The notes: generated by a model not told the origin, from the sequence alone. A stretch of DNA of 58,578 nucleotides from an uncultured Gammaproteobacteria bacterium (GCA_947258755.1 CAMYJO010000027.1:1-58578); one strand, 5' to 3'. Shown: positions 1 to 58,578, counted from the first letter of the stretch. Numbers and translations: made by a program.

Positions 1-96
1 GGCATCGCAGGCATGCATCTCTCAACTACAGGACACCTGTTGAGTTCGAGAGAATATATGCCAGTAATTAAAACGTCCGTTTTATTGGGGGAACCT

Positions 97-137
97 CAGG
101 TCTTACATTTCTCACATTCATGAAGTAGTAAGACCTG
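97..137. repeat. Inverted repeat, 10-bp perfect arms
   Basis: CAGGTCTTAC at 97-106 is exactly mirrored by GTAAGACCTG at 128-137 with a 21-nt loop. It lies just beyond the 3' end of the minus-strand serine hydrolase gene. It could be a transcription terminator stem without a clear U tract, or the edge of a mobile repeat. Nothing else is recognisable in 1-167. Confidence 0.5.
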
Positions 138-167
138 CCCCGTTTATTGTAAGAGCCTTGTCCAAAC

Positions 168-1355
168 TCAATCGTAGGCGTCGTGATAGGCGGCTATCAG
201 CACATTCTCCGGGTTCGAGACGTCATCGCTGTTGGTGAGTAATACCGCGTCGATGCCGTCGGGGAATCCCATCATGCCACCGTGGAACCAGCGGCCACCC
301 GAGTTGAAGTCGCCACCATGGCCGTAGTAGGAGCCGCGCGGTTGGCCGTTCCAGTGCCGGAATCCGAAATAGGTTTCGGTCGCATTTAGCATGGTCAGGC
401 GCGACGCCTTTGACAGTACCTGGTCGTAACGGAAATAGGCCATCAGTTTAGCCCAGTCTATCGCCGACGCGAACCAGCCGTATGCGCCAATCGCGGTGGC
501 GCTGAAATCGCCCCAGGTCACGCCGTCTGTCACGGAATTATTGGCGTAATAGAGGCACGGCTCGTTGTCATCGACCTCGCGCGTCATGGTAGCGATCGTC
601 ATCGGGTTAAGTATCGTGTCGGTTGCCACGTTCATGTAAGGAGACCCGGTGACCGCCTCGACGATATAAGCGAGGAACCAGTAGTTCCAGTTCTCATAGC
701 GCTGCATCGTTCCCGGCGTAGCAGCCAGGGGCTGCTGCAGTGCGTTACCGAACTGCGACAGCGTACCAGGTCCGTTAAAGCCGGATGAATGGGTCAACAG
801 ATGCCGGATCTCAATCTGGCTCATCGATGCATGGGCTGCCGGGAATGCATCTTGGATAATGGGATAGGCCGAATCGCTCAAGGACAGCTCGCCGTCTTCG
901 ATCAATTTCATGATTGTCAGCGCGCAGACCGGCTTGGCCAGGGATGCACTCACCATGCGCGTATTGACGGTCATGTCACGTACAGGTCCGGGTTCGGCTG
1001 GTGTGCGTGCATCGCCGATGCCGCCACTATCTACCAACTGTCCGTTCTGGACAATGGCCCACGAAAAGCCGACGGCACCGGCGTCGGTCATACGTTGAAT
1101 GATGCTGTCAGTCATTTTGTTGCGATCAAAGACTGGACCGCCATAGGCGATGTCGGTTGGTCCCCATGCATCCCAATGGCTTCTTTTGACCAGCCGTCCA
1201 TGGCGAAATAGCCTTCGCTCTTCAGCCTCGGCCCGCCCCGGCCAGGGCTCGCGAAAATTCGGTGGCAAGAGACTCTCGTATGGAGACAGGGGGGTGACAC
1301 CCTCATCGGGTGTGTATTTTGTCGAAGCAGTGTCGGATTTCATTGCATTTTTCAT
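168..1355 (-). CDS. Serine hydrolase of the beta-lactamase / penicillin-binding-protein-like family
   Basis: A 395-residue protein of the class C beta-lactamase-like serine hydrolase superfamily (Pfam Beta-lactamase). The three active-site motifs are visible in order: SLAK with nucleophile Ser138 and Lys141, the Y-x-N motif Tyr220-Glu-Asn222, and HGG at 346-348 in place of the K-T/S-G triad, as is common in esterase and D-aminopeptidase-like members. No convincing signal peptide is seen, so a cytoplasmic esterase- or peptidase-like role is more likely than antibiotic resistance. The start at 1355 has an AGGAG ribosome-binding site at 1363-1367. The gene looks more GC-rich than the iron cluster that follows. 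The substrate cannot be deduced. Confidence 0.85.
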   Translation of the reverse strand: MKNAMKSDTASTKYTPDEGVTPLSPYESLLPPNFREPWPGRAEAEERRLFRHGRLVKRSHWDAWGPTDIAYGGPVFDRNKMTDSIIQRMTDAGAVGFSWAIVQNGQLVDSGGIGDARTPAEPGPVRDMTVNTRMVSASLAKPVCALTIMKLIEDGELSLSDSAYPIIQDAFPAAHASMSQIEIRHLLTHSSGFNGPGTLSQFGNALQQPLAATPGTMQRYENWNYWFLAYIVEAVTGSPYMNVATDTILNPMTIATMTREVDDNEPCLYYANNSVTDGVTWGDFSATAIGAYGWFASAIDWAKLMAYFRYDQVLSKASRLTMLNATETYFGFRHWNGQPRGSYYGHGGDFNSGGRWFHGGMMGFPDGIDAVLLTNSDDVSNPENVLIAAYHDAYD

Positions 1356-1879
1356 TTTAAAGCTCCTAAGATAAAGTGTTGTACGGATATTGTTGAGTGT
1401 GTGGTGTATCTTGCTGGGAACTACAGGTCATCCTGGAAACCTGCACGACGTTGATACGCCATGAGCAAAGACACGCTGTCGATTCCTGTGAGCCTTAGCT
1501 TTAAATGCATGATTTATATGTGCAAAGTTGAAATCTGAACGAGCCATGGCTTCAAGCCTCCTTAAGAATGGATGTTTCCCTCGCTATGCGATGAGTAAAT
1601 TCATCAGCATCAGTTACAGGGTGAATTTGGCGGCGATCAAAAGAAAGGTGATATTAAGCAAAGATTCAGTGAAATATTCACATGGTGGTAGATAACGGGG
1701 TCGGACCTAAACAACATATTGCAAAAATCCGGGTCAGAGAACAAAATGCTCTAATATAAGAAACAATTGTCCTCTAACCCGGTTTATCCTGCTGATATCC
1801 GGAGGTGGCCAGCGTTGTTGGATGCAAGTCTAAGATTGTTATTCAAAGGGAATACTGCCATAACTACTCTCTTTCAAAT
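1356..1879. other. Gene-free stretch with repeat fragments
   Basis: No convincing coding region in this 524-bp gap. It contains a complete palindromic repeat (1729-1782) and, just before it at about 1695-1712, a fragment (CGGGGTCGGACC followed by TAAAC) that resembles the start of the repeats flanking the FkbM gene near 9.7 and 10.9 kb. Confidence 0.6.
1729..1782. repeat. REP-like palindromic element, copy A of the GGGTCAGAGAAC family
   Basis: The left arm CCGGGTCAGAGAACAA pairs with the complement of the right arm TTGTCCTCTAACCCGG with two mismatches in 16. The central part reads CTCTAATA followed by an A-rich stretch. Related copies lie at 6423-6475 (complete) and at 4459-4489 and 44322-44339 (half copies). 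The layout resembles REP/BIME elements mobilised by REP-associated tyrosine transposases, although no such transposase gene lies in the window. Confidence 0.7.
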
Positions 1880-2200
1880 TCAAGGCTGAATCCCCCCAAG
1901 GGGGGAGCCGATATACTCCAGACACTTAGACCTCATGCAGATGGGCACTGTCTCGCCCTTGTCCAGCTTTTCGATTGAATGCTGGCAGCACCCGCACAGT
2001 TCCCGGTCTTTCAGGCGGGTTTGCTTACGCTTCGCACAGGCCTTCAGGCACAGGTTCCAGGTACATGATGGCGAGCTACAGTAAAAACATCGTACGTCTG
2101 TGGCGCAGACTTCGCCGTTGTTAAAGAGGGATTCGAGCTGATCGAAACTGACCTCGAGTTTGACCACTTGGGGCTGCAGGTCATGATCATGCGTTTTCAT
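1880..2200 (-). CDS. Small cysteine-rich protein of unknown function
   Basis: A 106-residue protein I do not recognise. It has eleven cysteines concentrated between about residues 32 and 95, including FYC, SPSC, a C-x-C-C group (ELCGCC) and a final C-x4-C. Such spacing suggests a structural zinc or iron-sulfur site rather than disulfides, because there is no signal peptide. The N-terminus is acidic and His-containing (MKTHDHD). No strong ribosome-binding site precedes the ATG. It is divergent from the bfd/bfr cluster across a region with Fur boxes, so an iron-related role is possible but is only inference. Confidence 0.6.
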   Translation of the reverse strand: MKTHDHDLQPQVVKLEVSFDQLESLFNNGEVCATDVRCFYCSSPSCTWNLCLKACAKRKQTRLKDRELCGCCQHSIEKLDKGETVPICMRSKCLEYIGSPLGGIQP

Positions 2201-2396
2201 GCTAAAGGTTTCCGGAGGGATTTGCTGTTAACTTGGGGTCGATTTTTCGGGCAATTGCCGCAGTTCCCCTTGCAGATGTGGCCCTTGCTAGACGATGTGG
2301 AGTGGTACGGAATAATAGCTATATAATTGATTTTACTATTGTGTCTGTTATTACAATGCATAGTGTTGTCCTCATAATTGCCCTGCGACTCTTAAT

Positions 2397-2415
2397 CTAA
2401 ATGATAATCATTCGT
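2397..2415. promoter_or_regulatory. Fur box 1 upstream of bfd
   Basis: The core AATGATAATCATT (2400-2412) matches the central 13 positions of the Fur consensus exactly and is a perfect dyad around one base. It lies about 110 bp upstream of bfd and in the region shared with the divergent Cys-rich gene, so it could serve either promoter. Confidence 0.75.
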
Positions 2416-2479
2416 ATTACAAGATCTCAAGCGTATTTATCTGCTATCATGAAATATTGACAGGACTGGGATATTTGAT

Positions 2480-2498
2480 GATAATGAGAACGATTATC
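2480..2498. promoter_or_regulatory. Fur box 2 immediately upstream of bfd
   Basis: GATAATGAGAACGATTATC agrees with the 19-bp Fur consensus at 16 of 19 positions and sits 25 bp before the chosen bfd start. Fur repression of bfd under iron sufficiency is established in other proteobacteria. The in-frame ATG at 2475 would place this box inside the coding region, which argues for the later start. Confidence 0.85.
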
Positions 2499-2522
2499 AT
2501 TAACAATATCTGGTCAATACCG

Positions 2523-2729
2523 ATGTATGTATGTGTTTGCAATGCTGTGACTGACAAGCAGATCCGCCAGGCCTGTGAAAATGGCGCTTGTACCATGGAA
2601 GATTTATCGCGTGAGTTGAACGTGGCCACCTGCTGTGGTCGCTGTCAGGATTGTGCGAGGAAGATCCTGTGCGAAAACACGGAGCAGACCTTTCTCGCTG
2701 CACCACTGGACATGGCGGTGCCTGCCTGA
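2523..2729 (+). CDS. bfd: Bacterioferritin-associated ferredoxin Bfd
   Basis: A 68-residue [2Fe-2S] protein that delivers electrons to bacterioferritin to release stored iron. The N-terminus MYVCVCNAVTD and the ligand set Cys4, Cys6, Cys38 and Cys41 (within TCCGRCQDC) are the Bfd/BFD-like pattern. The start at 2523 is preferred because family members begin MYVC; an upstream ATG at 2475 would add 16 unlike residues. No strong Shine-Dalgarno is visible. It lies directly upstream of two bacterioferritin genes and downstream of Fur box 2, so iron starvation should induce it. Its C-terminal tail (about residues 55-68) is Ala/Pro-rich and variable. Confidence 0.93.
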   Translation: MYVCVCNAVTDKQIRQACENGACTMEDLSRELNVATCCGRCQDCARKILCENTEQTFLAAPLDMAVPA

Positions 2730-2845
2730 GTTCAATCAAGCTTTTTGTCCACATGTAGCCCAGTGTAGGCTACGGTAATCTGCTTTATTATCCCGCTTGC
2801 GTTGGTTATGATAGCCCAGATTGTGAACTGGAGGAGGCAATAATA

Positions 2846-3310
2846 ATGAAGGGCGATCCCAAGCTTAACCAGGCCATGAACGGCGTATTAAAAGAATCCC
2901 TCACTGCTATTAACCAGTATTTTCTGCATGCCCGTATGCTCGGCGACTGGGGTTTTGAATCACTGGAAAAACGTGATTACGAAGCCTCCATTGACGCGAT
3001 GAAGGAAGCCGACAGCCTTGTTAAGCGCATTCTTTTTCTCGAAGGTCTACCGAACCTGCAGGACCTGGGCAAGCTGCTGATCGGTGAAGATGTGTCGGAG
3101 ATCATCAAGAATGATCTCGAAATGGAAATCCGCATCAATGCCATGTTAAAAGATGCGATTACACAATGCGAACAGGCCAGTGACTATATCAGTCGCGAGC
3201 ATCTCGAGGAGTTACTCGAACACAACGAGGACCGCATCGACTGGGGTGAGACCCAGCTCGCGTTAATCGACAAGCTTGGTGTACAGAATTACCTGCAGTC
3301 AGGCGTATAG
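2846..3310 (+). CDS. bfr: Bacterioferritin subunit lacking the ferroxidase ligands
   Basis: A 154-residue bacterioferritin of normal length with the family motifs AINQYFLHARM, ILFLEGLPNLQDLGKL and QNYLQ. Compared with E. coli Bfr, five of six di-iron ligands are replaced: Glu18 to Ser, Glu51 to Ala, His54 to Glu, Glu127 to Asn and His130 to Arg. Glu94 remains, and the haem ligand Met52 is kept. It should therefore build the shell and bind haem but not oxidise iron. It is followed 12 bp later by a second Bfr gene with an intact centre, and the two probably co-assemble as in Neisseria and Magnetospirillum two-subunit bacterioferritins. A strong GGAGG ribosome-binding site precedes the ATG. Confidence 0.92.
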   Translation: MKGDPKLNQAMNGVLKESLTAINQYFLHARMLGDWGFESLEKRDYEASIDAMKEADSLVKRILFLEGLPNLQDLGKLLIGEDVSEIIKNDLEMEIRINAMLKDAITQCEQASDYISREHLEELLEHNEDRIDWGETQLALIDKLGVQNYLQSGV

Positions 3311-3322
3311 GAGGGCAGTCAC

Positions 3323-3790
3323 ATGAAAGGTAATGCAAAAGTCATTGCGCAATTACAAAAGCTGCTCGCCGGTGAACTTGCTGCCATCGATCAGTATTTT
3401 ATTCATTCACGCATGTACCAGGACTGGGGCCTGAATGAACTTTATGAACGTATCAAGCATGAAACCGAAGAGGAAATGGAACATGCTGATGCGTTGATCC
3501 AGCGTATGTTGTTCTTGGAAGCCACGCCGGACCTGTCCGAACGTGAAGGCCTGAAGATCGGTTCCACTGTTCCTGAAATGCTGAAAAACGATCTCGAACT
3601 TGAGTACTCGGTTGTCGATGCACTGAAAGGGGCGATTGCCGTTTGCGAGGCCGAAAAGGACTATCAGTCACGTGAGATCCTGGAAAAACTGCTTGTTGAT
3701 ACCGAGGAAGATCATGCTTACTGGCTGGAACAGCAGCTTGGACTGATTGACAGAATTGGCCTGAAGAACTACTTGCAGTCGAAGATGTAA
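3323..3790 (+). CDS. bfr: Bacterioferritin subunit with intact ferroxidase centre
   Basis: A 155-residue bacterioferritin, the catalytic partner of the preceding gene. All ferroxidase ligands are present: Glu18, Glu51, His54, Glu94, and Glu128 and His131 (shifted by one because of an extra residue near 127). Met52, the haem ligand at the two-fold interface, is also retained. The oligomer oxidises Fe(II) with oxygen or peroxide and stores Fe(III) as a 24-mer in the cytoplasm. The ribosome-binding site AGGAGGG and the 12-bp gap show co-transcription with the first subunit, and probably with bfd. Confidence 0.94.
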
Positions 3791-3952
3791 GCACTCGTAT
3801 AAAAAGTGGGTGGCGCAAGCTTTAAACAAATAAAAAGGACAGTCATCTTAAAAATCCGGGTTAATACATATTTCGACGATTGAAAGCATGTGCCTTGTAT
3901 GATGGAAATTTCTACCCACAACTCCTGTTCAGTTTACCGGGATAAATAGTTT

Positions 3953-4318
3953 ATGTCGGTTATGTTATTCAGGCTTAGAGGCGTAGCGGAAGATGAAGCA
4001 GAAGATCTGCGTCAAATTCTGGCAGATAATGACATCGATTTTTATGAAACACCTGCAGACAGGTGGGGTGTGTCCATGCCCGGGTTATGGCTCAGGGATG
4101 AGTCACGCCTCGAGCAAGCAAGAAGCCTCATTGAGCAGTATCAAATCGATCGTAGTGCTCGCGTTCGTCATGAGCATGAACAGCTAAGGCAGCAAGGCAA
4201 GGCCGAAACATTCTTTCGTCGATTAAAGGAAAATCCATTCATGATTGTTATTTATATTATCATGCTGGCTTTTGTGTTGTATTTCTTTCTGGTGCCTTTT
4301 CTTCATTTTGCACAATAG
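3953..4318 (+). CDS. DUF6164-like small protein with one C-terminal membrane segment
   Basis: A 121-residue protein. The N-terminal half (LFRLRGVAEDEAEDLRQIL, then DFYETPADRWGVSMPGLWL) resembles proteobacterial DUF6164 proteins, a DUF2007-like small alpha/beta fold. A charged helix follows, and one hydrophobic segment (about residues 97-117) ends the protein, so it is probably a tail-anchored inner-membrane protein. Function is unknown. The family assignment is from memory of the sequence pattern and is moderately certain. It stands alone downstream of bfr without a shared promoter that I can see. Confidence 0.75.
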   Translation: MSVMLFRLRGVAEDEAEDLRQILADNDIDFYETPADRWGVSMPGLWLRDESRLEQARSLIEQYQIDRSARVRHEHEQLRQQGKAETFFRRLKENPFMIVIYIIMLAFVLYFFLVPFLHFAQ

Positions 4319-4420
4319 CCTGACTATCAATCTTTCGAAAATAAAAAAATGAATTAGCCGGACACCCATCTTATTGCCACTGAGAAAACTGTTAATTTTT
4401 TGTTACGTTTCTAACAATGC

Positions 4421-4457
4421 GGATCTATAAAGCTGTATGTTCAGTTAATATAGATCC
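4421..4457. repeat. Inverted repeat, 9-bp perfect arms
   Basis: GGATCTATA (4421-4429) and TATAGATCC (4449-4457) form a stem with a 19-nt loop upstream of the subtilase gene. It directly adjoins the half copy of the palindromic repeat family at 4459-4489. It may be part of that element or an operator. Confidence 0.5.
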
Positions 4458-4458
4458 A

Positions 4459-4489
4459 GCTAATAAGAGCCAATTATTCTCTGACCCGG
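4459..4489. repeat. Half copy of the GGGTCAGAGAAC repeat family (copy C)
   Basis: The segment from GCTAATAAGAG to ATTCTCTGACCCGG aligns with the centre and right arm of the copies at 1729-1782 and 6423-6475. The left arm is absent. Confidence 0.6.
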
Positions 4490-4614
4490 TTTTTATTCAG
4501 GTTTCTGCTATGTTAATGGAAAACGAATAACTGACTTTTGGCAGAATCGTAGTATAGTCTTATGAAACATTAATAATCAAAGCTATAACAACACTCGTCT
4601 TTAGAGGTCTCACC

Positions 4615-5886
4615 ATGAAAGTTATGCAATCGTTAATTTGTTTAATGGCAGGATGTTTTGCAACTGCCTCTGTGTTTGCAATGACGCCGCCAACAGGCCA
4701 CGTACCGGATCATTATATTGTGACCTTGAAAGCAGGCGTGAATCCGGCCAGCATGGCGAACGAGATGGCGTTGCAACATGGCCTGGGACTTCGTCATGTT
4801 TATCGCCATGCGCTTTCTGGTTTTGCAGCACGCGTACCGGCAGGCAGGCTAAAGGCCTTGGCGAAAGATGCGCGAGTGCTGGCGGTTCACCCTGATGAGT
4901 TTGTTAGCCTGGACAAGAGAAAGTGTAATACCCCACCCTGTGGCGGCGGTGGTGATGAGCCACCCGTTCCACCCGCCAGCCAGATTATTCCTACGGGCGT
5001 GGAACGTATCAATGGTGATCTTAGTAGTGCGTTGGCGGGTAATGGCAGCGGTGCTGTGAATGTGGATGTTGCGGTGATCGATACCGGCATTATGACTGGC
5101 CACAGCGACTTGAACGTGGTTGGCGGGATTAACTGTTCAAAGGGACGTGCCAGCAAATACAGCGATGGCAATGGTCATGGTACACACGTGGCAGGTACGA
5201 TTGCTGCGAAAGATAATAACCAGGGTGTGGTTGGCGTCGCGCCTGGTGCACGACTCTGGGCGGTGCGTGTGTTGAACAATGCCGGTAGCGGTTTTACTTC
5301 GGATATTATCTGTGGCATCGATTGGGTGACAGAACATGCGGCGACGATTGAGGTGGCCAATATGAGTCTGGGTGGTTCGGGGTCAGACAGCGGTGGCTGT
5401 AGTGGCCACCCACAACATCAGGCAATTTGTAACTCGGTCGCAGCCGGTGTGACTTATGTAGTGGCTGCTGGAAATGAATCTGATGATTCTGCCAAGCATG
5501 TGCCGGCGGCTTATGATGAAGTGATTACGGTATCAGCGCTGGCCGACTTTGATGGTGAAAGCGGTGGTGAGGCTAATGCCACTTGTCGTAATGACAGCGA
5601 TGATACCTTTGCAAACTTTAGTAACTATGGTGCCGATGTGGATATCATTGCCCCGGGTGTTTGTATCGAGTCTACCTGGAATGATGGCGGCCTGAATACG
5701 ATTAGTGGCACCTCAATGGCCGCGCCACATGTGGCTGGTGCGGCTGCACTGTATAAGTCTGTTGATTGGTCAGCTAGTCCGGCCGTCGTCAAAGCCGCCC
5801 TGATCGGCAGTGGTAGTAACGCCTGGAACAGTGATGATGATCCAGATGGATTAAAAGAGCCGTTACTGGATGTTGGTGGTTTATAG
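4615..5886 (+). CDS. Secreted subtilisin-family (S8) serine protease
   Basis: A 423-residue secreted endopeptidase. A Sec signal peptide (about residues 1-22, ending VFA) precedes an inhibitor I9 propeptide (about 31-98, DHYIVTLK to VLAVHPDE), a short Cys- and Gly/Pro-rich linker (CNTPPCGGGG) and the S8 catalytic domain. The triad is Asp156 in VIDTGI, His191 in GHGTHVAG and Ser367 in GTSMAAPHVAG, with the oxyanion Asn in AAGNE. It resembles proteinase K-like enzymes of marine Gammaproteobacteria, and extra Cys pairs suggest disulfides. The ribosome-binding site AGAGGT is close to the ATG. It appears monocistronic. Confidence 0.95.
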   Translation: MKVMQSLICLMAGCFATASVFAMTPPTGHVPDHYIVTLKAGVNPASMANEMALQHGLGLRHVYRHALSGFAARVPAGRLKALAKDARVLAVHPDEFVSLDKRKCNTPPCGGGGDEPPVPPASQIIPTGVERINGDLSSALAGNGSGAVNVDVAVIDTGIMTGHSDLNVVGGINCSKGRASKYSDGNGHGTHVAGTIAAKDNNQGVVGVAPGARLWAVRVLNNAGSGFTSDIICGIDWVTEHAATIEVANMSLGGSGSDSGGCSGHPQHQAICNSVAAGVTYVVAAGNESDDSAKHVPAAYDEVITVSALADFDGESGGEANATCRNDSDDTFANFSNYGADVDIIAPGVCIESTWNDGGLNTISGTSMAAPHVAGAAALYKSVDWSASPAVVKAALIGSGSNAWNSDDDPDGLKEPLLDVGGL

Positions 5887-6194
5887 TTAAAAGGGGCCAG
5901 CTTAGACTCCAGCTGCAAGTGCAACACGTGACTGCGTTGAGTTCATATCCGCATCCCTCAACCCCCTCGACTTTGGCTCCAGACGACGTTCTCGACTGCC
6001 GGTTCCTGACACAGTCTACTAAATCAATAGAAATCAATAGGGTCAGACTCGATTGATAAGACGATATTTTGACAAACCAAACGGTTAGTCAAAGAATAAA
6101 CAAGGCACCCATCTTGGTGATAGTTAAAGATTTGTGTAAAACAGCAAAATATATGGTAAAACTAATATTTAATTAAACAAAGGAAAAAACCGAT
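5887..6194. other. Gene-free stretch holding the csp promoter region
   Basis: No gene is seen. The 3' half carries the promoter, operator-like dyad and 5' leader of the cold-shock gene that starts at 6195. Confidence 0.6.
6068..6097 (+). promoter_or_regulatory. Cold-shock gene promoter overlapped by a palindromic operator-like site
   Basis: TTGACA at 6069-6074 is separated by 17 bp from AAGAAT at 6092-6097, a plausible sigma-70 promoter that would give a ~90-nt leader, as csp genes usually have. The same bases form a dyad from 6068 to 6093: TTTGAC, then AACC, a 4-nt centre, GGTT, and GTCAAA. All paired positions except one symmetric pair match. A repressor or a cruciform-binding protein could act here. 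Confidence 0.55.
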
Positions 6195-6398
6195 ATGAGC
6201 ACAGGTACAGTAAAGTGGTTTGACGCAAGCAAAGGGTTTGGTTTTATCACTCCAGAAGACGGCGGGAAAGATCTGTTCGTACACCATTCTGAAATCAAGA
6301 GCGATGGCTATGCATCGCTTAATGAAGGCCAGAAAGTAGAATTCGTAGTCGGCCAAGGGCAGAAGGGACCGTGTGCAACCAGCGTTGTAGGGCTCTGA
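6195..6398 (+). CDS. CspA-family cold-shock protein
   Basis: A 67-residue single cold-shock domain, an OB-fold that binds single-stranded RNA and DNA. RNP1 is visible as KGFGFI and RNP2 as LFVHH, and the N-terminus [12 protein letters not shown] is typical. It melts mRNA structure and acts as an RNA chaperone. An AGGAAAAAA ribosome-binding site precedes the ATG. A second, different csp gene lies at 25051. The last residues (CATSVVGL) deviate from the usual AANV-type end but are in the expected place. Confidence 0.93.
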
Positions 6399-6422
6399 TT
6401 GTATTACTAAACACCAAATAAA

Positions 6423-6475
6423 CGAGGTCAGAGAACAATATTCTCTAATAGTAGAATAATTGTTCTCTGATCACG
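6423..6475. repeat. REP-like palindromic element, copy B of the GGGTCAGAGAAC family
   Basis: The left arm CGAGGTCAGAGAACAAT (6423-6439) pairs with ATTGTTCTCTGATCACG (6459-6475) with 15 of 17 matches. The centre is TTCTCTAATAGTAG, closely similar to copy A. It lies just after the csp stop codon and could also end transcription. Confidence 0.7.
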
Positions 6476-6497
6476 ATATTTCAAGGCTCATGAGGCA

Positions 6498-7274
6498 ATG
6501 AAACGGATCGTCCTGACTGGCGCAGGGGGCTATCTGGCTACCCACCTGGCGCATCACCTGACCGCACTAGGCCAATACCACCTGACGTTGATTAACCGCT
6601 CGCCAAGGCCGGGCCGCGATTTCATTTGTGCCGATATTTCCCGTTGGGAGCCCGCCTGGACAAATGCCTTCAGGGACGCCGATGCTGTCGTCCATTTAGC
6701 AGCCGTGCGTGGTCAAGGCGACACCTGGGCGGACGTGCAAGAGACCAATATACAGGGAACCTTGAACGTGCTTGAGGCCGCCGTCCAAGGTAGTGCCAAA
6801 CGCTTTATTTTCCCCAGCTCAAGCTGGGTCGTCGGCGGACACCTAAACAGTGGGAAAGCTTTGACACCAGACCTGCCGCCTTCTCCACAGAGCCCCTATG
6901 CGATTAGCAAGGCGTTAGGGGAATCCCTGGTCCGTCACTACAGCGAACGCCACGGGATCTCGGGAGTTTGCTTTCGTCTTGGCAGCTGCCATGAAGGCGA
7001 GGAATTACCCGCAAGCATTAAATATGACCGCCAGCAAAAGTGGCTCTCGGTCAGAGATTTCTGCCAGGCTGTGGAACGTGCCCTGGAGGCGGAACTGCCG
7101 TCCTTTTCCGTGTTCAACCTAACCTCTGACATCGAAGGCTCCCCCTGGGATATTAGTGCAAGCAAAGCAGTGCTTGGTTACGTTCCCGATGACAGGCATG
7201 TACCACGGCAGTTGCCACTCAGCGCCAGGCTTCTGTCGCGTTTAAAACGGCCATTCCAGCGCGTGAAATCATGA
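6498..7274 (+). CDS. NAD-dependent epimerase/dehydratase (extended SDR) family protein
   Basis: A 258-residue extended short-chain dehydrogenase/reductase. The dinucleotide-binding motif TGAGGYLA is at residues 7-14, an acidic residue (CADIS) follows at the usual place, and the catalytic YAISK tetrad residues are near 132-136. It is shorter than GalE-type sugar epimerases (about 330) and lacks much of the substrate-binding lobe, so it may act on a small nucleotide-sugar or uronate. Its substrate cannot be read from sequence. It appears to be transcribed alone and converges on rhlE. Confidence 0.83.
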   Translation: MKRIVLTGAGGYLATHLAHHLTALGQYHLTLINRSPRPGRDFICADISRWEPAWTNAFRDADAVVHLAAVRGQGDTWADVQETNIQGTLNVLEAAVQGSAKRFIFPSSSWVVGGHLNSGKALTPDLPPSPQSPYAISKALGESLVRHYSERHGISGVCFRLGSCHEGEELPASIKYDRQQKWLSVRDFCQAVERALEAELPSFSVFNLTSDIEGSPWDISASKAVLGYVPDDRHVPRQLPLSARLLSRLKRPFQRVKS

Positions 7275-7330
7275 ATAAGAATCAGCGAGTTCAGACCAGA
7301 ACGGCACTTCGTCCTCGTTATAGGCAGTCA

Positions 7331-8686
<1,356 letters not shown>

Positions 8687-9008
8687 ATTATAATTGACTC
8701 TAGGGATCGGCCTGCCCAAAACATAAGCTCAGGACGGTCCAGGCGGAAACTTTTAGTAGTGAGTGGTGAATCGGGTAGGATTACCGCTGCTTAAACAGGT
8801 GCCGACCGAAGTGCACCAGAAGTTGATGAGGCATTATACCTGATGTTTGTCAAAATAGGCAGCCAGTGGCCGGTTTTTTCTGGATTTAAGCTGGGCAGCC
8901 TCGGGGATGTCACTGCAAGATGCCCCTATTTGCGGTCGTTTGGCCGTGATCAGTGATCTATGGGGTGCTATGCTGACATTATTTACCTGTAACAGCTAAG
9001 GGCAGAAT
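8687..9008. other. Intergenic region between rhlE and the DUF2461 gene
   Basis: This divergent-promoter region has no visible gene. I see no clear operator, but a 5' leader for rhlE would be expected here. Confidence 0.5.
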
Positions 9009-9695
9009 ATGGCCAATCAATACTTTACAGCAGAAAGCATGGCTTTTTTACGTCAGTTGAAGAAAAATAATAATCGCGACTGGTTTAATGAGCGCAAAGA
9101 TGTGTATGAAGAAGTGATTCGTACGCCCGCGCTGCAATTTATCACCGACATGAGTGGTGACCTGGCAAAAATCTCACCGCATTTTTTGGCCCACCCGAAA
9201 AAAGTGGGAGGCTCACTGATGCGTATCCATCGTGATGTGCGTTTTGGTAAAGACAAGCGACCCTATAAAACTAATATTGGTATCCAGTTTCGGCATGAGC
9301 AGGGCAAGGATGTGCATGCGCCAGGTTTTTATGTGCACATTGAACCGGATGAATGTTTTGTCGGTGTCGGGATATGGCGCCCGGATTCGAGCGCGCTCGG
9401 CAAGATCCGAGATGCCATTATTGACCGGGACAAGTACTGGTTGGCTGCAATTAATGACAAACGCTTTATAAATAAGTTTGAGCTGGCCGGTGACTCATTG
9501 GTGAATGTGCCGCGTGGCTATCCTAAGGATCATGCCTTGATAAATGACCTCAAGCGCAAGGACTTTATCGCCATCACGGCAATGGAAGAGTTGAGTATCA
9601 GCAGTGCACGGTTCAAAAAAATGGTCGTGGATCGCTTTGCCGCTGCCGATGCCTATATGCAATTCCTTTGTCAGGCTCTCATGCTGCGCTATTAA
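9009..9695 (+). CDS. DUF2461 domain protein
   Basis: A 228-residue member of the DUF2461/TIGR02453 family. The N-terminal NNNRDWFNERKDVYEE, the central MRIHRDVRFGKDKRPYKTNIG and the HIEPDECFVGVGIWRP segments are the family hallmarks. No catalytic function is established, and it is predicted to be cytoplasmic. The length matches full-length members. Its last 57 codons and the sequence just behind them are duplicated at 11040-11219, on the far side of an inserted methyltransferase gene. Confidence 0.88.
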   Translation: MANQYFTAESMAFLRQLKKNNNRDWFNERKDVYEEVIRTPALQFITDMSGDLAKISPHFLAHPKKVGGSLMRIHRDVRFGKDKRPYKTNIGIQFRHEQGKDVHAPGFYVHIEPDECFVGVGIWRPDSSALGKIRDAIIDRDKYWLAAINDKRFINKFELAGDSLVNVPRGYPKDHALINDLKRKDFIAITAMEELSISSARFKKMVVDRFAAADAYMQFLCQALMLRY

Positions 9696-9726
9696 CGATG
9701 TAACATCAAAGATAATGCGGATAATG

Positions 9727-9829
9727 GAGTCGGGCCAGGCTAAACTTTTGAAATGACATGTATAAAGTCAAAGAAGCGGCGAATATTCTGGCTTAGAAGC
9801 TCCTTTTAATGCCAAAAAGATCACTTTAA
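9727..9829 (+). repeat. Direct repeat R1 flanking the FkbM locus (left copy)
   Basis: This ~103-bp stretch, starting GAGTCGGGCCAGGCTAAAC, aligns with 10948-11050 at roughly 85% with short gaps. Shared stretches include TGTATAAAGTCAAA and AATATTCTGGCTTAGAAGC. The two copies point in the same direction and bracket the AT-rich methyltransferase gene. Confidence 0.85.
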
Positions 9830-9902
9830 GGATGAAGTAACAAATAATATATTACTGATCCTAAGCAGACACCTTTTCTGCTGATACGGAACTAACATGT
9901 AG

Positions 9903-10013
9903 GGAGTTGTTGGCATAGGAAGCTATGCAGAACTGAAAGCTATAGAAATCCAGAGGGAAAAAACAAAGAAAGAGGAGCTTAAGGTTGTTATCAAGCAAGT
10001 ACGTGAGCTTTGA
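9903..10013 (+). pseudogene. Possible 3' fragment of a decayed gene
   Basis: A 36-codon open frame without a start codon ends at TGA 10011-10013. It translates to a Lys/Glu-rich helical tail containing KAIEIQREKTKKEELK and QVREL. Its composition is protein-like and unlike random AT-rich DNA, but I do not recognise it. It may be the remnant of a gene brought in together with the methyltransferase, or chance. Confidence 0.25.
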
Positions 10014-10073
10014 AATAATTTAAGAATGCGGCTGAGCGCTAGAGGGTGCATTAACTGAAGGTAGGAAGAAGAC

Positions 10074-10886
10074 ATGAAGAGGAAAACAGAAATAGATATT
10101 AACCAAGTCATACGAGAATTTCTAAACTATTATAGCGAAAACAAATTTAAGCCTGAGTTAAATGAACTAACTGGTGTTCTTCTACAAGAGTCTCTATCTG
10201 CTAGAGGGTATAACAACTTTCAAAATAATTATTTAAGCGGGGAAAGTTTCTTTATAGAAAATATTTTAGCTCCTTCAAATCCTAAATTATGCTTCGACAT
10301 CGGTGCAAATATTGGCGCCTACACCAAAGAAATCCTAGAAAAAACTCAAGCATCAGTTGTTTCTTTTGAACCCATGCCAACAGCATTTGAAATGTTAAAG
10401 AAAAACGTTGCTGACTTCGAAGGCAGAATTGTAGTTGAGAACAAAGGCGTAGGAGCAAGAAGTGAGACGTTGACAATACATTACAATCCAAATGCATTAG
10501 CACACGCCTCGTTTTCGGAAGATGTTAAGAATGTAAGCTATGTTTCGAATGAGATGAAGGCAGAAGTTCCAGTAACAACACTGGATGAATACTGCGCTGA
10601 AAACAGCATCACTGAAGTTGACTTTATCAAAATCGACACTGAAGGTTTTGAGGCGGAAGTGTTCGAAGGTGCTTTGCATGTCTTCGGTGGAATCAAACCT
10701 CGATTTATTCAAATTGAATTTAATTGGCATCAACTATTTCGCAATACGTCGCTTAACTACTTTGCTGAAAAACTACCAGATTATGAGGTGTATCAATTGC
10801 TACCAAATGGTTGGATTATCAGGGATCCAAAAGATCCACTTACGAACATCTATCATTTCTCCAATTTTGTCTTCGTTTTGAAGTGA
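10074..10886 (+). CDS. FkbM-family SAM-dependent methyltransferase
   Basis: A 270-residue methyltransferase of the FkbM family, which O-methylates sugars or polyketide-like hydroxyls. The SAM-binding motif I is FDIGANIG (residues 74-81), followed by VVSFEPMP, the TTLDEY motif and DFIKIDTEGFE, all typical of the family. Members often lie in O-antigen or glycan loci, but here no glycan gene is adjacent. The gene is clearly more AT-rich than its surroundings and is bracketed by direct repeats R1 and R2 and a partial DUF2461 duplication, which points to horizontal acquisition. An AGGAAG ribosome-binding site precedes the ATG. Confidence 0.9.
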   Translation: MKRKTEIDINQVIREFLNYYSENKFKPELNELTGVLLQESLSARGYNNFQNNYLSGESFFIENILAPSNPKLCFDIGANIGAYTKEILEKTQASVVSFEPMPTAFEMLKKNVADFEGRIVVENKGVGARSETLTIHYNPNALAHASFSEDVKNVSYVSNEMKAEVPVTTLDEYCAENSITEVDFIKIDTEGFEAEVFEGALHVFGGIKPRFIQIEFNWHQLFRNTSLNYFAEKLPDYEVYQLLPNGWIIRDPKDPLTNIYHFSNFVFVLK

Positions 10887-10947
10887 TGCGCCAATGATTT
10901 GGCAATCAGAAAAAGACAGAAAAAAGCAGAAAACGGGTCCAGAAAAC

Positions 10948-11050
10948 GGGTCGGACCAAGCTAAACATTTGAAATAACTTGTATAAAGTCAAAAAAATGG
11001 CCAATATTCTGGCTTAGAAGCTCCTAATTTAATGCCAAAATGATTACTTT
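10948..11050 (+). repeat. Direct repeat R2 flanking the FkbM locus (right copy)
   Basis: This is the right-hand copy of R1, starting GGGTCGGACCAAGCTAAAC. It runs straight into the duplicated DUF2461 3' end. A duplicate AAACGGGTC lies just upstream at 10931-10950. Confidence 0.85.
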
Positions 11051-11219
11051 GATAAATGATCTCAAGCGCAAGGATTTTATCGCCATCACGGCAATGGAAG
11101 AGTCGAGTATCAGCAGTGCGCGCTTTAAAAAAATGGTCGTAGATCGTTTTGCCGCTGCTGATGCCTATATGCAGTTTCTGTGTCAGGCTTTAACGCTGCG
11201 GTACTGATGATGTAACATG
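11040..11219 (+). pseudogene. Truncated duplicate of the DUF2461 gene 3' end
   Basis: From about 11050 to 11219 the sequence is nearly identical to 9539-9714. It encodes the last ~52 residues of the DUF2461 protein (INDLKRKDFIAITAMEE through QALTLRY) in the correct frame, with a few substitutions. An ATG at 11040 inside repeat R2 gives a 55-codon open frame ending at TGA 11205-11207. There is no ribosome-binding site, and the main domain is missing, so it is a pseudogene. The high identity shows a recent duplication. Confidence 0.85.
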
Positions 11220-11243
11220 AACCCGGTTATTCAGTTTGATGGT

Positions 11244-11828
11244 CTAGGTATATAACTTGTGGATGGTGATCAGTTCCGGTGATGCTTGTAGACCTTGTTG
11301 GTGGCTTTCAATATCTACTCTGAAACTGGATTTATTTAATGTCGATGCCCATGCCTTGATGGCTTCGGTTTCTTCACGTCCTCCGGCATGACCGGTGTAG
11401 GCGAGGACCGTAATAATACCTCCCTGGCAAAGCATCGGCAGGGCAGCTTGCAGTGCTGCCAGTGTCGTGCTGGTATTGGTGGTGCGTTGTTTATCGCTAC
11501 CAGGCAAGTAGCCAAGATTAAACATGACGGCCTTTATGCCACCATCATGTAGTTGCTCGGGTATGATGATGGGTAAGGTTTCATGCCCTGCATGACATAG
11601 TGAAACCTGTTTGTCGGCTTCATGTTCAAGCAGGCGTTGATAACAAGCATCCAATGCCTCCTGTTGAATATCGAAACCGTATACCTTGCCTTGTGGGCCG
11701 ACCAGTTGTGCAAGAAACAATGTGTCATGGCCATTGCCAACGGTGGCATCTATGGCGTTGTCACTATTGCAGAGTATTGCCCTGATGGATTCATGGGCGC
11801 GTTCGACGAGTGATGATTTAGAGGTCAT
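11244..11828 (-). CDS. MnmM (YtqB)-like class I SAM methyltransferase, PF06962 family
   Basis: A 194-residue methyltransferase of the family once called rRNA methylase (PF06962). The B. subtilis member YtqB/MnmM methylates nm5U at tRNA wobble position 34. Motif I is AIDATVGNGHDT (about 26-36), an acidic residue follows in GFDIQQ, and the diagnostic NLGYLPG motif is at 104-110. The ATG at 11828 (MTSKSSLVERAHESI) is preferred; a start at 11876 would add 16 residues inside the upstream gene. It overlaps the stop codon of the FAD oxidase gene by 11 nt, suggesting translational coupling. The tRNA role here is inferred. Confidence 0.85.
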   Translation of the reverse strand: MTSKSSLVERAHESIRAILCNSDNAIDATVGNGHDTLFLAQLVGPQGKVYGFDIQQEALDACYQRLLEHEADKQVSLCHAGHETLPIIIPEQLHDGGIKAVMFNLGYLPGSDKQRTTNTSTTLAALQAALPMLCQGGIITVLAYTGHAGGREETEAIKAWASTLNKSSFRVDIESHQQGLQASPELITIHKLYT

Positions 11829-12888
11829 TGTTCCAGTATCGCTTAATATCCGCTTCTGTAAAGTCAATTTGATCACCTTGCAGGAATTTGCTGAATTGTT
11901 TGGCGTAATAAGGAATCATCAGTGAGCCCTTGGAGCCAAAGCCATTAAAGATACCCAGCTGCGGGTGCTGTGGATGTAGGCCGATATAGGGTCGGGTGTC
12001 CATTGTGCACGGGCGTACCCCGGCCTGATGTCGAACAAGCTTAATGGTTCTGTTCTCACCGATTATCTGTGTCAGTGCCTGCAACAGTTCCTGTTTTGCC
12101 GTGACGCTCGCTTGTTCATCCAGGCCCTGCCACTCATAGGTGGCGCCGAAGCGGTATACATTATCACCGATGGGGAGTAGCCACTTGCCGGCATTGATGA
12201 TTTCATCGATATCGAGCTGATCGATTTTCAATGTCAGGATCTCGCCCTTGGCTGGTTTGTACGGCAGCCAGTCGAACCAGGGGTTGTTGCTACCCTGGTA
12301 GCCCTCGCAGAAAATCAGCCGTCGTGCTTGTAATGCACCGACGTGAACGGCATCCGAATTAATAAGAATGTCTTTATAATGTACGGTCTTGTGCAGGCAG
12401 GCACGATGTTGCATGAAGTATTCGTCAAGTCTGTCCAGCAAGGCGACTGTGTCCAGGTAGCCGGTTTGCAATTGTCGAAAGCCGCCGAGCGGCATTTGTA
12501 AGCCTGGATTATGTTCCTGTCGTGTAGTTGTTTCCAGGTAGGGCTGGTAATCGGGATCTGCGACCCGCTTTTGCCACAGCGGTATTTCATCAGTAGAGCG
12601 GAACAGTCTGAGCATGGATTTCTGATGATAAAAACGCTGAGAAAAATGTTGCTCCAATTGCTGGTACAAGCTGAGTGCAGTTGGTAGGTATTGTTCGATC
12701 TGTGCGGATAGCACCAGGCGTTTTCCGGTTACCGGGTTGACCAGTCCGGCGGCCATGCGTGATGCGCATTGCCGGTCTTCACGGCTGATTAGCATCACCC
12801 GTTGTCCTTGTTCGAGTAGTTGCCAGGCGAGCAGGCTACCTGCCAGGCCCTGGCCGATGATCAGTGTATCGTAGGCAGGCTCATTCAC
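11818..12888 (-). CDS. FAD-dependent oxidoreductase (DAO superfamily), MnmC oxidase-like
   Basis: A 356-residue FAD enzyme of the DAO/glycine-oxidase superfamily. The dinucleotide motif GQGLAG is at 12-17, and a second signature, GVRPCTMDTRPYIG with the closing GFGSKG, lies near the C-terminus, like the conserved end of the MnmC oxidase domain. The family oxidatively cleaves secondary amines. Overlap with an MnmM-type methylase suggests that it removes the carboxymethyl group of cmnm5U34 in tRNA and hands nm5U to the methylase. This is inferred from context; other amine substrates are possible. It is first in a minus-strand pair. Confidence 0.8.
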   Translation of the reverse strand: MNEPAYDTLIIGQGLAGSLLAWQLLEQGQRVMLISREDRQCASRMAAGLVNPVTGKRLVLSAQIEQYLPTALSLYQQLEQHFSQRFYHQKSMLRLFRSTDEIPLWQKRVADPDYQPYLETTTRQEHNPGLQMPLGGFRQLQTGYLDTVALLDRLDEYFMQHRACLHKTVHYKDILINSDAVHVGALQARRLIFCEGYQGSNNPWFDWLPYKPAKGEILTLKIDQLDIDEIINAGKWLLPIGDNVYRFGATYEWQGLDEQASVTAKQELLQALTQIIGENRTIKLVRHQAGVRPCTMDTRPYIGLHPQHPQLGIFNGFGSKGSLMIPYYAKQFSKFLQGDQIDFTEADIKRYWNNDL

Positions 12889-12906
12889 GCGCTGATGTGA
12901 GTATTA

Positions 12907-13293
12907 TCAGGCAAAGCGTTGTTGCAGGTATTTGATTATATCATCGGATTCATACATCCAGGTCTCAGCGCCAGTGCTATCGGTAACCCTGAGGCAGGGT
13001 ACCTTGATCTTGCCGCCACCCGCTAATAATTGCTGACGATGCTCCGGGTTGTGCTGGGCGTCGCGACGTTCGATGTTCAATGATAGACGCTTGAGCGCAC
13101 GTCGGGTCTTGATGCAAAACGGACAGGTCTTGAATTCATACAGAGTGAGTTGTTGTGTATCCTTGTCCACCTGCTGTTGTTGCGCTTCGGCTCGTTGGAT
13201 ACCTTTGGGTGTGGTGATCCAGTCTCCGAATAACATAATGGGTCCAATAATGGCGCGTAGTGTCTTGAAGAACAGGCGAATAAACCATTTCAT
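12907..13293 (-). CDS. Membrane-anchored glutaredoxin / GST N-terminal domain protein
   Basis: A 128-residue thiol-redox protein. An N-terminal hydrophobic segment (about 3-24, FIRLFFKTLRAIIGPIMLFG) anchors it in the inner membrane and is followed by a polar Gln-rich linker and a glutaredoxin-fold domain. The active site is Cys57-Pro-Phe-Cys60 in TCPFC, and the cis-proline loop is KVPCLR. A YESDDIIKYL ending is typical of this glutaredoxin/GST-N subgroup. It probably reduces mixed disulfides with glutathione at the membrane. The ATG at 13293 is used; a TTG two codons earlier is possible. It lies 18 bp upstream of the FAD oxidase and may share its transcript. Confidence 0.85.
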   Translation of the reverse strand: MKWFIRLFFKTLRAIIGPIMLFGDWITTPKGIQRAEAQQQQVDKDTQQLTLYEFKTCPFCIKTRRALKRLSLNIERRDAQHNPEHRQQLLAGGGKIKVPCLRVTDSTGAETWMYESDDIIKYLQQRFA

Positions 13294-13374
13294 ATGCAAA
13301 ATACCAGTGTTTTAATAATCAAAATAACAGGCCGCTGAAAGGCCGGCTGGCAATTTTAGCATTTTTTTTACTGT

Positions 13375-14556
13375 TTACACATATTGTCCGGCACACCAGG
13401 CCGAAGACCAGGCCCACTGAAAGTTATAGCCCCCCAGCCAGCCGGTGACATCAACGACTTCGCCAATGAAGTAGAGGCCGGGTACCTGTATACATTCCAT
13501 GGTTTTTGATGACAAGGCGTCGCAATCGACGCCGCCGACAGTGACCTCGGCGGTGCGGTAGCCCTCGGTGCCATTGGGTTTGATGGTCCAGTCATGAAAT
13601 TGTTGCGCTATTTGTTGAAATTGCTGATGTGAGATTCCCTGTAGCGGCGTGTCGGCCAGGGTGGTGTCGAGCAGGCTGTTGACGACTCTTTTCGGCAAAT
13701 GCTGGGCAAGTAAGGTCCGCAACATGCTGTTGGCATGTTCAATTTGCGCCTGTTTCAGTGCGGCTTCGAGGTCGATGTCGGGCAGCAGGTTGATGTGTAT
13801 CTGATCACCCGCCTGCCAGTAGGATGAGATCTGCAGGATCGCCGGTCCGCTGAGACCACGGTGGGTGAATAGGATGTTTTCTCGAAAGCTCTGCTCGTTA
13901 CAACTGACAATGGCGTCAACGGCGATGCCGGATAGTGGTGCGAAGCGCTGCTTGTCCCTGTCGTTTAATGTGAACGGCACCAGTCCGGCACATACCGGCC
14001 AGACCTTGATGTCAAATTGTTCCGCTACTTTGTAGCCGAACGGGCTCGCCCCCATAGTCGGGATCGACAGTCCGCCTGTGGCAATGACCAGTGACTGACA
14101 ATGGTAATCACTATAACTGCTGTTAACCTTAAAATGGTGATCGGATAATTTTTCTATGTGTTCTATGGTGGTGTTCAGGTGAATGTGGACGCCGGCCAGT
14201 TCACATTCGTGTAACAACATATTCAATATGTCCTTCGCGCTTTTGTCGCAGAATAGCTGCCCATGATCACGTTCATGGTATGGAATCTTATAGCGCTGAA
14301 CCATATTGATAAAATCCCATTGCGTAAATCGACTGAGAGCGGATTTGCAAAAATGGGGATTATGGCTAATAAAGTTTTCCGCGCTGACATCATAATTGGT
14401 GAAGTTGCAGCGACCGCCGCCGGACATCAGGATTTTCTTTCCGGCCTTGTTGGCATGGTCAAGAATGACAACATTACGATGACGCTTGCCGGCTTCAATA
14501 GCACACATTAAACCGGATGCGCTGGCACCGATAATGATGACATCGGCTTTTTTCAT
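13375..14556 (-). CDS. HI0933/YhiN-family flavoprotein
   Basis: A 393-residue FAD-binding protein of the HI0933 (YhiN, BaiN-like) family. The N-terminal GASASG dinucleotide motif (10-15), the AGKKILMSGGGRCNFTN signature (37-53) and the C-terminal GLYFIGEVVDVTGWLGGYN are diagnostic. Family members are oxidoreductases of mostly unknown physiological substrate; a few reduce enone bonds. It is cytoplasmic. The protein is full length and starts at ATG 14556. It is upstream of the glutaredoxin gene in the same direction but separated by ~80 bp, so co-transcription is uncertain. Confidence 0.92.
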   Translation of the reverse strand: MKKADVIIIGASASGLMCAIEAGKRHRNVVILDHANKAGKKILMSGGGRCNFTNYDVSAENFISHNPHFCKSALSRFTQWDFINMVQRYKIPYHERDHGQLFCDKSAKDILNMLLHECELAGVHIHLNTTIEHIEKLSDHHFKVNSSYSDYHCQSLVIATGGLSIPTMGASPFGYKVAEQFDIKVWPVCAGLVPFTLNDRDKQRFAPLSGIAVDAIVSCNEQSFRENILFTHRGLSGPAILQISSYWQAGDQIHINLLPDIDLEAALKQAQIEHANSMLRTLLAQHLPKRVVNSLLDTTLADTPLQGISHQQFQQIAQQFHDWTIKPNGTEGYRTAEVTVGGVDCDALSSKTMECIQVPGLYFIGEVVDVTGWLGGYNFQWAWSSAWCAGQYV

Positions 14557-14656
14557 TATTCTGCCTTGTTATATGATCCCGATATTATATGATACCTTAG
14601 AAGCCTAAGCTTTAGACAGTACATTTGATCCGTGCACGATCAATCAGGAGGATGAT

Positions 14657-15118
14657 ATGTTTACAGAACTAGACCAGGTTAGCATATTCACCGGACTGAC
14701 ATATGAACAACTGGAAAATATATCCAGTTTCTGTACACGGCAAATGCATGATGATGGCGATATGCTGATAGAAGAAGGCGATCATGGCGACGCCGATCTA
14801 TTTGTACTGCTGGGAGGCACTGTGGAAATCGTTTCCAGTAATGCCGCGACAACCAGTAATGAGGTAGTGCTATCCCGTGAAGATAAGGATATTTTTGGTG
14901 AAATCAGTTGGCTTACAAATGCGAAGCGCACGGCGGGGGTGCGTTGTAATAATAATGTCGAGTCCATACGTATTAACGGCCATGGTTTGATGGCGTATTT
15001 GCAGCAGGATACCGAGGCTGGATTTCAGGTGACACTGCAGATTGCCAAGCTGTTGGCCCATCGTATGGAGGAAAGCAATTTGTTGTTAAAACAGTTGCTA
15101 TGGAATCGGGGTATTTAA
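14657..15118 (+). CDS. Cyclic nucleotide-binding-domain protein
   Basis: A 153-residue protein consisting of one cNMP-binding (CAP_ED) domain, with IFTGLTYEQLENI at the start and FGEISWLTNAKRTAGVRC as the phosphate-binding cassette, followed by a C-terminal helix. There is no DNA-binding domain, so it is a ligand sensor or scaffold rather than a Crp-type regulator. The Arg of the PBC (KRTAG) is retained, but an upstream Glu-to-substrate contact cannot be judged. The CAGGAGG ribosome-binding site is strong. The next gene (LpxR-like) starts 14 bp downstream, so the two are likely one operon. Confidence 0.85.
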   Translation: MFTELDQVSIFTGLTYEQLENISSFCTRQMHDDGDMLIEEGDHGDADLFVLLGGTVEIVSSNAATTSNEVVLSREDKDIFGEISWLTNAKRTAGVRCNNNVESIRINGHGLMAYLQQDTEAGFQVTLQIAKLLAHRMEESNLLLKQLLWNRGI

Positions 15119-15132
15119 TAAGGATTGATATC

Positions 15133-16182
15133 GTGCGCGTTTTTCCTCTTATTGCTTTGCAACGTCTATTAGAAACCAGTTCAAAGCTAGCTGGGCTATT
15201 ATTTTTCAGCGCCGCTGTGCTGGCGGCGCCGCAACGTGATCGTGGCGTCGGCATGTATTTTGATCAGGATCTGTTCGTGCCTTTTCTGAATCAGGACAGG
15301 GACTACACGATGGGGCTGGCATTAGAGTTTTTCTGGGACAAGCAAGATGGTATTTATCCGCTCGATGGCATGGTCGGGCGCGTTGGCAGATGGATGGGTC
15401 TTGGTAATGCGGACGACAATATCGTTACCAGTTTCATTGTTGGCACGGTCAATTACACTCCTGATGATCTGGCCGTTTCCACGCCGATACTGGATGACAG
15501 GCCTTATGCGTCACTATTATATCTTGGCAACAAGCGTGTGCGCGCCAGCAAGTCCAGTGCGGTGGCAGCAGAGGCATTGATCGGTGTGCTTGGCACGGAT
15601 GTCGCAAAAGAATCGCAAGAGCTACTGCATGGCTGGTACCGTGAAATTGCCAATACCGATGAGCCAGTCGACCCAAAAGGCTGGGGTAACCAGATATCAG
15701 ATGGCGGCGAGTTGACGATGCGGCTGCGCTTTTCCAATTCACGCCTGCGTGCTGAGTCGCCAGGCACATGGGACCTTGCTACCACCTGGGCTTTGTCATT
15801 GGGATACCAGACCAATGCCAGTTTCGGTATTTCCGGACGCTATGGCCGCATCAGTAGTGCCTTTTGGAGCATACCCTTTGACCCGGTTAATCGTGGTAGT
15901 TTTCTGCCGTCATTATCGGATGATGAAGTATATGTCTGGGCCGCCTACCGTGCGCGTCTGGTGGGCTATGATGCGTTGTTGCAAGGCCAGTTTCGCGATA
16001 GTGAATTTGAATTCGATGGAGATGAAATTGAGCGTTTGTTGCATGAGGGTGCTATCGGTGTGACCGCAGCACTAGGGCAGGCGCAAATGACATTTTCCAT
16101 CAATGCGAAATCCGCAGAATTTAAACAATCGAAGCAGCGCGAGCATCTATGGGGTAGTCTAAATCTGATCTACCATTTCTGA
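15133..16182 (+). CDS. LpxR-family outer-membrane lipid A 3'-O-deacylase-like protein
   Basis: A 349-residue protein of the LpxR/DUF2219 family. A signal peptide (about 1-31, ending VLAA) is followed by a predicted 12-strand barrel ending in Phe (LIYHF). LpxR removes the 3'-acyloxyacyl chain of lipid A at the outer membrane. Here the active-site box reads DQDLF (Asp44-Gln45-Asp46), so the Asn expected before Asp is Gln. A candidate catalytic His166 lies in ELLHGWY, and DDRPYASLLY is the usual second motif. The GTG at 15133 has an AAGGA ribosome-binding site; an ATG at 15100 overlaps the upstream gene and would spoil the signal peptide. Confidence 0.82.
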   Translation: MRVFPLIALQRLLETSSKLAGLLFFSAAVLAAPQRDRGVGMYFDQDLFVPFLNQDRDYTMGLALEFFWDKQDGIYPLDGMVGRVGRWMGLGNADDNIVTSFIVGTVNYTPDDLAVSTPILDDRPYASLLYLGNKRVRASKSSAVAAEALIGVLGTDVAKESQELLHGWYREIANTDEPVDPKGWGNQISDGGELTMRLRFSNSRLRAESPGTWDLATTWALSLGYQTNASFGISGRYGRISSAFWSIPFDPVNRGSFLPSLSDDEVYVWAAYRARLVGYDALLQGQFRDSEFEFDGDEIERLLHEGAIGVTAALGQAQMTFSINAKSAEFKQSKQREHLWGSLNLIYHF

Positions 16183-16320
16183 AGCGGCAGTTGCAGGTTG
16201 ACACAAAAAAGCTATTCAGGTGAATCAATCCCGGCTGTCATCGCGAGGGCAAAGGGGCATTCAATTGGCGAATAAATAACACGACCCTGACTGTTTGAGT
16301 GTCGCTTGGCTCTGTACAAA

Positions 16321-18270
16321 TTAAGCCTGGTTGGATTTAGATATTACTTCTTCCGCTTCCTGGAGTGCTTCACACTCGGCCTGTTTTTCAGCCAGTGCGG
16401 TTTCGAGTTGTTGGACTTGAGATTTAATTAACTCACCGCTTTCCAGTTCCTGTTGTAGTAGGTGCTGTATTTGTGAACATAGGAATTCGTTTTCTTCTTC
16501 GATGGCCTGCAACTTCTCAGTGATTTTTTCATCGCCATCTGCCGCATCCTTGGATGCGGGGACGGTGTTAGACTCATTTTCTTTTTCTTTCAAGGCGTCT
16601 TCTAGCTGTTCAAGCTTGGCTTCCATCTCGGCGGTTTTTTCCACTTCCTGTTTCAGTAAGTGCTCAATTTGCGCGCATAGGAATTCATTTTCCTCTACGA
16701 CGGCGTGTATTTTTTCATCCTGCTCGGTTCCAGTGTCACCTTGCGCTTCACTTAGGGATTGTTCAAGTTCTGCCAGCCGTGCCTTCATTTCCTCGGTCTT
16801 GGCTACTTCTTGTTTCAATAAATGTTCGATTTGTGAGCACAGGAATTCATTTTCTTCTTCCAGTGAATGAACTTTTTCGGTGATTTCACTATCATTTTCT
16901 TGTGTTTGAGGATCAGACTGTTCTCGAGCGATAGCCTCCTCCTCCCTTTCCTTTAAGGCGGCTTCCAGGCGCTCCATTTGTGCCTTCATCACGTCGCTAT
17001 TTTCAGCTTCCTGCTTTAGCAAGTGCTCAATCTGGGTCGTCAGGAATTCGTTTTCCTCTTTGAGTAGCCCCATTTCTTCATTCATTCCATCGAGCTCGGA
17101 ATCCACGGTGACATTTTCACTATCATCCTGCTCCCTGTCGCTGAGCATGGTTTGCAGGCGCTGATTGGCGTCAACCAGTTGCTTGTTCAAATCATCGTTG
17201 TCAGCGCGCAGCGCTTTGATCTCGTCCTCATTGGTGTGTGTGTCTTGCGAGTCATCGCTGGTATTGGACTGACTACGTTGTTCGTCCAGTTCTTCCATCA
17301 ATACGACAAGCTTTTGATTGGCTTCGTTCAGTTGTTTATTTAAATTGATGTTATCGACGCTGAGTTTGTCGACCATGTCTTCCAGCTGGGACGCCTCAGT
17401 GGTCTCGGGTAGATTGCCTAGTGCATTTTTGAGGTCGCTGATGGTGTCAAACGAATTCTTGAGTTTCTCCTGTGAGTCGATGAACATGGTCCTGAAATTT
17501 TCCAGGTTGTTGATGCGTTCACGATTGAAGTTGTCACGCTTGTCGGCGTCGGCAGCGGCCTGGCTGGCCTCTTCCTCAACGGCATCTGTTTTCTCGCGCT
17601 GTTCAGTAAGCTCTTGCAGCAGTTTAGTAAGTTGTTGTTGAGCGTCATTCAGTTGTTTATTCAGATTGATGTTATCGATGCTGAGCGTATCGACCATGTC
17701 CTCCAGCTGTGTGGCTTCATCCGACGATGACAGGTTGCCGAGTGCATTTTTGAGGTCGTTGATGGTGTCGAACGAATTCTTGAGTTTGTCCTGCGAATCA
17801 ATGAACATCGCCTTGAAACTTTCCAAGTTCTTGATGCGCGTGCGGTAAATGGCGTCACGTTTACCCCTGTCGCCGCCACTGGTTTCGGTAACCTGGGTTT
17901 CATAGTATTGGTTAATGAGCTTCCAGTAGCCGGCATCCGCCTCGCCTGAGGGCCGTGATGTAATGACCTGTTTTTCGGCCTCCAGTAGTTTTAGTCGTGC
18001 ACCTAATGAGGCCTGTTGAGTCGCATCCTCAGCAGTATTGGCTTGTTCCAATCTGGCCGTGGTCAGAGCGATCTCGTTTTCAATATAGGCCAGCAGCGAT
18101 GGTTCATTCTGTTGCTTTTCCTGGGCTGGTTTTTTATCCGCCTGCGCAGGGGGTGGCTGGAGTTTGCGCTTTTTCTTTGCGCGCAGTAACAGGAAGGCAC
18201 CAAGGGCCAGAACCACGAGTAATATTTCAGCCAATACAATGATGATGGTGGTAAGTGCAGTGCCTGACAT
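16321..18270 (-). CDS. Membrane-anchored coiled-coil protein with two families of internal repeats
   Basis: A 649-residue protein I do not recognise. A single N-terminal membrane segment (about 7-29, TTIIIVLAEILLVV onward) is followed by a basic stop sequence (AKKKRKL) and a long, mostly coiled-coil cytoplasmic region. Two ~80-residue repeats (145-223 and 252-332, each with FIDSQ, KLKNSFDTI and DLKNALGNL) are followed by four shorter ones with EENEFL at 405, 472, 527 and 592, each continuing IEHLLKQE or a close variant. Three of the four have Cys after EFL. The N-in anchor and rod-like body suggest a scaffold or envelope-spanning filament. It is very acidic and appears to be transcribed alone. 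Confidence 0.85.
   Translation of the reverse strand: MSGTALTTIIIVLAEILLVVLALGAFLLLRAKKKRKLQPPPAQADKKPAQEKQQNEPSLLAYIENEIALTTARLEQANTAEDATQQASLGARLKLLEAEKQVITSRPSGEADAGYWKLINQYYETQVTETSGGDRGKRDAIYRTRIKNLESFKAMFIDSQDKLKNSFDTINDLKNALGNLSSSDEATQLEDMVDTLSIDNINLNKQLNDAQQQLTKLLQELTEQREKTDAVEEEASQAAADADKRDNFNRERINNLENFRTMFIDSQEKLKNSFDTISDLKNALGNLPETTEASQLEDMVDKLSVDNINLNKQLNEANQKLVVLMEELDEQRSQSNTSDDSQDTHTNEDEIKALRADNDDLNKQLVDANQRLQTMLSDREQDDSENVTVDSELDGMNEEMGLLKEENEFLTTQIEHLLKQEAENSDVMKAQMERLEAALKEREEEAIAREQSDPQTQENDSEITEKVHSLEEENEFLCSQIEHLLKQEVAKTEEMKARLAELEQSLSEAQGDTGTEQDEKIHAVVEENEFLCAQIEHLLKQEVEKTAEMEAKLEQLEDALKEKENESNTVPASKDAADGDEKITEKLQAIEEENEFLCSQIQHLLQQELESGELIKSQVQQLETALAEKQAECEALQEAEEVISKSNQA
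16381..17067 (-). repeat. Four coding repeats with the EENEFL-x2-QIEHLLKQE core
   Basis: Within the coiled-coil protein, repeats cover roughly residues 402-442, 469-510, 524-564 and 589-630, with periods of 67, 55 and 65 residues. The DNA copies are visibly similar as well (AGGAATTCGTTTTC or AGGAATTCATTTTC recurs), so expansion by recombination is likely. Confidence 0.85.
17275..17838 (-). repeat. Two ~80-residue coding repeats in the coiled-coil protein
   Basis: Residues 145-223 and 252-332 share the order R-I-x-NLE, MFIDSQ, KLKNSFDTI, DLKNALGNL, QLEDMVD and NINLNKQLN, separated by a period of 107 residues. The DNA copies are also closely similar. Confidence 0.85.
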
Positions 18271-18391
18271 TGAAGCTTTCCTAAAAAAAATACGAATCTA
18301 CCCGGTTTAACGACCAAATGACTGAAAAATTGAGTCTTTTAGTAGTGTATATGACAGGGTTTGCAGAACCACAACCAGATAAAAACAGTGG

Positions 18392-18397
18392 TATAAT
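18392..18397 (+). promoter_or_regulatory. Candidate -10 element for the DUF3301-sprT pair
   Basis: TATAAT at 18392-18397 lies ~76 bp upstream of the DUF3301 start. No well-spaced -35 box is evident, so this is only a candidate promoter. Confidence 0.3.
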
Positions 18398-18473
18398 AAA
18401 TAGGCATATGCCTCGATAGTCCATATAATGCATGCATGGTTATAAAGCTGTTTTTTCACCGGGGAAGGCAGGC

Positions 18474-18797
18474 ATGCAAGCCTCCGAACTGATGTTGCTG
18501 GCGCTATTCGTCGTCGTTATCTGGTATTGGTTGGATGCTATGCGCACCAAGGAACTTGCCCGACAGGCCGGGCGCGCAGCCTGTGAGCGCGACCAATTGG
18601 CCTTTTTGGATGATACGGTGGTGTTGCAGAAAATCAGGCTACGTCGGAATCAATCGGGAGCATTAGTGGTTTGGCGTGGCTATGATTTCGAGTTTAGCAG
18701 TGATGGTTCGAGTCGTTATAAGGGTAGTATCGATATGCTGGGCAAGGACGTCAGTCGCCTGTTTCTTGAGCCACATCGCTTTGAGCCACTGATATGA
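18474..18797 (+). CDS. DUF3301 family protein
   Basis: A 107-residue protein of the gammaproteobacterial DUF3301 family. One N-terminal membrane segment (about 4-18, ELMLLALFVVVIWYW) is followed by a conserved cytoplasmic part with CERDQLAFLDDTVVL, RLRRNQSG and FEFSSDGSSRYKG. The function is unknown. The ATG at 18474 follows GGGGAAGG and gives the usual family length; an upstream ATG at 18432 would add 14 polar residues before the membrane segment. Its stop overlaps the next start by 4 nt (ATGA), so the two genes are translationally coupled. Confidence 0.85.
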   Translation: MQASELMLLALFVVVIWYWLDAMRTKELARQAGRAACERDQLAFLDDTVVLQKIRLRRNQSGALVVWRGYDFEFSSDGSSRYKGSIDMLGKDVSRLFLEPHRFEPLI

Positions 18798-19315
18798 CAA
18801 CCGTGATAGAGCCTATAGGTCAGGAACAACAGCAGCGGGTCATCGCGCAGACGCGTGAATATCTGACCCGGGCCGCTGAAATTTTACAGCGTGAATTTAC
18901 TGATATCCGCGTTTGCTTTGATCTGAAGGGCCGCGCTGCCGGCATGTACTGTATACGCGAGGACAGGCGCTGGATTCGCTATAACCCATACATCTTTGCC
19001 AAATATTTTGACGATAACCTGCAGCAGACCGTCCCGCATGAGGTCGCGCATTATGTGATTGAGCAGGTCTATGGTCATCAGACAGTGCGTCCTCACGGCC
19101 GTGAATGGCAGGCGCTCATGTTATCTTTGGGCGCGGAGCCCGAGCGCACCTGTCACTATGATCTCCAGGGGGTGCCGTTGCGACAGCAACATTATCACGG
19201 CTATGCCTGTGCCTGCAGTAGCTATCAACTAACGCGACGTCGTCATAACCGCATTGTCCGTGATGGCGTGCGTTATTATTGCCGTCAATGCAAGCAGGCA
19301 CTACAGCAGCAGTAG
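18794..19315 (+). CDS. sprT: SprT-like zinc metalloprotease-domain protein
   Basis: A 173-residue SprT-family protein. The metal-binding HEVAH motif has His82, Glu83 and His86 in VPHEVAHYV, and a C-terminal zinc ribbon shows C-x-C (YACACS) and C-x2-C (YYCRQC). The eukaryotic relative SPRTN digests DNA-protein crosslinks; the bacterial role is unsettled. It is probably cytoplasmic. Coupling to DUF3301 through ATGA overlap is seen in other Gammaproteobacteria, and the length matches E. coli SprT. Confidence 0.9.
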   Translation: MTTVIEPIGQEQQQRVIAQTREYLTRAAEILQREFTDIRVCFDLKGRAAGMYCIREDRRWIRYNPYIFAKYFDDNLQQTVPHEVAHYVIEQVYGHQTVRPHGREWQALMLSLGAEPERTCHYDLQGVPLRQQHYHGYACACSSYQLTRRRHNRIVRDGVRYYCRQCKQALQQQ

Positions 19316-19389
19316 TCATGCGCTCCATGCCCCGGGCTGGTTTTGCCGCAAAGGGGTAATTCATGTAATATCAATTCTTTGCATAGATC

Positions 19390-21222
19390 ATGATGCTAAT
19401 TAGGGAGCGACAGGTGGGGGTTTGGCGAAAATTTTTCCCTTTTCTGGGGTGGGTAGGTGAGCTCAAATCGACGAGTGTAGTTCGGGCTGACCTTATTGCA
19501 GGCATCACGGTTGCATTGGTCCTGATCCCACAATCCATGGCCTATGCCCAGCTGGCTGGATTACCTGCCTATTTTGGACTCTATATATCCTTCCTCCCCG
19601 TGATGGTCGCAGCCTTGTGGGGGTCCTCGCGGCAATTGGCGACCGGGCCGGTGGCCGTGGTCTCACTGATGACGGCGACGGCGTTGGCGCCGATTATCGG
19701 CGGTACGGCCCAGTCCAACCCGGAACTCGCGGCGCAATATATCCCACTGGCCATGTTTCTGGCATTACTGGTGGGCCTGTTTCAGTTGTTCCTCGGCGTT
19801 TTTCGTCTCGGTGTCGTGGTCAACTTTTTGTCTCATCCGGTGATTGTCGGTTTTACCAATGCCGCGGCCCTGGTGATTGGCTTGTCACAACTGTCAAAAA
19901 TATTCGGTGTCAGCATGCCCGGTGGGCCCGGCGATCATTTTCTGACCGTGCGTATTTGGGGTGTCCTCGAACAAGTGGTCAATAGCCATATGCCGACCCT
20001 GATCATGGGTGTGGCCGCCTTTGCCATGATGATGCTGATGAAAAAATTCCTGCCGAAACTTCCAGGTGTCCTGGTTGCTGTCGTTGTTACCACCGTCGTT
20101 AGTTATCTAATTGGTTTTGAAGCCATGAGTGGCAAGGTGGTCGGCGCCATTCCAAAGGGCCTGCCGGATTTACAGGCGCCGCAATTTAGTCTCGGCCTGA
20201 TGGCGGAATTATTACCGGCGGCGATCGTGATATCGCTGGTTGGATTTATGGAGGCGATTTCCATTGCCAAGGCGATGGCAGCCAAAACCAAGGATCATAT
20301 CGATCCCAACCAGGAGTTGATAGGGCAAGGCCTGGGTAATATCGCCGGTAGCTTTTCTCAATCCTATCCTGCCAGTGGTTCATTTTCGCGTTCAGCGGTT
20401 AACCTCAATGCAGGCGCTAAATCCGGTTTTTCCTCGGTTGTAACCGCTATCGTCGTTGTGATAACACTGCTGTTTCTAACTCCGCTACTCTATCATTTGC
20501 CCCAGGCGGTACTGGCCGCAGTGATCATGATGGCGGTATTTGGTTTGATCAATATCAAGGCCATCCGACATGCCTGGCTGGCAAATAAGGATGATGGCGT
20601 TGCAGCCATTGTTACTTTTGTTGCGACACTTGGTTTTGCGCCGCATCTGGACAAAGGCATTATTATTGGTGCCGGTCTTGCCATCGGTTTATACCTGTAT
20701 CGAACCATGACACCACGCATAGCCTTTCTAGGTCGCTACAAGGACGGTACCTTGCGTGATATCCGCGTGCATACTGATTTACCGGTCGATGAGAAGGTTG
20801 TGGCGGTACGTTTTGATGGTTCGCTGTATTTTGCCAATGTGTCGCATTTCGAGGAAGCGATTCTGGATGCCGTAGCTAAAAACCGCAATGCTAAATTTAT
20901 CCTGATCGTCGGCGATGGTATCAACGAGCTTGATGCGTCTGGCGAAGAGGTGTTGCATCATCTGGTAGAGCGACTACAGGGAAATAATGTCACCCTGGTC
21001 TTCAGCGGTCTGAAACGTCAGATCCTGCAAATCATGCGACGCACGACATTGATGGAGCGTATCGGTGAAGAGAACGTACACGCTACGGCCGACCTGGCGC
21101 TGGAATCCATTTATCGTCGTGTCGAAATCGATGACGGTGAGCAACTCTATTGTCCGCTCTATCCCGGTTTTGTCAGGCCTGTCGTCGAGGTGGTAGCAGA
21201 TGAGTCCAGCGACAAGGACTAG
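19390..21222 (+). CDS. SulP-family anion transporter with STAS domain (first copy)
   Basis: A 610-residue inner-membrane SLC26/SulP transporter. The N-terminal AGITVALVLIPQSMAYAQLAG signature begins the membrane domain, with about a dozen hydrophobic segments to residue ~440. A cytoplasmic STAS domain follows (about 455-560, containing RFDGSLYFANV and ILIVGDGINELDASGEE). Substrates in the family include sulfate, bicarbonate and dicarboxylates; I cannot tell which applies. It is longer than the second SulP in this window (508 residues) and only distantly similar to it. No ribosome-binding site is obvious; starts at 19390 or 19393 are equivalent. Confidence 0.92.
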   Translation: MMLIRERQVGVWRKFFPFLGWVGELKSTSVVRADLIAGITVALVLIPQSMAYAQLAGLPAYFGLYISFLPVMVAALWGSSRQLATGPVAVVSLMTATALAPIIGGTAQSNPELAAQYIPLAMFLALLVGLFQLFLGVFRLGVVVNFLSHPVIVGFTNAAALVIGLSQLSKIFGVSMPGGPGDHFLTVRIWGVLEQVVNSHMPTLIMGVAAFAMMMLMKKFLPKLPGVLVAVVVTTVVSYLIGFEAMSGKVVGAIPKGLPDLQAPQFSLGLMAELLPAAIVISLVGFMEAISIAKAMAAKTKDHIDPNQELIGQGLGNIAGSFSQSYPASGSFSRSAVNLNAGAKSGFSSVVTAIVVVITLLFLTPLLYHLPQAVLAAVIMMAVFGLINIKAIRHAWLANKDDGVAAIVTFVATLGFAPHLDKGIIIGAGLAIGLYLYRTMTPRIAFLGRYKDGTLRDIRVHTDLPVDEKVVAVRFDGSLYFANVSHFEEAILDAVAKNRNAKFILIVGDGINELDASGEEVLHHLVERLQGNNVTLVFSGLKRQILQIMRRTTLMERIGEENVHATADLALESIYRRVEIDDGEQLYCPLYPGFVRPVVEVVADESSDKD

Positions 21223-21225
21223 TAT

Positions 21226-21264
21226 TATTACTGACAGGTATAATGAACTCGCCTGTCAATAATA
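21226..21264 (+). terminator. Stem-loop downstream of the SulP gene
   Basis: TGACAGG (21232-21238) pairs with CCTGTCA (21252-21258), extended by ATTATT and AATAAT on the outer sides. It begins immediately after the SulP stop codon. It lacks a T run, so it may be an mRNA-stabilising hairpin rather than a classical terminator. Confidence 0.45.
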
Positions 21265-21532
21265 TGAGTCATTATGCGTCAGTCCCATATCCGTGTGGGG
21301 CAGCTTAAAAAACAATATAATACAATAAGTTGCAGCATTTTCTCTACGTTATAGACACTCTTCCGATAGCGAGTCCATAAATAGCCTGCTCAGCGGATGG
21401 CTGTTTATTACAGTATATTCTGATAGAATCGCGCCCTGATTCAGCCATGCCATTTCGTCTTTCGTCAGTGCGGAAGTAATACCATCGCTGACAAACATCC
21501 ATATTGCGATACACGTCTATGTCTAAGGCGCG

Positions 21533-23158
21533 GTGGCAGGTATTAACACAACCCAGGGTACTATTTTGATTTCAACAGCCAATATCACCATGCAGTTCGG
21601 GGCCAAGCCCCTGTTTGAAAATATTTCGGTCAAGTTTGGCGAAGGTAATCGCTATGGACTGATCGGCGCCAATGGATGTGGTAAATCCACTTTCATGAAA
21701 ATCCTTGGCGGCGACCTCGAACAGACTGCGGGTACCGTTAGCATCGATGTTAATGAAAGGGTCGGTAAGCTCAAGCAGGACCAATTCGCCTACGAGGATT
21801 TCACCGTACTGGATACCGTCATCATGGGACACAGTGAGCTTTGGGAAATCAAGGCAGAACGCGACCGCATCTATTCGCTTACAGAGATGAGTGAAGAAGA
21901 GGGTATGAAAGTGGCTGAGCTCGAAGTAGCCTTTGCCGAGCTGGATGGTTACACCGCGGAATCACGCGCCGGTGAATTATTATTGGGGCTAGAGATTCCA
22001 TTAGAACAGCACAATGGCCCAATGAGCGCGGTTGCACCCGGATGGAAACTACGCGTGCTGCTAGCGCAAGCCCTGTTCGCTGATCCTGATATCATGTTGT
22101 TGGACGAGCCCACCAATAACCTCGACATCAATACCATTCGTTGGTTGGAGAATGTTCTTAACCAACGCAACAGTACCATGATCATTATCTCGCATGACCG
22201 CCATTTTCTTAACAGCGTCTGCACGCACATGGCTGACCTGGATTACGGTGAGTTGCGTATGTACCCGGGTAATTATGATGAGTATATGACCGCATCGACA
22301 CAGGCCCGTGAGCGACAGTTGGCCGACAACGCCAAGAAGAAGGCCCAGATTGCTGAGTTACAAAGTTTTGTCAGTCGTTTTTCCGCCAATGCATCCAAGG
22401 CCAAGCAGGCGACGTCACGGGCAAAGCAAATAGATAAAATCCAGCTGGATGATATTAAGCCCTCTAGTCGTCAGAATCCTTATATCCGTTTTGAGCAGGA
22501 GAAAAAACTGTTCCGCCTGGCCCTGGAAGTTGAAGATATGAGTAATGGTTATGATGACCAACTGTTGTTCTCCGATATAAATATGATGGTCGAGGTGGGT
22601 GAGCGTATTGCCGTAATCGGTCCGAATGGTATTGGTAAAACCACACTATTGCGCACCTTGGTAGGCGACCTTGAGCCAAAAAGCGGTGTGGTTAAGTGGT
22701 CGGATAATGCCAATGTTGGCTATTATGCTCAAGACCATGCAGAAGATTTTAATAATAATAAGAATCTGTTTGACTGGATGTCACGATGGGGTAAGGAGGA
22801 AGACGACGAGCAATCCATTCGCGGTACCTTGGGTCGTTTATTGTTTTCACAGGACGAAATTAATAAACCAGTAAATATTATTTCCGGTGGTGAACAGGGG
22901 CGCATGCTGTTTGGTAAATTGATGTTGCAAAAGCCAAATATACTGGTTATGGATGAGCCGACAAACCATCTGGATATGGAATCTATTGAGTCACTAAACC
23001 TGGCGTTGGAAAATTTCCCAGGTACATTGATCTTTGTCAGTCACGACCGTGAATTCGTATCATCATTGGCAACACGGATAATTGAAATGAAGTCCGACGG
23101 CGTGGTTAACTTCAGCGGTAGTTATGATGACTATTTGCATAGTCAGGCTATCGAATAA
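21533..23158 (+). CDS. ybiT: ABC-F family ATPase, YbiT type
   Basis: A 541-residue soluble ABC-F protein with two ATPase domains joined by a basic linker. Walker A motifs are GANGCGKS (45-52) and GPNGIGKT (363-370). The first domain carries the YbiT-specific replacement of the ABC signature ([19 protein letters not shown]), and Walker B is [10 protein letters not shown] in the first and MDEPTNHLD in the second. ABC-F proteins bind ribosomes at the E site and relieve stalling. The start is uncertain: GTG 21533 has AAGGCG upstream, whereas E. coli YbiT begins near the codons at 21563-21566. The protein is otherwise full length and stands alone. Confidence 0.9.
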
Positions 23159-23220
23159 AGACTTGGCCATCGGTCGATATTAAAGTCAGCATTTTTATCG
23201 GCAACAATAGGGAATCCGGC

Positions 23221-23958
23221 ATGAGCGATACTAATTCGTTTGCAATCAATAAAAGTTTGTTGACCAATATTCTGGCCGCCGCTGTGCTCGTGCTGAGCTA
23301 TTTTGTCCCTGCATATAATGCGCAGCTGTTCAGTATGGGTATATTCGCATTATCTGGTGCTCTGACCAACTGGCTGGCGGTTTATATGTTGTTTGAACGC
23401 ATACCATTCTTATATGGTTCCGGGGTTATTCCAAGTCATTTCGGAGAATTCAAAAGCGCCATCAAGAAAATGATGATGGAGCAGTTTTTCACCCGTGATA
23501 ACCTGACGCGACTGATCGAGGTAGAAGAAGACTCGGCAGGGCAGCTTGTCGATCTGGACCCACTTTTGGATAACGTTGATTATGATCAGCTATATCAACG
23601 TCTGGTTGATGCAATCATGGAGTCATCGTTTGGTAGTATGCTGGGTATGTTCGGCGGCGTTGAAGCACTAGAGCCATTGCGTGAGCCCTTTGCCAAAAAA
23701 ATACGAGAGGCATTCAAAGATATGGCTGGCACCAAAACATTTCAGCATGCATTGGCAACCAGTTTAAATACGCCAGCCCTGAGTGATGACATTCTGAAGC
23801 ATGTTGAACAGATGCTTGAAAATCGTTTACAGGAACTGACGCCGGAAATGGTCAAAGATATCATCCAGACCATGATCAGAAAACATCTGGGTTGGCTAGT
23901 TGTCTGGGGTGGTGTGTTCGGCGGGCTGATTGGCTTGCTGGTTAGTTTTATTTCTTAA
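23221..23958 (+). CDS. DUF445 family membrane protein
   Basis: A 245-residue DUF445 protein. An N-terminal pair of membrane segments (about 13-60) includes the family signature GALTNWLAVYMLFER and is followed by a long helical cytoplasmic part and a C-terminal membrane segment (about 221-244, GWLVVWGGVFGGLIGLLV). The function is unknown. It lies 62 bp behind ybiT and could share its transcript. It converges on the broken arfB gene with only 4 bp between the stops. Confidence 0.85.
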   Translation: MSDTNSFAINKSLLTNILAAAVLVLSYFVPAYNAQLFSMGIFALSGALTNWLAVYMLFERIPFLYGSGVIPSHFGEFKSAIKKMMMEQFFTRDNLTRLIEVEEDSAGQLVDLDPLLDNVDYDQLYQRLVDAIMESSFGSMLGMFGGVEALEPLREPFAKKIREAFKDMAGTKTFQHALATSLNTPALSDDILKHVEQMLENRLQELTPEMVKDIIQTMIRKHLGWLVVWGGVFGGLIGLLVSFIS

Positions 23959-23962
23959 CTCG

Positions 23963-24341
23963 TTAATCGATAACCTTTCTACGCATTTCCTTTTTTCGTC
24001 CGTGCTTGGTTTTTGAGTCCATGCGTTTTTGTTTTGAGCTATGGCTAGGCTTGGTTGGTTTGCGTTTCTTCGCGACCACACCCGCATTTTTAATTAAAGC
24101 TGTCAGACGCTCCAGCGCCTCTTGTTTGTTTTGTTCCTGATGGCGATATTGCTGCGCCTTGATGATGATAATCCCATCCTTGCTGATGCGGTGGTCACGT
24201 AGGTTCGGCCTTGATATCAAAGCGCAGGTGTATTGCAGAAGAAACCTTGTTGACGTTTTGCCCACCGGCCCCCTGGGCGCGGATGGCACTAATTTCAATT
24301 TCGTCATCCTGCAGACTGATGTTATTGGATATTATTAACAT
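23963..24341 (-). pseudogene. arfB: Frameshifted arfB (YaeJ) peptide-release factor gene
   Basis: ArfB is a codon-independent hydrolase that rescues ribosomes stalled at the end of truncated mRNA. Reading from ATG 24341, 48 codons give [18 protein letters not shown], the catalytic GAGGQNVNK and [11 protein letters not shown], then a stop at 24195-24197. The rest ([19 protein letters not shown] onward, ending in the basic KRKPTKPSHSSKQKR tail) continues in another frame to 23963. The normal ~12 residues between FDIKA and the ISKDG segment are also missing, so a deletion not divisible by three removed codons and shifted the frame at about 24205. The two halves otherwise look well conserved, so the lesion is recent or a sequence error. 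Confidence 0.9.
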
Positions 24342-24455
24342 GACTATCGTTATCGTTATTTTCTGGCATGCATTATTCTAGCATTGTAGTGATTACTAGC
24401 GCGAGACTGGGTATGCAAACTGGATTTCTTGGTTTATGCAGTGACGTTGCAATGA

Positions 24456-24734
24456 TTAACCATATAGACAAAGGTAGGCGGTATCAGTAGCAACACTGAC
24501 TTCAAATGAACTGTTGGCAGGTACTTCAAATGATTGACCGGCGCTAAAGGTTTGCTGTTGCATACCGGGTAGTTGAATTTTCAGGGCGCCACTGATAACC
24601 GACATATGTTCTTTTTCTGCTGTATTAAAGGTGTAGTCTCCGGCGGCCATGACGCCGACTGTTGCAGGTAGGGTATCAGTTTGAAATGCAATCGATGTGA
24701 CCTTGCCATCAAAATATTCATTGGTTTTGAACAT
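24456..24734 (-). CDS. ppnP: Pyrimidine/purine nucleoside phosphorylase PpnP
   Basis: A 92-residue cupin of the PpnP (YaiE, DUF1255) family that cleaves several nucleosides with phosphate to the base and ribose-1-phosphate. The family segments [28 protein letters not shown] and [14 protein letters not shown] are all visible, and the length matches E. coli PpnP. An AGAGGAA-type site (reverse of TTCCTCTT) precedes the ATG at 24734. It is transcribed alone. Confidence 0.93.
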
Positions 24735-24922
24735 GGTGTTCCTCTTTTGCTTTACATTAAAAGAATAGGCCAGCGCCGAGTGGTGGATAGCTATATTACT
24801 ATTTGCTTATTAAGAAAGCGATTCCAGCCTTATTTATAGGGTAAGACGTGCCCCATAAGTTAAGTTTTGATTAAAAAAGGGGCAATTCAGCAAAAAAAAT
24901 GAGACATATACAAAATTTGTGC

Positions 24923-24928
24923 TATAGT
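24923..24928 (+). promoter_or_regulatory. Candidate -10 element of the second cold-shock gene
   Basis: TATAGT at 24923-24928 would start transcription near 24935 and give a 5' leader of about 115 nt before the csp start at 25051. Long structured leaders are usual for cold-inducible csp genes. A matching -35 box is weak. Confidence 0.35.
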
Positions 24929-25050
24929 TCTTGATGGATGCATGTCATGCAGGTCTTGTCAGGTTTATCTTTTTAGGTTGTACTGTCAGTTGCCTTGTTT
25001 GTTATGCAATCAAGTAAATGTTTATTAATTTTTTGAAAGGTATTATTTTT

Positions 25051-25254
25051 ATGGCAACTGGTACTGTTAAGTGGTTTAACGAATCTAAGGGTTTTGGTTT
25101 TATTGCTCCTTCCGATGGTAGTGCTGATGTATTCGTACATTTCTCTGCAATCAATAGTGAAGGCTTTCGTACGCTGGCTGAAGGTCAGAATGTTAGTTAC
25201 GAAGTAGAAGATGGTCCTAAGGGCCCGCAAGCCAAGCAAGTCACTGTAAACTAG
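25051..25254 (+). CDS. CspA-family cold-shock protein (second copy)
   Basis: A 67-residue cold-shock domain with [19 protein letters not shown] (RNP1 KGFGFI), VFVHFSAI (RNP2) and the typical end [13 protein letters not shown]. The ATG at 25051 gives the standard family N-terminus; an in-frame upstream ATG at 25018 lies in the leader. It is followed by a strong terminator, so it is monocistronic. It is closer to the CspA/CspD consensus than the copy at 6195. Confidence 0.94.
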
Positions 25255-25274
25255 TTTTTTAGCTGGTTATTATT

Positions 25275-25303
25275 AAAAACCCGCAATTTATTGCGGGTTT
25301 TTT
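25275..25303 (+). terminator. Rho-independent terminator of the second csp gene
   Basis: ACCCGCAA (25279-25286) and TTGCGGGT (25291-25298) form an 8-bp stem with a TTTA loop, followed by six T residues. Confidence 0.92.
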
Positions 25304-25472
25304 CATGTTTGTTATTTAATATTAAGCGCCAGATGGAACTGCATCACAATATGCTTGCTATGGAGACCTTTTTCGTTAAATAACTATAAACAAATGATTG
25401 CAGCCCTTCAGTTTTGATGCACACAGCCGATTAAATAGTTAACTGTTTGCTATTATTCTAGAGGTCATCAGC

Positions 25473-25682
25473 ATGAGCGATGGAGTACTTTCTACCAGCG
25501 GGACATCCTTTTCTGCGCAAATCCTGTCTACCGAGCAGCAGGTCAAGGTGCTCAAAAAGGAGCAGGATATTACCAAGCAAGAAGGCGCTGCACAATTAAA
25601 GTTACTGGAGTCAGTCCCAACTGCCGAATCGAGACCGGACCCGTCATCCCCCGTGGGCTATAACGTCAATATCAAGGTCTGA
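25473..25682 (+). CDS. Small YjfB-like putative motility protein
   Basis: A 69-residue protein. The central helix (ILSTEQQVKVLKKEQDITK followed by LKLLES) resembles the YjfB/putative motility protein family (PF14070), a group of small proteins with a similar helix and a polar tail; the end VGYNVNIKV also fits. No function is established. There is no signal peptide. It is followed by a clear terminator, and no motility gene is near. The family call is moderate. Confidence 0.7.
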   Translation: MSDGVLSTSGTSFSAQILSTEQQVKVLKKEQDITKQEGAAQLKLLESVPTAESRPDPSSPVGYNVNIKV

Positions 25683-25705
25683 GGCCAAGTTGAGGCAAAA
25701 TCGAA

Positions 25706-25733
25706 AATCCACTCATCGGAGTGGATTTTTTTT
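25706..25733 (+). terminator. Rho-independent terminator
   Basis: AATCCACTC (25706-25714) and GAGTGGATT (25719-25727) form a perfect 9-bp stem with an ATCG loop, followed by an eight-T run, directly behind the YjfB-like gene. Confidence 0.93.
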
Positions 25734-25821
25734 GCGCCAGGCTTTTCGTCTCATCATAAAACGAATAGTTTATGTACCGTGATGGGTACAATAACCATAG
25801 ATTAACCAAGTTAAATGCTAA

Positions 25822-25840
25822 GTAAATGATTCTCATTGAT
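25822..25840. promoter_or_regulatory. Weak Fur-like palindrome
   Basis: The 13-bp core AATGATTCTCATT is a perfect 5-3-5 dyad and matches common Fur-box variants. The full 19-mer agrees at 12 positions. No gene starts nearby, so it would make sense only if it controls an unannotated RNA. Confidence 0.35.
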
Positions 25841-26210
25841 TTAAGCGACGTCTTAAGAAAGTGCTAATATAGGAAAAGCTGCCTTTTAGATCAATTTCAT
25901 TAGAAATAGCTTATTTTAATACGAAATATTGGCAGGACATGGCCATATTAAGCCCGATTTTATACTTTCTTTGGGCTGAAAATCAGGCGACCTAGCATAT
26001 TAATATTACACATACAAGCCATCTCTACGCCGTTTATGCACAGAAATTAAGCAAATTAACCGATGTGTCAGTATTGCAACTTAGCTATTTCCCCGTTTGC
26101 ATAATAATATTATAACTCTTTGTTATTTATATATTATTACAAATGTGTAATTATTGATCAATTTAACAAATCGGGTGTGTTTATGCGGGTTTGCGCGTTA
26201 TTCCAACGAT

Positions 26211-26245
26211 GTATCCACAAAGTTATCCACAGCAACTGTGGAAAA
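26211..26245. promoter_or_regulatory. Cluster of three DnaA-box-like 9-mers
   Basis: GTATCCACA (26211-26219, 8 of 9), TTATCCACA (26223-26231, perfect) and, inverted, TGTGGAAAA (26237-26245, 8 of 9 to TGTGGATAA) lie within 35 bp beside an AT-rich stretch. DnaA could bind here. It may be an accessory DnaA-binding locus; typical oriC neighbours are missing. Confidence 0.55.
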
Positions 26246-26434
26246 AAACAGGCTATGATAAACATCAATTACTTATGAAAACATGTCGATAAATTACTTT
26301 TACGAATGGGATGCTAATTTATCCCAATTAATTCGGTAAAAAGCGCCAAAATTCCAGCAGATATATTGAATATATAATATTATCAGTAACTTGGCTGATG
26401 CTTCTGATCGCCTGGGGGTGATGTAAATTTTGCT

Positions 26435-29335
26435 CTAGACAGCGACAATGACCCTGACTGCATCCAGGCGCAGAGTCGCGTCATTCATCAAGCGCTGAAG
26501 TGTGTTTTGCTGTGACTGAAAAAAATCTATCTCATCGTTGCGAACATTGGGGTTTACCTTTTGTAATGCCTGCAGACGAGTCGTCTCGGTAGTCAGTCTC
26601 TCAAGAATGGGTTGGTAGCTGTCATGGATGCAGGCACTGACCTGAGAGAGGGCCTGTTGTTCGCTGGTCGCGAGCATGGTTTTCAATGTAGTGGAAAAAC
26701 CATTCACGATTTTTATAGCAACTTCTTTCTTAACAGTCTCAGCGTTGCATCTGATAAATTCATGCTCCAGTTTGTCGACGCAATTATGTCCGTTCTGATC
26801 GAAAACAGTGCGTATCATCGGTGCTGGAATAGTGCGGTTCAGGGTCAGTGTTTGGTCACTGCCAGTATCTAATAGATACAGGCATTCGAGTAACAGGGTG
26901 CCCGGCTTGATGGTCGGTAGCTTTATTGCGGTCACTGCTGTGTTACCCAGTTCGCTACTGACGATCATATCAATCGCTGTTGCCATGATGGGATGATCCC
27001 AGGTGAAAAACTGAATGTCATCATTGGCGAGCGCTGTAGCACGATCGCAAGTCAAGGTAATGCCTTCTTCATGCAGGCCTGGAAAATTACCGTTGTGCAT
27101 GTGATCACCTGGCCTGGCGATATAACATTGCTCACTATGGTCCTCAAGGTCGATGCCAAAACAGTCGAAACTGTCCTCGAGGTAGGAGATGATGCTGGAG
27201 TCTTGTTCTTCATGGAGAGCTGTATCACGCAGCGATTCAGCTACGAGAGGTCGACAGGAATTATATTCCAATAGTTTATCTCGACCCTGTTGCAGCTCCA
27301 CTAATAGTTGTTGATTTAGCTTTCTGGTTGTCGTTACCAATGCCGCCAGGTCATCGAAGCTATCATCAATTTGGTGTAGTGCCTCGAACAAGGTGTCTTG
27401 AACTTGAACAAAAACATTGTGTCCGGTCGGGCAGGTCTTCTCAAAGGCGTTGATGCCATGGTGGTACCACTGAAACATGACTTCCTGAGCACTGTTCTGT
27501 AGATAGGGCACATGAATGCGGATGGTTTCTGTCTGCCCAATGCGGTCGAGACGACCGATACGTTGCTCAAGCAAGTCTGGGTTCAGAGGTAAATCAAACA
27601 GGATTAAGTGATGGGCAAATTGAAAATTACGACCCTCGCTGCCGATTTCGGAGCACACCAGGACCTGACTGCCGTATTCCTGGTCAGCAAAATAAGCAGC
27701 AGCCCTGTCACGCTCGACGATGCTGAGGTGTTCATGAAAAACAGCCGCATGTATGCCGGTACTGGTACGCAAGGAGTCAACAAGATCAAGGGCGCTGTCA
27801 GCGCTGGCAGTAATAACCAATACCTTGGCACCATTTAATTGTCCGAGCTGTTGATGTAGCCAGGGCACACGAGGATCAATCGCCGTCCATGCAGGTTGTT
27901 GTGCAGCCATGGCCTGATAAATTAATTCAGGGCTAAGCAGCAGCTGGAGTTCGCTGATACCGGTCGCCTGTAAGTCGGTAAAACACTCAGCATATTCAGT
28001 GGGCAGTGCTAATGGATAGGATTCGAGCTGTCTGCTCGGGAAGCCTTTGATGGCAGAGCGAGTATTGCGAAACAGTACACGCCCGGTACCATGGCGGTCG
28101 AGCAAATGTTCGATCAGTTTGTTGGTAGCCTCTTCAATGGCGTGTTGATCTGCATTACTATCCTGTAGCGTATTAAGTAGGGCCAGGTTGTCACCTTCAT
28201 CAATAGTATTTTTCAGGATCGACAGGCTTGATGCTTTTAGCTCCTCACCATTGAGCAAGGACTCGACGACATCAGCAATGGGCGCATAGGATTTTTCTTC
28301 TTCAATAAACGTGTCGTAATCAGGAAAGCGATCAGGATCGAGTAGGCGCAGTCGGGCAAAATGGCTTTGTTTGCCAAGTTGTTCCGGTGTTGCGGTCAGT
28401 AATAACACCCCGGCAGTAACGGAGGCCAGTTGCTCGATGCATTGATATTCCATGCTGACATCTTGCGCTGACCATTGAAGATGATGGGCTTCATCAACAA
28501 CCAGTAGATCCCATTCTGCAGCCAATGCCTGCTTGAATCTGTGCGGATGTTGTACCAGGAAACCGAGCGTGCAAATCACTAGCTGTTCAGTGTGAAATGG
28601 GTTTTCCTGTTGTGTGCTTTCCTCGGCTGCAAGACAGCGCTCTTCGTCAAAGATACTGCAGAACAGGTTAAATCGACGTAGCATTTCAACCAGCCATTGA
28701 TGTAGCAGCGTCTCTGGTACGATAATGAGTATGCGTCTGGCGCGCTGCGTTACTAATTGCTGGTGTAGTATCATGCCAGCTTCTATCGTTTTGCCCAGGC
28801 CAACCTCATCGGCTAACAACACCCGCGGTGCATAGCGGTTGGCAACTTCGTGAGCAATGTAAAGTTGATGCGGTATCAGGCTGGTTCGGCCGCCAGTGAG
28901 GCCGCGTATCGATGAGTGGGATAATCGGTTTAACTGATCATGCGTTCGTATGCGCAAATCGAACCATTTGTTTTTATCGATTTGCCCGGTAAACAGACGA
29001 TCGGTGGGGCGGCTTAGTTGAATGAAATTATCCAGTTCGCCTTCTTCAAGACGTGCTTCAGAACCTGCATCATCGACACCGTAATAGGTCAGTAATCCCT
29101 CGTGCTCCTGAACGCTTGTAATGTTCAGGGTCCAGCCTTCATGACTGTTTACACTGTCGCCGGCAGCGAACATGACTCGATTGAGTGGGGCCGTCTGCTT
29201 TGCATACGCTCTGGTTTCGCCACTGGCGAGAAATACCATATTGATAGTACGCAAGTCGACTGTGACAACCGTCCCCAGACCCAATTCCAGTTCGGCGTTA
29301 CTGATCCAGCGCTGTCCCACAACGAAATCCTGCAC
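26435..29335 (-). CDS. rapA: RNA polymerase-associated ATPase RapA
   Basis: A 966-residue Swi2/Snf2 ATPase that binds RNA polymerase and recycles it after termination. The N-terminal Tudor-like region begins FVVGQRWISNAELELGLGTV, as in E. coli RapA. Walker A is DEVGLGKT (176-183), the DEAH-type box is DEAHH (281-285), and helicase C motifs include LIFDLPLNP... with LEQRIGRLDRIGQ. The length matches the family (about 968). It uses a GTG start at 29335, which the alignment supports; no ATG lies nearby. It is transcribed alone. Confidence 0.96.
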   Translation of the reverse strand: MQDFVVGQRWISNAELELGLGTVVTVDLRTINMVFLASGETRAYAKQTAPLNRVMFAAGDSVNSHEGWTLNITSVQEHEGLLTYYGVDDAGSEARLEEGELDNFIQLSRPTDRLFTGQIDKNKWFDLRIRTHDQLNRLSHSSIRGLTGGRTSLIPHQLYIAHEVANRYAPRVLLADEVGLGKTIEAGMILHQQLVTQRARRILIIVPETLLHQWLVEMLRRFNLFCSIFDEERCLAAEESTQQENPFHTEQLVICTLGFLVQHPHRFKQALAAEWDLLVVDEAHHLQWSAQDVSMEYQCIEQLASVTAGVLLLTATPEQLGKQSHFARLRLLDPDRFPDYDTFIEEEKSYAPIADVVESLLNGEELKASSLSILKNTIDEGDNLALLNTLQDSNADQHAIEEATNKLIEHLLDRHGTGRVLFRNTRSAIKGFPSRQLESYPLALPTEYAECFTDLQATGISELQLLLSPELIYQAMAAQQPAWTAIDPRVPWLHQQLGQLNGAKVLVITASADSALDLVDSLRTSTGIHAAVFHEHLSIVERDRAAAYFADQEYGSQVLVCSEIGSEGRNFQFAHHLILFDLPLNPDLLEQRIGRLDRIGQTETIRIHVPYLQNSAQEVMFQWYHHGINAFEKTCPTGHNVFVQVQDTLFEALHQIDDSFDDLAALVTTTRKLNQQLLVELQQGRDKLLEYNSCRPLVAESLRDTALHEEQDSSIISYLEDSFDCFGIDLEDHSEQCYIARPGDHMHNGNFPGLHEEGITLTCDRATALANDDIQFFTWDHPIMATAIDMIVSSELGNTAVTAIKLPTIKPGTLLLECLYLLDTGSDQTLTLNRTIPAPMIRTVFDQNGHNCVDKLEHEFIRCNAETVKKEVAIKIVNGFSTTLKTMLATSEQQALSQVSACIHDSYQPILERLTTETTRLQALQKVNPNVRNDEIDFFQSQQNTLQRLMNDATLRLDAVRVIVAV

Positions 29336-29472
29336 GGTGTTGCCTCGAAAGTTAAATTAGCTGCGCTATATTACATAAAAATGCAATTTCTTGCAGGTAT
29401 TTTGTTCTGTTCAGGTCGGTAAAAGCCTTTTATGCTATGATTAAAATCATATTCTAATGGCGGTATCTTGTT

Positions 29473-29733
29473 ATGAAACCCAGGCTGGTCGATGTTAGTA
29501 CTTTGCAGCAAATTATTTATACTAGCGCAGAAAATAATGTCGCCGTTTTTTTTGCAGGTTCCGAGGAAGTGCTGCTTATTGGCAAAGAGTATGACTTGGC
29601 TGAGGCAGTCGACGAAATGATTTACGCATTGGGATATGTGCCGAGCAAAATAAGGACGGAGCCTGTGATCGATCAAGTCAAACTGACAGTCAAGCTAGAT
29701 AGTGCGAAGGCCTCACTGGCACAAAAGCGCTAG
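29473..29733 (+). CDS. Small conserved-looking protein of unknown function
   Basis: An 86-residue protein I do not recognise. It is predicted soluble and alpha/beta (ATG 29473; LQQIIYTSAENNVAVFF, then DLAEAVDEMIYALGY). There is no signal peptide or membrane segment, and no metal motif. It lies in the space between divergent rapA and convergent zapE. It reads as a real gene because of regular codon use and an ATG with GGCGGT upstream, but no function can be suggested. Confidence 0.65.
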   Translation: MKPRLVDVSTLQQIIYTSAENNVAVFFAGSEEVLLIGKEYDLAEAVDEMIYALGYVPSKIRTEPVIDQVKLTVKLDSAKASLAQKR

Positions 29734-29762
29734 CAGAAGCGTATCTTGGCTGGAATCGGATC

Positions 29763-30848
29763 TCAGTCGGTTTCAGGGCGATGTGCCAGGGACAGGTAGT
29801 TGTCAGTATCCATTTCCATCAAGCGACTGACCGTACGTTCAAAGGCCATTTTTAGCGCTTTTCCCCGATACAGCTTATGTGGCTTGTCAATGGCGCTGAT
29901 AATGCATTTAGTATGGTGGTCATAGAGCGCATCAATCAAGTGAATAAAACGTTTGGCAATATTGTCATGCTCTTCATTCATGTAAGGGACATTGCTAATC
30001 ATGACGCTATGGCAGATTTGGGCAATGTTAATATAGTCACTGTCTGAGCGGGGTGTGTTGCATATCTGTTCGAAGTCAAACCAGATAACATCATCAGCAA
30101 AGGCGATATAATCTATCGGTCGATTATTAATGACGATCTGCCTGTTGTGTTTGGCAGCACAGGGTGCGATCAAGGTCAGTTGTTCCTGCAGGAAGCTGTT
30201 TCCTTGTTCGGCATCGCCGATGAAATAGGTGCCGCTACGCTCAAGTTGCATAAAACGATAATCTGTACCATCGCCGAGGTCGATCTCATTAGTATGTTGT
30301 TGTAATAAGGCAATGGTCTGCATGAAGCGGTCACGTTGTAAGCCATTTTTATATAGGTTGTCGATGGCAATGTTTGATGTAGCTACCAGGGTGATACCCT
30401 GATCAAAAATGGCCTCTAGTAATCCGGCCATAATCATGGCATCGCCAATGTCATGCACGTGAAATTCATCCAGACACAGGAGACGTATATTTTTCGCCAG
30501 GTCAGCGGCAATGATGCTGAGCGGGTTCGGGGTGTTGGGCAATTGCTGTAGGCGCGCATGAATGTCGCGCATAAAGGAGTGAAAATGTGTGCGATGTTTT
30601 TCCGAAAACGGCAGGCAGCTGTAAAAGCTGTCGACCAGCCAGGTTTTTCCACGTCCGGTGCCGCCCCATAAATACAGGCCGCGTATGTTTTGTTTTTTGT
30701 TAAATAAACGATCAAATATTGAGGTTTTAACAGGCGCACTGTTTAACTGATCGTATAAAGCCTGTGTGTAATTGACCGTTTGCCGCTGGATCTCATCATG
30801 CGTAAAGCCGCCGCTGATAGCCTGCTGATAATGTTCGATCGGTGTCAC
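29763..30848 (-). CDS. zapE: Cell-division ATPase ZapE (AFG1-like)
   Basis: A 361-residue AFG1/ZapE-family P-loop ATPase. Walker A is GGTGRGKT (62-69) and Walker B is LLCLDEF (123-129), followed by ATSN sensor 1 and the family's C-terminal FDFEQICNTPRSDSDY block. ZapE helps Z-ring constriction under stress in E. coli. The length fits (E. coli 375). It starts at ATG 30848 and is transcribed alone, divergently from efpL. Confidence 0.94.
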   Translation of the reverse strand: MTPIEHYQQAISGGFTHDEIQRQTVNYTQALYDQLNSAPVKTSIFDRLFNKKQNIRGLYLWGGTGRGKTWLVDSFYSCLPFSEKHRTHFHSFMRDIHARLQQLPNTPNPLSIIAADLAKNIRLLCLDEFHVHDIGDAMIMAGLLEAIFDQGITLVATSNIAIDNLYKNGLQRDRFMQTIALLQQHTNEIDLGDGTDYRFMQLERSGTYFIGDAEQGNSFLQEQLTLIAPCAAKHNRQIVINNRPIDYIAFADDVIWFDFEQICNTPRSDSDYINIAQICHSVMISNVPYMNEEHDNIAKRFIHLIDALYDHHTKCIISAIDKPHKLYRGKALKMAFERTVSRLMEMDTDNYLSLAHRPETD

Positions 30849-31010
30849 TATGTCTATATACCCATTGCTTTGTTAACAGTCCGTCTGTGATTGTGCATTT
30901 TGAGTGATTATAGCGAAAGCCGCTGGTACTGTCTTTATTTAACCTAAGGCAGCATGGTGTGAATAATGTTATTATTTACTAAATTATAGTATTAAAGGTT
31001 CCGGTTTATA

Positions 31011-31574
31011 ATGAAAGCCAATGAAATAAAAAAAGGAATGGTGATCCTGATCGATGGCCGTAATATCCTGGTCAAGGCCGTGCAGGTGCAATCTCCCTCA
31101 TCACGCAGTGGCAGTACGCTGTATAAAACACGCGGGCAAGACGTTGTCTCACGACAAAAGTTTGAGCGTAGCTTCAAGGGCGATGAAATTGTTAACCCGG
31201 TCGACCTGGAGAGGCGAGAAGTACAAATGCTGTTCCGGGATAGCGATGGCTGCACATTTATGGATACAGAGAGTTATGAGCAATATACCGTATCGGAAGA
31301 TGCGATCAGTGAAGAATTGCCCTACCTGTTTGATGGCATCGAGGGAGTCAGGGCCTTGATTGCCGATGGTACCGTTCTTGGTATTGAATTACCCGGCACG
31401 GTGGCACTGGAGATTACAGAGTGCGCGCCAGGTATGAAAGCGGCATCTGCCTCAGCCAGAAATAAACCTGCAACGCTCAGCACCGGTCTGGTCGTGCAGG
31501 TGCCGGAGTATTTAACCCCTGGTGAGATCATCAAGGTCAACACCGATACGGGAGAGTTTATTTCCCGCGCATAA
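31011..31574 (+). CDS. efpL: Elongation factor P-like protein EfpL (YeiP)
   Basis: A 187-residue EF-P paralogue that relieves ribosome stalling at difficult peptide sequences, including polyproline. The three OB-like domains are complete. The N-terminal KANEIKKGMVI and the tip loop QSPSSRSGSTLYK fit the YeiP/EfpL subfamily, which carries an unmodified Arg at the loop instead of the modified Lys or Arg of EF-P. The C-terminus (ASASARNKPATLSTGLVVQVPEYL) is nearly identical to E. coli YeiP. It is monocistronic with a long leader. Confidence 0.94.
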   Translation: MKANEIKKGMVILIDGRNILVKAVQVQSPSSRSGSTLYKTRGQDVVSRQKFERSFKGDEIVNPVDLERREVQMLFRDSDGCTFMDTESYEQYTVSEDAISEELPYLFDGIEGVRALIADGTVLGIELPGTVALEITECAPGMKAASASARNKPATLSTGLVVQVPEYLTPGEIIKVNTDTGEFISRA

Positions 31575-31857
31575 TTGTCTTTTTTCAAGCCTTGAAGAAG
31601 CTGTGCTTGATGGTCAATTTAAGCGGTACACCCGCAATTGTAAACGAATGCTAATATTTTACTTTTTGACTAGAAAAGTAATTGAAATATAGTAATATTT
31701 TCAGACTTAGAAGTTGAAGACGAGAGACTGGCCTGGTAGCAAGGTATTGTATAGGACTATGGCGCAATATCTGTTATAAATGAAAATAATAAATATTGTC
31801 CTTTGGTCATATATAAGAAAGCATCATACACATCTACTTAAAGCGAGGAGTGAAGAA

Positions 31858-32352
31858 ATGGGATTATTTGATTTTGTAACTGAAGCGGGTAGCAAGCTGG
31901 GTGGAAAAATATTCGATATTGCCAATAATGATGAGGCGGTTACTGAAGCAACATCAGTTACCCCTGAGCGCCTTAACGAATTAAGAGCGAATAGCATTAC
32001 CGAAAATATTGAAGAATCGGATGTGATTGTTAAAGATTTGAATGTGACCGTGAATGGTGACACGGCAACACTGAATGGCAAAGTGAATACTCAGGAATGC
32101 AGCGAGAAACTAACCTTGATCGCAGGCAACCAGCACGGTATCGGAAAAGTCGATTGTCAGTTGGATGTCGCCAATCCTGAACCTGAGTCAACAATGTATA
32201 CTGTGAAATCAGGTGATACATTATCCAAGATTGCCAAGGCAGTTTACGGAGATGCCTCTTTATATCCAAAAATATTTGAAGCCAATAAGCCCATGTTAAG
32301 CGACCCCAACAAGATCTATGTGGGTCAAAATTTAAGAATCCCTGCTAAATAG
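31858..32352 (+). CDS. kbp: BON-LysM domain protein Kbp (YgaU)
   Basis: A 164-residue cytoplasmic protein like E. coli Kbp, a potassium-binding protein. The N-terminal MGLFDFVTEAGSKLGGKI is the family start. A BON domain (about 35-105) and a C-terminal LysM (about 113-162, with YTVKSGDTLSKIAKAVYG and NKIYVGQNLRIP) follow. The ATG at 31858 has a GAGGAG ribosome-binding site; an ATG at 31780 would add residues unlike the family. It is somewhat longer than E. coli Kbp (149). It lies 283 bp behind efpL. Confidence 0.92.
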   Translation: MGLFDFVTEAGSKLGGKIFDIANNDEAVTEATSVTPERLNELRANSITENIEESDVIVKDLNVTVNGDTATLNGKVNTQECSEKLTLIAGNQHGIGKVDCQLDVANPEPESTMYTVKSGDTLSKIAKAVYGDASLYPKIFEANKPMLSDPNKIYVGQNLRIPAK

Positions 32353-32534
32353 AATCCGCTAAATGATCGGACGGTTATAGGCTGTAGTTTGCCTATGACT
32401 GTCCTGATCGACTTCTTTTTTTCAATTTAATAGCATTAATTATCCATAATCGACTGCGCATGGAGTATGCGGCTGCTGACAACAGTGCCGACCTGGCGTT
32501 ATTATGATTGCCACGCATACGGAAATAGGAATTA

Positions 32535-32960
32535 ATGATGGCACGTATTCACGCGCAACTGGAAAAAGACTGCCTGCTCCTGGGTCGCTTCCCTCTCAGT
32601 CATCTATTACTAAATAAGGATGCCAATTATCCGTGGTTTATATTGGTGCCCGACCGTGATGATATCAGCGAGATATACCAGTTGAGCAATGATGATCAGC
32701 AGCAATTAATGCGCGAGTCTTGTCATCTTGCAGAGAAATTAGCCCTGCACTTTCAAGCCGATAAAATGAATGTCGCTTCTTTGGGTAATATTGTCCCCCA
32801 GCTTCATATCCACCATATCGTCCGTTATCAGCATGATGTTGCATGGCCGGCACCGGTGTGGGGGAGGGTCGAAGCAAAATACTATACACAGGTGCAGCTG
32901 GAAAAATTAAAAAATGAAATGCGTGAAATGGATCTGGATGAATTTACTTATTCAGCATGA
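32535..32960 (+). CDS. HIT-family hydrolase
   Basis: A 141-residue protein of the histidine triad superfamily, which cleaves nucleotide phosphoramidates or related bonds. The active-site segment QLHIHHIVRYQHD contains H91-I-H93. The third histidine of the H-x-H-x-H pattern is replaced by Ile95, as in a known subfamily. The FPLSHLLLNKDANYPWFILVP start is also typical. The starts at 32535 or 32538 are equivalent. The partner substrate is unknown. Confidence 0.85.
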   Translation: MMARIHAQLEKDCLLLGRFPLSHLLLNKDANYPWFILVPDRDDISEIYQLSNDDQQQLMRESCHLAEKLALHFQADKMNVASLGNIVPQLHIHHIVRYQHDVAWPAPVWGRVEAKYYTQVQLEKLKNEMREMDLDEFTYSA

Positions 32961-33122
32961 CGAGCATAGATGTTTGTCGAAATAGTTTTGTATTTTGCCT
33001 GTTTCCCTTAGCTTTGCTGGTAATTATGTGGTCAGGGTGCTAGGCTTTGAACGGATTTGATGCATAACGGTCGGCGAGTCCACATGCATACATATAAAGT
33101 TTACTGACATGAAGGAGATAAA

Positions 33123-33572
33123 ATGCCAAAAGCTAAAAAGAAAGCGGTAGTAAAAAGTGCTGCTATTGCCAAAACACTTGATTCGGCACTGGCAGGTTTA
33201 ACCAGCATTTGTGATAGTGGTGAAAAAGCCGTGACTACACGTGCAAAAGAGGCAAAGAAGCTGTCCGCCAGTAGTAAGCGCCTTAGTAAAAAGCGTATGA
33301 CATTAAATAAACGTAAAAAAACTGCCACAGCCCGACTGAAGAAAGATGGTACAGCAGTTAACCGTAAGGCACTGAGTGCTGTTGTAAAAGAACTGGGTAT
33401 GGTGACCCGCGAAATCGCTAGAACGAAAAAAACGAAAGATGCAAATAATGCAGAGCTGACCGGTCTAAGAGAGACAGTCAAACGCGCGAAGGCCTATATG
33501 AAAGGTGTGACCTCAGCCGATAGGGTGTTGAACAAGCCCAAGCGTAAAACACGCAGAAGAAAAACGGCCTGA
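33123..33572 (+). CDS. Lysine-rich basic protein, histone H1-like composition
   Basis: A 149-residue protein I do not recognise, with both ends very basic (MPKAKKKAVVKSA at the start, KPKRKTRRRKTA at the end) and a Lys/Ala/Thr-rich helical body with an ARLKKDGTAVNRKAL middle. The composition suggests a nucleic-acid binder such as a histone H1-like or HU-stabilising protein, but no specific domain is seen. The ribosome-binding site GAAGGAG is strong, and a terminator follows. It is conserved in style in some gammaproteobacterial genomes, but no role is established. Confidence 0.75.
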   Translation: MPKAKKKAVVKSAAIAKTLDSALAGLTSICDSGEKAVTTRAKEAKKLSASSKRLSKKRMTLNKRKKTATARLKKDGTAVNRKALSAVVKELGMVTREIARTKKTKDANNAELTGLRETVKRAKAYMKGVTSADRVLNKPKRKTRRRKTA

Positions 33573-33615
33573 TCCGGGTCGTATCAAAACCGCGCATGGT
33601 TAACATGCGAATCGA

Positions 33616-33644
33616 AACCCGCCTTAACAGGCGGGTTTTTTTTT
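33616..33644 (+). terminator. Rho-independent terminator of the Lys-rich protein gene
   Basis: AACCCGCCT (33616-33624) and AGGCGGGTT (33629-33637) form a perfect 9-bp stem with a TAAC loop, followed by a run of T residues. Confidence 0.93.
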
Positions 33645-33853
33645 CGCCCAGTGGTCGATGCTATTGCGCAATGCATTGTATCCGCGGGTGAAGATGATTC
33701 ATAAATATCAGTTGCGGCTTATAGTCTAATAGTCAAATGTACGCACATAAGTAACTTTAATTAGCGAATACTTGACTATTGGAATATACATTTACTAGTA
33801 GTAAAGATTTATCCCGATAAAAAAGTAGCAACTAATAAATTAGGAGTCGGTTT

Positions 33854-34294
33854 ATGCGTAGATTAGTTCGATATGTTGTGCTGATGACGGCGATAGCGAG
33901 TAGTCCACAGGTGATGGCAGCAGAGCCCAACCAGATAAATTACAAGGACTATACCATTCATTTTAATGCATTCCCCAGTGATCATTTACAGCCTAATATG
34001 GCCAAGGCAGTCGGTATCAAACGTGATGCTTCGCGTGCGGTAGTGACGGTCGTTGTGAACAAAAACAAGACAGGTAATGAAACCGAATCTGTTAAGGCCA
34101 ATGTCAATGGTAATGCCTTTAATCTGACCGGTATGATGCGCAAGATGAAATTACGTGAGTTAAAAGATCGTGGTGCGATCTACTATATCAGTGACTTTGG
34201 TGTGCGCAACGGTGAGCGCCTGACCTTTGCATTGTCGGTCAAGCCCGAAGGCGAAGCCCGCGAAAAAGAGTTTAAATTTACCAAACAGTTCTGA
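33854..34294 (+). CDS. Secreted DUF4426 protein
   Basis: A 146-residue exported protein. A signal peptide (about 1-22, ending VMA) precedes a DUF4426 domain with YTIHFNAFPSDHL, ANVNGNAFNLTGMM and AIYYISDFGVRNGERLTF, which are the family hallmarks in Gammaproteobacteria. Its function is unknown, and it is predicted to be periplasmic. The ribosome-binding site TAGGAG is close to the ATG. It is transcribed alone. Confidence 0.87.
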   Translation: MRRLVRYVVLMTAIASSPQVMAAEPNQINYKDYTIHFNAFPSDHLQPNMAKAVGIKRDASRAVVTVVVNKNKTGNETESVKANVNGNAFNLTGMMRKMKLRELKDRGAIYYISDFGVRNGERLTFALSVKPEGEAREKEFKFTKQF

Positions 34295-34683
34295 TAAATA
34301 ATTAACAAGGAATTGTTTGTCGATCACTCTGACTATAGGTTATAGATGGCTATCAGGAATACGTCGCAAGCGTTTGCCGAACACGTACCCTGGTAGCTGT
34401 CGCCATCCATCTTTACCTGACTTGCCTGTTTAACCAGTAAGCTTTAAGGTCTTCCCTATTAGAATGTCGATATCAGCCATGCAGAATACACTCTGTATCG
34501 TGTATGCCTGATGCTGCGGTCATCAGAATCAGACACAATCGATTGAAATGATCCCCAATTATTATTATTATTTAGCATCAGTTGATGAGCCCGGGGGATT
34601 TTATTATATGGCTTGAAAGAGCAGAAATTTTGTCTCTGATATTATCAGCTGGAAATAAATTCATAAGGACAAGGAGACAGGAA
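34295..34683. other. Gene-free stretch of ~390 bp
   Basis: I see no gene, repeat or clear regulatory site here. The last 100 bp form the leader of the following small secreted protein; an in-frame ATG at 34582 exists but would destroy its signal peptide. Confidence 0.5.
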
Positions 34684-35016
34684 GTGAATAGAAAAAACGT
34701 CAAGAGAGTTTTCAATGGGGTATTTATAGGTTTATGTGTTGTCAGTATCGGCCTTGTGTCAGCAGACGACATGGCAGATATGCAAAAACAACTGAATCAG
34801 GAGACGCTAGCGAAACCTTTCAGTGTGCCCGATGAGGGCGAGATCAACAAGTATATCGAGCAGGCGACCAAGAATAATGTTAAGCCGGTAGAGTATAAGG
34901 GCAAGCACTGGAAGCGAGGTTATACCTGTGCAGATCAATACAGATACTCACGTTCGTATAACGCCTACAGGAACTGTCGTTACTATCATCACTACTATGG
35001 ACGTTATTATTGGTAA
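34684..35016 (+). CDS. Small secreted tyrosine-rich protein
   Basis: A 110-residue exported protein with a signal peptide (about 1-27, ending VSA). I do not recognise it. The C-terminal ~40 residues are rich in Tyr, Arg and His, with YTCADQYRYSRSYNAYRNC and a final YYHHYYGRYYW. Two Cys lie in this tail (Cys82 and Cys98). The start is a GTG at 34684 with AAGGAGAC upstream. It ends at a bidirectional terminator. It could be an envelope or spore-coat-like structural protein, but this is not supported by homology. Confidence 0.7.
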   Translation: MNRKNVKRVFNGVFIGLCVVSIGLVSADDMADMQKQLNQETLAKPFSVPDEGEINKYIEQATKNNVKPVEYKGKHWKRGYTCADQYRYSRSYNAYRNCRYYHHYYGRYYW

Positions 35017-35047
35017 GCGTCGGATGAGATAGAATTAGCGAGATAAA

Positions 35048-35075
35048 AAAAGGGGCGCAAAATTGCGCCCCTTTT
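35048..35075. terminator. Bidirectional terminator
   Basis: AAAAGGGGCGCAA and TTGCGCCCCTTTT form a perfect 13-bp stem with a 2-nt loop, with T runs on both strands. It ends transcription of the Tyr-rich gene on the plus strand and traT on the minus strand. Confidence 0.94.
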
Positions 35076-35088
35076 CTATGCCTGCAAT

Positions 35089-35835
35089 CTAGAACAAACC
35101 AGTCAGTGAACGTGTCAGGCCGCTGGTCAACAGCGGTGCGGCCTCAGCATACTCAAGATTGACTTTATTCGCCGTGCTGACAATACGGGTGCGGTATTTT
35201 TTACGGTCGGTGACCTCAGAAGATGTCTGGCGTTGGGTTCCACCAATACCTTGACTTGCATCTTGCTTATTGTCCTGACGAATCAAAACACCTTTTTTTG
35301 CTTTTTCAGATAATTGAATATCGGTGATGGCCATATAGGTAACATCCTTGACGGCATTATCGGCGATCAGTGATGCCGCACCGGCCAGCAGGCCACCTAC
35401 AGCAGCACCGCGATAACTACGGTCAATGGCACCACCGGCAACGGCACCGGCAACAATAGCGCCGCCATAACCGTTATTCAACGCAGCTTCTGCAGCAGTA
35501 GGGCTGGCCTTGGTGACATTCAGAACATTCGCCTGCAAACGGAAGTGCGCTGCCTCAGGATCTTGTGTTATGCGATAGCCCTTGGCTTGAATGGCTTGTT
35601 TGATCGGACCTTCAATATCAAAATTAGGTTTATCCGAGGTATTTCTGATCTGGATAAAAACCACTTTCTTGTTTGGTGATACTGGATCAAGAAAGATGGT
35701 GTTACTCATCTTGGTTTGTACATCCAGATCTTTTTTGGAAATCGCGACGGCGGTTGCTGCACATCCAGTCAATTGAATGGTGACAGCCAGTGTCGTGATA
35801 ATACCTAGGAATTTAACAGATTGCTTGACGTTCAT
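35089..35835 (-). CDS. traT: TraT-family outer-membrane lipoprotein
   Basis: A 248-residue lipoprotein of the TraT complement-resistance / surface-exclusion family. The signal peptide ends in the lipobox LTGC with Cys25. Family features are MSNTIFLDP, a Gly/Ala-rich central membrane-like stretch (AIVAGAVAGGAIDRSYRG), ADNAVKDVTYMAITDIQ and VVSTANKVNLEYAEA-like (here RIVSTANKVNLEYAEA). F-plasmid TraT blocks conjugation and limits complement deposition. No transfer genes are nearby. A GGAGGAG ribosome-binding site precedes ATG 35835; an upstream start at 35880 would add 15 residues before the signal peptide. Confidence 0.9.
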   Translation of the reverse strand: MNVKQSVKFLGIITTLAVTIQLTGCAATAVAISKKDLDVQTKMSNTIFLDPVSPNKKVVFIQIRNTSDKPNFDIEGPIKQAIQAKGYRITQDPEAAHFRLQANVLNVTKASPTAAEAALNNGYGGAIVAGAVAGGAIDRSYRGAAVGGLLAGAASLIADNAVKDVTYMAITDIQLSEKAKKGVLIRQDNKQDASQGIGGTQRQTSSEVTDRKKYRTRIVSTANKVNLEYAEAAPLLTSGLTRSLTGLF

Positions 35836-36268
35836 TATTACTCCTCCCTGACATCGGCCCCTCCCGGATCGATCAAACACCTAGATTAAACCAGGTGGGT
35901 CCTTTGTTTTTTCATGTTGTGAACTATTAATACGGCACCTATTTTGATGTTTATTGATGGGATATGCAAGGACCTAATGAACATTTGTCTGCGGTAATTT
36001 TTAACTTATTGTAATTTAGAAAGTATTTATGATTAGTAGTGGGGTATGTCAGGTGAATATTAATTATGCTGCATGAACTTAAGCAATCGTTTCTATCAAT
36101 TAACTGCTGGGCAAAAAGTCAGCGCTCGACTACTATCGTTACAATTGATGGAGCAAGTGATAATAATATGATCCGACTGAGTAGGTCTACGGGCCAGCAA
36201 CAATCCCTTGGCGAACACCATCGCAGCATATTACTAGAGTTAGGCCTTGACCATCGTGCGCGCCAGTC
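35836..36268. other. Gap between traT and the DksA-like gene
   Basis: Apart from a doubtful 69-codon frame at 36066-36275, nothing is seen here. The stretch is AT-rich and probably holds divergent promoters, but I cannot place them. Confidence 0.4.
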
Positions 36269-36275
36269 ATGCTGA
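36066..36275 (+). CDS. Doubtful small open reading frame
   Basis: A 69-codon frame that overlaps the start of the DksA-like gene by 7 nt. The translation (MLHELKQSFLSINCWAK onward) matches no family I know, and no ribosome-binding site precedes the ATG. Overlap with the next gene is the only argument for it. Confidence 0.25.
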   Translation: MLHELKQSFLSINCWAKSQRSTTIVTIDGASDNNMIRLSRSTGQQQSLGEHHRSILLELGLDHRARQSC

Positions 36276-36619
36276 GCAGTGAACAGATACAGGTTTTAAA
36301 GGATCGTCTGTTACAACTGCGCCAGGACTTGCTCGCCCTGGAGCAGACCGCTAAAAATGCCAGCAGTACAGTCACACTGGACCAGACGCGTGTCGGGCGC
36401 TTGTCGAGAATGGATGCATTACAAGGGCAGGCGATGTCGCAGGAACGAGATAGACGTCGACAGCTTGAACTACAAAAAATCAGCGCCGCCCTGCAACGAA
36501 TCGAGGAGGGTGATTATGGTTATTGCGTACAGTGTGAGGAAGCGATTGCACTCAAGCGCATCGAGTTCGACCCTGCGGTGCCTCTATGTATTGAATGCGC
36601 AGGGAAGAATGAGCTATGA
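36269..36619 (+). CDS. DksA/TraR C4-type zinc-finger protein
   Basis: A 116-residue member of the DksA/TraR family. An N-terminal coiled coil (about 4-70) is followed by a C4 zinc finger with Cys86, Cys89, Cys107 and Cys110 in GYCVQCEEAI and LCIECA. DksA-type proteins enter the RNA polymerase secondary channel and modulate transcription with ppGpp. It is shorter than E. coli DksA (151) and lacks the clear DxxDxA tip of DksA, so it is a DksA-like paralogue of uncertain role. Confidence 0.88.
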   Translation: MLSSEQIQVLKDRLLQLRQDLLALEQTAKNASSTVTLDQTRVGRLSRMDALQGQAMSQERDRRRQLELQKISAALQRIEEGDYGYCVQCEEAIALKRIEFDPAVPLCIECAGKNEL

Positions 36620-36637
36620 GGGCCTGCCCTTGTGCTG

Positions 36638-37012
36638 CTAACCTTCTTCAATCTCGTCGACATCCAGTTGACCACTGATGCGGCGACGGATATGCGACCA
36701 GGAAATACCGATTGCCAGTACGGCACAAATCAGGAATAGAATAATATAGGATACCGCGCGTACGCTGTCTGTTGGTATCAGGCCCCAGTCGACCACCAGC
36801 CATATCAGGGTACCGAAAAAGGCAAAGGCCAGGTAGATGATCCAGCCAATCAATAGAATAATACCGGCCAATACTTTCAGTGGAGTGATGGTTTTTAGAT
36901 CGGTCAACACCCAGTCATAGTACGAATAGCCTTCGGGGTTATAGGTGCAAAACACCAGTATGACCGCAACAATAAAGCGGATAAAAATACCGCTGGCAGA
37001 GATTGAGTTCAT
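36638..37012 (-). CDS. DUF6524-like inner-membrane protein
   Basis: A 124-residue membrane protein with about four hydrophobic segments (for example 8-26, 46-74, 90-105) and the conserved-looking FATYNPEG-type motif (here CTYNPEGYSYYDW). It resembles DUF6524 proteins. The function is unknown. It converges on the DksA-like gene, with 18 bp between the stops. It starts at ATG 37012; no strong ribosome-binding site is seen. Confidence 0.75.
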   Translation of the reverse strand: MNSISASGIFIRFIVAVILVFCTYNPEGYSYYDWVLTDLKTITPLKVLAGIILLIGWIIYLAFAFFGTLIWLVVDWGLIPTDSVRAVSYIILFLICAVLAIGISWSHIRRRISGQLDVDEIEEG

Positions 37013-37236
37013 TCAGTCCAGTCCTGGTTAGTGCTGAGTGGCAATAATTAATAAGTGATTATCTATAACATAATATATAACAGCCGGTGCCGACAAGATA
37101 GCCCCTGATGCGCGGGCTGGTGTTAAGTGTTTGTGAAATAAAAATAAAATGACAGGTTTGCAAAAAAACCTGAGTGCCACTGAATTTATTACCGTCAAAC
37201 TGTTCTATAGTCACATAATGACAACAGGAGTCTGAT

Positions 37237-37971
37237 ATGAACAAGGCAATGTTAACTACCCTGGTATTGCTACTGTGCCTGCCGCTATCGCCTGCACTGC
37301 ATGCTGAAAATGTAGCCAGTTATAAAGACCTCCGTGACCAGATGTTGAACAAGGGGGCCGATAACAAACAAAAGAAGTCCAAATTCAGCCCGGATGAACT
37401 TAAGCTAATGAAGGATTCGCTGGCGCAGGTGAAACAGGGGCATCCGTCCCCGGGACTAAAGGTGGGTCAGAAGGCGCCGGACTTTAGCTTGACCAATGCC
37501 TTCGGTAAAACTGTAAGCCTGTCGGCACAATTAAAAAACGGCCCGGTTATTCTGGTGTTTTATCGCGGTGCGTGGTGTCCTTTCTGTAACCTGCACCTGC
37601 ATGTGTTACAGAAGAATATCGATAACTTCAAAAAACATGGAGCGACCCTGATCGCGATCACGCCGCAACAACCAGATCAATCTGCGAAACAATTAAAGAA
37701 AAAAGGTTACCCGTTCGAGGTCTTGAGTGATCTCGATGACAGTGTCATGCAGCACTATGGTCTGTATTACAAATTATCTGATGAGCTCGTCAGTCTGTAT
37801 AAACGTAAAGGGCTCGACGTCGAGCAATACAATGGCAAGGGCAGGGTGGCGTTACCGATCCCCGGTACCTTCGTTATCGGTCAGGACGGCATCATCAAGG
37901 CGGCGCATGCCGATCATGACTACAAAGAACGCATGGAACCGACGCAGATTATCCAGGCCTTGCAGCAATAA
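37237..37971 (+). CDS. Exported AhpC/TSA-type peroxiredoxin
   Basis: A 244-residue thioredoxin-fold protein of the AhpC/TSA superfamily with a signal peptide (about 1-23, ending LHA). The active-site region is FYRGAWCPFCNLH, with Cys114 and Cys117 forming a CxxC pair that is more typical of a peroxiredoxin-like or thioredoxin reductase-dependent subgroup than of classical 2-Cys enzymes. It should act in the periplasm on peroxides. The ribosome-binding site ACAGGAG is close. Its last 23 bp overlap the end of the convergent rhombosortase gene. Confidence 0.88.
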   Translation: MNKAMLTTLVLLLCLPLSPALHAENVASYKDLRDQMLNKGADNKQKKSKFSPDELKLMKDSLAQVKQGHPSPGLKVGQKAPDFSLTNAFGKTVSLSAQLKNGPVILVFYRGAWCPFCNLHLHVLQKNIDNFKKHGATLIAITPQQPDQSAKQLKKKGYPFEVLSDLDDSVMQHYGLYYKLSDELVSLYKRKGLDVEQYNGKGRVALPIPGTFVIGQDGIIKAAHADHDYKERMEPTQIIQALQQ

Positions 37972-38575
37972 GCCCTGACAGCTTGTTGCGTTGATAGCGT
38001 GACCTGATCATCACGATGGCTAGTCCGATGGCCATGCCTACGATGTGCGCCTCTGGCACGCTGGGCCATGTGGTATGCGTAAAGATCGCTTCTTGTGTGA
38101 ATAGTTCCATTAAGTTTTTAATCAAGGCAAGCGCGAGTATCAGCAGGATCGAGGGTGCGCGATAGTGTTGCCACAAGGCAGCAATACCGGTGACCAGAAG
38201 GGTATTCAGTATTCCCGATAGTCCACAATAGGCACTCAGGTCCGGCATGAAATATATCAACCAAAATGACATCAATACGCAAGCCAGTAACAGGTCGGTA
38301 AACAGGCGTGTCTTCAGTTGTTGTTCAAACAGGCTGCCGAGTACGATCAGGGCGCTGATGTTCCAGACGGCATGTTCAAGATCGCTATGCATCCAGTGCC
38401 CGCTGATCAACGTCCACAGTTCGCCTTGACTGATGGCCGCGCGGCTAAAGACCCAGAGTTCGGGTGCCGGGCCGGCGATATAGTAGCCAAGTATGGCCAG
38501 CAGCCCGAGGATAAAAGAACGCCATGGCAGACGAAGTCTGCCATGGCGTGGGTTACTGCCCTGTTCAAGCGGCAT
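37949..38575 (-). CDS. rrtA: Rhombosortase (rhomboid-family GlyGly-CTERM protease)
   Basis: A 208-residue intramembrane serine protease of the rhombosortase subgroup (TIGR03902). It has about six membrane segments. Motifs are HWMHSDLEHAVWN (60-72), the nucleophile GLSG with Ser120 (118-121) and the catalytic His177 in EAHIVG. Rhombosortases cut proteins with a C-terminal GlyGly-CTERM signal, releasing or anchoring them. The VIT/VWA gene just upstream ends in such a signal, and the two genes overlap by 11 nt (its ATG lies inside the last codons of the VIT/VWA gene). It is the clear dedicated processing enzyme. Confidence 0.93.
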   Translation of the reverse strand: MPLEQGSNPRHGRLRLPWRSFILGLLAILGYYIAGPAPELWVFSRAAISQGELWTLISGHWMHSDLEHAVWNISALIVLGSLFEQQLKTRLFTDLLLACVLMSFWLIYFMPDLSAYCGLSGILNTLLVTGIAALWQHYRAPSILLILALALIKNLMELFTQEAIFTHTTWPSVPEAHIVGMAIGLAIVMIRSRYQRNKLSGLIAARPG

Positions 38576-40742
38576 TTTTTCTACCCCGACGGGTGGTCAG
38601 CATGACCGAGGCTGCCAACAGGCCGAACAATGCCAGCGTCCACGGATCGATAGCACCACCGCCACCACCAAAGCTTGGGCGTGGGGATTTGTACATGGGT
38701 TGCTGGGTATCCACACGACGGCTGGGAGCCGGGCGGGCCTGGCGTTGCTGTTGTGCCGCCTGTTCAACCGCCAGGCGTTTCTTGTTACTGCGTTCGATCT
38801 TACGCGATGCAAATACCTCATCACGCATCACCACCATCGAGGTATAGTCGGTGACCAGACCATATTCAGTACCCAGGCCGACGATCGCCTGTTTGATATC
38901 CGCCTTTTCACCGAAGTTATTGATTTCTTCCATCATGTCTTCGATGCTGGCATAGGCCCACAGGCGTTCAATTTCCGGGTTCTCATTGGTCGTTGCCGGA
39001 AAATTAAAACGGGTCTGATAGGACTTGTCCTGACCGGATATTTTACCATCGATCTTCACGGTAGCTTGACCATCACCCCAGTAGTGACCAAACACTACTA
39101 GTTGTTGACCACGATACAGGCTGCCGATTTTCTGTGGTGTGATATCGGCAGTTTTAACGCCGCTGATATCGACCTTGACGCCATGCAGGGCCTCATGTGT
39201 GACCTTACTACTGGCCTTCAGGATCTGACCGACAATGTCATCACTATTGGATATGCTGATGGCAAAACCATTGGACTCGCGTGTCATCGCTTCAAGCATC
39301 GGACGGTTACTGCTGTTACCCATGATCATGGTAAACAGGCGAATATCTTTTTGCTTGATCAACTCGATGAATTTGCGCTGATGGGTTTCACCGACATTGG
39401 CAACGCCGTCAGTCACCAGTACGATGGCACTGGTACGGTCAGCATCAATTTGCTGCAGACCATTAAACAGGCCCTGGTACAAATTGGTACCGCTGTTGGG
39501 CTGAATTGCCGCGACCTTATCGCTGTAGTGTTTGATCATATCCGGTGTGGCATTGATATAACCGGGAGTCAGATCGCTGGCACGATTATTAAACAGTACG
39601 ATACGGAAACGGTCGTCGGCGCGCATCTTTTTCATGGTGCGTTGTACGCCATCGGCCAAGGTTGCAAACTTCCTCTGCATGGAACCGGAGATGTCCAGTA
39701 CAAAGATATAGTCCTTGCCCTTATTGATTGGCTTCAGGTCTGCACCGGGTGTGACCACCATCATGAAGGTACCGCGTTTACTGGCATCCGGTTTATACGT
39801 CACCAGGTCAACGCTACCCGGCAGGCCGGGCTTGTGACGCCAATACACCACCAGATCCTTATCCAGTGTATAAACGGCATTGCCCTGCTGAGGATTGAAG
39901 TTCACCGCAGGTGCTGGACTGCCGCCCTCTAATGGATGTGCGGTATTAACCGTATTCAGGCTGGCAGGCATTGCAGTCGCGACAACATCGTCCGATGGAT
40001 TGGCTTGCGCCTTACTCGTCGGTGTAGTTTGGCTGGCCTGTTGACCGATGTGCACATTCCATTCACCGGCACTGTGTTGTTTGACAGTGGCATTACCCTG
40101 ATTGGGTACACGTACGGCATCGACCGGATAGGCGGACTTGATCTTCAGGTTAAAATTAAACTTGCTGGTGACCTTGTCATTGGCAGTCCAGAAAGCCAGT
40201 TTCTGATCGTCGACGCCACCCTCCTCAAGTGGATAGACATAACGACCTATACCAGTATCGATATGCGCCGGTTGCAGATAGACGATACGCACGCGCGTAT
40301 CTTTACCGGCACGAACCGGCGAGACCATGGCTTCAAAGGTCTTGAAACTGTCCTTCTCGGTCAGGCCCGCATCACGACCGGCCTGTTTTTCTTCCTCATA
40401 GACCTTACGCGCTTGTTGCTTTTCCAGCACCTCGCCGGTGACCGCCTTACCATCGATCCAGAGAGTCATTTCGGCGACCGAACCATGTTCGGGGACTGGA
40501 AATGAATAACGAGCCTCCAGGTCCTGTGCATGCGGGTTATGAAAGACCTGTTCAACCTGTGTGATCGCATAGCCGTCTTCGATCGTGACGGTGACCTCGT
40601 GGTCACGAATCTCTAGGGCGGGCAGGTTGCTATTGGTCGGAGTCAGCAGACCGGCTGCCATGACCGGTTGCATGCTCAACATGCACAGGGCCGTGGCCAT
40701 GTACCTGCTGATGCGGCTAATAAATGATGTTGTATTGTTCAT
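38565..40742 (-). CDS. VIT and VWA domain protein with GlyGly-CTERM anchor
   Basis: A 725-residue exported protein. A signal peptide (about 1-30, ending MAA) precedes a VIT domain (about 36-165), a Thr/Pro/Ala-rich linker (232-285) and a VWA domain with MIDAS D350-x-S352-x-S354 in VLDISGSM, then a C-terminal part to ~680. The tail has SFGGGGG (690-696), a hydrophobic segment and RRGRK, the GlyGly-CTERM tripartite signal that rhombosortase cuts. The layout matches the marine proteobacterial sortase-target family (TIGR03788), but the partner here is a rhombosortase instead of a sortase. A GGGAGAG ribosome-binding site precedes the ATG at 40742. It is divergent from a TetR gene. Confidence 0.93.
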   Translation of the reverse strand: MNNTTSFISRISRYMATALCMLSMQPVMAAGLLTPTNSNLPALEIRDHEVTVTIEDGYAITQVEQVFHNPHAQDLEARYSFPVPEHGSVAEMTLWIDGKAVTGEVLEKQQARKVYEEEKQAGRDAGLTEKDSFKTFEAMVSPVRAGKDTRVRIVYLQPAHIDTGIGRYVYPLEEGGVDDQKLAFWTANDKVTSKFNFNLKIKSAYPVDAVRVPNQGNATVKQHSAGEWNVHIGQQASQTTPTSKAQANPSDDVVATAMPASLNTVNTAHPLEGGSPAPAVNFNPQQGNAVYTLDKDLVVYWRHKPGLPGSVDLVTYKPDASKRGTFMMVVTPGADLKPINKGKDYIFVLDISGSMQRKFATLADGVQRTMKKMRADDRFRIVLFNNRASDLTPGYINATPDMIKHYSDKVAAIQPNSGTNLYQGLFNGLQQIDADRTSAIVLVTDGVANVGETHQRKFIELIKQKDIRLFTMIMGNSSNRPMLEAMTRESNGFAISISNSDDIVGQILKASSKVTHEALHGVKVDISGVKTADITPQKIGSLYRGQQLVVFGHYWGDGQATVKIDGKISGQDKSYQTRFNFPATTNENPEIERLWAYASIEDMMEEINNFGEKADIKQAIVGLGTEYGLVTDYTSMVVMRDEVFASRKIERSNKKRLAVEQAAQQQRQARPAPSRRVDTQQPMYKSPRPSFGGGGGAIDPWTLALFGLLAASVMLTTRRGRKNAA

Positions 40743-40829
40743 TGTGTTCTCTCCCTACATAAACATATAAGTCATTGTTAATAAAAGTAATACTATTAAA
40801 TAAACACCGTTCAATTAAGGTCGAAATAA

Positions 40830-40847
40830 AAATACCCGGAGGTATTT
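40830..40847. promoter_or_regulatory. Short hairpin in the VIT/VWA-tetR intergenic region
   Basis: AAATACC (40830-40836) and GGTATTT (40841-40847) pair around a CGGA loop. It lies between the VIT/VWA start and the two TetR-type palindromes and may be part of the operator array or a leader hairpin. Confidence 0.4.
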
Positions 40848-40857
40848 GCTGATTAAA

Positions 40858-40870
40858 TGAACACTGTTCA
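40858..40870. promoter_or_regulatory. Operator-like palindrome 1 (probable TetR site)
   Basis: TGAACACTGTTCA is a perfect dyad with 6-bp arms around one base. It shares the TGAACA/TGTTCA half-sites with the second palindrome at 40889-40905. A weaker related sequence (AAACACCGTTCAAT) lies at 40802-40815. Confidence 0.7.
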
Positions 40871-40888
40871 GTTATTTTATAGCACACA

Positions 40889-40905
40889 ATTGAACATTGT
40901 TCAAT
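40889..40905. promoter_or_regulatory. Operator-like palindrome 2 (probable TetR site)
   Basis: ATTGAACATTGTTCAAT is a perfect 17-bp dyad with 8-bp arms, 46 bp before the tetR ATG. It is centred 33 bp from palindrome 1, about three helical turns, so cooperative binding is plausible. The TetR product is expected to repress itself and the divergent VIT/VWA-rhombosortase operon. Confidence 0.75.
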
Positions 40906-40950
40906 ATTTCGCTATAGTTTATTTAAATATTTTTTAGGGCAGGGGATAGC

Positions 40951-41550
40951 ATGGCGCGTCGAAGTGATCATAGCAGGGATGAAATCAGGGAAATGTCCCT
41001 GCAGGCGGCAGAACAATTGATTATTGCCCAGGGCTACAAGGCCCTGAGTGCGCGCAAGGTGGCATCCGAGATCGGTTATACCGTCGGCACCCTGTACCTG
41101 GTGTTCAAAAACCAGGACGAATTCATACTCCATATAAATAGCCGCACCCTGGATGAGCTCTATCAATCTATGCAGACCGTGATTGATGATCACCAAGACG
41201 CGCATGCATGCGTGTTGGCCCTGTGCCGAAACTATTATGACTTTGCCGCCGCCAATGCCAACCGCTGGTTGTTGATCTTTGAACATGCATTACCCGAAGA
41301 CAATGGTGTGCCCGACTGGTATCAGCAACGTATCCGTGGCGGTTTCGAGATGTTGGAGAAGTTACTGCAGTCTCTGGTGGCCACACATAAGCCACAACAG
41401 ATTGGTACGGCCGCACGCGTGTTATGGGGTAGCGTACATGGCATTACCATGCTAGCCATAACCCGTAAGCTGGATGTGGTGGGTATCGAGTCGGTGTATG
41501 AGTTGATTGATTCCCTGGTTGAGAATTATCTGGCAGGGCTAACACGATAA
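40951..41550 (+). CDS. TetR-family transcriptional regulator
   Basis: A 199-residue TetR-type regulator. The N-terminal helix-turn-helix (about 10-57, with ALSARKVASEIGYTVGTLYLVFKN) is standard, and the C-terminal domain with LWGSVHGITMLAI is of the TetR_C_33-like (WHG) group. It is divergently transcribed from the VIT/VWA-rhombosortase operon, and two palindromes with TGAACA half-sites lie between the starts, so it probably controls that operon and itself. The inducing ligand is unknown. Confidence 0.92.
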   Translation: MARRSDHSRDEIREMSLQAAEQLIIAQGYKALSARKVASEIGYTVGTLYLVFKNQDEFILHINSRTLDELYQSMQTVIDDHQDAHACVLALCRNYYDFAAANANRWLLIFEHALPEDNGVPDWYQQRIRGGFEMLEKLLQSLVATHKPQQIGTAARVLWGSVHGITMLAITRKLDVVGIESVYELIDSLVENYLAGLTR

Positions 41551-41705
41551 TTTTTCAGCAGTAAAAGATAGAGTAATTTTATTTCAATGCAGCGAGTAGT
41601 AAAGCTGTCCCCGAAGTATCCGCAATCCCATTAACTGCAAGCAAGGTAATTTGTCACATTACTGTTGCAGATAAATCACTGCTTCAAATTCCAAAATAGC
41701 GAAAA

Positions 41706-41729
41706 TTGGTATACCAACAACAGGTTGTT
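41706..41729. promoter_or_regulatory. Two adjacent short dyads upstream of the orphan protein gene
   Basis: TTGGTATACCAA (41706-41717) is a perfect 12-bp palindrome and is followed at once by AACAACAGGTTGTT, a second, near-palindromic stretch. They lie ~105 bp before the start of the 736-residue protein and could be an operator. Confidence 0.45.
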
Positions 41730-41832
41730 ATTCGATTGTATCGTTAATCGGACAAATCAATCCGTGTAGATGTGTTGGCTGCGGAATAGCGCCAACATTA
41801 TGCATTAATCTATGGAGCTCAAGGAGTGTGTT

Positions 41833-44043
41833 ATGTCTAAAAAAGACCAAATGGAAATTGAAGTATCCACACAATTGCAAGGCGCGGAAGACGGTAGCAA
41901 GATGCCGGAAATGGCCGCGTATGCATTTGATTCTAATGCCAAGCTTATTGCTTCGGCAGTTATCAAGGAAGGTCGTGCGCTACTCAGTGCGCCCGCACCG
42001 CAAACTGCAGATCAATTGCGTATACTGGTTGGACCTAAGCAGGATGAACAGCAGGCAGACTATGGCGACCTCGTTCGTCGGGGTGCAAAGCTGCAGCGTA
42101 TTCGTGTTGCTAATGATAGCCTTCGTCAGAAACTCGATGTGATTCTGTTTCCTAACGAATGGCTATGCTGGTTACGAAGCGCCTGTCCCGTTCGTGGCAA
42201 TCTGAACAAGCGTGTGCTGATAGGCGGGTCTTATGTAAATTATCCGGTATGCGATGCTACCGTCGAAGTATATGAGGTTGATCCACTGTGGATTATTATT
42301 CCAAAGTTGCCATTGGATATACTGGATCGATTTCGTGAGATTATCCTGGATCCAATTCCACCCAGGATTGATCCGCCCATTCCATTTCCAGAACCACGAC
42401 CAGATCCTGTACCCGGCTTGGATCGTGCCACCTTTAGCAGTATGAATGTATCAGCAGAAGGTGCTCAACGTTTGAGCGTAAATTCAAAAAAGGCCATCGC
42501 GATGCTTTCCGGTAATGAAGAGCTACGCTTTGCGGCGCAACTGGGTAGTGAACAACAATTTCGCCAGGCATTGATTGAATTCCCGCTGATTATACGCCCG
42601 TTGCTATGTTGGTTTTACCCGCATTTGGTGACGATGCAGAAAGTTGCCACGACGAAGACGGATGACTGTGGAAAATTTAATGCCCTGTTTTTCAGGGGGT
42701 GTGGTAATCCTGATCAGCCTGACTTGTATTTTAAGGCCAGACAACGAATTTTTGGCTTTCTCAACGTTACCATCTATGCGCCCACTCCAATTGCTTGCCA
42801 TACCTGGTGGAATTATAACTGTGGCACGGAAGTTAATCTGTATACATCGCATCCATGGGCACAAACCTGTTCGCCTTGCCCGCCCGTTACCGGACCGGAG
42901 GGGTCAAATTTATGGGTGGCCTTTATGTCGATTGGTGCACATGGCTTGAATAATATTCATGGAACCTCTGTTGATCTGCAGGCAGAAACCAATAGTACAA
43001 CGCTCGGCTTAACGGAGAGTGGTGCGCCATGGGGCGGGACATTGCTGCCACGACTGGAGTTTTCCAATGCCTTGAAAGCAGCCGGTGTTGATTATTATCA
43101 GCTCTCCTGGCGTCGCGGCACGACGGGTGACTTTGTACCGCTGACCGGCACAATCAATCATTATTATCGACACGAGATAACCAATACTGATGGCATCGCG
43201 CTGCCGGTATGGACGCCTGTGACCATGGGACCAAAAGAGGTAGATGATGGTTCTGGCAATAAGACACCTTACCTGTATTCCATTCCGTATACTGCTGACG
43301 TACCGGCCGGAGGTGTCTGGGATGTGCCGCCGAATATTACTGAAATCAAGGAGCACTTCGCCAGCGGTAAATTCTTTACCAGGGAAGATGTCCCCGGCGT
43401 GACTTATTCCGAAGACGGCGTCATGCAGGGTACCGATGTGAGTGGTATCTATCAACTGAAACTGGAGTTGTTCGACAGCAATGGCCAGCCCATCGATATT
43501 GCAGCACAGGGCATTGTATATGCTGTGCCACGTGACCCTGATGCGAGTGGTGTCATTGAATCTGATTATGCCAGCGATCTTAATCTGGTACACGGTAACG
43601 CAATGATCATCAATTTGAATGTGAATAATAACCATTGTAAGGCATTAATTGATGCGCCTGTTATTGGTGGTCAGTCTGCAGACACTTGTTGCGGTGTTTT
43701 GAACTATTCCAGTGCGACTGACAGTGTTGACATGCCCTGGGAAGCCATACATTTACATAATTTTGCGACCTATAGCTTCAGTGTGGTACGCGGTAGTCGG
43801 GTAGTGTTACAGGAAACCGGCGCGGTAACCTCCAGCGGCAGTGTCACGACACGTACGGTTGATCAGATGATGAACACCAATTTGCCGGCCGAATGTGCCG
43901 TGGGTGGTTGTCAGGTAGCTGGGTTTAGTGAAAATCTGTATGTACGAGCAATGGCTACAGATGGCTGGGCCAGGCAGACATACTTGGATGATCGAGACGT
44001 GCGCGCGTTTGTGTTATCTGAACAGGAAACTGTTGAAAGCTGA
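41833..44043 (+). CDS. Large orphan protein with transthyretin-like segments and a Pro-rich linker
   Basis: A 736-residue protein I cannot assign to a named family. It has no signal peptide or membrane segment. The first ~110 residues look like a beta-rich domain. A transthyretin/carboxypeptidase regulatory-like segment (CPVRGNLNKRV with VCDATVEVYEVD) is followed by a Pro-rich linker (IPPRIDPPIPFPEPRPDPVP) and a second such segment (TDDCGKFNALFFRGCG). A Cys-rich core (ACHTWWNYNCG, TCSPCPP) precedes a long beta-rich C-terminal part. The ATG at 41833 with AAGGAG upstream is the likely start. Similar large proteins occur sporadically in other phyla. It appears to be a single gene. Confidence 0.8.
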   Translation: MSKKDQMEIEVSTQLQGAEDGSKMPEMAAYAFDSNAKLIASAVIKEGRALLSAPAPQTADQLRILVGPKQDEQQADYGDLVRRGAKLQRIRVANDSLRQKLDVILFPNEWLCWLRSACPVRGNLNKRVLIGGSYVNYPVCDATVEVYEVDPLWIIIPKLPLDILDRFREIILDPIPPRIDPPIPFPEPRPDPVPGLDRATFSSMNVSAEGAQRLSVNSKKAIAMLSGNEELRFAAQLGSEQQFRQALIEFPLIIRPLLCWFYPHLVTMQKVATTKTDDCGKFNALFFRGCGNPDQPDLYFKARQRIFGFLNVTIYAPTPIACHTWWNYNCGTEVNLYTSHPWAQTCSPCPPVTGPEGSNLWVAFMSIGAHGLNNIHGTSVDLQAETNSTTLGLTESGAPWGGTLLPRLEFSNALKAAGVDYYQLSWRRGTTGDFVPLTGTINHYYRHEITNTDGIALPVWTPVTMGPKEVDDGSGNKTPYLYSIPYTADVPAGGVWDVPPNITEIKEHFASGKFFTREDVPGVTYSEDGVMQGTDVSGIYQLKLELFDSNGQPIDIAAQGIVYAVPRDPDASGVIESDYASDLNLVHGNAMIINLNVNNNHCKALIDAPVIGGQSADTCCGVLNYSSATDSVDMPWEAIHLHNFATYSFSVVRGSRVVLQETGAVTSSGSVTTRTVDQMMNTNLPAECAVGGCQVAGFSENLYVRAMATDGWARQTYLDDRDVRAFVLSEQETVES

Positions 44044-44070
44044 TAAGCGTTGCCCGAAAACGGTAGTATC

Positions 44071-44115
44071 CAGGGTCAGTGATTTCACACGTTTATGTGT
44101 TTGTCACTGACCCTG
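44071..44115 (+). terminator. Long perfect stem-loop behind the orphan protein gene
   Basis: CAGGGTCAGTGA (44071-44082) pairs perfectly with TCACTGACCCTG (44104-44115), and the loop holds a further short stem (CACAC with GTGTT-like). It lacks a strong T run. Its GGGTCAG core recalls the dispersed repeat family, so it may be a repeat co-opted as a terminator. Confidence 0.55.
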
Positions 44116-44197
44116 AATTTATACAACTAGTGTTTGGGGTGAGTGTCTGGAGTCTGAATAGAATGACACTTACTTAAGTCGAAACTCACCATTGTAT

Positions 44198-44301
44198 TGT
44201 CCTTGCGAGCGATAGCGCGGCAATCTGTTTGTTCTAACATATATGGATAATAGAGTTGGATATGTATTTACAGAGATTGCTTCGCATGGCTCGCAATGAC
44301 A
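44198..44301. repeat. MITE-like palindromic element, TTGCGAGCG family
   Basis: The left end TGTCCTTGCGAGCGATAGCG (44198-44217, continuing to 44226) is the imperfect inverse of the right end at 44274-44301 (AGATTGCTTCGCATGGCTCG). Both ends share CTTGCGAGC or its complement and GCAATCT. Similar 100-bp palindromic elements are widespread in proteobacterial genomes. No target-site duplication is evident. Confidence 0.7.
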
Positions 44302-44321
44302 GCACATCTGCTTTGTCATTA

Positions 44322-44339
44322 GGGTCAGAGTAAAAATTT
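44322..44339. repeat. Half copy of the GGGTCAGAG repeat family
   Basis: GGGTCAGAGTAAAAATTT resembles the arm of the palindromic copies at 1729 and 6423 and the GGGTCAGAGTAAAATT signatures seen in many gammaproteobacterial genomes near REP-associated transposases. Confidence 0.45.
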
Positions 44340-44421
44340 CATTGCTTTGACAGATCTCGGTGCTGGGTAACATGTTGACCCAAAACCTGATTTTTGTAAC
44401 GAGTAGGCTGGCATATTTTAA

Positions 44422-44766
44422 CTATGCCCCTACCAACTCAGCCGCCTGCTCCCGGTTATAAAATACATTATCTTTAACGAAGCCGGGTATGACGGAAGGT
44501 TTGACCGCGACAATGTTCTGTTGCGGGTCTCGTTCTGTGATCAACGCCTGTGGCAGGCCGTCTAATAAATGAATGGCCGCTTGTGAACCGTCTTTATGAC
44601 GCGACAGATAAACTTCTCCGGTTTCCTGATCACAAAACGCCGGCTGAAAACCCAGTGAGCGGTTTTCATTGCTTACACCACCAGTGCCTGCGAAGTCCCG
44701 GTTTTCCCTTGCCAGTTCATCTGAACACAGATACTGCTGTGGAATATGTGGGCAATTTTTTGTCAT
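44422..44766 (-). CDS. Small conserved-looking protein of unknown function
   Basis: A 114-residue soluble protein without a signal peptide. The N-terminus MTKNCPHIPQQYLCSDEL and the central GFQPAFCDQETGEVYLS and HLLDGLPQALI segments look like a conserved small family that I have seen in other proteobacteria but cannot name. Three Cys (5, 14, 45) may bind metal. It ends near a repeat-rich gap and is transcribed opposite to its neighbours. No function can be suggested. Confidence 0.7.
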   Translation of the reverse strand: MTKNCPHIPQQYLCSDELARENRDFAGTGGVSNENRSLGFQPAFCDQETGEVYLSRHKDGSQAAIHLLDGLPQALITERDPQQNIVAVKPSVIPGFVKDNVFYNREQAAELVGA

Positions 44767-45015
44767 CGTTTATCACACTCATTTTCTACCAATGTGGCTC
44801 TATATTAGGCCGTATTCGCTGAACCTAAGCTGAATAACGGTGCCAGGTGTATTTATGCATATTCTTAGTGAGGTGGTTATTTGTCGATTTAGGCCTGTTT
44901 ATTGGTTTTTTTAGTGCTTATTGTCACGGTGTGCGTATAAACCCCTGGGGTATATAGGTAATTTTTGCTATGATGCGCGCTGATTTGCTATCGCCAGGTT
45001 TCGAGGTTTTGTTGT
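44767..45015. other. Gap before the second SulP gene
   Basis: A 249-bp divergent-promoter region between the unknown minus-strand gene and the SulP gene. I see no repeat and no clear operator. Confidence 0.45.
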
Positions 45016-46542
45016 ATGTTTCAGTTGGGTTGCAAGAATCGCGTCTGTTTTCAAAATGAAATTTTATCCGGTCTGACCGTCGCCCTGGCGCTGGTACCGG
45101 AGGCGGTGGCGTTTGCGTTTGTCGCCGATGTGCCGGCGATGGTTGGACTGTACGCGGCATTTATGGTGGGTTTGCTGGCCTCAATCTTTGGTGGACGTCC
45201 AGGGATGATTTCCGGTGCTACCGGATCGATGGCCGTAGTCATGGTCAGCCTGGTTGCAGATAATGGTATCGAATATTTGTTTGCAGCCGTGATTCTGGCC
45301 GGCCTGTTGCAGATGACTGCCGGCTTTTTGCGGCTGGGCAAGTTTATCCGTATTGTGCCGCACCCGGTCATGCTTGGTTTTGTTAATGGTCTGGCGATTG
45401 TTATTTTCCTGTCACAGTTGCAGCACTTCAAGACCGGTTCGGGTAGCGACCTTGAATGGATGGGTGGTACGGTGTTATGGGCCTTTCTTGGCCTTGTATT
45501 GTTAACCATGCTGATCATCCACTTTCTACCCAAATTGACCACGGCTATTCCATCCTCACTGGTGGCCATTGTCGTGGTTTCATTGCTGGTGATTGGTTTT
45601 AACATGGATACGAAAACGGTCGGTGATCTGACTTCATTAAAGGGCACATTGCCGACATTCCATATCCCCGGCGTTGAATGGAATCTGCAAACGCTGATGA
45701 TCATCCTGCCATATTCGGTCATTCTCGCTGCCATCGGCTTGATTGAATCCTTGCTGACGCTGAACCTGATCGATGACCTGACCAATACCCGCGGCAAGGG
45801 TAATCGCGAATGTGTGGGCCAGGGTATTGCCAATACCGTCACTGGCTTCTTTGGCGGTATGGGAGGTTGCGCGATGATCGGTCAGAGTATGATCAACGTC
45901 AACTCGGGCGGTCATAAGCGTCTGTCCGGAATCGCTGCTGCATTGTTTCTGCTGAGTTTCATCCTGTTTGGTTACCAGCTGATTGAAAAGATACCGCTGG
46001 CGGCATTGGTTGGCGTCATGTTTATAGTTGTTATGGGTACCTTTGAATGGTCGAGCCTGCGCGTGATAGGCAAAGTCCCGCAAAGCGATGTGTTTGTGCT
46101 GGTGCTGGTATCGGCCGTGACCGTGGCTACCGATTTGGCGATTGCTGTAATCGTCGGTGTGATTGTATCGGCGCTGGTGTTCGCCTGGGAGCATGCCAAA
46201 CATATCGACGTCAAACATTATATTGATGACAATGGCTCCGGGGTTTATGAACTTAGTGGGCCGTTGTTTTTTGGTTCGGTGAAAAATTTCCGCGATTTCT
46301 TTGACCCGGAAACAGATCCTGATGATGTTATAATCGAGTTTCAAAATTCTCGCGTGGTTGATCACTCTGCGATTGAGGCGATTGATAATCTTGCGGAAAA
46401 ATTTATCAGGGCGGGTAAGACTCTGCACCTACGTCACCTCAGTCCGGAATGCAGGGGGCTATTGAAGAAGGCCGGTGACCTGGTTGAAGTCAATGTGCTT
46501 GAAGATCCGAAGTACCACGTTGCTGATGACCAGTTGGCTTAA
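45016..46542 (+). CDS. SulP-family anion transporter with STAS domain (second copy)
   Basis: A 508-residue inner-membrane SulP transporter with ten or more hydrophobic segments ([20 protein letters not shown] at the start, [10 protein letters not shown] and [14 protein letters not shown] inside) and a C-terminal STAS domain (about 405-500, [32 protein letters not shown]). The STAS serine motif DHSAIEA is the pattern of the bicarbonate/sulfate type. It is only distantly similar to the 610-residue SulP at 19390. A GAGG precedes the ATG by about 10 nt. A DUF2288 gene follows after 16 bp and probably shares its transcript. Confidence 0.93.
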
Positions 46543-46558
46543 CGGCAGGGGCTGAAGT

Positions 46559-46873
46559 ATGGACAATGACATGGAGCACACACACGAAGAACTTTGTGCG
46601 ATCCTCAATGAGCAGACCGGCAAATTGTCATGGCCGGAACTGGAACGTCACTTTGCCCGTGGTGTCGTGGTCAGGGTTGAGGCGGGTCTCGATCTGGTCG
46701 AGGCCGCAGCTGCCGTGGTCGAGGATAATAAAGAAGCGGTCAATACCTGGATGGCCTTAGAGCAGATTACCCATGCCGATGAGCAACACGCGAAAGACTG
46801 GGCGCTACGTCAGCCGGAATTCTGGACGGTGGTCGCGGCGCCCTGGGTCTTGATCCAGGAAATTACTGAATAA
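46559..46873 (+). CDS. DUF2288 family protein
   Basis: A 104-residue soluble DUF2288 protein. The family features LSWPELERHFARGVVV and DLVEAAAAVVEDN are visible, and the end HAKDWALRQPEFWTVVAAPWVLIQ is characteristic. The function is unknown. An alternative start is ATG 46571 (MEHTHEEL). It lies 16 bp behind a SulP transporter gene, which suggests a joint transcript. Confidence 0.85.
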   Translation: MDNDMEHTHEELCAILNEQTGKLSWPELERHFARGVVVRVEAGLDLVEAAAAVVEDNKEAVNTWMALEQITHADEQHAKDWALRQPEFWTVVAAPWVLIQEITE

Positions 46874-47045
46874 GGCCTTCATTACCCTCTGGAATCAGGG
46901 TTATTGCTAGTGGCTTGTTTGTGAAGTAGTTACTGATAGTTTTTCTGCAGGATTTGTTACTATATAGTGTCAAGCCCTTATCTAGGCTAAGATAAGTGTC
47001 ACTATCAAATGCCAAGGACGCAGAGATCAGCCATGTATCAGTTGC
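46874..47045. other. Short intergenic stretch before the subtilase lipoprotein gene
   Basis: About 170 bp with no visible gene. Part is AT-rich (near 46955-46985) and could hold a promoter. Confidence 0.4.
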
Positions 47046-49988
47046 ATGGCAGTAGTAAATGTCATGAATAATCTATTCGCCAGATCAATGTATGTTTTTG
47101 TATTCGAGCTGTTGTCGGTGCTTCTGCTCGGCGCCTGTGGTGGCGGTTCGAATGGACTGCCTGATACAACGCCTCCGATCGTGACAGTTAACAATCAAAT
47201 TACTTCAGACACAACGCCTGCTGTCAGCGGCACAGTCGATGATCCAGGTGCAAGTATCAGTGTGGTCATCGATGCAAAAACCTATACAGCAACCAATGCC
47301 GGTAACGGTACCTGGACGCTTATAGATAATATGATAAACCCTGCATTGATGCTTGGGACTTATGACGTTGTTGTGACAGCGACGGATGCTACAGGTAATA
47401 GCGGTAGCGACAGTAGTTCGAATGAACTTGTGATCGGTTTGGTATCCACTATTGCGGGCACCATCACACCGAGTAGTGGTTCACGCATAGATAGTGATGT
47501 TAATGATCCGGACTATGCCTTTGCTTCGAATGATACTATCAATTTAGCGCAGTCATTACCCAATCCCGTCTCGCTCGGTGGTTTCGTCAGTGTGAGTGGC
47601 TCTGGTCTGAGTGGGAGCAGATTTGAGTTCATGGGTGATAGACAGGATTATTTTAGTGTACAGTTGTTGGCGGGCCAAACCATTGGCCTGAATCCTTCAA
47701 ATGTTAATTCCGATCTGGATCTGATTCTGTATGATAGCATAGGTAATGAACTGCTCAGGCCACGGTTAGGTCTTGGGCAGAATGAAAGTATTACTGTGCC
47801 CGGGGCATTTTCAGGTGCCCGTGATTTCTTTATTGAAGTCAGGGCCGTTGCCGGTGTCAGTAACTATTCCCTGACTGTTGGCCTGTCGACATCGACTGTC
47901 AACAATAGCGAATTAAAGCATGATTTTGTTCCCGGAGAGGTCATCGTCGATTTCAAGGAAAATGTCATGCCAACCAATGTAGGCGCAGACAGTTTGGTGA
48001 TGCGTGCCAATTCGGTTGGTTTACAGGCAGTAGTTGGTGCACCCGGCAGAAGCATGCTGATGCGTCTTGGAAATGCCGGGCAACTGTCGGTGGCGAAAAA
48101 GAAATTGAACATAGCCACAAAGAACGAGAGCGTGTCTGCAGAATTGCAGCGTAAGATTGACACCATCGAGGTCGTAAATGCTCTGGCTAAGCGTGCGGAT
48201 GTAAAGAGTGCACGTCTAAACTATATTTATAAACCCATGGCGATGCCGAATGACCCCGAATTTACCGCCCAGTGGCATTACCCCCTTATCAACCTGCCAC
48301 AAGCATGGGATATCAGTAAAGGTTCGGCCAACGTTATTGTAGCCGTGGTTGATACCGGTGTGCTGCTCAACCATCCGGATTTTGTTAACGCCAATTCCAG
48401 CAGCCAATTAGTGCCTGGTTTTGATTTTATCCGTGACGCTGATATTGCAGCAGACAACGAAAGTGGTGGCATCATCGGAGACATTGATGCAAACCCAAAT
48501 GACCCGGGCGACCGTGGTTTGGGATTTGCAAGTACCTTTCATGGTACCCATGTGGCAGGTACTGTGGCGGCAGCGACGAACAATGCTACTGGTGCTTCCG
48601 GTGTAGGCTGGAATGTAAAGGTCATGCCTTTACGTGCACTTGGCGTGGGTGGCGGTACATCTTATGATATTGAGCAGGCTATATTGTATGCGGCTGGACT
48701 GCCGAATGACTCGGGTGATACTCCCATCAAGAAAGCCGATGTCATCAATCTTAGTCTAGGCGGAACGGGTGGTGCAGGTGCAACACCGGCAGCCTATCTA
48801 CAGGCACGTGCTGCCGGGGTGATTATCGTGGCTGCAGCCGGCAATGAATCATCCAGTTTGCCGGTTTACCCCGCTTCCTATGATGATGCAGTGTTATCGG
48901 TGGGTGCAGTTGATCTGAATAAGGAAAAAGCATTTTATTCCAATTTTGGCAGCCATGTCGATGTCGCCGCCCCCGGCGGCGATTCATCGCAGAACCTGAA
49001 CGGTGACAGTTATCCTGACGGAGTATTGAGTACGCAGGGATCGGATGCGTCAGGGTCGGTGTCGTTTACTTATGGTATAAAGCAGGGTACATCGATGGCC
49101 ACTCCACATATCGCTGGTGTCGCAGCACTGATGAAATCGGTGCATAGTGCGCTGACACCTGTCGAATTTGAAACCGCATTGCAAAATGGTGCAATAACAG
49201 AAGATCTGGGCGCTGTAGGCAGGGATGACCTGTTTGGCCATGGCCTGATTGATGCGCTCAAAGCAGTACTGACTGCACAACAACTGGCAGCTGGTGGAGC
49301 CTTGCCCGATAACCCTTTCCTAGCTGTTTCCCCAGGCTCGCTAAACTTTGGGACATCTGGCGTGAGCGCCGCGCTAAATGTACGTAATACTGGAACCGGC
49401 GCGACGCCGTTGACAATTACCTCGGTGAGCAATGACTCAGGTGGATGGCTAATGCATACGCCGCCTGCTGGCGGAGGCGATCTTGGTAATTATTTCTTTA
49501 CGGTTAATCGCAGTAATCTGGCGGACAATACCTATTCAGCGACAGTCACGATTGTATCATCGGTCAATACTGTGACCATACCTGTGATTATGCAGGTAGC
49601 ATCAGTGCCAATCTTTGATGATGCAGGGTTACATTACGTATTGCTATATGATCCAGCGACGTCAACAGTGTTAGACCAGGTAGCTATCAATGCCAGCAAT
49701 GGTAGTTATCGCTTCAGTTTCAATCAGGTCGAGCCGGGCGAGTATCAGATTTTTGCAGGAACGGATATGGATAATGACGGCTTTATCTGTAATTCAGGTG
49801 AAGCCTGTGGTATTTATCCGGACGACACGCCCAGTAACAGTACATTTACATTGACACGAGACCTGCTGAATGCTGATTTCGTCACCGGATTTTCTGTGGG
49901 TCTTTCCAGTAATGTGTTATCGGGAGTACCAACTTCGAATGTACCTGGGCAAGAGTTTGGTATTCAACGCCTCTTGCCGTTGCAGTAG
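47046..49988 (+). CDS. Multidomain S8 subtilase lipoprotein
   Basis: A 980-residue surface subtilase. A lipobox LLGAC (Cys31) follows a hydrophobic leader, with Gly at +2. After an Ig-like region (about 42-132, TPAVSGTVDDPGASI) comes a pre-peptidase-like region (about 155-280) and an I9-like propeptide region (about 290-400). The S8 domain has Asp436 in VVDTGV, His502 in FHGTHVAG, Asn600 in AAGNE and Ser683 in GTSMATPHIAG. The C-terminus has a BACON-like Ig domain (PGSLNFGTSG) and a carboxypeptidase-regulatory-like end. The start may be 47064, since no clear ribosome-binding site marks 47046. The next gene encodes a PrcB-like lipoprotein. Confidence 0.92.
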   Translation: MAVVNVMNNLFARSMYVFVFELLSVLLLGACGGGSNGLPDTTPPIVTVNNQITSDTTPAVSGTVDDPGASISVVIDAKTYTATNAGNGTWTLIDNMINPALMLGTYDVVVTATDATGNSGSDSSSNELVIGLVSTIAGTITPSSGSRIDSDVNDPDYAFASNDTINLAQSLPNPVSLGGFVSVSGSGLSGSRFEFMGDRQDYFSVQLLAGQTIGLNPSNVNSDLDLILYDSIGNELLRPRLGLGQNESITVPGAFSGARDFFIEVRAVAGVSNYSLTVGLSTSTVNNSELKHDFVPGEVIVDFKENVMPTNVGADSLVMRANSVGLQAVVGAPGRSMLMRLGNAGQLSVAKKKLNIATKNESVSAELQRKIDTIEVVNALAKRADVKSARLNYIYKPMAMPNDPEFTAQWHYPLINLPQAWDISKGSANVIVAVVDTGVLLNHPDFVNANSSSQLVPGFDFIRDADIAADNESGGIIGDIDANPNDPGDRGLGFASTFHGTHVAGTVAAATNNATGASGVGWNVKVMPLRALGVGGGTSYDIEQAILYAAGLPNDSGDTPIKKADVINLSLGGTGGAGATPAAYLQARAAGVIIVAAAGNESSSLPVYPASYDDAVLSVGAVDLNKEKAFYSNFGSHVDVAAPGGDSSQNLNGDSYPDGVLSTQGSDASGSVSFTYGIKQGTSMATPHIAGVAALMKSVHSALTPVEFETALQNGAITEDLGAVGRDDLFGHGLIDALKAVLTAQQLAAGGALPDNPFLAVSPGSLNFGTSGVSAALNVRNTGTGATPLTITSVSNDSGGWLMHTPPAGGGDLGNYFFTVNRSNLADNTYSATVTIVSSVNTVTIPVIMQVASVPIFDDAGLHYVLLYDPATSTVLDQVAINASNGSYRFSFNQVEPGEYQIFAGTDMDNDGFICNSGEACGIYPDDTPSNSTFTLTRDLLNADFVTGFSVGLSSNVLSGVPTSNVPGQEFGIQRLLPLQ

Positions 49989-50025
49989 TGAATAATGACA
50001 ATCTGAAAATGGAATAGATTTTATA

Positions 50026-50535
50026 ATGATTGTGAAAAAGCTATTTCTATATTTTATTATTCTTGCTGGCTTGAATGCATGCGCAGGATCAGGGGATCAG
50101 TTCATGCTGAAAAAGATGTCAGCGCGTTTGATATTATCAAGTATGGATTGTGGCGTCAGTACGGAGGGGCCCGGCCTGTCAGTTCTATCTTCGCGTAAAG
50201 AGTTGGATGAAGCCATGGTCCGGATCACTAGGCTTACGGGACATGATTTCAGCGGCCAGATCGATGTATCTTTTGATCGCGAGCAGATCATGCGAATCAA
50301 CATGGGTCAGCAACGTACTGGCGGCTATAGTCTGACCCTGATCGCAGAGCAAGCCATTGTAAAAGACGGCTGGGCCATTATTCCGGTGCAATGGAATACC
50401 CCGGCCAAAGATCGGATGCTGATCCAGGTCCTGACCAGTCCCTGTCTGTTTGTCGCGATCCCGCGCGCTGATTACGAAGGCATACGTGTTGTTGATCAGG
50501 ATGGCAGCGTACGTCTACAATCACCACTGAATTAA
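50026..50535 (+). CDS. PrcB-like protease-complex lipoprotein
   Basis: A 169-residue lipoprotein whose signal peptide ends in LNAC (Cys19). The C-terminal half (MGQQRTGGYSLTL to RADYEGI) fits the PrcB_C family (PF14343). In Treponema denticola, PrcB is an outer-membrane lipoprotein that stabilises the subtilisin-like dentilisin PrtP. Here it sits 37 bp behind an S8 subtilase lipoprotein gene, so it is likely that protease's accessory or inhibitor subunit. Two Cys outside the lipobox (Cys43 and Cys141) may form a disulfide. The pairing is inferred from family and position. Confidence 0.82.
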   Translation: MIVKKLFLYFIILAGLNACAGSGDQFMLKKMSARLILSSMDCGVSTEGPGLSVLSSRKELDEAMVRITRLTGHDFSGQIDVSFDREQIMRINMGQQRTGGYSLTLIAEQAIVKDGWAIIPVQWNTPAKDRMLIQVLTSPCLFVAIPRADYEGIRVVDQDGSVRLQSPLN

Positions 50536-50585
50536 TCCACCTACACATTTTATTGATGCATGCGTTAACATAGCTTTGTCCAGGC

Positions 50586-53500
50586 ATGGGTGGCAGAGCA
50601 AAGATATTTCCGTTGAACGATTCCATTTCAGATAAAGAGCGACTACAGGCATTGCAGAATGAGATCGATCAGTGCCTGCTGATTGACAGGCCTGCACTCA
50701 GCAGACAGCAAGCCAATATCAGCAAACGTTTAGCAGCCGGTCAGGCAGTAGATCGTGCCGTCGATAAGCTCGCCAAGGCGGTACAGGCCTCGATGCATAT
50801 CAAGAGCAAGCGCGAAGCCCTGAGTTGCAAGCCAGAATATCCTGATGCCTTGCCGATCTCACAGAAGCGCGATGACATAGCCGATGCCATTGCCAATGAG
50901 CAGGTGCTGATCCTTGCTGGTGAAACCGGTTCGGGCAAAACCACTCAGATTCCCAAGATTTGTCTAGAATTGGGGCGTGGGGTGCTCGGTCGCATTGGGC
51001 ATACCCAGCCCAGGCGTATTGCCGCGCGCAGTGTTGCGCAAAGGATCGCTGAGGAGTTGGGCAGCGAGTTGGGTACCATGGTCGGCTATCAGGTGCGTTT
51101 CCATGATCAGGTTCGCCCAGAGTCGCGCATTAAACTGATGACCGATGGTATTTTGCTGGCGGAGATACAGTCAGACCGTGACCTGTTGCAATACGATACC
51201 CTGATCATCGATGAGGCGCATGAGCGCAGCCTGAATATCGATTTTATTCTCGGCTACCTGCAACCGTTGTTAAAACGTCGTCCCGAGTTGAAGCTTATTA
51301 TTACCTCGGCAACGATTGCGACCGACAAGTTTGCACGCCATTTTCATAATGCGCCGATCATCGAAGTCAGCGGCAGGACTTACCCAGTTGAGGTACGTTA
51401 CCGGCCGTTGCATAGTGAGGACCCGGATGAGCAGGACCTGAAGCTGCAGGAGGGAGTATTGGAGGCGGTCGATGAACTGGCGCGAATTGACCGTGGCGAT
51501 GTGCTGATATTCCTGTCTGGTGAGCGTGAAATACGCGACATGGCCGAGGCCCTGCGCAAGCATCATCCTGCTGATACCGATATCCTGCCATTGTATTCAC
51601 GACTGTCGGTGGCGGAACAAAACAGAGTCTTTCAGTCGCACAAACGACGCCGTATTGTCCTGGCAACCAATGTCGCCGAGACATCATTGACCGTACCAGG
51701 GATACGCTATGTCATCGATCCGGGGCTGGCACGCATTAGTCGTTACAGTTACCGCAGTAAGGTGCAGCGCCTGCCGATTGAAAAGATCTCGCAGGCATCG
51801 GCGAATCAGCGCAAGGGTCGTTGCGGACGTGTCAGTGCTGGAGTTTGTATTCGCCTTTATGATGAAGACGATTTTCAGCAACGTGACGAATTTACCGAAC
51901 CCGAAATCCAGCGCACCAACCTGGCCTCGGTTATCCTGAATATGAAAATGCTCGGGCTCGGTGATGTCGAAGCATTTCCGTTCCTGGATCCACCCGACCG
52001 AAGTTTTATCAATGACGGTTATCGTCTGTTGTTTGAGCTCGGTGCGGTTGATGATATGCGCAGGCTGACACGCCTCGGTAAGGAAATGGCACGTCTGTCG
52101 ATCGACCCGCGCCTGGCGCGTATGATCTTGCAGGCGCGCGAGGAGGGCTGCCTGAAGGAAATCCTGATTATTGTCTGTGCGTTGGAGATCCAGGATCCGC
52201 GCGAACGTCCATTGGATGCGCAGCAGAAGGCCGATGAGTCGCACAAGGAATTTGCCGATGACAGTTCGGATTTCAGGTCGCTGTTGAAGTTATGGGCATT
52301 TTATACCGAGCAAAAGAAACATTTGTCCAATAACAAATTACGCAAGCTCTGTCATCAACGTTTCCTGGCCGCGCGCCGTATGCAGGAATGGCGCGAGCTG
52401 CATCTGCAGATCAGTCATCAGGTGAAAGAGATGGGTATGCGGCCGAACACAACAGAGGCTGCTGATGAGGCCATTTCACGTGCGTTGTTATCGGGACTGG
52501 TCAGTCATGTCGGGTTTAATATTGAAGGGCGCGAATACCAGGGCAGTCACGGCAAACGGTTTATGATTTTTCCGGGTTCCGGTCTGGTTAAGCGCAAGCC
52601 GAAATGGTTAATGGCCGCCGAGATTGTTGAAACCAGTCGTCTATATGCGCGTCAGGTTGCCATGATTAAACCGGAGTGGGTCGAGCAAGTCGCGCGACAC
52701 CTGATCAAATATAGCTACAGTGAGCCCGGTTGGCAGGCCCGCGCCGGACAGGTGACGGCAAAAGAGCGATTGACCTTGTATGGACTGACATTAATCAGTA
52801 ACCGCAAGGTTAATTATGGCCGTATCGACCCGCGCCTGTCACGTGAGCTATTTATTCGCAGTGCCCTGGTGCAAGGAGATTTCAAAACGCGTGAGCCTTT
52901 TTTTAAACATAATATGGAATTGATGCAACAAGTACAGTTGATTGAGGATAAGACGCGTCGGCGTGACATCATGGAGGACGAGCAACGTCTGTTTGAATTT
53001 TATGATCAGCGCATCCCCGATAATGTCTATAGCCAGCCCACCTTCGAGAAATGGTGGCGTCAGCAAAAAAAGAAAGACTCCGGCTTTCTGGACATCAGCC
53101 TGGATACACTGACACAGGAGCATGCGACCACACTGACTACGGATGCCTGGCCGGATCAACTATCCATCCGCGGTCTGTCTGTGCCATTACAGTATCACTT
53201 TGCACCCGGCGAACAGGATGACGGCGTCACGGCGAGAATCGCCTTGCCGATGTTGAACCAGTTGCAAGCCGAAGATTTTGACTGGCTGGTACCCGGGATG
53301 CTAGAGGAGAAACTGGTGTGCCTGATTAAAACACTGCCGAAGTCCTTGCGGCGTAATTTTGTGCCGGCGCCAGATTTCGCACGCGCCTGTATTAATATCA
53401 TGGCGCCGGGCCAGGATGGTTTGTTGGCTCAGTTTGCTCAACAACTACAGCGCATGAGTGGTGTTAGCTTGTCACCGTCTGCGTGGCAGGTGGAACGTTT

Positions 53501-54512
53501 GCCGCCACATCTCCGCATGCATTTCCAGATTGTCGATGCCGACGGGTCTGTCATCCAGCAGGGACGTGATCTGTTGCTGTTACAGGACAGGCTGCAGGAT
53601 AAGGCCAGGGCCTCTTTTGCTACGCATGCAGAAGTGCAGGTCGCCGATGATGTGACTGAGTCTATCGAGTCCTGGGATTTTGGTGATCTTGCCGAAAGTG
53701 TGGAAATCGAGCGTATGGGTATTAAGCTGACATCCTATCCGACATTACTTGAAAGCAATGGCAAGCTGACGCTGACGGCGCTGGATCAACTGGATCAGGC
53801 CGAACAGGCCACACGCAATGGCCTGGTTTACCTGTTTCAGTCGGTCTATAGAAAGGACGTCGAGTATGCACGCAAACATATCCCCGAGATCAAGCAGGCC
53901 TGCTTGTATTATGCGCCGATCGGCCAATGCGACGCCTTAAAGGAGGATATTATTTATCTGTCCGTTTTCCATGCGCTGCAACTAGGTGAAGGTATTATCA
54001 GGAGCGAAAGTGAATTCAATCGACGTGGTGGGCAGGCGCGGAAAAATCTACTGACTATGGTCAATGAGGTGTCGGCGCTGTTATTGGATATGTTGGCGCA
54101 ATATCATCAGGCCAACAAGCGCCTGAGTAAAAATATTCAACCGACCTGGCTTAAGGTTGTAGCTGATATCCGATCTCAACTTGAACATCTTTTTTATAAA
54201 GGTTTTCTACGTCAGGTCGAGTATACAAACCTGAAAAACTATCCGCGCTATATGAAGGCCCTGCAACTGCGTCTCGACAAGCTTGCTGGCCACTTTGAAC
54301 GTGATGCGCGTTTACTGAATGAGATTAATGTTTTCTGGAGGCCTTATCTGGACTATGTGCAGGCGCTACCGCCACAGGCGCAGCACAATAGCGAGCTGGA
54401 GAAATTTCGCTGGATGTTGGAAGAATACCGAGTGTCATTATTTGCGCAGGAATTAAAAACGCCATACCCGGTCTCGGCCAAGCGTCTGCAGCAGCAGTGG
54501 AAAAAGGTCTAG
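50586..54512 (+). CDS. hrpA: ATP-dependent RNA helicase HrpA
   Basis: A 1308-residue DEAH-box RNA helicase. Walker A is GETGSGKT (112-119), the DEAH box is at 209-212, SAT is at 241-243, and QRKGRCGRVSAG lies in the second RecA domain. The C-terminal extension (NFVPAPDFA to FRWMLEEYRVSLFAQEL) is the HrpA-specific region. HrpA resolves stalled or collided ribosomes on mRNA. The length matches E. coli HrpA (1300). It is preceded closely by the PrcB-like gene (50 bp) and could use its own promoter. Confidence 0.96.
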   Translation: MGGRAKIFPLNDSISDKERLQALQNEIDQCLLIDRPALSRQQANISKRLAAGQAVDRAVDKLAKAVQASMHIKSKREALSCKPEYPDALPISQKRDDIADAIANEQVLILAGETGSGKTTQIPKICLELGRGVLGRIGHTQPRRIAARSVAQRIAEELGSELGTMVGYQVRFHDQVRPESRIKLMTDGILLAEIQSDRDLLQYDTLIIDEAHERSLNIDFILGYLQPLLKRRPELKLIITSATIATDKFARHFHNAPIIEVSGRTYPVEVRYRPLHSEDPDEQDLKLQEGVLEAVDELARIDRGDVLIFLSGEREIRDMAEALRKHHPADTDILPLYSRLSVAEQNRVFQSHKRRRIVLATNVAETSLTVPGIRYVIDPGLARISRYSYRSKVQRLPIEKISQASANQRKGRCGRVSAGVCIRLYDEDDFQQRDEFTEPEIQRTNLASVILNMKMLGLGDVEAFPFLDPPDRSFINDGYRLLFELGAVDDMRRLTRLGKEMARLSIDPRLARMILQAREEGCLKEILIIVCALEIQDPRERPLDAQQKADESHKEFADDSSDFRSLLKLWAFYTEQKKHLSNNKLRKLCHQRFLAARRMQEWRELHLQISHQVKEMGMRPNTTEAADEAISRALLSGLVSHVGFNIEGREYQGSHGKRFMIFPGSGLVKRKPKWLMAAEIVETSRLYARQVAMIKPEWVEQVARHLIKYSYSEPGWQARAGQVTAKERLTLYGLTLISNRKVNYGRIDPRLSRELFIRSALVQGDFKTREPFFKHNMELMQQVQLIEDKTRRRDIMEDEQRLFEFYDQRIPDNVYSQPTFEKWWRQQKKKDSGFLDISLDTLTQEHATTLTTDAWPDQLSIRGLSVPLQYHFAPGEQDDGVTARIALPMLNQLQAEDFDWLVPGMLEEKLVCLIKTLPKSLRRNFVPAPDFARACINIMAPGQDGLLAQFAQQLQRMSGVSLSPSAWQVERLPPHLRMHFQIVDADGSVIQQGRDLLLLQDRLQDKARASFATHAEVQVADDVTESIESWDFGDLAESVEIERMGIKLTSYPTLLESNGKLTLTALDQLDQAEQATRNGLVYLFQSVYRKDVEYARKHIPEIKQACLYYAPIGQCDALKEDIIYLSVFHALQLGEGIIRSESEFNRRGGQARKNLLTMVNEVSALLLDMLAQYHQANKRLSKNIQPTWLKVVADIRSQLEHLFYKGFLRQVEYTNLKNYPRYMKALQLRLDKLAGHFERDARLLNEINVFWRPYLDYVQALPPQAQHNSELEKFRWMLEEYRVSLFAQELKTPYPVSAKRLQQQWKKV

Positions 54513-54577
54513 AAAATACGCATGTAACTAAAATAGGAGCATTTTTGTAAGCATAGTTTGGCCTCTATCGATCCGAA

Positions 54578-54804
54578 GCGGCCACTGGCCGTCATCCTCG
54601 AATGCCTTTGTCGGGGGATCCAGAATTCCTTCAATCCTGTAGCATTTCTTCAATGCAATTGTCAGACACGGAAATAGTAGGCATTGTGGATCCTCGCCGC
54701 AGCCTGTCCTCGAATGCACTGGTTGAAGGCTTGAGGCTACATACAATGGATCCCCGACAAAGGCATTCGAGGATGACGATCAGAGGGAACGGCGGCCACT
54801 GACC
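54578..54804. repeat. Direct repeats flanking the palindromic element
   Basis: GCGGCCACTGGCC (54578-54590) directly abuts the left arm, and GCGGCCACTGACC (54792-54804) lies 14 bp beyond the right arm. They differ at one base and may record the insertion or belong to a longer element. Confidence 0.55.
54591..54777. repeat. MITE-like element with 31-bp near-perfect terminal inverted repeats
   Basis: The left arm (54591-54622, starting GTCATCCTCGAATGCC) is the inverse of the right arm (54747-54777, ending GGCATTCGAGGATGAC). The only difference is one extra G in the left GGGGG run. The total length is 187 bp, and it carries no gene. The near identity of the arms points to recent movement or strong hairpin selection. 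Confidence 0.85.
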
Positions 54805-55152
54805 TGCAGCTGAAATCCGAAGTATCAATTTCAGGCAAATTGTCTGGCAGGTCGAAAAGGGATCAGAGCTCTTTTACTTTTATTTTCGCAAAACATCTAA
54901 AAAGGGCTCTGGGTCCTTTTATTTTGACCCCTTTTATTCCGATGGGCTCGATGACGCGATCGGTGTACTTGATCGCAATCAGATCTTCGATGCAGATACC
55001 GACCATCCGCTGTCAAATGAAAGCGGATATTGATGGTGCAGTAAATCAACGTAACAGTAAATTCCAGGTTTGGATGGTATTGTATAAACGGGGCAATCCA
55101 AACTAGGCATGGTATGTATATCAGGCTATGACTGAATACCAATACGTTTATA

Positions 55153-55166
55153 CCCCCCCCCCCCCC
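55153..55166. repeat. Homopolymer of 14 C residues
   Basis: A run of 14 C in intergenic DNA, about 300 bp before the GH16 lipoprotein gene. Such tracts slip easily; it may affect expression or be prone to sequencing error. Confidence 0.9.
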
Positions 55167-55462
55167 GAGTATGATGGCTATATCCCTGCGCTACGGCCAA
55201 TGTTTATTGGCAGCAAACTAGATGTCAATAAGCGCATAATAGTATTAAATAAAAAAAACATTTAATGATTAAGGTCTTATGGCTTCTTGGTTCGCCTGAC
55301 TTGAGCGGATTGATCTATAAATGTGAAGTAATCCACAAACTCTCAACTAATAGCAAATTTCCCTCGTTCAACTGCAAAAAAGTGTGAAGCAGTCCCTCCG
55401 CTAAGTTCCATGTCACGACGATAATATGGCCATGTTTGGTTGATGAAATAAACAGGTTATTT

Positions 55463-57829
55463 ATGATGCGACACTTTCATGGTTCTTTTACAAAATGTCT
55501 GGCAACTGTACTCCTAGGGTTTTTTCTCTCTGCTTGTGGTGGAGGGGGAGATAGTGAAGGTTCACGTCCTGACTCTGTTGATATTGTGTCAACATTAAGC
55601 GGCAGTATCGGTGATGGTCCCATTTCTGGTGCAACAATAAAGGTAATAGATAAGAATGGCAAAACACTGTTAACTAAACAAAACAGTACGACCAGTTTTG
55701 ACGTAACGGTGAAGAGCCCCGGTAAATCATATCCTCTGACAATAGAAGCCTTTGGTGGTATTGATCTGGTTTCGAACATGGCACCTGACTTCACATTGGT
55801 GACGGCGGTACTAAAACCAAAGGATAAAAATAACGCTAATATCAATCCATATTCCACCATGATAGTGAAAACAGCCTTGGCAATGGGTGGCGTTAACAAG
55901 GCCAATATTGAAACGGCAACAAATTATGTAAGAAATACACTAAATTTCGGTTTGGATAGCGCGCATATAGCTGATCCGATAAGCACTCGTATAGATGCTA
56001 GCAATATTAGCATCATGGTTAAATCTAGTGAGGCCTTTGGCGAGATGATTCGACGCACACATGCAGCACTTACAAGTGCTGGTGTGTCGGTAACATTTGA
56101 TAAAATTGTGTCAGCATTAGCTGCTGACCTTAGTGATGGCGTCATAGATGGCGCCGGAGCTTCCGGTGTCAATGCTCGCATATCCGCTATGGTCAAAGTA
56201 GTTTCAGGGCAGGTTCTACTGGAGAGTCTAACTAATGATTTGAAAGTGAATGGTATCGATGCGACGGCAGCAATGGATAATGCTATTTTGGCTATTGACC
56301 CAAATATTCCCGCGTCCTCTCTGACAGATTCTGTACGTGTTGCGGACACGATGATTGCCCACGCACGTCTTGCCGTTGAGGCAGCCAAAGCTATCGCACC
56401 TGCTACGGGTCTGGATGATGTTTCAGGCCGGCTGGCTACCATTCCGGTAAATAGTGCTTCAGGCAATATCGCGGCATTTGACGCAACGCTGCTAAACGAT
56501 GCCATCATGGCTGTCGGTAGTGCAGATGCCGTACAATTAACAATGGTTAATAATACCAACAGCATCAACACTAATAATCCGCCGACCAATGTTGGGAATC
56601 GGGCGCCAACAGCTAACGCAGGTCAAGACCAGACGGTCACCAGTGGTAATCCAGTCAGTCTTTCAGGAAGCGGATTTGATGCGGATGGTGATTCATTGAC
56701 TTATAGATGGAACGTGAATGCACAACCTACTGGTAGTGTGGTTGTATTATCTGGCGCATCAAATATTAATACTCAATTTACACCTGAAGTACCTGGTCAA
56801 TATGAACTTAGTTTGGTTGTGAATGATGGATCTGTTAATAGTGCACCCGATAGTGCGATTATAACGGTGGAGCAGGAGATCTCTGACTGTGGTCCGGCTT
56901 ATGACCCGGGCAGCGAGAGAGCCGTATTTATCTGGCAGGATTGCACGACCGGTGAATGGCATACGCGTATGACGCCGGGCGGGCAGTTTACCACCCACAC
57001 TGGCCGGCTCATTGCCAATCAGCCATTTGGCACGGTATCGCCCTACGAGAACGAGGCGGATGATTTCCTCGACTGGTCCACAAATCCCAAGCAGATTGAC
57101 TTTGCCCTATTGATGAGTGGTGCGGGCGAGGATGGTTTTAGCTTTACTATCCCGGCCAACGTCGAGGTCTGTTTTGAGCCTAGCGCCCCGTCCAGTGTGC
57201 CCGTGTATGTTGGGGCCGCGCGTAAATCCGTGACCGCACCATTTAATCTGACCACCCTGGGGTCGTGCTCAGCACCACCTCCATCCTTGTTTATCAATGA
57301 CATTACTGTCTCTGAGACCGATGCCGCGGCCACCTTTACCGTGAGCCTTTCCGGAGCCAGTAGCTCGAGTGTCCGCGTCGATGTAGCCAGCCAGAACGGT
57401 TCGGCCACGGCACCGGCCGACTACTCCACCCTGCCACTGACCACTATGACCTTCAGTCCAGGCGAGATCAGTAAGACCGTATCAGTAGCAATTGTCGATG
57501 ACAATCAGGTCGAGGACACAAAGAACTTCAGTGTGAGATTGAGTAATCCGGTTAATGCTACCCTGGGCGACAATACCGGTATCGGCACAATTCTGGATTC
57601 GGATGTTGCATTCACACCGGGTTGGAAAGAGGTATGGCGTGAAGATTTCAATGGTGATGGATTATTGCCCAAGGGTGTTTGGACCTACGAGCGGGGTTTC
57701 TTACGCAACAGCGAGGCCCAATACTACGCCGATCCCTATAAGGATACTTCGGTGGCCCCGACTGTCTTCAAGAAAAACGGCGTTCTCAAGATTCAGGGAC
57801 GCAAGGAGTCCTATGGAGGAGGGGAGTAG
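55463..57829 (+). pseudogene. GH16 lipoprotein gene, 5' part up to a frameshift
   Basis: This is the first 788 codons of a long multidomain lipoprotein. A lipobox LSAC (Cys25) follows the signal peptide. An unassigned Ser/Thr/Asn-rich region (about 30-375) precedes a PKD domain (nucleotides 56598-56870), a CBM-like Trp-containing region (to 57280), a Calx-beta domain (57287-57605) and the start of a GH16 domain with GWKEVWREDFNGD and NSEAQYYADP. The frame stops at TAG 57827-57829, while the reading continues in another frame. The start ATG 55463 is preferred over TTG 55436. GH16 enzymes cut beta-glucans, agars or carrageenans. Confidence 0.85.
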
Positions 57830-58578
57830 GATCGATCTCAACGTTGAACAATGTAAATTTCTGGTTTGGGCGGATCGAGGCGCGCGTCAAGACGCCTAAC
57901 TTCGCCGGTGCCTGGCCTGCCGTTTGGACCTTGTCGGATTATGCAGTCACAGGCTGGCCGGATGGCGGAGAAATTGACATCCTCGAGCGCCAGGGTGACA
58001 ACCCTAACGGACCCTGGATGAACAACGATACACTTTTCCAGCATTTCCACACAAAAAATCGTGTCTGGAACAATAACAATGCATGGGCCAACAATGTGAA
58101 CACACCGGACGCGGACAGTCGGTTCATCACGGTTTGGGTTGAGATCGTCCAGGGGCCCACTCCGAAGCTTATCTTCGGCCACGACAACATAACGGACTGG
58201 ACGATTACGATGCCCTCGAACGATTGGCGGGATTGGCCGTTGACGCCAGAGAACAGTCACAATCTGAAACTCAACCTTGCCATTGGCGGCATCTGGCCAT
58301 CGCCCATAGACCCGAATTTCGCATCAGGCGACTATGAGATCGACTATGTCCGCTACCTGCAGTGGGCAGATGCGCCGGTCGATCGCAAGATAACGGTAGT
58401 TTCCGGTCCAGGTGGCACGGTGAGCGGAGCTGAGTCTGGAACGTACGGGGTCGGCACCGAATTGACGATGCGGGCCGTACCCCTTGCAGGCATGCGGTTC
58501 TCGCACTGGGAAGGCACGGGCACGGGTGGTAATAGTGCTGTAGCGCGGCTTGAAAATCCGCGCCGCCATGTTGTCATG
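57829..58578 (+). pseudogene. GH16 lipoprotein gene, 3' part after the frameshift (runs off the window)
   Basis: From GGA 57829 a frame without stops runs to the last base (250 codons). It continues the GH16 fold: LNNVNFWFGRIEARVKTP, PAVWTL, and the catalytic EIDILE (57970-57987) with both catalytic Glu. After the GH16 domain ends near 58360, an InlB B-repeat-like segment (VVSGPGGTVSGAESGTYGVG, HWEG) follows and is cut by the window edge. One missing G in the GGAGGAGGGG stretch at 57816-57824 would explain the shift. Confidence 0.85.

What the first reader, a model, noticed from the sequence alone, without database searches (positions are those of the whole stretch)
37949..40742. A rhombosortase overlapping its own single VIT/VWA substrate with a GlyGly-CTERM tail
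Seen: the VIT/VWA protein ends in SFGGGGG, a membrane segment and RRGRK, and its stop codon lies inside the start of a gene with GLSG (Ser120) and His177, i.e. a rhombosortase. Known: the TIGR03788 VIT/VWA family is normally paired with a sortase in marine proteobacteria. Inference: here the anchoring enzyme has been swapped for a rhombosortase, and the overlapping genes form a dedicated two-component surface-display or release system. This substitution of one anchoring system for another around a conserved VIT/VWA core would be worth describing if it is common.
Basis: partly seen in the sequence, partly recalled or inferred. Interest (0 to 1): 0.7.

Follow-up and report, generated by a model that had tools for sequence, protein, structure and literature searches.

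The report
Dedicated rhombosortase with its VIT/VWA substrate
A gammaproteobacterium carries a surface-protein gene whose end overlaps the gene of the membrane enzyme that probably trims and anchors it; this kind of pair was described in 2011, but here it sits beside, not instead of, the older sortase version, and has its own repressor sites and a conserved RNA hairpin between the two genes.

Summary
The VIT/VWA protein (725 aa) ends in a Gly-rich motif, a membrane segment and basic residues, and its stop overlaps a 208-aa rhombosortase by 11 nt (TIGR03902 112.6 bits, cut-off 84; Ser120 and His177 invariant; GlpG-like fold). The tail itself misses the TIGR03501 cut-off, but orthologous tails pass it.

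The "sortase swapped for rhombosortase" idea is not supported. The same genome holds a second VIT/VWA gene (TIGR03788, LPQTA tail) overlapping its own class GN sortase. In 369 class genomes the two systems co-occur (14 of 21) rather than replace each other. Haft & Varghese 2011 already reported GlyGly-CTERM, LPXTG and PEP-CTERM tails in this family, and adjacent rhombosortases in single-target genomes.

New here: VIT-adjacent rhombosortases form one clade; a divergent TetR gene with TGAACRNYGTTCA operators belongs to most close relatives; and a covarying RNA hairpin lies just after the VIT/VWA stop, inside the rhombosortase coding sequence, probably keeping substrate mRNA above enzyme mRNA. 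Most likely: a regulated, dedicated cassette that cleaves and lipid-anchors one VIT/VWA protein, as RssP does for VesB.

The parts
38565..40742 (-). R-type VIT/VWA protein, 725 aa: Sec-type signal peptide by eye, VIT, VWA with MIDAS, linker with QQPMY..RPS, GlyGly-type C-terminal tail
   Evidence: MIDAS D350/S352/S354/T419/D445 and tail G696 identical in all 52 R-type proteins aligned
38568..38672 (-). C-terminal sorting tail (GGGGG motif, membrane segment, RRGRK)
   Evidence: sequence; orthologous tails over TIGR03501 cut-off
37949..38575 (-). rhombosortase, 208 aa, catalytic Ser120/His177
   Evidence: TIGR03902 112.6 bits; invariant residues; rhomboid fold
38565..38575 (-). 11-nt overlap of substrate stop and enzyme start
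38519..38549 (-). 14-bp perfect RNA hairpin in the first codons of the rhombosortase, starting 16 nt after the VIT/VWA stop, followed by TCTTTTAT
   Evidence: strongest 50-nt fold of the operon and recoding test; covariation in 15 loci
40951..41550 (+). divergent TetR-family regulator (TetR_N + TetR_C_33), 199 aa
   Evidence: divergent at the same place in most close relatives
40858..40870 (.). operator-like palindrome TGAACACTGTTCA
40891..40903 (.). operator-like palindrome TGAACATTGTTCA, 33 bp from the first

Best explanation
This is a dedicated rhombosortase/GlyGly-CTERM cassette. A divergent TetR repressor binds two TGAACRNYGTTCA operators and controls a two-gene operon (inferred). The first gene makes an exported VIT/VWA adhesion-type protein whose tail parks in the inner membrane. 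The second makes a rhombosortase that cuts at the glycines and probably hands the new C-terminus to a lipid, as V. cholerae RssP does for VesB, after which a type II secretion system could carry it to the surface (inferred by homology). The hairpin just after the substrate's stop probably protects or ends the upstream mRNA, so that much substrate and little enzyme is made (inferred). It works beside a separate sortase/LPXTG VIT/VWA pair in the same cell, not in place of it.
For: Gene pair and domains. Only one rhombosortase, and no other tail over the GlyGly-CTERM cut-off, in the genome. All 21 R-type VIT/VWA genomes in the class survey hold a rhombosortase, against 104 of 348 others. VIT-adjacent rhombosortases form one clade of 25, SH-aLRT 95. 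Six of the seven genomes with only the linked enzyme have no over-cut-off tail in a long frame (G145 has one, the VIT/VWA tail itself), while several with a general enzyme have many. gspD at 596 bits in the genome. Palindromes in 25 of 26 TetR-linked loci against 1 of 29 others. Hairpin 91.9% paired, covariation above all 500 shuffles. RssP mechanism: PMC6219818, PMC13393428. Protective structures inside coding regions of operons: PMC5927463.
Against: No cleavage, lipid attachment, secretion, repressor binding or mRNA ratio has been shown for any member. TIGR03501 misses the window's own tail, so other degenerate targets in the genome could be missed too. A U-run after the hairpin is seen in only part of the loci (8 of 26 with at least 5 T in 8). 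Some relatives lack the hairpin (L158, L161, L167) or the TetR gene.
Confidence: 0.75

Rival explanations
1. One reading: the sortase of an ancestral VIT/VWA pair was replaced by a rhombosortase.
For: VIT/VWA core shared between the two types; adjacent enzyme in both.
Against: Both pairs in this genome and in G002, G350, G086 and G145. The VIT/VWA types are separate lineages. Co-occurrence odds ratio 18, p 5e-9 by genome count, not corrected for kinship. A very old exchange at the split of the two lineages cannot be excluded.
Confidence: 0.08
2. The enzyme is a general rhombosortase with further substrates elsewhere; adjacency is incidental.
For: 13 of 21 R-type genomes in the survey use a distant, general rhombosortase. 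Genomes with a general enzyme carry many GlyGly-CTERM proteins.
Against: No other over-cut-off tail in this genome. The adjacent enzymes form their own clade. G350 has both an adjacent and a general enzyme.
Confidence: 0.12
3. The rhombosortase only releases the VIT/VWA protein by cleavage (shedding), without anchoring.
For: Rhomboids normally hydrolyse. In V. cholerae part of the RssP substrates is released (PMC6219818, PMC13393428).
Against: The best-studied rhombosortase leads to a glycerophosphoethanolamine-modified, surface-held product.
Confidence: 0.2
4. The hairpin is only a by-product of the conserved peptide RHGxxxLPWR, or a DNA site.
For: The peptide motif is conserved in most of these enzymes; synonymous recoding alone gives only moderate z in some loci (L137, L149, L077).
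Against: Wobble positions of His and Pro codons match in all 15 loci (7 UA, 6 CG, 2 UG). In other branches the hairpin lies between the genes, outside coding sequence (L075, L169, L079, L080).
Confidence: 0.15

Closest known systems
Rhombosortase/GlyGly-CTERM dedicated systems (Haft & Varghese 2011, PMC3237569)
   Same: one rhombosortase next to its one GlyGly-CTERM target; VIT/VWA homologs with this tail shown in their Fig. 3C
   Different: in the sections read, that paper does not show a VIT-specific enzyme clade, the TetR/operator part, the RNA hairpin, or coexistence with a sortase pair in one genome
V. cholerae RssP-VesB (PMC6219818, PMC13393428)
   Same: rhombosortase with Ser/His dyad, GlyGly tail, T2SS present
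   Different: there one enzyme serves six GlyGly-CTERM proteins; VesB is a protease, not VIT/VWA
TIGR03784 class GN sortase with TIGR03788 target
   Same: overlapping enzyme and VIT/VWA target; present on contig C15 of this genome
   Different: cysteine transpeptidase and LPQTA tail instead of rhomboid and GlyGly tail
Intra-operon protective RNA structures (Dar & Sorek 2018, PMC5927463)
   Same: conserved RNA structure within a coding region at an operon junction
   Different: function here untested; not in Rfam

Membership tests
Rhombosortase (TIGR03902) | score over curated cut-off 84 bits | tested here: met
   112.6 bits
Rhombosortase (TIGR03902) | rhomboid fold and catalytic Ser/His | tested here: met
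   S120, H177 invariant; GlpG matches
GlyGly-CTERM (TIGR03501) | score over 15.5 bits for the window tail | tested here: not met
   not reported; G002 ortholog 13.9 bits, others 15.7-31.8 bits
GlyGly-CTERM (tripartite architecture) | Gly-rich motif, membrane helix, basic end | tested here: met
   sequence and 53 orthologous tails
TIGR03788 marine sortase target | score over 551.65 bits, LPXTG-type tail, adjacent sortase | tested here: not met
   218.5 bits; the C15 paralog meets it at 819.5 bits
Dedicated single-target rhombosortase system | one rhombosortase, one target, adjacent | tested here: inconclusive
   one enzyme, no other over-cut-off tail, but the model misses the known tail too
RssP-type surface anchoring | cleavage at Gly and glycerophosphoethanolamine attachment | not testable with these tools
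   needs mass spectrometry
RssP-type surface anchoring | type II secretion system present | tested here: met
   gspD TIGR02517 596.4 bits, cut-off 351.35; other T2SS genes not checked
TetR family | TetR_N and a TetR C-terminal domain | tested here: met
   PF00440 39.5 and PF13305 47.6 bits, both over cut-off

The most novel reading that the evidence does not exclude
A substrate-specific rhombosortase clade, inherited as a cassette with its VIT/VWA target, an own TetR/operator switch and a covarying hairpin inside the enzyme's coding sequence that sets the substrate-to-enzyme ratio, running in parallel with a sortase cassette for a paralogous VIT/VWA protein in the same cell.
Probability: 0.5. 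Interest if true: 0.55.

Novelty: new variant of a known kind. Interest (0 to 1): 0.42.

Why it matters
It gives a clean one-enzyme, one-substrate rhombosortase system, in which the enzyme's specificity and its possible transamidase activity could be tested without competing targets. Two VIT/VWA proteins in one cell with two unrelated anchoring enzymes allow a direct comparison of what each anchor is for. The hairpin and operators offer a concrete handle on how such pairs are dosed. The core pair itself is not a new kind.

Tried and rejected
Swap of sortase by rhombosortase: rejected for this genome because both pairs are present. TIGR03788 membership of the window protein: rejected by cut-off. 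Rfam search of the locus gave nothing. A regulon for the TetR protein: four other TGAACNNNGTTCA sites exist in the genome but none fits the RNY core seen at the conserved loci, so no wider regulon is claimed. With one mismatch allowed, the palindrome count in the window is not above chance (3 against 1.94 expected); the case rests on conservation across loci. Only four of 398 genomes sampled across the phylum, the own one included, matched the VIT/VWA protein at E <= 1e-60, two of them outside the class. A simple intrinsic-terminator reading of the hairpin was weakened because a T-run follows in only part of the loci.

Full report
1. The observation. The VIT/VWA ORF runs 40742 to 38565 on the minus strand (725 aa) and the second ORF 38575 to 37949 (208 aa), overlapping by 11 nt. 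The first has VIT (106.9 bits) and VWA domains. The second passes the curated rhombosortase model TIGR03902 (112.6 bits, cut-off 84). Ser120 and His177 are as stated and invariant in the aligned rhombosortases, VIT-linked and other. The AlphaFold2 model (pLDDT 91) matches GlpG structures best. The tail ...SFGGGGGAIDPWTLALFGLLAASVMLTTRRGRKNAA has the tripartite architecture, but it is not reported by TIGR03501. The same-genus ortholog scores 13.9 bits, and orthologs in eight other genomes pass the 15.5 cut-off at 15.7 to 31.8 bits. It is therefore a GlyGly-CTERM tail by homology and architecture, not by the model's own threshold.

2. The genome. G000 (3.2 Mb, 49 contigs, 100% complete) holds exactly one match of the rhombosortase model and two VIT genes. 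The second, on contig C15, is a TIGR03788 member (819.5 bits, cut-off 551.65) ending in LPQTAAGSYRDLILGMLLTLLGCLLSVYFHRKNTHAA, and a class GN sortase (223.9 bits, cut-off 158.25) overlaps its end. The window protein scores only 218.5 bits to TIGR03788. Both pairs therefore coexist. A type II secretion gspD is present (596 bits).

3. Survey. In 369 class genomes there were 92 VIT loci at useful strength: 49 next to a class GN sortase, 8 next to a rhombosortase, 35 next to neither. Reading neighbourhoods showed that 13 of the 35 are also the window's type (R-type, GlyGly tail) with the rhombosortase elsewhere in the genome, one of them (G037) broken into two frames. All 21 R-type genomes carry a rhombosortase, against 104 of 348 others, and 14 of 21 also carry a sortase-linked VIT/VWA, against 35 of 348 (odds ratio 18, p 5e-9). 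The 14 lie in 12 families, but the test does not correct for kinship. A scan of public genomes gave 38 loci of the R-type in Gammaproteobacteria, many with an overlapping rhombosortase at -1, -4 or -11 nt.

4. Trees. With the tail left out, R-type and S-type VIT/VWA separate with full SH-aLRT support. The 25 VIT-adjacent rhombosortases are one side of a branch against 32 others (SH-aLRT 95, quick tree, no bootstrap). On the VIT/VWA tree adjacency changes at least four times. This fits an ancestral cassette whose own enzyme was lost where a general rhombosortase could serve, but repeated gain is not excluded. Linked enzymes differ from general ones at several positions (N124 where others have His, W71, E84, W135, W170), candidate specificity residues. 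G350 has one enzyme of each kind.

5. Dedication. Seven genomes with only the linked enzyme show, among real long frames, a single over-cut-off GlyGly tail (G145, the VIT/VWA itself), while genomes with general enzymes show up to about a dozen, for example G133 and G062. Because the model also misses the window's tail, dedication is likely but not shown.

6. (a) A TetR-family gene (40951-41550, +) faces the operon across 208 bp. Perfect palindromes TGAACACTGTTCA (40858-40870) and TGAACATTGTTCA (40891-40903) lie between them, 33 bp apart. In related loci with the divergent TetR gene, 25 of 26 have a TGAACRNYGTTCA palindrome within 400 bp, 14 with a 33/34-bp pair, against 1 of 29 loci without it. 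In the own genome the RNY form occurs only here. (b) A 14-bp hairpin (38549-38519, minus strand) begins 16 nt after the VIT/VWA stop, inside the rhombosortase codons for RHGRLRLPWR. In 13 of 26 junctions the strongest 50-nt fold of the operon lies there, and in 22 of 26 it ranks in the top six. Synonymous recoding never reaches it in the window (0 of 1000) but often does in some relatives (217 of 1000 in L149). Over 15 loci aligned without gaps, 91.9% of cells pair, with covariation above all 500 shuffles and above all slid versions. In other branches the hairpin lies in the intergenic space instead (L075, L169, L079, L080). R-type genes without a neighbour enzyme also tend to have a strong fold after the stop (15 of 26 in the top six), so the element may be the substrate gene's own 3' end over which the enzyme gene was laid. 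No Rfam family matches.

7. Mechanism. In V. cholerae, rhombosortase RssP cuts VesB at the GlyGly motif, the new Gly end receives a glycerophosphoethanolamine-containing group, and T2SS takes it to the surface (PMC6219818); the tail and RssP suffice for membrane association, but a further secretion signal is needed to cross the outer membrane (PMC13393428). By homology the same is expected here. Conserved RNA structures inside operon coding regions that protect parts of the transcript are known in E. coli (PMC5927463). I therefore read the cassette as a TetR-controlled operon making much VIT/VWA and little enzyme. The VWA metal site is complete and invariant in 52 R-type proteins, so ligand binding is likely; the ligand is unknown. 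The best solved relatives by sequence are inter-alpha-trypsin inhibitor heavy chains and PARP4.

8. Novelty. VIT/VWA relatives with GlyGly-CTERM, LPXTG and PEP-CTERM tails, and adjacency of rhombosortase and single target, are both in Haft & Varghese 2011 (PMC3237569). In the literature searched (open-access papers only) I found no report of the linked-enzyme clade, the coexistence in one genome, the TetR operators or the hairpin.

Noticed in passing
38519-38549 (-): Conserved, covarying RNA hairpin at the substrate/enzyme gene junction, inside coding sequence.
   Followed up: yes
40858-40903 and 40951-41550: Divergent TetR-family gene with two TGAACRNYGTTCA palindromes 33 bp apart, conserved in most close relatives.
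   Followed up: yes
L034:4334-7079 (contig C15 of the same genome): Second VIT/VWA gene with LPQTA tail and overlapping class GN sortase.
   Followed up: yes
37237-37971 (+): A peroxiredoxin-like gene (by eye) whose 3' end overlaps the 3' end of the rhombosortase gene by 23 nt, tail to tail.
   Followed up: no
38660-38720 (-), residues about 675-690 of the VIT/VWA protein: The linker before the GlyGly motif carries a conserved R-x-D-x-x-Q-P-M/F-Y/F-x-x-x-R motif in R-type proteins (D678, P682 and R688 nearly invariant), unusual for a spacer; a possible secretion or enzyme recognition element.
   Followed up: partly
L044:6205-7735 (G004 contig C27): A rhombosortase placed as sister to the VIT-linked clade on a long branch, next to a 312-aa protein ending in GFSGSADALLILISIMGLVIALRAKNA; perhaps another dedicated pair with a different substrate.
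   Followed up: no
L113 (G037 contig C1) and L216/L218 (G544 contig C39): R-type VIT/VWA genes broken into two frames or carrying an internal stop.
   Followed up: no
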